A stretch of 33,212 bases of DNA, from positions 1-33,212 of the forward strand of contig JAIMBC010000025.1 of assembly GCA_023511675.1 (NCBI GenBank). Reading direction: 5' to 3'. Under the pieces are notes generated by a model. It did no database searches. It saw only the letters and a list, made by a program, of their open reading frames with translations, and was not told the origin of the DNA. The stretch comes from Pirellulales bacterium. GTDB taxonomy: Bacteria > Planctomycetota > Planctomycetia > Pirellulales > JAIMBC01. A program made the translations under genes and the position numbers. Below are positions 1-33,212 of the stretch, piece by piece; within the stretch, counting starts at the first letter, position 1; the number at the start of each line of letters is the position of its first letter.

Positions 1-472
1 AGGCGGCCCTTGCACTGTGATGCAGGCATCCCCGCCCGCACTGGACTGGATCATCCCCACGCCTCCCCGCCCGCACCCGTTTTGAACGCAGCAAGCCTGG
101 TGTGTGCACCACGAGCACGCCAGCCCCGACACCAGGGCGCACTTGGCTAGCAATCTTTGCCGTCGTCCTCTCAACTCACCACGTTGCCGGAACTGGTGGT
201 GTCAGCCTGTTGCATGATTTCACTTGCCGGGGCGTGCGTGCAGCGTTGCGAATCGCGGCCGGTGGGAGGCCAACGGCGCCCGGCAGGGATGCCAACTGCG
301 GCGGCGGGCAGAACGCGAACCACGGCGGGCGGGACGCCCCCCCCCCGGCCAACCAACTTAGGCACCCAAGGCGAGTTCGAAGAGTGTTGGCTGGCAATGG
401 GCATGTGGGGGGCAGTTTTTTAGCAGCATCCTTGTCGCCACGGTGAAGGTGTCGCTGGGGTGCGGGCCGGCC
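1..472. other. Left flanking non-coding region
   Basis: No convincing gene is visible here. The small open frames have no recognisable family features and overlap one another on both strands. Two copies of a 13-bp direct repeat, TCCCCGCCCGCAC, lie at 29-41 and 64-76, and a run of ten C residues lies at 337-346. The region is downstream of the minus-strand sugar-nucleotide gene, so it should hold that gene's transcription end, but I see no hairpin followed by a T tract. Confidence 0.5.
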
Positions 473-1462
473 TCAGGCTGGGGTGAGGTTTGGTGTGGGG
501 GGGCGGTAGCGGCGCAGGTCGATGTTACGAAACCACTCGATGGTGCGTGCCAGGCCCTCCTCCAGAGGGACCTTGGGTTCCCAGCCAAGTCGCTGGCGAG
601 CCAGTGTGATGTCTGGGCGACGTTGGGCGGGGTCGTCCGCGGGCAGGGGGCGATACTCGAGTATGGAAGAGGAGCCGGTGAGCCGCAGCACGAGCTGGGC
701 CAATTCCAGGATGGTGAACTCGCGCGGGTTGCCGAGGTTGACGGGTCCCACGAAGTCGTCGGGGCCGTTCATCATTCGGACCAGCCCTTCCAGCAGGTCG
801 TCGAGGTAGCAGAAGCTGCGTGTTTGGCTGCCGTCGCCGTAGATGGTAAGCGGTTTGCCGTGCAGGGCCTGCATGATGAAGTTCGAGACCACGCGCCCGT
901 CGAAGGGGTGCATGCCCGGGCCGTAGGTGTTGAAGATGCGCACCACGCGAATGTTAATGCCGTGGCAGCGGTGATAATCGAAGAAAAGCGTTTCCGCGGC
1001 GCGCTTGCCTTCGTCGTAGCAGGCACGCGGGCCGATGGGGTTGACGGCTCCTCGGTAGCTTTCGGGCTGGGGATGCACTTCGGGATCGCCGTAGACCTCG
1101 CTGGTCGAGGCCTGCAAGACCTTGGCGCGGCAGCGTTTGGCCATGCCCAGCACGTGGATCGCGCCCAGGACCGAGGTCTTCATGGTCTTGATGGGGTTGT
1201 ACTGGTAATGGCCGGGAGCGGCGGGGCAGGCAAGGTTGTAGATCTGGTCCACCTCGAGCCATATGGGCTGGGTGATATCGTGCCGAATGAGTTCGAAGTT
1301 GGGCTGGGCCAGCAAGTGGGCCACGTTGGACTTTTGGCTGGTGAAAAAATTGTCCAGGCAGATCACGTCGTGCCCTTCGGCCACCAGCCGGGCGCATAGG
1401 CCCGCACCGAGAAACCCTGCGCCGCCCGTCACCAGAATGCGTTTGAAACCAGCCACTGCCAT
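473..1462 (-). CDS. uxs: UDP-glucuronic acid decarboxylase (UDP-xylose synthase), SDR family
   Basis: This is an extended short-chain dehydrogenase of 329 residues that should convert UDP-glucuronate to UDP-xylose with bound NAD+ in the cytoplasm, supplying pentose for surface polysaccharide. Residues 8-19 form the Rossmann fold with GGAGFLG (13-19). The catalytic dyad is Tyr149 and Lys153 in [11 protein letters not shown], and [11 protein letters not shown] (118-127) carries the active-site Ser/Thr. The [14 protein letters not shown] block and the [10 protein letters not shown] block are typical of UXS rather than of the related dTDP-glucose dehydratases. The open frame runs upstream to 1783, but homology begins at the ATG at 1462, and a -10 box at 1492-1487 gives an 18-base leader. 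That upstream extension lies antisense to the helicase gene and is not coding. Confidence 0.93.
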
Positions 1463-1486
1463 CACGCTCCGCGAAGCCCGCCGCCG

Positions 1487-1494
1487 AGTATAAT
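1487..1494. promoter_or_regulatory. Overlapping divergent -10 boxes
   Basis: The octamer AGTATAAT reads as TATAAT (1489-1494) on the plus strand and as TATACT (1492-1487) on the minus strand. One AT-rich element could therefore serve as the -10 box for both the helicase and the UDP-xylose synthase gene in a 37-base gap between the outermost starts. Predicted transcription starts are near 1501 (plus) and 1480 (minus). No clear -35 hexamer is visible on either side, because each would lie inside the opposing gene. The same core, GTATAATCC, recurs upstream of parA at 11299-11307. Confidence 0.5.
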
Positions 1495-1499
1495 CCCGC

Positions 1500-3977
1500 A
1501 TGGGAATGAGAACCAGCCACATGCCAACCGCCCCGCACGAACTGCTTGCCTCGCTGACCCGTGCCCAGCAAGAGGCCGTCACGCACATCGACGGCCCGCT
1601 GCTGGTGCTGGCCGGGCCTGGCAGCGGCAAGACCCGCGTGATTACGCACCGCGTTGCCTGGTTGCTGCACCAGGGCATACAGCCCCAGCATGTGCTGGCC
1701 CTGACCTTTACCAACAAGGCGGCAGAAGAGATGCAGTCTCGGCTGGTCCGCCTGGTGCCGGAGGCCAGGGTGTGGGTCGGCACGTTCCATCGATTCGCCG
1801 CGGGGCTGCTGCGGCAGCACGCCCCGCTGGTGGGACTGGAGGCCGGCTACAGCATCTACGATACGGCCGTGGCGCAACAGGTACTTGCCCAGGCCATGGA
1901 GGAGGCTGAATGCCACCTGGTCACGCCGGCCCAGCTTGGCGGCATGATCAGCCGTGCCAAGAACGCATTGATCACTCCCGAAGACAGCGTCCATGCCGGG
2001 CTGCACGGGCCGCAGGCGGCCGCCTATGCCCGCTACCAGCAGCTTCTAAACCGCGCCAACGCCGTGGATTTCGACGACTTGTTGATGCTGGCCACGCTGA
2101 TGCTCAAGGAGCACCCCGAGCTGCGGGCCACGCTCGATGCACGCTATCGCTACATCCTGGTGGACGAGTATCAGGACACCAACCTGGCCCAATACTTACT
2201 GGTCCGCGCCATCTCGCAGGACTACCCCAACCTGGCGGTGACGGGCGACCCCGACCAGTCGATCTACGGTTGGCGCGGGGCGAATCTCAAGAACATCCTG
2301 GAGTTTGAGCACGATTATCCTCAGGTACGCGTGGTGCGGCTGGAGCAGAACTACCGCAGCACGCAGCGGATCTTGAGTGCCGCACGCCGCCTGATCGCCT
2401 TCAATCGGCTGCGCAAGGAAAAGGCCCTCTTCACCGAGAACGAGCAAGGGCCGCCGGTACGGCTGGCCCATTACTCCACCAGCGAGAGCGAAGCGGCCGG
2501 CATTGCACGCCAGATCGCTGATGCCGTGGCCGCCGGCCGCCGGCGATACCGGGATTTCGCCGTGTTCTATCGGGTCAACGCCCTCTCCCGCCCGATCGAA
2601 GACGCGCTGCGACGCGCCGGCATCCCCTACCAGATCGTGAACGGCCTGGCATTTTTCGACCGCCAGGAAATCAAGGATCTGCTGGCCTACCTGATGCTGC
2701 TGCACAACCCCCGCGACGACCAGGCCCTGCTGCGCATCATCAACTGCCCGCCCCGAGAGATCGGCAAGACCACCGTCGAGCGGTTGCGCAGCCATGCCAG
2801 CCAGCAGGGCGTGCCGCTGCTAGAAGCCTGCCGGCAAGCCGGCCTGATCGAAACCCTGCCCAAGCGAGCCGCCGTGGCCGTGGCCCGCTTCGTCTCCCTG
2901 TACGACCGCCTCAGCACCCACGTGCACGAACCGGTCGAAGCCCTCATCGGCCATGTGCTCCACGAGACGGGCTACCAGGAGTTTCTCAAAAGGTCCGAGC
3001 TGCCCGAAGACCAGGAGCGGCTGGTGAACCTGCAAGAACTCCTCTCCCTCGCCCGCCAGTACGACGAGGGCGATCTGGAAGAGCGGCGGCTCGAAGGCTT
3101 CGTGGAAAGTTGCGCGCTGGTCAACGAAGCGGATGCGTGGGAAGATGCGGCAGATCGCGTGACGCTGATGACGCTGCACGCCGCCAAGGGATTGGAATTT
3201 CCTGTGGTGTTCATCGTGGCGGTGGAAAACAAGATCCTGCCGCACGAGCGGAGCCAAGAGGATCCCCAGAGTTACGAGGAGGAGCGGCGGCTGCTGTTTG
3301 TGGGCATGACGCGAGCGCGGGAAGAGTTGCACCTGAGCCTGAGCTACCGCCGCGAGTATCGGGGGCGACGCGGGACGGCTGTCCCCAGCCCCTTCTTGAG
3401 CGAGCTGCCGCTGGATGAGCTGGAGAAGTACGACGAAGGGCCGCCGCTGCCCGAAGGATTGGCAGACGGTCCCATGCCGACTGCGGGCACTGCCCACCGC
3501 GACGAATACTGCCACGAAGAACCGCCGGAAGCAGTCTACGCACCCGGCCAGCCGGCAGCCTATGCACCCGACCAGCCAGCAAGCGAGGGGCAGGCCTTGC
3601 CTGTACAAGCGTGCGCAGCCCCCAGCGGGGCGCGTCCCGCGGCGGCTCGCATCGCCACAGCGGCCGACCTGGCAGCGGCGCAAGGGCTACAGCTTGCCTC
3701 TCAAGCTCAAGCTGCCGCGCGCCGTGCGGGCGAAACGGCTGCTCCGCCGCGCCTCTCGCCCGAGCTGTTCTATCAGGGCATGATTGTCCGCCACCCCGAG
3801 TATGGCCTGGGCAAGGTGGTGGCCCTCTCGGGCAGCGGCCGGCGGCGCTTGGCCACCGTGGCGTTTGCCACCGGCAGCGGACAGCAAAAATTCGTGCTGG
3901 AACACGCGCCCCTGGAGCCGGTAACGCCGGGGGGACAGGCGATGTCTGAAGACCAGGAAGCGTGTACGGATGGATGA
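1500..3977 (+). CDS. pcrA: ATP-dependent DNA helicase PcrA/UvrD (superfamily 1)
   Basis: This 825-residue 3'-5' DNA helicase acts in nucleotide excision repair, mismatch repair and removal of RecA or RNA polymerase from DNA. All superfamily-1A motifs are present: Walker A AGPGSGKT (38-45), Walker B VDEYQDTN near 220, motif [17 protein letters not shown] near 248, motif IV QNYRST near 283, motif [11 protein letters not shown] near 556 and motif [15 protein letters not shown] near 596. After a Pro/Ala-rich linker (about 650-745), residues 755-810 ([15 protein letters not shown] and following) form the Tudor-like module that ends PcrA and UvrD proteins and binds RNA polymerase. In-frame ATG codons occur at 1500, 1506 and 1521. 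The -10 box at 1489-1494 places the transcript start near 1501, so the 1521 start, or a leaderless message, is plausible. The 3' end overlaps the next gene by 8 bases. Confidence 0.96.
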
Positions 3978-4791
3978 GTTGCGTGCGGAACACGCAGTGC
4001 TGGGCTGCGTGGGGAGGCTGGGCCGGATTTCGGTATTCCCGGTCAAATCCCTGGATGGAGAGATGGTGGGGCAGGCCCGGCTGCTGGCGGCAGGCTCGCT
4101 GGAGTATGATCGCCGCTATGCCATCGTCGACATGCAGGGCAGCGTGGTGAACGCCAAGGGCACGGAGCGCATCCAGCTTATCCGATCCCGCTTCGACCTG
4201 AAGCAGGGCAGCTTGTCTCTGGCAGCACCCGGCATGCCGGCTCAGAGCTTCTCCCTGCCGTCGCAGCAAGCCGCCGCAGAGGCGTGGCTGTCTCGTTACT
4301 TTGGCTTCGACGTGCGGCTGGAAGAAGATGTCCAGCACGGGTTTCCGGACGACAACTCTGCTTTAGGCCCCACCGTGGTGAGCACGGCCACCCTGCAAGA
4401 GGTAGCACGCTGGTTCGACCTGGACCTCGACGAGGTACGACGGCGATTCCGCGCCAACCTGGAGGTAGAAGACGTGCCGGCCTTCTGGGAAGACTGCCTG
4501 TACGGGCCGGCAGGCCAGACCAGGCGCTTTCTGGTGGGGGAGGCGGTGCTCGAAGGCACCAATCCCTGCCAGCGCTGCGTGGTGCCCAGCCGCTCCGCGC
4601 GGGACGCCCGTCCCTGGCCGGGCTTTTCTCGGCACTTTGCCGAGCAACGCGCTGCTACGCTGCCCCCCTGGGCCCCGCGCGATCGCTTCGACCACTACTA
4701 CCGCCTGGCTGTGAACACCCGCCTGTGTTCTGGGGCAGGATCCGTGCTGCGCGTGGGGGACAGCGTCCGGCTTGCCGAAGGATCCACGTAG
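3970..4791 (+). CDS. MOSC domain-containing protein
   Basis: The 273-residue product has a MOSC N-terminal beta-barrel domain (about 17-115, with FPVKSLDG and the NAKG block) followed by a MOSC domain (about 130-268). The pair GTNPCQRC has Cys200 and Cys203; the first matches the conserved MOSC cysteine that handles the sulfur of sulfurated molybdenum cofactor. Members of this family include the mARC/YcbX reductases and the C-terminal domain of Moco sulfurase. There is no ferredoxin domain, so an external electron donor would be needed if it is a reductase. The ATG overlaps the helicase stop (ATGGATGA), implying translational coupling. A molybdenum hydroxylase operon lies about 8 kb downstream, but no direct link to it is shown. 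Substrate unknown. Confidence 0.85.
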   Translation: MDELRAEHAVLGCVGRLGRISVFPVKSLDGEMVGQARLLAAGSLEYDRRYAIVDMQGSVVNAKGTERIQLIRSRFDLKQGSLSLAAPGMPAQSFSLPSQQAAAEAWLSRYFGFDVRLEEDVQHGFPDDNSALGPTVVSTATLQEVARWFDLDLDEVRRRFRANLEVEDVPAFWEDCLYGPAGQTRRFLVGEAVLEGTNPCQRCVVPSRSARDARPWPGFSRHFAEQRAATLPPWAPRDRFDHYYRLAVNTRLCSGAGSVLRVGDSVRLAEGST

Positions 4792-5155
4792 TCCCGGGGG
4801 CCGGCACGCCGCCGAGGCGATCAGGTTCGCAGCCGGGCTGCGCAGGTTCGCAGAGGTGCCGCACCGAGCACCGGCACGCCCCGAGCACCACGGAAGGGCT
4901 GCAACCTGGCGGCCCGACGCTCCCGTCAGCCACTTTACGCTCGCGCCGCAGCGGCCATGGTTTATACTGAGTCCTGGTCCGGCTCGGCGGCCACGCCGCG
5001 TTCGGCCGGTGAGCATGAAAGGCCGGTCCGCTTTGCTGGGCGCTTGCCGGTGTTCGTCGGCGCGGCAGCTCCGCTGGCACACGCTTCCCACAGAGCCCTT
5101 CGACCTGGCAAGGAGCGTGCCCGGCCGCAGCGGCTTGTCCAACTCCCTACACGCC
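4792..5155. other. Intergenic region upstream of the amidase gene
   Basis: This stretch has no recognised gene. The amidase frame stays open through it, and upstream in-frame starts exist (for example ATG at 5015), but the translated extension is Arg/Ala-rich without family similarity. It contains a possible -10 box TATACT at 4963-4968. Confidence 0.45.
4963..4968 (+). promoter_or_regulatory. Possible -10 box (TATACT) for the amidase gene
   Basis: TATACT matches the sigma-70 -10 consensus in five of six positions and stands out in very GC-rich sequence. It would place a start near 4975 and a leader of about 180 bases before the ATG at 5156. No well-spaced -35 hexamer is visible, so the call is tentative. 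Confidence 0.3.
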
Positions 5156-6541
5156 ATGATCTGCAACACACTGCTCGAGGCCTCTACACGCATCCGTGCG
5201 GGCCAGCTCTTCCCCAGCGAGCTGCTCGAAGAGAGCCTGGCCCAAATCGACCGGCTGGAGTCGAACGTGCATGCCTGGGTGATGGTCGACCGCGCTGCGG
5301 CCCGGCAGGCTGCCATGATGCTGGATCATGAACTGGCCGCGGGCATCTGGAGGGGGCCGCTGCACGGCATCCCCGTAGGAATCAAAGACATTTTCGATGT
5401 GGCCGGCTGGCCTACCCGTGCCGGCTCTCCCGTCAGCAGCGCGCAGCCTGTCCAGCAGGATGCCCCCTTGGTGGCACGGCTGCGCGCTGCCGGAGCCGTA
5501 ATCCTCGGCAAGACAGTCACCACCGAGTGGGCCTCCTTCGACCCGCCGCCCACACGCAATCCCTGGCAGCTCGATCGCACGCCGGGCGGCTCGAGCAGCG
5601 GCTCTGCCGCGGCCGTCGCTCTGCGGATGTGCCTGGGCGCGCTCGGCTCGCAAACGGGCGGCTCCATCACGCGCCCCGCCAGCTACTGCGGCGTGGCAGG
5701 ATTAAAGCCCACCTGGGGCCGGCTCTCCACCCAAGGCGTGGTCCCGCTCGCCTACCACATGGACCACCCCGGCCCCCTTGCTCCCACCGTGGACGATGTG
5801 GCCATCCTGTACGCCGAGCTTGCAGCCGAGCTGCCCAGCCCGCAGCCCCCAGGCCGCCATTGGCCCTCTCCACCAAGCACCCCCTCGGCAAAGGAACGCA
5901 GCCGCATCACTTACCTTCCCGGCTGGTCCAGCCTCCAGCCCCCAACCCTGGGCACCATCGAGGCCTTTTTCCTGGAACGCTCCAGTGCTGACGTCCGCCA
6001 GGCCATGCTGGCAACACTCGATTCTTTGGAGGCGCATGGGGCACGCGTCAAACGCCTTCCCCTCCCCCCAGAGTTCGCGCACGTGCATGCCTGCCACCGC
6101 ACCATCATGGCGGTCGAGGCTGCCGCCGTACACGGAGAACTGTTCTGCAAGCATCGGCAGCAATTCGGCCCTCAGATAACGCTGCTGCTGGAAGAAGGGC
6201 TGCGCGCTTCCGCTGTCGATTACAGCCGCGCCCTGCAATTCCGCCGTCAATTCCAGCAGGCCGTGGCGCACTGGTTCGCGGAGGTCGATGCGGTGGTCCT
6301 GCCGGCAACTCCCACGGCCGCGCCCGCTCGAGACACGACCGGAGACCCTGCCTTCAATTCGCCCTGGAGCCTGGCGGGCGTGCCGGTCGTCTCCTTTCCC
6401 TGTGCCCTGGCTGATGACGGCATGCCGCTGGCAATTCAACTGGTGGGGCCTGCGTGGGGCGAGGGCCAACTGCTGGCGGCCGCACGGTGGTGCGAGCACT
6501 TTGCCGGCCTGCGGCAGAATCCACCGCTGGGGCAGGCGTGA
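5156..6541 (+). CDS. Amidase signature family hydrolase
   Basis: The product of 461 residues is an amidase-signature serine hydrolase, related to GatA and to general amidases that cleave carboxamides. The Ser-cisSer-Lys triad is visible: Lys77 in GIPVGIKDIFD, the cis-Ser region GGSSSGS at 144-150, and the nucleophile Ser170 in GSQTGGSI. It is unlikely to be the tRNA amidotransferase subunit, because no gatB or gatC lies nearby and its C-terminal half is short. The start at 5156 was chosen because family similarity begins immediately there (LLEAS...IRAGQLFPSELLEESLA); TTG at 5135 is an alternative. It is separated from the MOSC gene by 364 bases, so it is probably transcribed on its own. Substrate cannot be inferred. 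Confidence 0.88.
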   Translation: MICNTLLEASTRIRAGQLFPSELLEESLAQIDRLESNVHAWVMVDRAAARQAAMMLDHELAAGIWRGPLHGIPVGIKDIFDVAGWPTRAGSPVSSAQPVQQDAPLVARLRAAGAVILGKTVTTEWASFDPPPTRNPWQLDRTPGGSSSGSAAAVALRMCLGALGSQTGGSITRPASYCGVAGLKPTWGRLSTQGVVPLAYHMDHPGPLAPTVDDVAILYAELAAELPSPQPPGRHWPSPPSTPSAKERSRITYLPGWSSLQPPTLGTIEAFFLERSSADVRQAMLATLDSLEAHGARVKRLPLPPEFAHVHACHRTIMAVEAAAVHGELFCKHRQQFGPQITLLLEEGLRASAVDYSRALQFRRQFQQAVAHWFAEVDAVVLPATPTAAPARDTTGDPAFNSPWSLAGVPVVSFPCALADDGMPLAIQLVGPAWGEGQLLAAARWCEHFAGLRQNPPLGQA

Positions 6542-6557
6542 GCCGCACCCTTGCCGC

Positions 6558-6658
6558 TGCTTGCGGCGCGCCCTCTCAGAAGGTGGTGCGGCAACTTCCT
6601 GGACCAGAGGATGCGCGACGGCGCGACCTGGCCCTGCTTGCGGCACGCTGCTCAGAAG
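6558..6658. repeat. Imperfect direct repeat at the end of the metallopeptidase gene
   Basis: A segment starting TGCTTGCGGCGCGC (6558-6582) recurs as TGCTTGCGGCACGC (6635-6658); both end in CTCAGAAG. The second copy spans the stop codon of the minus-strand metallopeptidase gene and the first lies 77 bases away. It looks like a small duplication of the gene's 3' boundary. Confidence 0.5.
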
Positions 6659-7491
6659 TGTTCATCTATTTCCCAGCGCAGCAGTTCGCGGCGCCAGCCG
6701 GGCTCGTAAGCTGGCCAGGCAGCGACGGCACCGCAGCGAGCAGGCCGCATGCTGCGCCGCACGCGGCGCACGCAGGAGAGTTCGTCGGCGCCAGGCGGGG
6801 GAACGCTCCCGGGCAGGTTGCTGCGCCGCAAGGTCAAGCGGCCCTGGTCGAACACGCTGATCACCAGCGCCACGTCAAAGTCCAGCATGCGGCGTAGGAT
6901 CAGCTCGTGGCTGGCCGTGGCAAAGGAGGCCTTGATTTGCAGCAAGTCCCAGCCGGCTTGCTGTGCAAGTGGGCGCAGCCAGTTGGCCGGCAGCAGCAAG
7001 CGCGCGGCAAGCAGATTGGCCACACGCTCTCTCCAGGCAGGCGACACCAGACGGAGATCGGCTCCCAGCCGGTCGAACACGCTCCAGGCCGCATACTCCG
7101 CCAGCTCGTGTGCGGCGGCCCACTGCTGCCGCTCGGGCCGGGGATCGGGCCGCAACACCACCAGCGGCTGAAAGCCAGGCCGTTGGCCTGCAAACACGCC
7201 CGAGCCATCCCGCAGCCGCTGCGCACACACCTTGCCATCTCGCGCCGCCGCCGTTCGATGTACCGCGTGCAGCAGCACCAGCCGGCCGCGCTCACGCTGG
7301 GCCGCATCGAAGGCCACCGTGATGCCCAGCGCCTCCGCCACGGCAATTGCATCGATGGGCGGTGCCACCCAGCCGGCGCGTGTTAAGAGTTCCTCGGCCG
7401 TCTGCTCCAGGGCCGCAGTCAACTCTTCCCTGCTTACCTCGCAAAGCACGGCAGACCCCTCCGCCACCAGGAAAAGTGTACACATGTACAC
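6652..7491 (-). CDS. ImmA/IrrE family metallo-endopeptidase
   Basis: The 279-residue product resembles the ImmA/IrrE peptidases, which cleave repressors in mobile elements or in stress responses. The N-terminal part has the family block PPIDAIAVAEALGITV (44-59). The zinc-site helix reads WAAAHELAEYAA with His128, Glu129 and Glu132, so the usual HEXXH appears as HEXXE. A downstream ERVANLLAARLLLP (155-168) matches the conserved helix that supplies the third ligand. No signal peptide is seen, so it is probably cytoplasmic. Such proteins usually sit beside an XRE-type repressor gene, but none is visible within 500 bases on either side. The start is either GTG at 7491 or ATG at 7485; both lie inside a perfect palindrome, suggesting self-regulation or control by a distant repressor. 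Whether the HELAE site is active is unknown. Confidence 0.78.
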   Translation of the reverse strand: MYMCTLFLVAEGSAVLCEVSREELTAALEQTAEELLTRAGWVAPPIDAIAVAEALGITVAFDAAQRERGRLVLLHAVHRTAAARDGKVCAQRLRDGSGVFAGQRPGFQPLVVLRPDPRPERQQWAAAHELAEYAAWSVFDRLGADLRLVSPAWRERVANLLAARLLLPANWLRPLAQQAGWDLLQIKASFATASHELILRRMLDFDVALVISVFDQGRLTLRRSNLPGSVPPPGADELSCVRRVRRSMRPARCGAVAAWPAYEPGWRRELLRWEIDEHF

Positions 7492-7492
7492 T
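7475..7492. promoter_or_regulatory. Operator-like palindrome over the start of the ImmA/IrrE gene
   Basis: The sequence AGTGTACACATGTACACT is a perfect 8-bp inverted repeat (AGTGTACA and TGTACACT) with a 2-base spacer. It covers both candidate start codons of the minus-strand gene, where a dimeric repressor would block initiation. A half-site TGTACAC also occurs at 7864-7870. The binding protein is not identifiable from the window. Confidence 0.55.
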
Positions 7493-8008
7493 ATTCCACG
7501 GGTGGCGGCCCAATGTCAACGCCCCCGCACAGGCCGTCTGCCAGCACGTCACCTCCCAGCACGAGCCCACCCCACCCCTGGAACCCGGCAGCCGTTGCCG
7601 ATACAGTTGAAGCGCGCCATGGATCCGTACCATCCAGACCCGTGGGCGGTGCGGTCCCCAACGCGCGCCAGCGCGGCGCACGCACCATCCCGGCCGTCTC
7701 CACTTTTTTGGCTTCAGAGAGAGCATGTCGCCCAACGAAGGGCTGTGGAAAGTCCGCATCGCCGGCGTGGCGTGCATTCGCCCCAACCCAAGCAGGCAAA
7801 ACAGCCATGACGCGTCGCAGCCGGTGCCGCACGCAGATGACTGTTTGCCGAGGAATTCTGCCTTGTACACACTGCCGCATGCGCCACGCAGGTGCGATGG
7901 GCAACAGCGCCGTCTCCTTGCCCTGTTCGTGAGCGAGTCGCCGGGACCGCACTTTGGACAGTTGCCGGCCTCGCTCCCGCCGGCCCTTCATCGCCACGCA
8001 CCGCTGTC
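7493..8008. other. Intergenic region between divergent ImmA/IrrE and rimO genes
   Basis: About 516 bases without a supportable gene. It should hold promoters for both flanking genes. Apart from the TGTACAC half-site at 7864-7870 I see no clear -35/-10 pair. Open frames here are arginine- and proline-rich and overlap each other on both strands, so they were not called. Confidence 0.45.
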
Positions 8009-9358
8009 ATGAGTCGGCCTACCTACGCCTTCATCAGCCTCGGTTGCCCCAAGAACCTGGTCGATAGCGAACGGATGCTCGGCCTGCTGCACCTGGAGGG
8101 ATACACCTTGCAGGCCGACCCGGTAGGCACCGACTTCGTGGTGGTGAACACCTGCGGCTTCATCGAGCGTGCGCGGGAGGAGTCTTTCTCGGCGATCCGC
8201 GAGATGCTGGAGCTGAAGCGGCAGGGACGTACCGGCGGCGTGATCGTCTCGGGCTGCCTGGCGGAACGGGATAGGGAGGCGCTGTTGGCCCGCTGGCCGG
8301 AGATCGATCAGCTTGTGGGCGTCTTCGCCCGCGAGGAGATTGCCCGCGCGGCGGATCGGCTGGTGGGCCGGCTGCATGAGCAGCGCACTCTGTTCCGCCC
8401 TGCTGCCTCGGTGGCGCTGGACGACCGATCGCGCTTGCGCATCACCCCCCGCCACCTGGCGTATTTGAAGATCTCGGAGGGCTGCGACCGGCTGTGCACC
8501 TTCTGCGCCATACCTCGCATGCGGGGCAAGCACGTCTCCAAGCCTATCGAGGCGGTGGTGGCCGAGGCGCGCGAGCTAGCGGCGGATGGTGCCCGCGAGC
8601 TGGTGGTGGTGGCGCAAGATACCACCTATTACGGCATGGATCTATACGGGCGGCCGCGGCTGGCCGACCTGTTGCGCGAGCTGGCGGCCGTGGAAGGGGT
8701 CGAATGGATTCGGCTGATGTACCTCTATCCCATGTATTTCACGGACGAATTGCTCGCGGTGCTGAGCCGTGAAGAGCGGATTGTGCCGTATCTGGATATA
8801 CCCTTGCAGCATATCAACGACGTGATGTTGCGTCGCATGCAACGGCGTGTGACGCGCGCCGAGATCGAGGCGCTGTTGGCCCGGCTGCGCGGGGCGATTC
8901 CCGACCTGGTGCTGCGCACGACGATGATCGTGGGCTTTCCGGGAGAGACCGAGTCGCACTACCAGGAGCTGGAGGACTTTGTGCGCGCGGCGCGCTTCGA
9001 GCGGCTGGGTGTGTTCACCTATTCGTACGAGGCAGATACTCCCAGTGCCCGCCTGCCGGACCATCTGGACGAACAGATCAAGGCGGCCAGGAGAGATCGG
9101 CTGATGGAGGCGCAGCAGGAGGTGGCCTTTGCCTGGGCGCGGGCGCAGGTGGGGCGGCGGCGCGAGGTGCTGCTCGATGCCCCGCTTCCCGGCGAACCAG
9201 ATGTGTGGCTGGGCCGCTCCTATAGCGAGGCACCCGACGTGGACGGCGTGATCTACGTCACGGGACGCCGGCTGGCCGCCGGAAAACTGGTCCCCTGTGA
9301 AATCGTCGCGGCGCAAGGGTACGATCTGGTGGCAGCCCCCGTGGGGCCGGCACGCTAG
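8009..9358 (+). CDS. rimO: Ribosomal protein S12 methylthiotransferase RimO
   Basis: RimO is a radical-SAM enzyme with two [4Fe-4S] clusters that adds a methylthio group to the conserved aspartate of ribosomal protein S12. The 449-residue product has the N-terminal UPF0004 domain with cluster ligands Cys13 (SLGCPKN), Cys49 (NTCGF) and Cys83 (SGCLAER). The radical-SAM motif is Cys159-x3-Cys163-x2-Cys166 in EGCDRLCTFCAIPRMRGKH, and residues from about 375 form the TRAM domain. SLGCPKNLVDSE is diagnostic of RimO against its tRNA-modifying relative MiaB. The frame stays open 117 bases upstream, but homology begins at the ATG at 8009. It begins a tight group with pgsA (12-base gap) and a CPBP protease gene. 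Confidence 0.97.
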   Translation: MSRPTYAFISLGCPKNLVDSERMLGLLHLEGYTLQADPVGTDFVVVNTCGFIERAREESFSAIREMLELKRQGRTGGVIVSGCLAERDREALLARWPEIDQLVGVFAREEIARAADRLVGRLHEQRTLFRPAASVALDDRSRLRITPRHLAYLKISEGCDRLCTFCAIPRMRGKHVSKPIEAVVAEARELAADGARELVVVAQDTTYYGMDLYGRPRLADLLRELAAVEGVEWIRLMYLYPMYFTDELLAVLSREERIVPYLDIPLQHINDVMLRRMQRRVTRAEIEALLARLRGAIPDLVLRTTMIVGFPGETESHYQELEDFVRAARFERLGVFTYSYEADTPSARLPDHLDEQIKAARRDRLMEAQQEVAFAWARAQVGRRREVLLDAPLPGEPDVWLGRSYSEAPDVDGVIYVTGRRLAAGKLVPCEIVAAQGYDLVAAPVGPAR

Positions 9359-9370
9359 AGGAACTGCCTC

Positions 9371-10027
9371 ATGAGCACCAGCACCAAGGCCGCGCGAGCC
9401 GCCCTGCTCAATCTGCCCAACCAGCTCACCGTCTTGCGATTGCTCCTCTCCCTCGTCCTCTTCGCGCTGCTCGAGCTGCGCCTCTATCTGGCCAGCTTTC
9501 TGGTGTTCGTCATCGCCGCCAGCACCGATTGGCTCGACGGTTATCTTGCCCGCAAGTACCAGCTCATCACGACCCTGGGCCGGATCCTCGACCCCTTCGT
9601 CGATAAGATCATCATCTGCGGCACCTTCATCACGCTGGCCGCCAATCAGGCATCGCGCGTGATGGCCTGGATGGCCGTGCTGATCGTGGGCCGCGAATTG
9701 CTGGTGACGGCGCTGCGGAGCTTCCTCGAGCAGCAGGGGCGAGATTTCTCCGCCAGCCTGTCCGGCAAGCTGAAGATGGTCGTGCAGTGCGTGGCGGCGG
9801 CCACGTGCATGGCCTTGCTTTACCTGGATGCGGCCGGGCCAGCCGTCCAGGCAGCGTGGCCGGCCCCCCTGGCGAGTGTGCTGTGGAAGGGCCTGCTCCC
9901 GCTGCTCGATACTCCCTGGCTCGGGCCATGCACCAGCGTGGACCTGCTGTTGTACCTCACCGTGGGGATCACCTTGTACTCGGGAGTGGAATACGTGCGG
10001 CGGGCGGCGGCACTGGCGTCGGGGTAA
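9371..10027 (+). CDS. pgsA: CDP-diacylglycerol--glycerol-3-phosphate 3-phosphatidyltransferase
   Basis: PgsA makes phosphatidylglycerol phosphate from CDP-diacylglycerol and glycerol 3-phosphate in the inner membrane, the committed step to phosphatidylglycerol. The 218-residue protein contains the full CDP-alcohol phosphotransferase motif: Asp53-x2-Asp56-Gly57-x2-Ala60-Arg61-x8-Gly70-x3-Asp74-x3-Asp78. The opening NLPNQLTVLRLLLS is typical of PgsA rather than of phosphatidylserine synthase. Several hydrophobic segments are consistent with a polytopic membrane protein. It follows rimO by 12 bases and precedes the CPBP gene by 3 bases, so the three are very likely one operon. Confidence 0.95.
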   Translation: MSTSTKAARAALLNLPNQLTVLRLLLSLVLFALLELRLYLASFLVFVIAASTDWLDGYLARKYQLITTLGRILDPFVDKIIICGTFITLAANQASRVMAWMAVLIVGRELLVTALRSFLEQQGRDFSASLSGKLKMVVQCVAAATCMALLYLDAAGPAVQAAWPAPLASVLWKGLLPLLDTPWLGPCTSVDLLLYLTVGITLYSGVEYVRRAAALASG

Positions 10028-10030
10028 GTT

Positions 10031-11131
10031 GTGGACGCGGCTAACCCATCCATCCCGCCGGCGCTGCTGGTTCTGGCACTGCTGGGGTTGCTGGCCCTTC
10101 TCGCCGGCAGCGTGGCCGTGTGGGTGCGCGCCTTGGTGCGCATCTCTCGGGGGGAGCCGATGGTGGCCCGCCAGCCCCACCGTCCCGTGCCCTGGGGGGC
10201 GCTGGAGCTGCTGCTATGTGCTGCCATCTACATCTTGGTTCTGGCGGCCGCCAGCAGCCTGCTGCGGCGGTTGCATGGAGACGCCGGCGAGCAGGCCGCA
10301 AGCGACCCCGCACGCCTTGCCGAGATCGTCACGCTAAATGCGTTGGCCACGCTGGCCGGCACGGCCTGCGCCGTGGCCGTCCTGCGGCTGCGCGGAGCCA
10401 CCTGGCAAGACCTGGGTCTGGCACGCAGCACCCTGCTTGCCGACTGCCGCCTGGGCCTGGCCGCCTTCTTGTTCATTGCGCCGGGCGTGTATGCCTTGCA
10501 GTTCTTGCTCTCGCTGTTCATCGAGGGGCATCATCCGTTGATCGACATGGTGCAAGGGGGCGGTACCACGGCCCTGTTGCTGGCCGCTGTCTCAGCCATA
10601 CTGGTTGCGCCCCTGTGCGAAGAGTGGTTGTTCCGCGTGATGTTTCAGGGTTGGCTCCAGAAGCTGGAGCTGTTGCTGGCCAGCGTGCCACGGGCCGCTG
10701 GAGGCGCTTCGCAATCAGCAGCGGGCCCGCCGCCAACACCGCTCTCCGACGATGCAGCCACCCAGGCCCCCGTCGCCTCACCGGCTCTCCCGCCCTCTCT
10801 GCCTGCGGCTGGGGAAGACCAGGAGAATCCCCACAGCCCGCCGTCGGCCCAGCCCACCACCTCGGCAGAGGCCAAGGCAGGTCTGCCGCCCGCGCGAGGA
10901 TTGCTCGGCCTGCCCCTGGGCACACTCCCCATCCTGATGAGTGCCGCCGTCTTCTCCCTGCTGCACTCCGGCCAGGGGCCGGCGCCCATACCCCTCTTCG
11001 TGTTTGCCCTGTGTCTGGGCTATCTCTACCGCCAAACCCACCGCCTGATGCCATCGCTGGTGGTGCATCTGTGCCTGAATTCGCTCAGCATGCTCATGCT
11101 GTGTCTGATGGTCCTCTATGCGCCGGCATGA
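10031..11131 (+). CDS. CPBP family intramembrane glutamic/metallo-protease
   Basis: This polytopic membrane protein of 366 residues belongs to the CPBP (Abi, Rce1-like) family. The catalytic motifs are visible: Glu197-Glu198-x3-Arg202 in CEEWLFRVMFQG, the second motif FSLLHSG with His312, and a third segment PSLVVHLCLNS with His346 and Asn350. Between motifs one and two lies a Pro/Ala/Ser-rich insert of about 70 residues (221-290) with no predicted structure, which is unusual because these motifs normally sit on adjacent helices. The start is GTG at 10031, three bases after pgsA. Planctomycetes carry many such proteins; substrates are unknown. Roles in maturation or immunity have been shown for some relatives, but nothing in the sequence decides this. 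Confidence 0.86.
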   Translation: MDAANPSIPPALLVLALLGLLALLAGSVAVWVRALVRISRGEPMVARQPHRPVPWGALELLLCAAIYILVLAAASSLLRRLHGDAGEQAASDPARLAEIVTLNALATLAGTACAVAVLRLRGATWQDLGLARSTLLADCRLGLAAFLFIAPGVYALQFLLSLFIEGHHPLIDMVQGGGTTALLLAAVSAILVAPLCEEWLFRVMFQGWLQKLELLLASVPRAAGGASQSAAGPPPTPLSDDAATQAPVASPALPPSLPAAGEDQENPHSPPSAQPTTSAEAKAGLPPARGLLGLPLGTLPILMSAAVFSLLHSGQGPAPIPLFVFALCLGYLYRQTHRLMPSLVVHLCLNSLSMLMLCLMVLYAPA

Positions 11132-11299
11132 CGTGGCCGCGCATCGCTACTGGTGGGGCGCTCTATAGCGGTGGCATCTTGGCCGAGGGATCCAAGAATG
11201 CCGGTGTGCTCAGAGGGCAGTCCGCCCAGGGCTCCCAGCCTTTGCACTTAGCCAAACTTCTCTCGTGGGTCGCCCTTGGGCAGCAGGGGGGGCGAGGCG

Positions 11300-11305
11300 T
11301 ATAAT
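11300..11305 (+). promoter_or_regulatory. -10 box (TATAAT) of the parA leader
   Basis: A perfect TATAAT within GTATAATCC, the same context as the box before pcrA. A weak -35 (TTGGGC at 11276-11281) lies 18 bases upstream. The predicted start is near 11312, giving parA a leader of about 130 bases that contains two direct repeats. The remainder of the 312-base gap between the CPBP gene and parA holds nothing else I can identify. Confidence 0.5.
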
Positions 11306-11316
11306 CCGCCGCCCCA

Positions 11317-11416
11317 GAAACGGGGGCAACATCGAGCAGTTGGTACAGCGCGGAGGGCGGCAACCATCCTCTCGCGCAAGTCCAATGGAAACGGGGGCAA
11401 CGTGGAGCAGTTGGTA
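11317..11416 (+). repeat. Two 29-bp direct repeats in the parA leader
   Basis: Copies lie at 11317-11345 and 11388-11416, 71 bases apart. Each starts GAAACGGGGGCAAC and ends GAGCAGTTGGTA, with two mismatches between them. They fall between the predicted promoter and the parA start, so they would be in its mRNA leader. They could be protein-binding sites (for example self-regulation by a ParA partner) or RNA elements. The GAGCAGTTGGTA part resembles a tRNA D-loop, but no acceptor, anticodon or T arm fits. Confidence 0.75.
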
Positions 11417-11443
11417 GCGTAGCTGGAAGAAGTGGGGTCTGCC

Positions 11444-12274
11444 ATGCGTTCGATCGCCATCATCAACCAGAAGGGCGGCGTGGGAAAAACGACCACGGCG
11501 GTCAACCTGAGCGCGGCTCTGGCGGCCATGGGCCGTCGCGTCTGCTTGCTGGATATGGATCCGCAGGCCCACGCCACGCTGCATCTGGGCGTGGAGCCGG
11601 GGCGCACGGGACACAGCATCTACGACGTGCTGGCCGGAGATTGCACCCTGGAGCAGGCCCGCCTGCAAGTGGCGGAGAACTTGTGGCTGGCCGGCTCGCA
11701 CATCGATCTGGCGGCGGTAGAGGTGGAACTGGCTGGGGTGGTGGGCCGAGAGCTTGTGCTGCGGGACCAGTTGGCGGCTGACACGGCCACGTTCGACTAC
11801 TTGATGATCGATTGCCCTCCTTCTCTGGGCATTCTGACGCTCAACGCCCTGGCCGCCGTGGACGAGGTGTTCATTCCATTGCAGCCTCACTTTCTCGCCC
11901 TGCACGGCCTGAGCAAGCTGCTGGAGACCATCGAGCTGGTGGCCAGGCGGTTGAATCCGAGGTTACGGTTGAGCGGGGTGGTACTGTGCATGTTCGAGTC
12001 GGGCACGCGCCTGGCGGCAGAGGTATCTCACGACGTGGCGGAGTTCCTCAGCCGCACGCGCGGCCGCGCGGCGCCGTGGGCCGAGGCCCAGATATTCGCC
12101 ACGCGCATTCGCCGCAACGTGCGGCTGGCCGAGGCGCCCAGCCACGGCCAGACGATCTTCAGCTATGCCCCCACATCCACAGGGGCCGAGGACTACCGCT
12201 TGCTGGCAGAAGAGGTGCTTGCTCGGGCCGCGTGCAGCGAGCAGCACGCTGCGGAGCCTCGCGTTGCGGCATGA
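11444..12274 (+). CDS. parA: ParA/Soj-family partition ATPase
   Basis: A 276-residue deviant Walker-A ATPase. Its N-terminus shows the ParA signature KGGVGKTT (10-17) with the signature lysine at position 10, followed by LLDMDPQAHAT and MIDCPPSLGILTLNAL (Walker B region). The C-terminal ANT-like block RIRRNVRLAEAPSHGQTI is typical of chromosomal Soj/ParA proteins. ATP-bound dimers normally bind DNA non-specifically and position a ParB-parS complex or another cargo. No parB lies next to it, which is unusual for the chromosomal copy, so this may be an orphan ParA that places another cargo. GTG at 11432 is an alternative start, but the purine-rich GGAAGAAG at 11425-11432 fits the ATG better. Confidence 0.9.
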   Translation: MRSIAIINQKGGVGKTTTAVNLSAALAAMGRRVCLLDMDPQAHATLHLGVEPGRTGHSIYDVLAGDCTLEQARLQVAENLWLAGSHIDLAAVEVELAGVVGRELVLRDQLAADTATFDYLMIDCPPSLGILTLNALAAVDEVFIPLQPHFLALHGLSKLLETIELVARRLNPRLRLSGVVLCMFESGTRLAAEVSHDVAEFLSRTRGRAAPWAEAQIFATRIRRNVRLAEAPSHGQTIFSYAPTSTGAEDYRLLAEEVLARAACSEQHAAEPRVAA

Positions 12275-12707
12275 GGCAGTGGGCTTCAAGGGGCGTCAGC
12301 GGCAGGCGGTGATCGCGTTGCTGCCCCGCGCGGCAGCGCGGCTGCGGCGTTAGGCAGTTGGCCCGGAGTTCGCCGGCGGGGCTGTTGGCAGGCTGTGGCG
12401 CATAGCGGCAAGCCTGCGGTGTTTGGCAGTTCAGCGCGTAGCATCCGCCGCAGGCTGTTCATGGCGTGCCGCGCTCATGCACGGCGTCTGTCGCGCCCCC
12501 GGCAGGTAGGGGAACAGCGCGCTCGTGCGGCAGGTAACGTGCCGGCCAGGTATCGCGCCCCCTGCACGTAGGGGAACAGCGCGATGAACTCACCTGACGC
12601 AATCAATGGCAACATCGCGCCCTTTGTACGTGGGGGACCAGCACCTGGAGGGGAGCCGCGCACTCTTTCGCTCGCTTCGCCCAAGTCTTGCTGCCGAGTC
12701 TTGCTGC
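12275..12707. other. Intergenic region with CRISPR-like repeats
   Basis: No gene is supported in these 433 bases, which lie between the convergent parA and MoaD-like genes. The first 200 bases are GC-rich with several GGCAGTT elements and no clear terminator. The centre holds three regularly spaced repeats, described separately, and the right end holds a 12-base tandem duplication. Confidence 0.5.
12491..12645. CRISPR. Three-unit CRISPR-like repeat array without nearby cas genes
   Basis: Three 31-base repeats lie at 12491-12521, 12553-12583 and 12615-12645, with a period of exactly 62 bases and two unrelated 31-base spacers. Repeats 1 and 2 share 29 of 31 bases; repeat 3 shares 24 of 31 with repeat 2, like a degenerate terminal repeat. 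The core CCCCTGCACGTAGGGGAACA has a CCCCT/AGGGG hairpin and the GGGGAAC end seen in type I-E repeats when read in that orientation. The period is not a multiple of three and no frame reads through, so it is not coding. No cas gene is visible in the window. The small number of units keeps this tentative. Confidence 0.45.
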
Positions 12708-12708
12708 C
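12684..12708. repeat. 12-bp tandem duplication
   Basis: AGTCTTGCTGCC occurs twice (12684-12695 and 12697-12708), separated by one base. It ends at the stop codon of the minus-strand MoaD-like gene and looks like a slippage duplication. Confidence 0.7.
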
Positions 12709-12971
12709 TACCCGCCGCCAATGGCGGGGATGAAGTGTACCTCACTCTCGGGGCCTACTCTGGCCAACAGTCCGCGCGAGCTGATGGCGCCGTCGATGGA
12801 GACGGCCAGTCCCGCTGCCAGCTCGTCTTGCTGGCGCAGCCTGCCCTGTAGTGCAGGCCAGCGAGCCTCCAGCGCGGCGATGACCTGCCGCACGGTGGAG
12901 GCTTCTACCTTCACGCACTCGACCCCCTCTGTCAGCTCCCGCAGGGCGGCGGGGATGTAGACGGTGGCCAT
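12708..12971 (-). CDS. MoaD/ThiS-family sulfur carrier protein
   Basis: The 87-residue product has the beta-grasp features of the MoaD/ThiS family: VYIPAALRELTEG near the N-terminus, a central Val/Ile-rich segment, and a C-terminal GGG tail whose last Gly would carry the thiocarboxylate. MoaD donates sulfur to the dithiolene of molybdopterin. The gene starts immediately after the stop of the molybdenum-hydroxylase large subunit (TAG then ATG, no gap), so it is the last gene of that operon and probably supports cofactor supply for it. ThiS or an unrelated sulfur carrier is possible, but the operon favours MoaD. No moaE is in the window. Confidence 0.8.
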   Translation of the reverse strand: MATVYIPAALRELTEGVECVKVEASTVRQVIAALEARWPALQGRLRQQDELAAGLAVSIDGAISSRGLLARVGPESEVHFIPAIGGG

Positions 12972-15257
12972 CTACGAACTCTTGCCCGCCGCGGCCAGTG
13001 CCGCCCACACTCGGGGGGGAGACATGGGCAGCTCGCGCAGCCGCACGCCCGTGGCCCGATAGATGGCATTGGCGAGGGCCGCCGGGGGGGGTACGATGGG
13101 CGTCTCTCCCACGCCGCGTACGCCGTAGGGATGGTCGGGGTTGGGCACCTCGACGATGATGGTTTCGATCATGGGCACGTCGAGCGCGGTGGGCATACGG
13201 TAGTCCAGAAAGCTGGCGTTGCGCATCTGGCCGCGGTCGTCGAACCAGTATTCTTCGTTGAGTGCCCAGCCGATGCCCTGAACGGTGCCGCCCTGCATTT
13301 GGCCCTCCACATAGCTGGGATGCACGGCCTTGCCGGCATCCTGGACGGCGGTGTAGCGGAGGATCGTAACCTTGCCGGTATCGGGATCGACTTCCACATC
13401 CACGATGTGTGCGCCGAACCCGTGGGTGGGGCCTTCGGGATCGACGGCCGCCCGGCCCACCACCGGCCCGCCCGTGGCGTGCAGCTTGGCGGCCAGCTCC
13501 TTGAAGGTGATCGAGCGGCCGTCAGTGCGAAACACGCCGTCCTCGAAGCGCACCAGAGCGGGATCGCACTCCCAGAGCAGGGCTGCACGCTCGGCCATCT
13601 GGCGGCGGATGTCCAACCCCACCTGATAGGCCGCCAGCCCCGTGGCAAAGGTGACCCGGCTGCCTCCTGTCACGTCGGTGTAGCCGACGCTGTCCGTATC
13701 AGCCACCTGCGGGCGCACATCTTCAGCGGCAATGCCCAGCGTTTCGGCGAGCTGCATGGCCACGCTGGTGCGGGTGCCGCCGATATCTGTGGAGCCTTCA
13801 ACCAGCGTCACGGTGCCGTCGGCATTCACGCTGGCCGAGGCACTGCTCTTCAGGCCGATGTTGAACCAGTATCCTGCGGCAACGCCTCGGCCGCGCCAGG
13901 GGCCTGCAAGGGGCGTGTTCCAGTGTTCGCTGGCGCGGGCTGCTTCCAGCACTTCCACCAGACCGATGCGGGGGTAGACGGGGCCATCCACGCGGCGCGT
14001 CCCCTCCTTGGCGGCATTCTTGAGCCGGAACTCGATGGGGTCGATGTTCAGACGCTCGGCCAGCTCGTCGATCACGCTTTCGCAGGCGAAGGCGGCCTGC
14101 GTGGCCCCCGGTGCGCGATAGGCGGCCGTCTTGGGCTTGTTGAGGCAGACGTCGTAGCCATCGACCCGCGCATGGGGAATCTCATAGCAACTGAACACGC
14201 ACATGCAACCGGGGCCGATCATGCCGCCGGGGAAGGCGCCGGCGTCGTAGGCCAGCCAGGCCTCGCCCGCCACCAGCTTGCCGTCTCTCGTGGCCCCCAG
14301 CTTGACCCGCACGAAGGAGCCGGGCGTGGGACCGGTGCCCTCGAACACATCGCTGCGGGTCATGGTGAGCTTTACAGGGCGGCCGCACTTGCGGCTGAGC
14401 AACACCGCCACCGGCTCGAGGTAGATGGGGATCTTACCTCCAAAGCCGCCCCCGATCTCGCACGGCACCACCGTGACGCGAGACACCGGCAGCTCCAGCA
14501 ACTCAGCCACCTGCTGCCGGCAACTGAAGGAGCCCTGGGTGGCTGTCCAGATGGTCACATGCCCGTCCTGGTTCCAGAGCGCCGTGCAGGCGTGCGGCTC
14601 GATGTAGCCCTGATGCACGCTCGCCGTGCGATACTCCCGCTCGATCACCACATCGGCCTGGGCGAAACCGCGCTGCACATCTCCCTGCTCGAAGTGGATG
14701 TGCCGGGAGACATTGCTGGGTTTGTCTGAAAGCTGGCCCATCGACTCGGTGAACACGTCGTCGTGCAACAGGGGCGCGTTGGGCTTCATGGCGTCCAGCA
14801 CCCAGGTGACGGCCGGCAGCGGCTCGTACTCGATGCGCACCAGCTTGGCTGCCTCTTCCGCCACGTGCGGGCTGACCGCGGCTACTGCGGCCACGGCATG
14901 GCCGCGGTAGAGCACCTTCCCCTGAGCCAGGCAGTTGGCGCCCAGGTGTGCCAGGTTGACGCGCCCTTCTCCCAAATCGGCAAACTTGTTCTTCAGGTCC
15001 GGCATGTCCGCGGCACTGGTCACGGCCAGCACGCCGGGTAAGGCCAGCGCGGCGGAGAAGTCGATGGATCGGATGCGTGCGTGTGCATGAGGGCTGCGGA
15101 TCACGCGGCCATAGGCCATGCCGGGCAGGTGCAAATCAGCCGCATAGATGGCGCGGCCCGTGACCTTGTCTGTGCCGTCATGCCGAATGGGCCGCGTGCC
15201 CAGCACCTTGTATTGGGGTGCGGAGGAACTCGCAGCCGGTTTAGCTGAAGCTGTCAT
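12972..15257 (-). CDS. Molybdopterin-binding large subunit of a xanthine dehydrogenase-family hydroxylase
   Basis: This 761-residue catalytic subunit belongs to the xanthine dehydrogenase/CO dehydrogenase/aldehyde oxidase family, which hydroxylates substrates at a Mo-pterin site. N-terminal block ATGKVTGRAIYAADL-like (here DKVTGRAIYAADLHLPGMAYG) marks the hammerhead domain. GGGFGGK lies near 272, the active-site loop AYRAPGATQ near 377, and the catalytic Glu in RGVGETP near 717. The loop lacks the Cys of form-I CO dehydrogenase (AYxCSFR), so CO is an unlikely substrate; purines, nicotinate, aromatic acyl-CoA or aldehydes are possible. The frame extends 26 codons upstream to 15335, but that part overlaps the small subunit gene. 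The ATG at 15257 shares one base with the small-subunit stop (TGATG), which indicates translational coupling. No signal peptide, so cytoplasmic. Confidence 0.92.
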   Translation of the reverse strand: MTASAKPAASSSAPQYKVLGTRPIRHDGTDKVTGRAIYAADLHLPGMAYGRVIRSPHAHARIRSIDFSAALALPGVLAVTSAADMPDLKNKFADLGEGRVNLAHLGANCLAQGKVLYRGHAVAAVAAVSPHVAEEAAKLVRIEYEPLPAVTWVLDAMKPNAPLLHDDVFTESMGQLSDKPSNVSRHIHFEQGDVQRGFAQADVVIEREYRTASVHQGYIEPHACTALWNQDGHVTIWTATQGSFSCRQQVAELLELPVSRVTVVPCEIGGGFGGKIPIYLEPVAVLLSRKCGRPVKLTMTRSDVFEGTGPTPGSFVRVKLGATRDGKLVAGEAWLAYDAGAFPGGMIGPGCMCVFSCYEIPHARVDGYDVCLNKPKTAAYRAPGATQAAFACESVIDELAERLNIDPIEFRLKNAAKEGTRRVDGPVYPRIGLVEVLEAARASEHWNTPLAGPWRGRGVAAGYWFNIGLKSSASASVNADGTVTLVEGSTDIGGTRTSVAMQLAETLGIAAEDVRPQVADTDSVGYTDVTGGSRVTFATGLAAYQVGLDIRRQMAERAALLWECDPALVRFEDGVFRTDGRSITFKELAAKLHATGGPVVGRAAVDPEGPTHGFGAHIVDVEVDPDTGKVTILRYTAVQDAGKAVHPSYVEGQMQGGTVQGIGWALNEEYWFDDRGQMRNASFLDYRMPTALDVPMIETIIVEVPNPDHPYGVRGVGETPIVPPPAALANAIYRATGVRLRELPMSPPRVWAALAAAGKSS

Positions 15258-15760
15258 CAGGTTCGTGCCTCCCTGAGTCTCGCGGCGGCATGCTGCACGG
15301 CGCGGACGATCTTGTCGTACCCCGTGCAGCGGCAAAGATTGTTTGCTAGTTCAAAGCGGATCTCTTGTTCACTCGGATTGGGGTTCTTGTCCAACAGGGC
15401 CTTGGCAGCCACCAGAAAGCCAGGCGTGCACACGCCGCATTGCAGCGCGGCATCTTCCAGAAAACACTGCTGGAGCGGGTGCAGATGCGTGGCGTCTGCC
15501 AGTCCCTCCACCGTGGTGATGCGGCAGCCGTCTGCCTCAACGGCAAGCACCAGGCAACTGTTCACCGGCAAACCGTCCAGCAGGACGGTGCAGGCACCGC
15601 AGTTGCCGTTGTTGCAGCCTTCCTTGGCGCCGGTCAGGTGCAGCACGTCGCGGAGTACTTCCAGCAGGCTCTGGCGGGCCTCGCAGAGGAACTCCACGGG
15701 CTCGCCGTTTACCACGGCAGAAAGATGATGCTTCTTGGCCACGGGGCGGGCGTCCTCCAA
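15257..15760 (-). CDS. [2Fe-2S] small subunit of the molybdenum hydroxylase
   Basis: This 167-residue iron-sulfur subunit passes electrons from the Mo centre to FAD. The plant-ferredoxin-like N-terminal cluster is bound by Cys49, Cys54, Cys57 and Cys69 (GCNNGNCGACTVLLDG), and the C-terminal four-helix cluster by Cys108, Cys111, Cys143 and Cys145 (QCGVCTPG, NLCRCTGYDKI). All eight ligands are present. The first start is TTG at 15760, directly after GAAGGAA. GTG at 15742 lies 11 bases after GGAGG and is an alternative; family similarity begins around KKHHLSAVVNGEPV. It is coupled to the downstream large subunit by a one-base overlap. A 287-base gap separates it from the FAD subunit. Confidence 0.93.
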   Translation of the reverse strand: MEDARPVAKKHHLSAVVNGEPVEFLCEARQSLLEVLRDVLHLTGAKEGCNNGNCGACTVLLDGLPVNSCLVLAVEADGCRITTVEGLADATHLHPLQQCFLEDAALQCGVCTPGFLVAAKALLDKNPNPSEQEIRFELANNLCRCTGYDKIVRAVQHAAARLREART

Positions 15761-16047
15761 TTCCTTCGTCTCAGGCCCTCTCGGGCACTGGGGTCACGCA
15801 GTTGACTTGCGTCTCGTTCCGCATCCGGTATGGCGCACCGACGGCGCCGGCACGCCGGCCGCGGCACGAACGCACGTATCGGGCAGCGCTGGCCGGCCAG
15901 CGTCCGCTCGGCCGCACTGGCTCAGACGTACTGAATCGGCAGCGCACCCGCAGCGGACCGGCGGCAGGGGCCATGCGTATCGCACTGGGCTTCGCGGCCC
16001 AACCGAAGCGAGTGTTCACTCTGCGGCAATCGGTCATGTTGGTCCTT

Positions 16048-16926
16048 TCAACCCACTCCCCTTGCCCTGCCCACGGCGTCCGCCAGTGCCCGCCGCGTGA
16101 GCACGGCAACCAGATGGCGGCGGTACTCCGCCGTGCCGCGCATGTCTGTGATGGGCCGGGCAATGGCCTGGGCCATGCGGCCCGCCTCGGCAAAGCTTTC
16201 CGGCGTGGCAGGACGGCCCGCGAGCCAGGCGGCAACCTCTGTAGCCTCCAGAGGCGTGGGGGCCACCGCAGCCAGCCCAATCCGCGCCTCCTCGATCTGC
16301 TGCCCCGTGGGATCCAATCGTACCCACACTCCGGCGCCCGCCACGGCAATATCCATCTCATTGCGGGGGATGAAGCGTAGGTACCGCGCCCCGCTGCGAG
16401 GCACCGGCGGGGGAAACTCCAACGCCACCAGCAGCTCTCCTCGGCCCAGCACGTTCTTGCCGGGTGCGGTGCAAAACTCAGCGGCCCGCACACTGCGGCG
16501 GCCGTCAGGCCCGGCAATGTGGCACACGGCCGCATGGGCAATCAAGGCCGGAATGGTATCCGCCGCCGGCGAAGAGTTGCACAGGTTGCCTCCCACGCTA
16601 GCCCGCGTCTGGATCTGCCAGCCGCCGATGATTCGTGCAGCATCGGCCAGGGCAGGGTAGGCTCGCTTGACCTGCTCATGCTCGTAAATGCGGTAGCAGG
16701 GCGTGGCCGCTCCCAGCAGCAGCCCGCGCGCGGAATCAAACTCCAGTGCGGTCAACTCCGGGATGCGCTTCACGTCCAGCACTAGGTCGGCCTCGCGCAG
16801 CCCTTCGCGAAGCTGCACCAGGATGTCGGTCCCCCCGGACAGTATCTTGGCCCGCGGCCCGTGAGCCGCCAGCAGGCTTACCGCCTCGTCCACACTGGCG
16901 GCGGCGGCATACTCGAACTCTTTCAA
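16048..16926 (-). CDS. FAD-binding medium subunit of the molybdenum hydroxylase
   Basis: This subunit (292 residues from the chosen start) is the CoxM/XdhB-type flavoprotein. The start KEFEYAAAASVDEAVSLLAAHGP is characteristic, followed by the FAD pyrophosphate motif ILSGGTDILVQLREG and the second FAD motif TRASVGGNLCNSSPAADTIPAL. The chosen start is TTG at 16926, preceded by GGAGA at suitable distance and lying 44 bases after the predicted transcript start near 16970. An ATG at 16965 would leave only 5 bases of leader and adds 13 residues without similarity. As first gene of the operon it precedes the [2Fe-2S], Mo and MoaD-like genes. The 287-base gap after it is unusually long for such an operon. 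Confidence 0.9.
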   Translation of the reverse strand: MKEFEYAAAASVDEAVSLLAAHGPRAKILSGGTDILVQLREGLREADLVLDVKRIPELTALEFDSARGLLLGAATPCYRIYEHEQVKRAYPALADAARIIGGWQIQTRASVGGNLCNSSPAADTIPALIAHAAVCHIAGPDGRRSVRAAEFCTAPGKNVLGRGELLVALEFPPPVPRSGARYLRFIPRNEMDIAVAGAGVWVRLDPTGQQIEEARIGLAAVAPTPLEATEVAAWLAGRPATPESFAEAGRMAQAIARPITDMRGTAEYRRHLVAVLTRRALADAVGRARGVG

Positions 16927-16976
16927 GCTTGCTTCTCCGTCTACCGCAATACCGCTTCGATGCAATGACGCCTTCG

Positions 16977-16982
16977 ATCATA
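16977..16982 (-). promoter_or_regulatory. Probable -10 box of the molybdenum hydroxylase operon
   Basis: Read on the minus strand this is TATGAT, preceded directly by TTG. It lies 50 bases upstream of the TTG start of the FAD-subunit gene. No convincing -35 hexamer is seen. Confidence 0.35.
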
Positions 16983-17072
16983 CAAGACAGGCTGGCCGCG
17001 CACACCCCCCTCGCAGCCGCGCAGACCCATGCCGTTCCCGCGATCCTAAGAACGCGCCTCACGGGCAGGAGA

Positions 17073-18092
17073 TCACCCCTCGCAGCCAGCATTTGCCAGC
17101 AGCTCGCCCAGGGCCTCCAGTGCCACGGCCCAGCGGACGGGACCTGAGAGGTAGGTCTCCCACCAGGTGGTCAGTCGTTCGGCCAGGGCATTGGCATCGA
17201 GCAGCACGCCGGAGGGAGCGTCGGGCAGAGCGGACGGCGCGCGCCCCTCGCCACCGCTTGCCGGTTCTTTGCTGCGTGTCGGCTGCGGCAGGCCATCCTC
17301 CTTCCCGGCGGCCACCACGCGATCCGCTTCCGCTGCCAGACGCCAGAGAACCAGTGCCCGCGATAGCAACGTTGCCGGGTCGCCCACCAGTTCGCACTCT
17401 CGCGCGGCAGCCAGCACCGGCGGCACCATGGCCAGAGGGCCAATACGTTCCAATCTGCCCTGCGGCAGCCGCTCGCCAAAGCGGCCGCTCTCCAGATGTA
17501 GCGACGCAAGCAGCCAGCCCAGCCGTACCACCTCCGGCAGCTCCTCGTGCGGATTCGCCAGCACTGCCTCAAAGGTCACGCTGTTGTAGATCAGGTGGGC
17601 CAGCCCGTGGCCGCCCAGCACGGGCTTCACCAGCACGACCTCTGCCTGCGGAGCCAGAAGCTGCGGGTCGACCAGCCGGCAGACCGCGGCCAGCAGGCCC
17701 GGACCACGCGCTTCCCACTGCTGCCGCAACGGCCCGCTTCGCAGCTCCAACTCTTCCGCCAGGTCGGCAAACTGCCCCAGGTAGGCCCGCACCAGCTCGC
17801 GCAGCGGCCTGGCCAGTCGCGCCGCCAGCACCTCTGCGCGGGCACGCCCCACGGTCTTGGTGAGAGCCATCTGTGCCAACTGCCGCGGCTCGGAAATGCC
17901 GGCCGCCAGCGGCAGCGCGTGCCCCCACCAGGCCGGGGGCACTCCTTCCTCGGTGAGTGCGGCCGTTAGTTCCGCCAGGGGAGCAGCCAGCTCCTCGGCG
18001 AGCTGCGGATCGATAAGCGGCCGCCCTGCCGCCAAACACCTGGCGGCGTACACGGCGGAGGCCATGGGGCTGACGAGCCAGCGTATGTTCAT
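17073..18092 (-). CDS. Hypothetical protein, 339 residues
   Basis: I do not recognise a family. The protein starts MNIRWLVSPMASAVYAA, is rich in Ala, Leu, Arg and Glu, and appears mostly helical and soluble. Residues 1-20 are mildly hydrophobic but do not form a clear signal peptide. The most distinctive segments are VLVKPVLGGHGLAHLIYNSV near 150-170 and NPHEELPEVVRLGWLLASLHLE near 180-205. A less ordered Gly/Ser/Pro-rich linker (about 265-295) precedes the C-terminal helices. The gene is divergent from speA and 107 bases upstream of the first hydroxylase gene on the opposite side of a probable promoter, so it may be monocistronic. The long clean frame, codon use like its neighbours and ATG start support it as real. 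It may be lineage-specific. Confidence 0.7.
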   Translation of the reverse strand: MNIRWLVSPMASAVYAARCLAAGRPLIDPQLAEELAAPLAELTAALTEEGVPPAWWGHALPLAAGISEPRQLAQMALTKTVGRARAEVLAARLARPLRELVRAYLGQFADLAEELELRSGPLRQQWEARGPGLLAAVCRLVDPQLLAPQAEVVLVKPVLGGHGLAHLIYNSVTFEAVLANPHEELPEVVRLGWLLASLHLESGRFGERLPQGRLERIGPLAMVPPVLAAARECELVGDPATLLSRALVLWRLAAEADRVVAAGKEDGLPQPTRSKEPASGGEGRAPSALPDAPSGVLLDANALAERLTTWWETYLSGPVRWAVALEALGELLANAGCEG

Positions 18093-18309
18093 GGTGGTTA
18101 TGGGCTGTTGCGGGCCCTAGGGATGAAATCGGGCGCGGCCGCCTTGGGGCAAGGCGGGAGGAAAGCGTTTCGCTCGGCAGGCAAAAATGCCGATTTTTTC
18201 GTGCGGGGGCGCAGACGCGCCGGCGCACGAGGATAAGATACTTTACCTTGAGTTGTTCACTGTTAGGCTTTTCTCTGGGCTGCTGCCCACACACGGGAGT
18301 GGTGGATCG

Positions 18310-20232
18310 ATGCTGCTGGAACAACAGGTCAAGCCGTGGAGCGTTGCCGACGCCGCCGAACTCTACGAAATCGGCCGCTGGGGAGCCGGCTACTTCTCGA
18401 TCGACGAGCGGGGGCACTTGCGGGTGCATCCAGCGAAGGATCCGCGCCGCTCGATCGACCTGAAACAGCTCGTGGACGACTTGCAGGCCCGCGGCATCGA
18501 CCTGCCCATCCTGATCCGCTTTGGCGACATGCTTCAGTACCGCCTGCGGGAGATCCACGATGCCTTCCAGCAGGCCATGAAGGAGCATCAGTTCCGCGGG
18601 CGGTACGTGTGCGTGTATCCGATCAAGGTCAACCAGCAGCGGCAGGTGGTAGAGGAGGTGCTCGAGTACGGCCGGCCCTATCGGTTTGGGCTGGAAGCGG
18701 GTTCCAAGCCTGAACTGCTGGCCGTGGTGGCGCTGGCCTCCAACGACACGCCCATCATCTGCAACGGCTTCAAGGATGCCGAGTTCATCGAGATGGCCAT
18801 GCTGGCACACAAGATCGGCCGGCAGATCATCCCGGTCGTGGAGAAATACACCGAGCTGGGGCTGATTCTGGAGTACTCGGCCAAGGTGGGGGTGCGGCCC
18901 ACGATCGGCATGCGGGTCAAGCTGGCCACGCGCTCCAGCGGCCGCTGGCAGTCTTCTGGAGGCTACCGCTCCAAGTTTGGCCTCACGGTCAGCGAGCTGT
19001 TGCGCGCGCTGGCCGAGCTGAAGGAGCGCGGCATGCAAGACTGCTTCAAGCTGCTGCACTTCCACCTCGGGAGCCAGATTCCCAACATCCGGCATATCAA
19101 GCAGGCGCTCAACGAGGCGGCGCGGATTTACGTCGAACTGGCCGCCCGCGGAGCCGGCCTGGAGTATCTGGACGTGGGAGGCGGCCTCGGCGTCGATTAC
19201 GACGGTTCCCAGACCAACTTCGAGTCCAGCGTGAATTACTCCCTGCAAGAATACGCCAACGACGTGGTGTACCACATCCAGAGCGTCTGCGATGAGGCGG
19301 GCGTGCCGCACCCCACGATTGTCTCGGAAAGCGGCCGTGCCGTGGTGGCCTACCACAGCGCGCTGGTGTTCAACGTGCTGGGCGTCTCGGGGCTGGGAGA
19401 GTTCGACGTGCCCCACGAACTGCCGCCCGACGTGGAGCAGCCGCTGGTCGACCTGCTGGGTGCCTACCAGAACGTGAACGTCCGCAACTTGCTGGAAAGC
19501 TGGCACGATGCCCAGCAAGCGCTGGACATGGCCATGAACCTGTTCAACGGCGGCTACCTGCCGCTCGATCAGCGCAGCCTGGCGGAGAATCTCTTCTGGG
19601 CCATCTGCCGCAAGATGCAGCGGTTGGTCCATCAGCTCGACTATGTGCCCGAAGATTTGCAGGGCCTGGATGCCTTGCTGAGCGACACCTACTTCTGCAA
19701 CTTTTCCCTGTTTCAGTCGATGCCGGACAGTTGGGCCATCAAGCAGCTCTTCCCCGTGATGCCCATCCACCGGCTCAACGAACAGCCCACCCATCACGCC
19801 GTGCTGGGCGACATCACCTGCGACTCCGACGGCAAAATCGACCTGTTCATCGACCGCCGCGACGTGAAGCGCACGCTCCCCCTCCATTCCTTCAACGGCG
19901 AGCCTTACTACCTGGGAGCATTCCTGCTGGGCGCTTACCAGGAGATCCTGGGAGACATGCACAACCTGTTCGGAGACACCAACGCCGTCCACGTGCGGCT
20001 GGACGCCAACGGCGGTGTGCTGCTGGAGACGGTGATCAAGGGAGACACCGTGCGCGAGGTGCTGGATTACGTGGAGTTCGACCCCGATGCCCTGGTGCGC
20101 AAACTGCGCACGGACGTCGAAACAGCCGTGCGCGAGGCACGCCTCGACTTCCAGCAAGCCGGCCGCCTGCTGCGCTTCTACGAGGACGGCCTGCAAGGCT
20201 ACACCTACCTGGAAGAAGTGCGCGAACGGTAA
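18310..20232 (+). CDS. speA: Biosynthetic arginine decarboxylase
   Basis: SpeA decarboxylates arginine to agmatine, the first step of polyamine synthesis by the agmatine route, using PLP. The 640-residue length matches the family. The PLP lysine is Lys106 in VYPIKVNQQ. LHFHLGSQI, the LDVGGGLGVDYDGS loop that binds the PLP phosphate, and GDITCDSDGKID with the active-site Cys-Asp pair are all present. The N-terminal WSVADAAELYEIGRWGAGYFSI is the usual SpeA opening. The frame is open to 18187, but similarity begins at the ATG at 18310. An 875-codon antisense frame across this gene is spurious. It is transcribed away from the hypothetical gene and is probably monocistronic. Confidence 0.97.
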   Translation: MLLEQQVKPWSVADAAELYEIGRWGAGYFSIDERGHLRVHPAKDPRRSIDLKQLVDDLQARGIDLPILIRFGDMLQYRLREIHDAFQQAMKEHQFRGRYVCVYPIKVNQQRQVVEEVLEYGRPYRFGLEAGSKPELLAVVALASNDTPIICNGFKDAEFIEMAMLAHKIGRQIIPVVEKYTELGLILEYSAKVGVRPTIGMRVKLATRSSGRWQSSGGYRSKFGLTVSELLRALAELKERGMQDCFKLLHFHLGSQIPNIRHIKQALNEAARIYVELAARGAGLEYLDVGGGLGVDYDGSQTNFESSVNYSLQEYANDVVYHIQSVCDEAGVPHPTIVSESGRAVVAYHSALVFNVLGVSGLGEFDVPHELPPDVEQPLVDLLGAYQNVNVRNLLESWHDAQQALDMAMNLFNGGYLPLDQRSLAENLFWAICRKMQRLVHQLDYVPEDLQGLDALLSDTYFCNFSLFQSMPDSWAIKQLFPVMPIHRLNEQPTHHAVLGDITCDSDGKIDLFIDRRDVKRTLPLHSFNGEPYYLGAFLLGAYQEILGDMHNLFGDTNAVHVRLDANGGVLLETVIKGDTVREVLDYVEFDPDALVRKLRTDVETAVREARLDFQQAGRLLRFYEDGLQGYTYLEEVRER

Positions 20233-20613
20233 GACACCGGCAGCGGCACCAGCCGTTCCAACGCTACGTTAGGGAGGCGTGCATCTTGCCCGCCTGCTCC
20301 TTCCGGTTAACAAGCGGCGGATAGGGGGTTGTACCACAAAGGGCCATGAGGCATAGCCGCCCCGTCGCCGGGCCCGCCTCCTGCTTCCCCCTGAGCAAGG
20401 GGGGCACTCCGCCACCAGCAGGGCACCCCTGCGCAGTCCCTCGTGGTGAACGGCTGCCGCCACGAGATGCCAGAGCGGCACTCGGCCCTACACGCTTGCC
20501 GTGGCCGCCAACAAGGAGCGAGCACCAACCGCACCAGCGCGGCGCGCAAGCGAGGAAATGTGCTGCTCGCCCGCCTGCCAGGGGCAATTGCTCACCATTG
20601 TCCTGGCCTGCTG
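20233..20613. other. Intergenic region between convergent speA and protease genes
   Basis: No gene is supported in this 381-base stretch. A hairpin with a perfect 6-bp stem, CCCCCT and AGGGGG, and a 5-base loop lies at 20387-20403. It lacks a T tract, so if it ends transcription it would do so weakly or with Rho. Its position between two converging genes is suitable for a bidirectional terminator. Confidence 0.4.
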
Positions 20614-22023
20614 TCAGTCGGCTCCGTCTTCGTCCTCGTCCCATTCGTCGTCTTCGTCTTCAGCATCCTCGTAGTCGTCTTGTGCTTCTGCCTCGTCGTC
20701 TTCCTGTTGAGCAGACTCGTCGTCGTCCTGCTCGTTGTCGGCTGGTTCGAGATAATTTTGAAGTTCGCCCAAATGCTCGCTCAGCACTGCTTCCATGTCG
20801 CTCACGACCGTGCCGAGCTGTGCAACATCAATGCCGTTTAGCGGACACGATGCCCTCAGCCAAAGATGACGGTCCTCCCAGAGCGTGAATCGCGATAACG
20901 GGAAGTTAGAGTTGAGATGCAACAATGCCGCGAGGAACGTCGCATCGTTCTTTGCTGAACTCTTAAGCCTGCCCAGGGAGTACAAAACTTCCACTTGCTC
21001 ATCCGAGGAGTACAGTAAAAGAACAGTGCCTCGTGACGTTGTCACAACGTAGCTATTCTCTTCAATGCATTTTACTTCTTCGAACAGGCCCAAGGCGCGG
21101 TTAACGGCATGCGCCGAATGAATGCGAATGCCGTACTCAAGGATCTCCTCATCATCTGGAACCTTACGTTTTCCCTTGACAAATTCCTTCATGACCCGGT
21201 CGACGTAGGCCCGCGCCTCGACGGCGGGAACAGCAAACCCCATCCCCTGTGCATCGGTTAGGCCGCTCGTCACGATGCCCACGAGCTTTCCCGCACGGTC
21301 GATGAGGGGACCGCCGCTGCTTCCAGAGTTGCTGGGTACATCGTGCTGGATCAGGATCCCTGCTGGCGTGCGCCTACGTGGAGCGCTCACAATGCCCGAG
21401 GTACTGGTAAAGCGGTGGCCGCGGGGATGCCCAATGGCAACAATGGCCTCTCCGGCCTCCACAGATTCCGCGACATCTGTGTGAAGATCCAGAAATGGGC
21501 GGGAGACACTGGCAGCCTTGACCAGCGCCAGATCGTGCTCGGAGTCCAGATCGATGACCAATCCCCTCGTGACCGTGTTGTCAGCAAAGTCGATGTGGAC
21601 CACGCTCGCATCGCCGACAAGATGCGCTACGGTGAGGATCAACCCCTCGGCGCTGATCAAAAGCCCTGCACCGATATAACACGAATGCTGAATGACAACC
21701 ACCTGCGGCAGGCGATGCGCGATGACCTCTTTCCACTCAGGAAGTTGTCGCGTCGGCCGGCTTGCGGGAGCACTCTGGTTTGACCCTGCCGATCTAACGT
21801 GCGAGCCGCGGTCGGCTCCCCGGTTCGGTCCGGGCGGCGGGGGAGGCGCCGGCATCGTAAACAGGCCCTTCACCTTGGCGGCAGGCGTCCAGTCGGCAAG
21901 GCCCTCGCACCAGACAAGGTCGCTAGGCGCAATCTTCCTGGCATAGGCCAGGGCGCTCAACTGCTGGCTGGAAACCGGACCATGGCGCACGCCGTCTCGC
22001 AGGTAGTACCACGCCTTGCTCAT
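20614..22023 (-). CDS. GYF_2-trypsin-like serine protease with acidic C-terminal tail
   Basis: The 469-residue product combines three parts. Residues 3-55 (WYYLRDGVRHGPVSSQQL, WCEGLADWTPAAKVKGLF) form a GYF_2 domain, a peptide-binding module. After a Pro-rich linker, residues 100-300 form an S1C trypsin/HtrA-like protease with His134 (TVAHLVG), Asp164 (SEHDLALV) and Ser236 (GSSGGPLID). Residues about 300-435 look like a YbjN or CesT-type chaperone fold (inferred from LLHLNSNFPLSRFTL). The last 35 residues are almost all Asp and Glu. No signal peptide, transmembrane helix or PDZ domain is seen, so it is probably cytoplasmic, unlike HtrA. The ATG at 22023 was chosen because the GYF domain starts there. 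The coding sequence has more A and T than its neighbours, especially at 20880-21200, suggesting a different origin. Confidence 0.85.
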   Translation of the reverse strand: MSKAWYYLRDGVRHGPVSSQQLSALAYARKIAPSDLVWCEGLADWTPAAKVKGLFTMPAPPPPPGPNRGADRGSHVRSAGSNQSAPASRPTRQLPEWKEVIAHRLPQVVVIQHSCYIGAGLLISAEGLILTVAHLVGDASVVHIDFADNTVTRGLVIDLDSEHDLALVKAASVSRPFLDLHTDVAESVEAGEAIVAIGHPRGHRFTSTSGIVSAPRRRTPAGILIQHDVPSNSGSSGGPLIDRAGKLVGIVTSGLTDAQGMGFAVPAVEARAYVDRVMKEFVKGKRKVPDDEEILEYGIRIHSAHAVNRALGLFEEVKCIEENSYVVTTSRGTVLLLYSSDEQVEVLYSLGRLKSSAKNDATFLAALLHLNSNFPLSRFTLWEDRHLWLRASCPLNGIDVAQLGTVVSDMEAVLSEHLGELQNYLEPADNEQDDDESAQQEDDEAEAQDDYEDAEDEDDEWDEDEDGAD

Positions 22024-22704
22024 CGTTCGACTCGCTCCCGTGAAACAGAAGAATTGCCCGTGGCTGATGGGTGGCGCGTGCCCCCATGGAGCGAACGATA
22101 TTCTGCCCACAGCCGCCATACCCTAGGGGCCCGCAGCTTGCCAAATGGCCCGACGCGGAAGGCACAGTCACCAACCCCAAAAACCTTTCCCCAAGCACAC
22201 CTACGCCCGCTCGGCGCGGGACGGCTCATCGTATGCACGCACCCCCATATGTTCAAGGGCCAAACCGGAGGCACGCTCTTGCGAGATGCGGCCTGGCCTC
22301 CCAGCGCAGGCGCAGTCTGCATCACCGCCCGGAACGCTGGCCGCCGCCGATGGGCGAGAGACAGGGCGGGATCTGACCCACGAGCCCCACGCCGTGCTGG
22401 CGTACGTTGCTCCCCGTCGCGCCTGATGAGATCGCGTGACTGCGGCATGATCTGCATGCACTTTACGTCGTTGCGTCGCGCCCGTTCGTCCGTGCCATCA
22501 GGCAGCGAGGCGTCGCGCGCACCGGGCTGCCAGTGGATCCGCTGCACGTGACGCATGGCGAGGCGTGCCCGTGCCTGCACGCCTGTCTGTCCATCGGCGG
22601 CGCGGCCGTTCACATCCGCCTCGAGGGGGGATGAGCTAGTACGTGCGGCGCAGCAGCGGCCAATGGCCGCCGTATCGTGCGGATCCGCCGGCCCCGCCGC
22701 GCTT
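22024..22704. other. 681-base intergenic region, no supportable gene
   Basis: Both flanking genes read on the minus strand, so this holds the 3' end of the cytochrome fusion gene and the promoter of the protease gene. GGGAG lies 12 bases before the protease ATG, and a GAATAT element on the minus strand near 22100 could be its -10 box. Several open frames overlap on both strands with no family features. It might contain a decayed gene, but I cannot identify one. Confidence 0.45.
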
Positions 22705-24939
22705 TTACTTTGGCAGAGAGCGGATCCACTCTCCGATCAACTCGACGGCGCGTTGATCGACCACGTTCGAGGCGATGTGTGGCATGCGGCCCAGCCCCAA
22801 CCGCTGCATGCGCAGCCAGACGAGCGAGCGCTCCGGCTCGCCCGGTACCAGCACGCGCCCGTCGGATACGCCGAACGTGCCATGCCCCACTGGCGTGTTC
22901 AGCGTGCCGGTCTCTTCCAGCGGCAGGGTGGCCAGCAGTTGGAACTCTGCGTTGCCGCCGCCCCATTTCATGTGGCAGTGGCTGCAATTGGCATGCAGGT
23001 AGGAGCGGGCACGCGCATCCAGCGGCTGTGATGCGTCTGTGTAATCGACCAGCCGCGGCAGGTCTTCGGGCCGCTCAGCAAGCGGCTCGGTGAACAGGCC
23101 CAGATGATCGAAGGTGGCAAGCTGGTTGGCAATCACGCCGCCGTAATCGTGATCTTTGTTTAGTTGTAGCGTATTCAGGCCCAGGATGTACTTGGCGGGC
23201 ACGGTGTGGCACAGGTTGCACTCCGTGCGGCTGGGAAAATGCCACACCTGCTGGCGCGTCCCCCCATCGGCCGTGCGGATGATAAATGTGCGGTCCAGCC
23301 CCTCTTGCTCCAACAGGTAGGCCTCGGTTTGCTCGTCGTTCCAGATGTAGGTGTAGCCGCGCCACACCTGATCGCCCACCTCTTCTGTACCCGCCAGCCG
23401 CTCGTGATGCAGGATGCGCGTCTCTAGCCGGCGGCGGCTGGCAGGGTTGCCCTCCTCCAGTTCGAGGAAGAACGTCTTCACCACCACCGTGCCGTCCGGG
23501 AACCGCCAGCCAGGCGGCGCCCCCGGCGCTGGCTGCGGGTAGAGCACCGTATTGTATTCGATCCGAGCGTCGCCGGGCAGGGCTAGGTATCGCTCCTTCT
23601 CTGCACCATCTGACCAGAGAGGCGCATTGACGCTGTAAGGGATCAGTCCCGGGGCGGGCACTAGCTCGGGCACAGATGCGAACAGGCCCGTCTCGCTCAG
23701 CTTGCGGGGAAAATCATGCTGCTGCCTGCTGGGCAGCGCGGGCACCAGGCGGTGAATTCCCCCCATGAAGTCGAGCAGGTAGATCTCTCCGGCGGCGTCC
23801 TCGCCAAAGTCGATGATCCGCAGCGTGCTGTCCACCAGCTCGCGATTGTCCAACGCCCGGCTGCCATCCCAGCGGAACGACCACACCTTTCCCGTGTCGT
23901 AATCGCCGTAGATATACTGGCCTCTCAGCTCCGGCAGCCGCTCCCCATAGTAGACATGCCCGCCGGTGATCGACCGGAACATGCTGTGAGGATGCTCCAC
24001 CACTGGCGGCAGAATCGGCGTGGGGCCACGCGGCCGCTCCGGCCTGAAGGGATGGCTCCCCTCCTGCACGCTCCAGCCGTAGTTGCCCCCGCGCTCGATC
24101 CGATAGATCATCTCCCACAGATCTTGCCCGACCTCGCCGGCCCACAGCTCGCCCGTGCGGTAGTCGAAGTTGATCTTCCACGCCTGCCTCAGGCCGTAGG
24201 CGTACACCTCGGGGCGTGCCTGCGGCGTGTCCACAAAGGGATTATCCGCGGGAATCGAGTAGTTGCGGCCCTGGCTGGGATGATCCACGTCGATGCGCAG
24301 GATGCAGGCCAGCAGGTCCGAGATGTCCTGCCCGGTGACCAGTTCGTCGGCGATGCCGCTGCCGTCTCCGCAAACGACGTACAGGCAGCCATCCGGCCCA
24401 AACTGGAGGCAGCCGCCATTGTGGCCGCCAGAGGGCCATTCGAGAATGATCAACTCGCTGGCAGGATCGCAGATCGGCGGATTCCCCGGCCGCACCTTGA
24501 ACCGAGACAGGCGGGTGCCCCGCGGCTCGGTCGCTGCCGGGTCCAGCACATAGGTCAGGTAAATATAGCCGTTCTCGGCAAAGCGGGGATGAATGGCCAG
24601 CCCGTACACGGTCTTGCCCACATCCAGCAACAGCTCGGCCTGTTGCCACGCGGGATCGTTGGGAAACGTGTAAATGCGGCCATACCGTTCGGCCAGGTAC
24701 CAGCGGCCACCGCTCGGCTCGAAGCACAGCTCCAGCGGCTGAAAGAAGTGCAGTGCCGGGAAAGCCGGCTCGGTACGATAGGGAGGCGGCGGATCAGGCG
24801 TGCCCACGATGCGGCTGGTGGTCCAGGGGACACGCTTCTCAATACCATACGGCTTGCGCACGGGCGGGCGTTCGCCCGCCTCGGCCAAACGAGAACCCAA
24901 GCCCGCTAACAGAATGGCAAGCAACAGCGTGCGGCACAT
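22705..24939 (-). CDS. Secreted glucose/sorbosone dehydrogenase-like domain fused to a diheme cytochrome c
   Basis: The 744-residue protein begins with a Sec signal peptide (MCRTLLLAILLAGLGSRLAEAG). Residues about 50-400 are a six-bladed propeller of the PQQ-dependent sugar (sorbosone) dehydrogenase family, with GLAIHPRFAENGYIYLTY, GGHNGGCLQFGPDG and the EVYAYGLRQAWKINFD block. The C-terminal 340 residues resemble the SO_2930-type diheme cytochrome family, with CXXCH heme sites at 574-578 (CNLCH) and 652-656 (CSHCH). Electrons from sugar oxidation could pass to the hemes within one polypeptide, outside the cytoplasmic membrane. Whether PQQ is bound cannot be seen. A possible promoter with an inverted repeat lies about 75 bases upstream. 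Confidence 0.9.
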   Translation of the reverse strand: MCRTLLLAILLAGLGSRLAEAGERPPVRKPYGIEKRVPWTTSRIVGTPDPPPPYRTEPAFPALHFFQPLELCFEPSGGRWYLAERYGRIYTFPNDPAWQQAELLLDVGKTVYGLAIHPRFAENGYIYLTYVLDPAATEPRGTRLSRFKVRPGNPPICDPASELIILEWPSGGHNGGCLQFGPDGCLYVVCGDGSGIADELVTGQDISDLLACILRIDVDHPSQGRNYSIPADNPFVDTPQARPEVYAYGLRQAWKINFDYRTGELWAGEVGQDLWEMIYRIERGGNYGWSVQEGSHPFRPERPRGPTPILPPVVEHPHSMFRSITGGHVYYGERLPELRGQYIYGDYDTGKVWSFRWDGSRALDNRELVDSTLRIIDFGEDAAGEIYLLDFMGGIHRLVPALPSRQQHDFPRKLSETGLFASVPELVPAPGLIPYSVNAPLWSDGAEKERYLALPGDARIEYNTVLYPQPAPGAPPGWRFPDGTVVVKTFFLELEEGNPASRRRLETRILHHERLAGTEEVGDQVWRGYTYIWNDEQTEAYLLEQEGLDRTFIIRTADGGTRQQVWHFPSRTECNLCHTVPAKYILGLNTLQLNKDHDYGGVIANQLATFDHLGLFTEPLAERPEDLPRLVDYTDASQPLDARARSYLHANCSHCHMKWGGGNAEFQLLATLPLEETGTLNTPVGHGTFGVSDGRVLVPGEPERSLVWLRMQRLGLGRMPHIASNVVDQRAVELIGEWIRSLPK

Positions 24940-25002
24940 GGGACGACCTCAGACGCGAACTTCAAGCTGTGCAAGGCCAGACGCACTTGCATGGGGCCCG
25001 GC

Positions 25003-25024
25003 ACCTATAGCTTGGAGTATAGGT
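25003..25024. promoter_or_regulatory. Inverted repeat overlapping a -10-like element
   Basis: ACCTATA (25003-25009) and TATAGGT (25018-25024) form a perfect 7-bp inverted repeat around 8 bases. On the minus strand the right arm includes TATACT (25020-25015), a good -10 box for the gene ending at 24939, giving a leader near 65 bases. The symmetry suggests an operator or an RNA hairpin at the start of the transcript. Confidence 0.4.
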
Positions 25025-25157
25025 CCCTGTGCCAGCCCATGCCAGCAGGCACACCAGGCGCCTGCTCGTGCCAGCGCCGCTGAAGCGTGCATCGACCGCG
25101 GCAGCGGGCCACAACGCCCTGCTCTCGGCCGCCAACCGCTACCAGCCGACGAGGCGT

Positions 25158-25403
25158 TCATCCACCCCACGCCAGCCGCCGCGCACCGTCGGGGCGCGTG
25201 CTGAGCGGCCCATCGCCCAAGCCGGCCAATACGGCGCCCGGCAATACGGCGCCCGAGAATACGGCGCCCGAGAATGCGGCGCCCACGAATGTCGTGCCCG
25301 CCAAGCCGCCATGCACCAAGCCCCCCGAGCAGCGGTCGACCGAGCCGCCCTCCGCCAGGCCGCCACGCGCTAGCCCGCCGCCCACCAAACTGGCGTTTCC
25401 CAC
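25158..25403 (-). CDS. Possible small pentapeptide-repeat protein or relic
   Basis: This 81-codon frame begins at GTG 25403 and translates into consecutive five-residue units with Leu or Phe at the centre: ASLVG, GGLAR, GGLAE, then after a 3-residue break GGLVH, GGLAG, TTFVG, AAFSG, AVFSG, AVLPG, AVLAG. This resembles the A(D/N)LXX pattern of pentapeptide-repeat right-handed beta-helices. The underlying DNA has a 15-base periodicity, so every frame on both strands shows some five-residue repetition. The other long frame here is arginine-rich and much less plausible. There is no good ribosome binding site. It could be a real short gene, a decayed one, or a chance frame in the tandem repeat. 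Confidence 0.3.
   Translation of the reverse strand: MGNASLVGGGLARGGLAEGGSVDRCSGGLVHGGLAGTTFVGAAFSGAVFSGAVLPGAVLAGLGDGPLSTRPDGARRLAWGG
25227..25301. repeat. 15-bp tandem repeat, five units
   Basis: Five successive 15-base units starting at 25227, 25242, 25257, 25272 and 25287, with core AATACGGCGCCCG. The first three are nearly identical and the last two diverge. More degenerate 15-base periodicity continues to about 25400. The remainder of 24940-25514, apart from the inverted repeat and this tract, holds only the upstream region of glyS, where TACGCT at 25463-25468 is a possible -10 box. Confidence 0.85.
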
Positions 25404-25514
25404 GCGGCGCCCGCCAATCCGGTGCGGCTTTGGCCTTCACGTACGACCGCCAGCCGATAAACTACGCTATCTCTGGGGCATGCGAACGTTGCCAACCAAG
25501 GGTGAAACCGCGCC

Positions 25515-27128
25515 ATGGAGATGGAAAAACTGGTCTCGCTTTGCAAGCGGCGAGGCTTCCTGTACCAATCGAGCGAGATCTATGGCGGCCTGAACGGCTT
25601 CTGGGACTACGGCCCGCTGGGAGTGGAACTGAAGCGCAACATCAAGGAGGCGTGGTGGCGAGACATGGTCACCAGCCACGACGAACTGGTCGTTCCCTCT
25701 GGCGCCCCCTGTGCTTACGAGATGGTGGGCCTCGATTGCACCATCATCATGCACCCTCAGGTGTGGAAGTGCTCTGGGCACTACGACGTGTTCCACGACT
25801 TCATGGTCGATTGCCGCCAGAGCAAGCGCCGCTACCGGCACGATCAGGTGCAGGGCCGCTGGGTGAGCTGTCAGGGCCGGCGGATCTTTGTGGCCACAGA
25901 GGCCGATGGAGAGGAGGCCCTGCAAGATACCCAGCACAAGGCGCTGAAGTTTTTCAACTTGCGTGCCAAGGATGCGGACCGGCTCGCCTGGGAAAGCGAC
26001 CTGCTCTGCCTGACAGAGGTGAAAGACTTCAGCGCCGTGCTCGGGCCGGATGCCAAGGAGCTGGGCACGCTCACCGAGCCCCGCGAATACAACCTGATGT
26101 TCAAGACTTACGTGGGCGCCCTCAGCGGTGAAGAGGGGGCCGCCTTCCTCCGGCCCGAGACGGCCCAGGGCATCTTCGTGAATTTCAAGAACGTGCTCGA
26201 TTCGACGCGGGTGGCCGTGCCCTTTGGTATCGCACAGATTGGCAAGAGCTTTCGCAACGAGATCACGCCGCGTTACTTCACCTTCCGCTCACGCGAGTTC
26301 GAGCAGATGGAGATCGAGTTCTTCTGCCATCCCAGCCAGTCGCGTGCCTGGTACGAGTACTGGCGCAACCGCCGCTACCAGTGGTACCTCAGCCTGGGAC
26401 TGGCCGGCGAGCGGCTGCGCCTCCGCGACCACACGCCCGAAGAACTCAGCCACTATTCCTGCGGCACGGCAGATATCGAGTATGCCTTTCCCTTCCTGCC
26501 GCCGGGCAAGTTCGGCGAGCTGGAGGGAATTGCACATCGCGGAGACTTCGACCTCCGCAGCCACATGGAGGGCAAGCTGGTGCGGCAGGACGGGGGATAC
26601 GTCGTGGAACTAGGCCCGGACGGCAAGCCCCGCCATCCCGGCAGCGGCAAAGATCTCACCTACTTCGACGACCAGACCCGCGAGCGCTACATCCCCCACG
26701 TCATCGAGCCCTCTGCGGGAGCCGACCGTGCGGCCCTGGCCTTCCTCTGCGAGGCGTACCAGGAAGACCAGGTGCCCGACGAGCACGGCAACCCCCGCGA
26801 CCGCGTTTTCCTCCGCCTCCACCCCAGGCTGGCGCCCATCAAGGCTGCCGTGTTCCCCCTCGTACGCAAGGACGGCATGCCCGAGGCAGCACAGCGCATC
26901 TACCGCTCCCTCAAGCCCCACTTCAACGTGTTCTACGACGAAAAAGGCGCCGTGGGCCGCCGCTACGCCCGCCAGGATGAAGTGGGAACACCCTACTGCA
27001 TCACGGTCGATGGCCAGACCGCGCTCGACGGCACCGTGACCTTCCGAGACCGGGACACGCTCCGCCAGTGGCGGGTACGCGCCGACGATTGCCTGGGCGA
27101 ACTGCGCCGTCTTGTGGGCGTAAGCTGA
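25515..27128 (+). CDS. glyS: Glycyl-tRNA synthetase, dimeric class II type
   Basis: This enzyme charges tRNA-Gly with glycine. The 537-residue product is the single-chain (alpha2) eukaryote/archaea-like form. The N-terminal KLVSLCKRRGFLYQSSEIYGG and WDYGPLGVELKRNIKEAWW are typical. Class II motif 2 contains Arg247 and Glu249 in FRNEITPR, and motif 3 has Arg405 in SAGADRAAL. The REYNLMFKT, RPETAQGIF and FGIAQIGKSFRNE blocks are characteristic. The anticodon-binding domain fills the last 110 residues. One of the paired cysteines found in some family members after VDC appears replaced. ATG at 25521 is an alternative start. The gene stands alone, convergent with the DUF1501 gene 76 bases downstream. 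Confidence 0.97.
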   Translation: MEMEKLVSLCKRRGFLYQSSEIYGGLNGFWDYGPLGVELKRNIKEAWWRDMVTSHDELVVPSGAPCAYEMVGLDCTIIMHPQVWKCSGHYDVFHDFMVDCRQSKRRYRHDQVQGRWVSCQGRRIFVATEADGEEALQDTQHKALKFFNLRAKDADRLAWESDLLCLTEVKDFSAVLGPDAKELGTLTEPREYNLMFKTYVGALSGEEGAAFLRPETAQGIFVNFKNVLDSTRVAVPFGIAQIGKSFRNEITPRYFTFRSREFEQMEIEFFCHPSQSRAWYEYWRNRRYQWYLSLGLAGERLRLRDHTPEELSHYSCGTADIEYAFPFLPPGKFGELEGIAHRGDFDLRSHMEGKLVRQDGGYVVELGPDGKPRHPGSGKDLTYFDDQTRERYIPHVIEPSAGADRAALAFLCEAYQEDQVPDEHGNPRDRVFLRLHPRLAPIKAAVFPLVRKDGMPEAAQRIYRSLKPHFNVFYDEKGAVGRRYARQDEVGTPYCITVDGQTALDGTVTFRDRDTLRQWRVRADDCLGELRRLVGVS

Positions 27129-27204
27129 ACACAGCCGACCAGGCGGAGCGGCCGCCGCTCTCCCGCACCAGCCCGCCGCCCTGCCTGCTGCGATACCACG
27201 CCGC

Positions 27205-28662
27205 CTACGCCAGCAGTTCCTGGACCACCTTGCCAAACACGTCGGTGAGGCGGAACTCGCGGCCCTGGTAGAAGTAGGTAAGCCGCTCATGGTCGAGCCC
27301 CAGCAGGTGCAAGATGGTCGCTTGCAGATCGTGCACATGCACGGGCCGCTCGACGACGTGGAAGCCGATCTCGTCCGTGCGCCCAATGGTTTGCCCTCCC
27401 TTCACGCCGCCGCCTGCCAGCCAGACCGTGAACGCTTGTGGGTGATGGTCCCGGCCCAGCTTGCGGCCCAGCGAGACGTTCGACTCGACCATGGGCGTGC
27501 GTCCGAACTCGCCCCCCCACACCACCAGCGTTTCTTGCAGCAGCCCGCGCGCCTCCAGGTCGCGCAGCAGGGCGGCGCAGGGCTTGTCCGTCAGCCCGGC
27601 CTGCGTGCGCACGCCACCCTCCACATCGGTGTGGTGATCCCAGGCCTCATGAAACAGCAGCACGAACCGCACGCCCCGTTCCACCAGCCGCCGGGCCAGC
27701 AGACAGTTGTTGGCAAAGGAGGCCTCGCCCGGCACGGCGCCGTACGCTTGCAGCACGTGTGCCGGCTCAGCGGCCAGATTGATCAACTCCGGCGCACTCT
27801 GTTGCAGGCGAAAAGCCATCTCGTACGCAGCGATCCGCGTGGCAATCTCAGGATCGCCCACAATCTCCTGCCGCCGGCGGTTGAGGCCCTCCAGCAGCTC
27901 TTGCGTGTCGGCCTCCAGCCGGCGGTCGAAGCCCGCCGGGCTGTTGACGTTCAGGATCGCCTCGCCCTTTGAACGCAGCGGCACCCCTTGATACGCACTG
28001 GGCAGAAATCCGCTCGACCAACTTGCCGCTCCGCTGCTGGCCCCTCCGCCGCTGGAAAGGACCACAAACGCCGGCAAGTCCTCGGCCTCGCTCCCCAGGC
28101 CGTACGTCACCCACGCTCCCATGCTCGGCCGGCCCGGCCGCGGAGACCCCGTATTCACAAAGAGCTGGCCCGGCGCGTGGTTGAATTGCTCCGTGTATGC
28201 GCTCTTCACAATCGCCAGCCGGTCCGCCACCTTGGCCAGTTCCGGCAACACCTCGGACAGCTCCGCGCCGCTCTCACCATGTCGCGCAAAGCGAAAACGC
28301 GGTGCCAGCAGCGCTGCGTCCCGGCGAATGAAGGCATAGCGCTGGTCCTTGACAATCTCGGCAGGCACCGGCTGCCCGTCGTAGCGGGCCAGCGCCGGCT
28401 TGTAATCAAACAACTCGAGCTGGCTGGGCGCCCCGGCCATGAACAGGTAGATCACGCGCTTGGCACGCGGCGCAAAGTGGGGCGGACGAACCGTGCTCGC
28501 CCCCCCCGCGGGCAATGCCCCTGCCTGCCGGCCCAACGCCCCCGTCAGCAGCCCCGCCAGGGCGATCTTGCCCAGGCCCAGCCCACACTCGGCCAAAAAG
28601 TACCTCCGCGCTAAGAGGCGGGCCAGGACGTCACCGCTTGGCGTGCGAGCAAACGTGGTCAT
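27205..28662 (-). CDS. DUF1501 domain-containing protein with Tat signal
   Basis: A 485-residue DUF1501 protein, a family related to alkaline phosphatase/sulfatase folds and very abundant in planctomycetes. Residues 19-23 (RRYFL) form a twin-arginine motif followed by a hydrophobic stretch, so export in folded form is likely. Typical blocks are KRVIYLFMAGAPSQLELFDYKP, FNHAPGQLFVNTGSPRPGRPS, LLFHEAWDHH and VWGGEFGRTPM with His/Asp/Glu residues suited to metal binding. The C-terminal HDLQATILHLLGLDHERLTY is highly characteristic. ATG at 28662 was chosen; TTG at 28698 is possible. It follows the DUF1549/DUF1553 gene by about 115 bases, the usual planctomycete pairing, and the two products are thought to work together outside the cytoplasm. 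Substrate unknown, probably polysaccharide-related. Confidence 0.93.
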   Translation of the reverse strand: MTTFARTPSGDVLARLLARRYFLAECGLGLGKIALAGLLTGALGRQAGALPAGGASTVRPPHFAPRAKRVIYLFMAGAPSQLELFDYKPALARYDGQPVPAEIVKDQRYAFIRRDAALLAPRFRFARHGESGAELSEVLPELAKVADRLAIVKSAYTEQFNHAPGQLFVNTGSPRPGRPSMGAWVTYGLGSEAEDLPAFVVLSSGGGASSGAASWSSGFLPSAYQGVPLRSKGEAILNVNSPAGFDRRLEADTQELLEGLNRRRQEIVGDPEIATRIAAYEMAFRLQQSAPELINLAAEPAHVLQAYGAVPGEASFANNCLLARRLVERGVRFVLLFHEAWDHHTDVEGGVRTQAGLTDKPCAALLRDLEARGLLQETLVVWGGEFGRTPMVESNVSLGRKLGRDHHPQAFTVWLAGGGVKGGQTIGRTDEIGFHVVERPVHVHDLQATILHLLGLDHERLTYFYQGREFRLTDVFGKVVQELLA

Positions 28663-28751
28663 GTTCAGGCTCTGGTACTTCTCAGCGCCCAGCTCCAATA
28701 GGGCAGGGCAGTGTGCGTCATGGTTTCGATCGCAGCCGCCTGTCCAGCTCC

Positions 28752-28774
28752 GGGCAGGGCAGGGCAGGGGGGGG
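28752..28774 (+). other. G-rich tract, potential G-quadruplex
   Basis: Three GGGCA units followed by a run of eight G residues, in the gap between the DUF1553 gene stop and the DUF1501 gene. On the minus-strand transcript it is C-rich. A related GGGCAGGGCAG lies at 28701-28711. Confidence 0.6.
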
Positions 28775-28777
28775 CAG

Positions 28778-31700
28778 TTATTCCTTGGTTACGGTTTCAT
28801 CCAGATTGAGCACGGCGCGGGCCACAGCGGCCAGTGCCGCCAGCTCGGCCAGTTGTTCGGCATCCAGCGGTTGCCCGTCGAGCATGGGCGGCGTGCCGGA
28901 GAGGCCCGCGGCTTGGGCTGCATCGAGCACGCTCGGGGGGCGGACGGCCATTGCCTCGTGCGCCGCCTGTGCTGTCTCAGACGCCGCCTGTCCTGCCTCT
29001 GGTTGAGCGGCGCGTGGAGGGGGCTCCGCAAAACGGGCTTGCTGGTCATGATAAAAGGCCAACAGGGCGGCCAACTCGTCCGGCGAAGACGGCCGCACCA
29101 GGCACAGCCGGAAGATGCGCGCGACCCGCGCGGCGGCGTCTGGCGCCTCTTGGTAGGCGCGGCGGGCCAGGGCCTGCGCCGCTTCGACAAATGCCTGATC
29201 GTTGAGCAGCGTGAGCGCCTGCACGGCCGTGTTGCTCCGTTCGCGGCGGGCCACGCAGGCCTCTCCGGTGGGGCCGTCGAACAGAATGAAGGCCGCAAAG
29301 GGACTCGTGCGCTTGGCAAAGGTGTACAGTCCGCGCCGATAGCGGTCTTCTCCCGTGCTGGTGGGCCAGCCAGGCCCTCCCCATGCCAGCATGGTCACGC
29401 TCTCGGGCTGCGGCGGGTACACCCCCGGTCCGCCCTGCTTGCGGCTCAACAGACCGCTAGCGGCCAGCGCCTGGTCGCGCAGCATTTCGGCCTCCAGCCG
29501 CACGCGGGGACCGCGTGCCAGCCGCTCGTTCTCTCGATCTGCCGCATATGCCTCCGGCGTGGCATGCGAACTCTGCCGATACGTGGCGCTGGTCACGATC
29601 AGCCGGTGCATGGCCTTCATGCACCAGCCGCGCTGGATGAACTCGGCCGCCAGCCAGTCGAGCAGGGCAGTGTGGGTGGGCAGATCTCCGCGCGTGCCAA
29701 AGTCTTCGGTGGTCCGTACCAGGCCGCGGCCGAAGAAGGCCTGCCACTGGCGGTTCATCACCACGCGGCCCACCAGCGGGTTGGCGGGATCGACAAGCCA
29801 GCGTGCCAGACCCAGGCGGTTTCGCGGGGCGTCTGCGGGAAAGGGATGCAGCATGGCGGGCACGTCTGGCTCGACTTCTTCGGTGGGCTTGAGAAACTCT
29901 CCCCGATGAAACACGAAGGTGCGGCGGCGATGCTGCGGCGCGCGCTCCTGGAGCACCAACGTGGTGGGATGGCGCGGCCGGCTGCGGCGCCGCTCAGCCA
30001 GGGCCTTTTGCTGCTCGGCCAGTTCAGGTGCCAGATGCACATAGGCGGCGGCAAGGGCCTGGGCCTGCTCGGGCGTGCGTTCTGCGGCAGGTATCAGCAG
30101 GATGCTTTCGATTTCTGCCGGCACGCGGCACGCCTCGTGCGAAGGCTCCTCCGCCGTGAACGACCAACGGAAACGTCCGATAACCATCTGGTGGATGTAC
30201 CGCTGGTGCATGGTGATCACCAGCCTCTCGCCCGGCTGCGGCACGTACGGCTCGCGCAGCACAAACACCGCCTGATGCGGCTCGCCCGTGCGGCCCTGAA
30301 TCGACCAGCCCGTATCCAGCTCGCCATCGATGGCCAGTGCGGCGGAACGTCCCTCTTGCGCATAACTGTGGCTGGCGTGAGCCAGCGGCAGCGGCGTGCG
30401 GCCCTCCGCCTGGGGGTCCTGCGGCCTGGCCACAGAAACTTGCACCTCGCTCAACAAGAAGTCTCCCACGGAAAGCAAGGGCGCACGGCCCGGACCGCCG
30501 GCCGGTAGACTTGGGTCCGGCAGCACCTCGAGACGCAGCGCGGTAATGCGGGGCAGCGTAGGGATGCACTCCAGCACGTACGTGTCGTAATTCGGCCTGT
30601 CGCCCGAGACCAGCACCGAACCGTCTGCCAGCAGGCTCATGGTGGCATGGTATTCAGACACAGCAGACTGCGGCGGCACGATCGTCCAGCGCCGGGCACG
30701 GCCCGCCTCTTCCGCCTGCCAGGCCGCGAACTTGCCCTCGGCTTCCAGCCGTGGGAGCTGGGCCAGCAGTTCCGCCTCAAGGCGGGCAATCTCGGCATCC
30801 ACCTCCGCCTGCCGTGCAGCCACCTGCGGATCGAACAGTTCCAGCTCCGGCTCATCGCAATTGTTCAGAAACGCCATGAGCTGGTAATACTCGCGCTGCG
30901 TGAAGGGATCGTACTTGTGGCTGTGGCACTGGCAGCAGCCCAGGGTCAACCCCAACCAGACCGTGGCCGTGGTGTTCACCCGGTCGAAGAGCGCGGCCAC
31001 GCGAAACTCTTCCACGTCGATGCCGCCCTCTTCGTTCTCCATGGTGTTGCGGTGGAAGCCCGTGGCCACCTGCTGTGATCGCGACGCCCCAGGCAACAGG
31101 TCGCCGGCAAGCTGCTCGATGCTGAACTGGTCGAACGGCATGTCGGCATTGAGCGCCTGCACCACCCAGTCGCGATACGGCCAAATCGACCGCGTCCGAT
31201 CCTTCTCGTAGCCGTTGGTATCGGCGTAGCGCGCCAGGTCGAGCCAGGGCCGTGCCCAGCGTTCGCCGTACGCCGGCGAGGCCAGCAGCCGATCCACAAC
31301 CTTCTCATACGCCTCCGGCGAAGGGTCCGCCGCAAAGGCATCTGCCTCCTCCGGCGTGGGCGGCAGGCCGATCAGGTCCAGGTACACCCGCCGCACGAGC
31401 GTGTACGGGTCGGCCTCAGCAGCGGGAGCCAGCCCCTCTGCCTCAAGCTGGGCCAGCACAAAGTTGTCGATCGGGTTGCGCACCCATGCCTGATGCTGCA
31501 CCTCGGGCGGCACCGGCTGTTTGCAGGGCCGAAATGCCCAGTGCCGTGCCGGGTCCGACCCGGCCAGGGCGTCAGGCCAAACCGCCCCCTCATCAATCCA
31601 ACGAGCGATGACATCGATTTGCGCCGCATCCAGCGCCTCGCCATCAGCAGGCATGCGCAGCTCGGCATCTTCGGAACGCAACCGCTCCACCAGCACGCTG

Positions 31701-31951
31701 GCTGCCGCACTGCCCGGCACAATCACCGCCCCGCTGTCCCCCCCGCGCATGGCCAAAGAGCGCACGTCCAGCCTCAGCCCTCCCTCGTGCCGCTGCGGGC
31801 CATGACACCCATAGCAGCGAGCTTGCAACACCGGCTGCACGTCGCGCCCAAAATCGACCGCCTGATCCCCCCCAACCGCCAAGCGCACCCCATCCAGCAC
31901 CAGCAGCACGCCGCAGGCCAACATCATCCGCAGGCACGTGCGTATCGCCAT
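28778..31951 (-). CDS. PSCyt1-DUF1549-DUF1553 planctomycete cytochrome protein
   Basis: This 1057-residue secreted protein has an N-terminal hydrophobic signal segment (residues 1-28). A PSCyt1 cytochrome domain follows, with heme site Cys46-x2-Cys49-His50 (CYGCH), then DUF1549/PSCyt2 (about 160-370) with a second CXXCH in CCQCHSHKYDPF. A discoidin-like carbohydrate-binding segment is inferred at 450-600 (ALAIDGELDTGWSIQGR). The DUF1553/PSD1 domain occupies about 745-1005, with GRVVMNRQWQAFFGRGLVRT and MHRLIVTSATYRQSS. This architecture is almost restricted to planctomycetes and their relatives, where such genes occur in dozens of copies linked to polysaccharide use. Electrons probably flow to the hemes from an unknown oxidation. 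The DUF1501 partner lies directly downstream. Confidence 0.95.
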   Translation of the reverse strand: MAIRTCLRMMLACGVLLVLDGVRLAVGGDQAVDFGRDVQPVLQARCYGCHGPQRHEGGLRLDVRSLAMRGGDSGAVIVPGSAAASVLVERLRSEDAELRMPADGEALDAAQIDVIARWIDEGAVWPDALAGSDPARHWAFRPCKQPVPPEVQHQAWVRNPIDNFVLAQLEAEGLAPAAEADPYTLVRRVYLDLIGLPPTPEEADAFAADPSPEAYEKVVDRLLASPAYGERWARPWLDLARYADTNGYEKDRTRSIWPYRDWVVQALNADMPFDQFSIEQLAGDLLPGASRSQQVATGFHRNTMENEEGGIDVEEFRVAALFDRVNTTATVWLGLTLGCCQCHSHKYDPFTQREYYQLMAFLNNCDEPELELFDPQVAARQAEVDAEIARLEAELLAQLPRLEAEGKFAAWQAEEAGRARRWTIVPPQSAVSEYHATMSLLADGSVLVSGDRPNYDTYVLECIPTLPRITALRLEVLPDPSLPAGGPGRAPLLSVGDFLLSEVQVSVARPQDPQAEGRTPLPLAHASHSYAQEGRSAALAIDGELDTGWSIQGRTGEPHQAVFVLREPYVPQPGERLVITMHQRYIHQMVIGRFRWSFTAEEPSHEACRVPAEIESILLIPAAERTPEQAQALAAAYVHLAPELAEQQKALAERRRSRPRHPTTLVLQERAPQHRRRTFVFHRGEFLKPTEEVEPDVPAMLHPFPADAPRNRLGLARWLVDPANPLVGRVVMNRQWQAFFGRGLVRTTEDFGTRGDLPTHTALLDWLAAEFIQRGWCMKAMHRLIVTSATYRQSSHATPEAYAADRENERLARGPRVRLEAEMLRDQALAASGLLSRKQGGPGVYPPQPESVTMLAWGGPGWPTSTGEDRYRRGLYTFAKRTSPFAAFILFDGPTGEACVARRERSNTAVQALTLLNDQAFVEAAQALARRAYQEAPDAAARVARIFRLCLVRPSSPDELAALLAFYHDQQARFAEPPPRAAQPEAGQAASETAQAAHEAMAVRPPSVLDAAQAAGLSGTPPMLDGQPLDAEQLAELAALAAVARAVLNLDETVTKE

Positions 31952-31993
31952 GGCTCAGCTTGGCTCAGTGCAGCTCAGGGCCGCTACAGCCCA

Positions 31994-32012
31994 GGGCAGG
32001 GTAGGGGAGGGG
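31994..32012 (+). other. G-rich tract upstream of the DUF1553 gene
   Basis: GGGCAGGGTAGGGGAGGGG meets the simple four-G-run quadruplex pattern, about 43 bases upstream of the minus-strand start at 31951. The first 15 or so bases recur at 32898-32912 just before the ATPase gene. Three GGCTCAG or GCTCAG elements lie between it and the start. Confidence 0.55.
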
Positions 32013-32244
32013 AGAAAGTAACCTCATCATACCCTGCCGACATGGTGCCTGGGAGGGGGGCAAGCCCACCCCTCGGCTTCGCAACCCCACGGACGTGTAT
32101 CGTCGATCTTGGCCCACCTGCACGGTTTGGCAACCCGCCCCGTTCGTGCTACCGTAACTCCAGCAGCCCGCGCTACCCCCTGCGATCCCGTGCGCCTCTT
32201 GTCATGCGGGCCCAGGCGCGCAGCCGCCTTCTTCCTGCCACACC

Positions 32245-32907
32245 GTGCACCAACCCACTGCTTCAACGTGCTTTCATCGCCTGCCCACCACGCCCAAACT
32301 CCTGTGCGTGCTGCTGTTCGTCCTCCTTGTGGTGGCGCTGCCCGGAGAATGGCTGGCCCTTGGCAAACGCCTGCCGATCTCGCTGGCACACGTGGCGGCG
32401 TTTGCGCTGGCGGCAGCCTGCTTGGCCTGGGCCATAGTCGCCTGGCGGCCCCTGTGGCTGCGGCTGTTGCTCTTTGCCGCTGGGTGGGGCTGCTGCCTGC
32501 TGGGCATGCTCCTCTGGACTCCCGCGGCCGGACGCAGCCACCTCTGGGAGCTTGGCGCCAAGGGCATGCTTTCTTTCCTGGCCCTCTACCTGCTCGCCGC
32601 CACCACCCCACCCGCAGCGCTGGCGGCAGCCCTGCACCGACTCGGCTTGCCGCGGCCCCTGGCAAGCATTGTGTTCTCGGTAGAACGTTTTCGGCACGTG
32701 CTGCGCCAGGAAGCAGAACGCATGCAGCGGGCGCAGAAGGCGCGCACGTTCTCGCAGTCGGGCCGCGCTCGTCGAACCGCCGCGGCGGCCGCGCTGGTCG
32801 GCATGCTGCTGGTGCGGGCAACTCGGCGCGCCCAGCGCGTCTACGCCGCCATGCTGGCCCGCGGCTACCAGGAGATTCCACAAGCTGCCGACCCACAGGC
32901 AGGGTAG
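32245..32907 (+). CDS. cbiQ: Energy-coupling factor transporter transmembrane protein, CbiQ/EcfT family
   Basis: The 220-residue protein has four to five hydrophobic segments (about 18-35, 48-66, 70-92, 108-125 and a weak one at 180-190). The cytoplasmic region then carries the two coupling motifs of the family, QKARTF (164-169) and MLARGY (203-208), which contact the paired ATPases. CbiQ is the membrane scaffold of cobalt/nickel or vitamin ECF transporters. The ATPase gene follows after 6 bases. No substrate-binding subunit (CbiM or other S component) lies upstream in the window, so the metal or vitamin is not determined; cobalt or nickel is the most likely guess. Confidence 0.82.
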   Translation: MHQPTASTCFHRLPTTPKLLCVLLFVLLVVALPGEWLALGKRLPISLAHVAAFALAAACLAWAIVAWRPLWLRLLLFAAGWGCCLLGMLLWTPAAGRSHLWELGAKGMLSFLALYLLAATTPPAALAAALHRLGLPRPLASIVFSVERFRHVLRQEAERMQRAQKARTFSQSGRARRTAAAAALVGMLLVRATRRAQRVYAAMLARGYQEIPQAADPQAG

Positions 32908-32913
32908 GGGAGC

Positions 32914-33204
32914 ATGCCGCTGGTCGAGGTCTCGCACCTGTGGTACGCCTATCCCGACGGCACTGCCGCCCTGCGCGATGTGAGCCTCTCGCTCGATGAA
33001 GGCGAACGCGTGGGGCTGGCCGGGCCAAATGGTGCCGGCAAATCCACGCTGCTGTGGCATCTGAACGGCCTGCTGCCCGACGAGCCCGGCTGGCGAAACC
33101 GCGCCCGCACGGCCGCCGTGCGCGATCTCCAGGGCAGGGAAGGCCGGGCCATGCGGACCTCGCGCAGGGCATCGGCGATGTTGTCCTCGGTCAGGCGGGC
33201 CTGA
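32914..33204 (+). pseudogene. Truncated ABC ATPase (CbiO/EcfA-like), broken after Walker A
   Basis: Residues 1-55 are a clear ECF-type ATPase start: VSHLWYAYPDGTAALRDVSL, then Walker A GPNGAGKST (37-45, Lys43) and LLWHLNGLLP. Similarity stops near residue 56 (base 33082). No Q-loop, LSGGQ signature or Walker B follows in any frame, although 130 more bases are in the window, and the remaining open frame to 33204 is arginine-rich. The last 66 bases read on the other strand as Ffh. A strong AGGGGAG lies before the ATG. This is either a chimeric assembly end or a genuine rearrangement that breaks the gene. Confidence 0.75.
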
Positions 33205-33212
33205 CCGCGGAG
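33147..33212 (-). pseudogene. ffh: Fragment of Ffh (signal recognition particle protein), N-domain
   Basis: Read from the window's right edge, the minus strand encodes LRGQARLTEDNIADALREVR followed by MA, which closely matches the first helices of the Ffh/SRP54 N-domain. The family then continues with a LLEADV block, but here the sequence changes after MA (33147) into arginine-rich residues without similarity. The fragment is therefore joined to unrelated DNA. The upstream start of the gene is beyond the window. Confidence 0.65.

Follow-up and report, generated by a model that had tools for sequence, protein, structure and literature searches.

A miniature CRISPR-like array in a Pirellulales-like planctomycete: probable ectopic spacer integration within a genome-wide class of repeat-insert-repeat footprints

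Spacer integration is not confined to CRISPR arrays. The 2018 work of Nivala reportedly found spacers inserted outside arrays, with the target duplicated, where the DNA resembles the native CRISPR locus; the off-target sites in E. coli reportedly numbered in the hundreds, and a few natural candidates were noted as well. To our knowledge, off-target spacer integration has mainly been shown with overexpressed Cas1-Cas2, and natural cases are few. Cas1-Cas2 overexpression leads to non-canonical integrations outside arrays (PMC11788318, 2025, citing Nivala 2018), and IHF-motif-like DNA increases such integrations (PMC9456107). CreTA and other ectopic CRISPR repeats comprise one or two repeats outside arrays, and their RNAs direct the resident Cascade (PMC9458426).

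Canonical arrays of the order provide a second point of reference. The type I-E arrays of relatives (L184, L185, L188, L190 and L191) consist of 28-29-nt hairpin repeats with a CCCC-N8-GGGG layout and unique spacers of ~33 nt, at a pitch of 61 and occasionally 60 or 62. The type I-G arrays (L148, L151 and L153) have 36-nt repeats at a pitch of 71-79, mostly 71-74.

The window analysed here is a stretch of 33,212 nucleotides (positions 1 to 33,212) that makes up the entire contig C168, one contig of a 5.88-Mb, 422-contig, 94.6%-complete genome. The relatives of its ParA belong to Planctomycetota, the closest mostly being Pirellulales/Planctomycetaceae MAGs, and the genome is that of an uncultured Pirellulales-like planctomycete (a MAG). 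No genome of the same family was present among the relatives searched.

The window contains three repeat units, at 12491-12521, 12553-12583 and 12615-12645, and the spacings between them are exactly 62 and 62 bases, as an earlier note on this DNA had claimed. The identities it gave were also recovered: units 1 and 2 are identical at 29/31 positions, and the diverged unit 3 matches the other two at 22/31 and 24/31, the latter being the value reported before. The two spacers, which it called unrelated, are identical at 6/31 positions, which is chance level. A scan of 31-mer self-matches across the window at offsets 60-66 returned nothing above 22/31 except offset 62 at the array, and the 22-base repeat core has 2 copies in the window at up to 3 mismatches, with a shuffle expectation of 0. 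The array of three units at a 62-base pitch is thus confirmed.

The array is better cut into 29-nt repeats and 33-nt spacers, and both spacers begin with G. With repeat 12552-12580 followed by a spacer from G12581 as the reference cut, repeat 1 lies at 12490-12518 (12491-12521 in the previous delimitation), insert 1 at 12519-12551, repeat 2 at 12552-12580, insert 2 at 12581-12613 and the diverged repeat 3 at 12614-12642, all given without a strand. The G+C content of insert 2 is below that of the genome (45% in the 31-nt cut). The CCCCT/AGGGG hairpin claimed for the repeat is intact in unit 2, but the stem of unit 1 lacks the T-A pair and that of unit 3 is reduced to the outer C-G pairs, with U-G pairs possible in plus-strand RNA. 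Repeat 3 would be the oldest end of the array.

The resemblance to type I-E noticed earlier is borne out by the anatomy. Like I-E repeats, the window repeat is laid out as TTCCCC-N8-GGGG, and the 29 + 33 cut gives the I-E geometry of 28-29-nt palindromic repeats and ~32-33-nt unique spacers, at a pitch of 62 compared with the usual 61 of the relatives. However, the I-E handle is absent, the window having GCGCGATA where the 8-nt handle of relatives is of the GTGAACCG or ATGTTTC type. The repeat sequence is unique to this site and matches neither the I-E nor the I-G repeats of relatives. Beyond its two copies, it has no match in its own genome, in 397 genomes of the order, or in the genome_contigs and viral_contigs sets.

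The array occupies a convergent intergenic gap between the end of a parA-like ATPase gene (11432-12274, plus strand; Pfam AAA_31, 186 bits), which we regard as a neighbour only, and a ThiS/MoaD-like gene (12708-12971, minus strand). When the same locus was compared in relatives, alignments stopped within parA, and the matches on the moaD side lay on other contigs. An Rfam search of the region gave nothing but a sub-threshold match to the nadA riboswitch, away from the array. Directly 3' of parA, weak repeats (17/20) occur at 12265-12284, 12340-12362 and 12412-12431 with spacings of 78 and 72; they are possibly an older and more decayed footprint beside the array.

We surveyed direct-repeat spacings in 1.62 Mb of the same assembly (28%), with intergenic DNA set by a home-made codon-model gene map. 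Once short tandem repeats (<40) are excluded, the histogram of intergenic spacings is low and near flat except for two peaks, one at 58-63 (20 pairs at 61 and 9 at 62) and one at 71-73 (18 pairs). At a threshold of 22/28 identity, 30 loci have spacings of 60-63 and 19 have spacings of 70-74, against ~0.16 loci at each other offset. The 61/62 peak is absent from coding DNA, where spacings are mostly multiples of three. The relatives' parA regions, with 124 kb of intergenic DNA, served as a control and hold 2 loci of the 61 class and 2 of the 72 class, little or no excess over controls; at the density of the host genome, ~12 loci of the 61 class would be expected there. The relatives' parA regions thus lack an excess like that of the host genome. 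By linear extrapolation from the 28% surveyed, the whole genome would hold ~105 loci of the 61 class and ~65 of the 72 class.

Each peak has its own duplication length, and both lengths are those of CRISPR subtype repeats (28-29 bp and 33-36 bp classes). Duplications of the 61/62 class have a median of 28-29 bp and flank an insert of ~33, and the identity of the best 28-nt window is 0.875 inside and 0.26 just outside. Duplications of the 72 class extend past 28, to about 33-36 bp (median 33-34; 36 in clean cases). Young examples include L240 (28/28 bp repeat, 33-nt insert), L254 (27/28, 33-nt insert), L250 (36/36, 36-nt insert) and L267 (37/37, 34-nt insert). A 72-class pair is present in the window itself, upstream of the parA start (11317-11345 and 11388-11416, without a strand; 27/29, spacing 71).

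The inserts are of spacer length and unrelated between loci, and no family common to several loci was found among the repeats or among the inserts. Repeat and insert both differ from locus to locus, so that a common transposon or a common binding motif does not account for the class. A G/C bias at the end bases of inserts is suggestive at most (p=0.09), and the coding-like signal of inserts by codon score is not significant. Searches of phages, plasmids, viral contigs and the sampled part of the genome yielded no protospacer for the inserts, and the two window spacers likewise matched no phage, plasmid or viral contig. The class and its geometry can hardly be doubted.

Several other repeats were noted. 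On contig C4 (L195 2069-2225), three GCCCCCC-TTGCAA-GGGGGGC hairpins follow directly after a gene stop at a pitch of 58-59, slightly shorter than that of the main class. A dispersed intergenic repeat of the GGAGGGACGCGCTCCGTCGCGTCCGG type recurs in the same genome (L194 12875, L204 1393, L110 2927-3076 and L249 18290), sometimes at a spacing of ~109. In a relative, a 62-base tandem repeat (L182 15389-15600) lies ~300 bases past a decaying I-E array; its entire unit is conserved, and it was rejected as a footprint and taken as an ordinary tandem repeat. Tandem repeats of the CCACGCATGCATGGC type 3' of parA in a Gemmataceae MAG (L066 1330-1460) have a short period, outside the 61/62 class.

Together, our results suggest that the window array is probably an ectopic ('neo-') CRISPR locus produced by off-target Cas1-Cas2-type integration, and that the same process left the footprints of the genome. 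It is the membership of the array in a genome-wide class that points to ectopic spacer integration. We propose a model in which an integrase with I-E geometry, making a 28-29-bp staggered target duplication around a ~33-bp insert, would first have inserted a fragment between genes, at a hairpin-containing site that belonged to no true CRISPR array. A second fragment, inserted later beside the duplicated repeat, would have given three repeats and two spacers, all of which would have decayed since. Because units 1 and 2 are near-identical and unit 3 is diverged, the second insertion would have taken place on the low-coordinate side, in the manner of leader-end growth of a neo-array. Integration with I-E geometry (pitch 61/62) and with I-G geometry (pitch ~72, ~36-bp duplication) would then account for dozens of intergenic footprints.

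There is good reason to suspect a Cas1-Cas2-type enzyme. A ruler-like integrase with inserts of ~33 or ~36 bp and duplications of 28 or 36 bp is what off-target Cas1-Cas2 integration would be expected to look like, and the footprint geometries are the I-E (28+33) and I-G (36+36) numbers of the relatives' arrays. Counting against it are the lack of Cas1, Cas6e and protospacers in our searches and inserts that are not measurably coding-like; the inserts would presumably represent captured DNA. The footprints share extra-array spacer insertion and target duplication with the E. coli case. In E. coli, however, the enzymes were overexpressed, whereas here dozens of natural, fixed and decayed footprints with two geometries occur in one genome, and several reach at least 3 repeats, unlike the overexpression case. 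The pitch of ~72 and the 36-nt repeats of canonical I-G arrays match the second footprint class, but the footprint repeats are locus-specific and are not CTTTCCGCG...CCATTGAAGC. They also differ from CreTA in being locus-specific, and a matching effector was not found.

The most serious alternative, which we nevertheless consider unlikely, is that the window array and a second array on contig C54 are remnants of an ordinary I-E-like CRISPR locus that has lost its cas genes, separate from the single-insert footprints. The C54 array came from a loose repeat search of the same genome, which holds no longer array with the window repeat itself; the C54 repeat is related, not identical. It is a decayed array of 62-base pitch (L109 9483-9960) with CGCTCCCCTTCACATAGGGGTCCAGC-type units at 9483, 9545 and 9607, decayed copies near 9669 and 9731, and unrelated sequences between units. 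Its hairpin, CCCCT-N6-AGGGG followed by NNCAGC, repeats the pattern of the window repeat, and the two arrays share the I-E layout, the pitch of 62 and more than two units. Against this, the 8 bases past the hairpin are unlike the I-E handle of relatives, I-E cas genes were not detected, and dozens of loci whose repeats are unrelated show the same geometry.

The cas genes that the genome does contain are of another type. Neither Cas1 nor Cas6e was found in the 94.6%-complete assembly. Contig C246 (L108 15486-20000) encodes a type I-G Cas3g (699 bits) and its Cas3-extension partner, and a Csb2 fragment at the extreme end of this contig indicates that the I-G operon was cut by the assembly. In the relative L148, a Cas4g-Cas1g fusion and Cas2 lie near cas3g. 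A resident I-G array was rejected as the source of the window repeat, the 36-nt I-G repeats of relatives being unrelated to it and the I-G repeat not being found in the assembly. The suggestion that the array is an orphan relying on cas genes at another place in the genome is therefore not supported by these data, and the interpretation offered by the earlier note is, overall, partly supported.

Tandem regulatory or structural hairpins, such as protein-binding sites or terminator-like elements held at a fixed helical phase, are an improbable explanation. In their favour, 61-class repeats have a higher hairpin propensity than intergenic DNA taken at random (p=5e-5), which the inserts do not; the enrichment is weaker in the 72 class (p=0.09). 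Spacings of 62 and 72 bp are close to 6 and 7 helical turns, and the convergent intergenic location would also suit such elements. Yet no motif is common to the loci, three-unit arrays are few, and phasing gives no reason for duplication length to differ, as it does, between the 61 class and the 72 class (p=0.0006). The resemblance of the targets to hairpins also speaks for ectopic integration, strongly in the 61 class and more weakly in the 72 class.

A ruler-based mobile or repair mechanism unrelated to CRISPR, making 28-36-bp duplications around 33-36-bp inserts, would fit an assembly in which the integrase gene was not found, but its chances seem slim, as both geometries match those of the order's two CRISPR subtypes and the inserts have no common sequence. 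Binding sites for a partition protein, proposed because the array adjoins the ParA-like gene, have practically nothing left to recommend them: ParB is absent among the annotated neighbours, the gap is convergent and not a promoter, the relatives' parA regions hold nothing similar, and the 61/62 geometry recurs in dozens of other, unrelated intergenic places that differ in repeat sequence.

We lean, somewhat less firmly than for the window array itself, to the view that a single lineage has accumulated ~100 or more intergenic ectopic integrations of I-E-like (28+33) and I-G-like (36+36) geometry, and that some of these expanded into neo-CRISPR arrays with several spacers. Dozens of natural footprints with two geometries in one genome would be new, whereas the E. 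coli overexpression cases are already known. CRISPR finders will list loci of this kind as 'orphan arrays' or else overlook them. The footprints are graded in age, their identity ranging from perfect down to ~65%, and would permit natural off-target rates and target preferences to be measured, and a genome so dense in footprints would permit testing whether new CRISPR arrays arise by off-target integration. If the proposed reading is true, CRISPR adaptation is a genome-wide mutagen and a natural source of new arrays.
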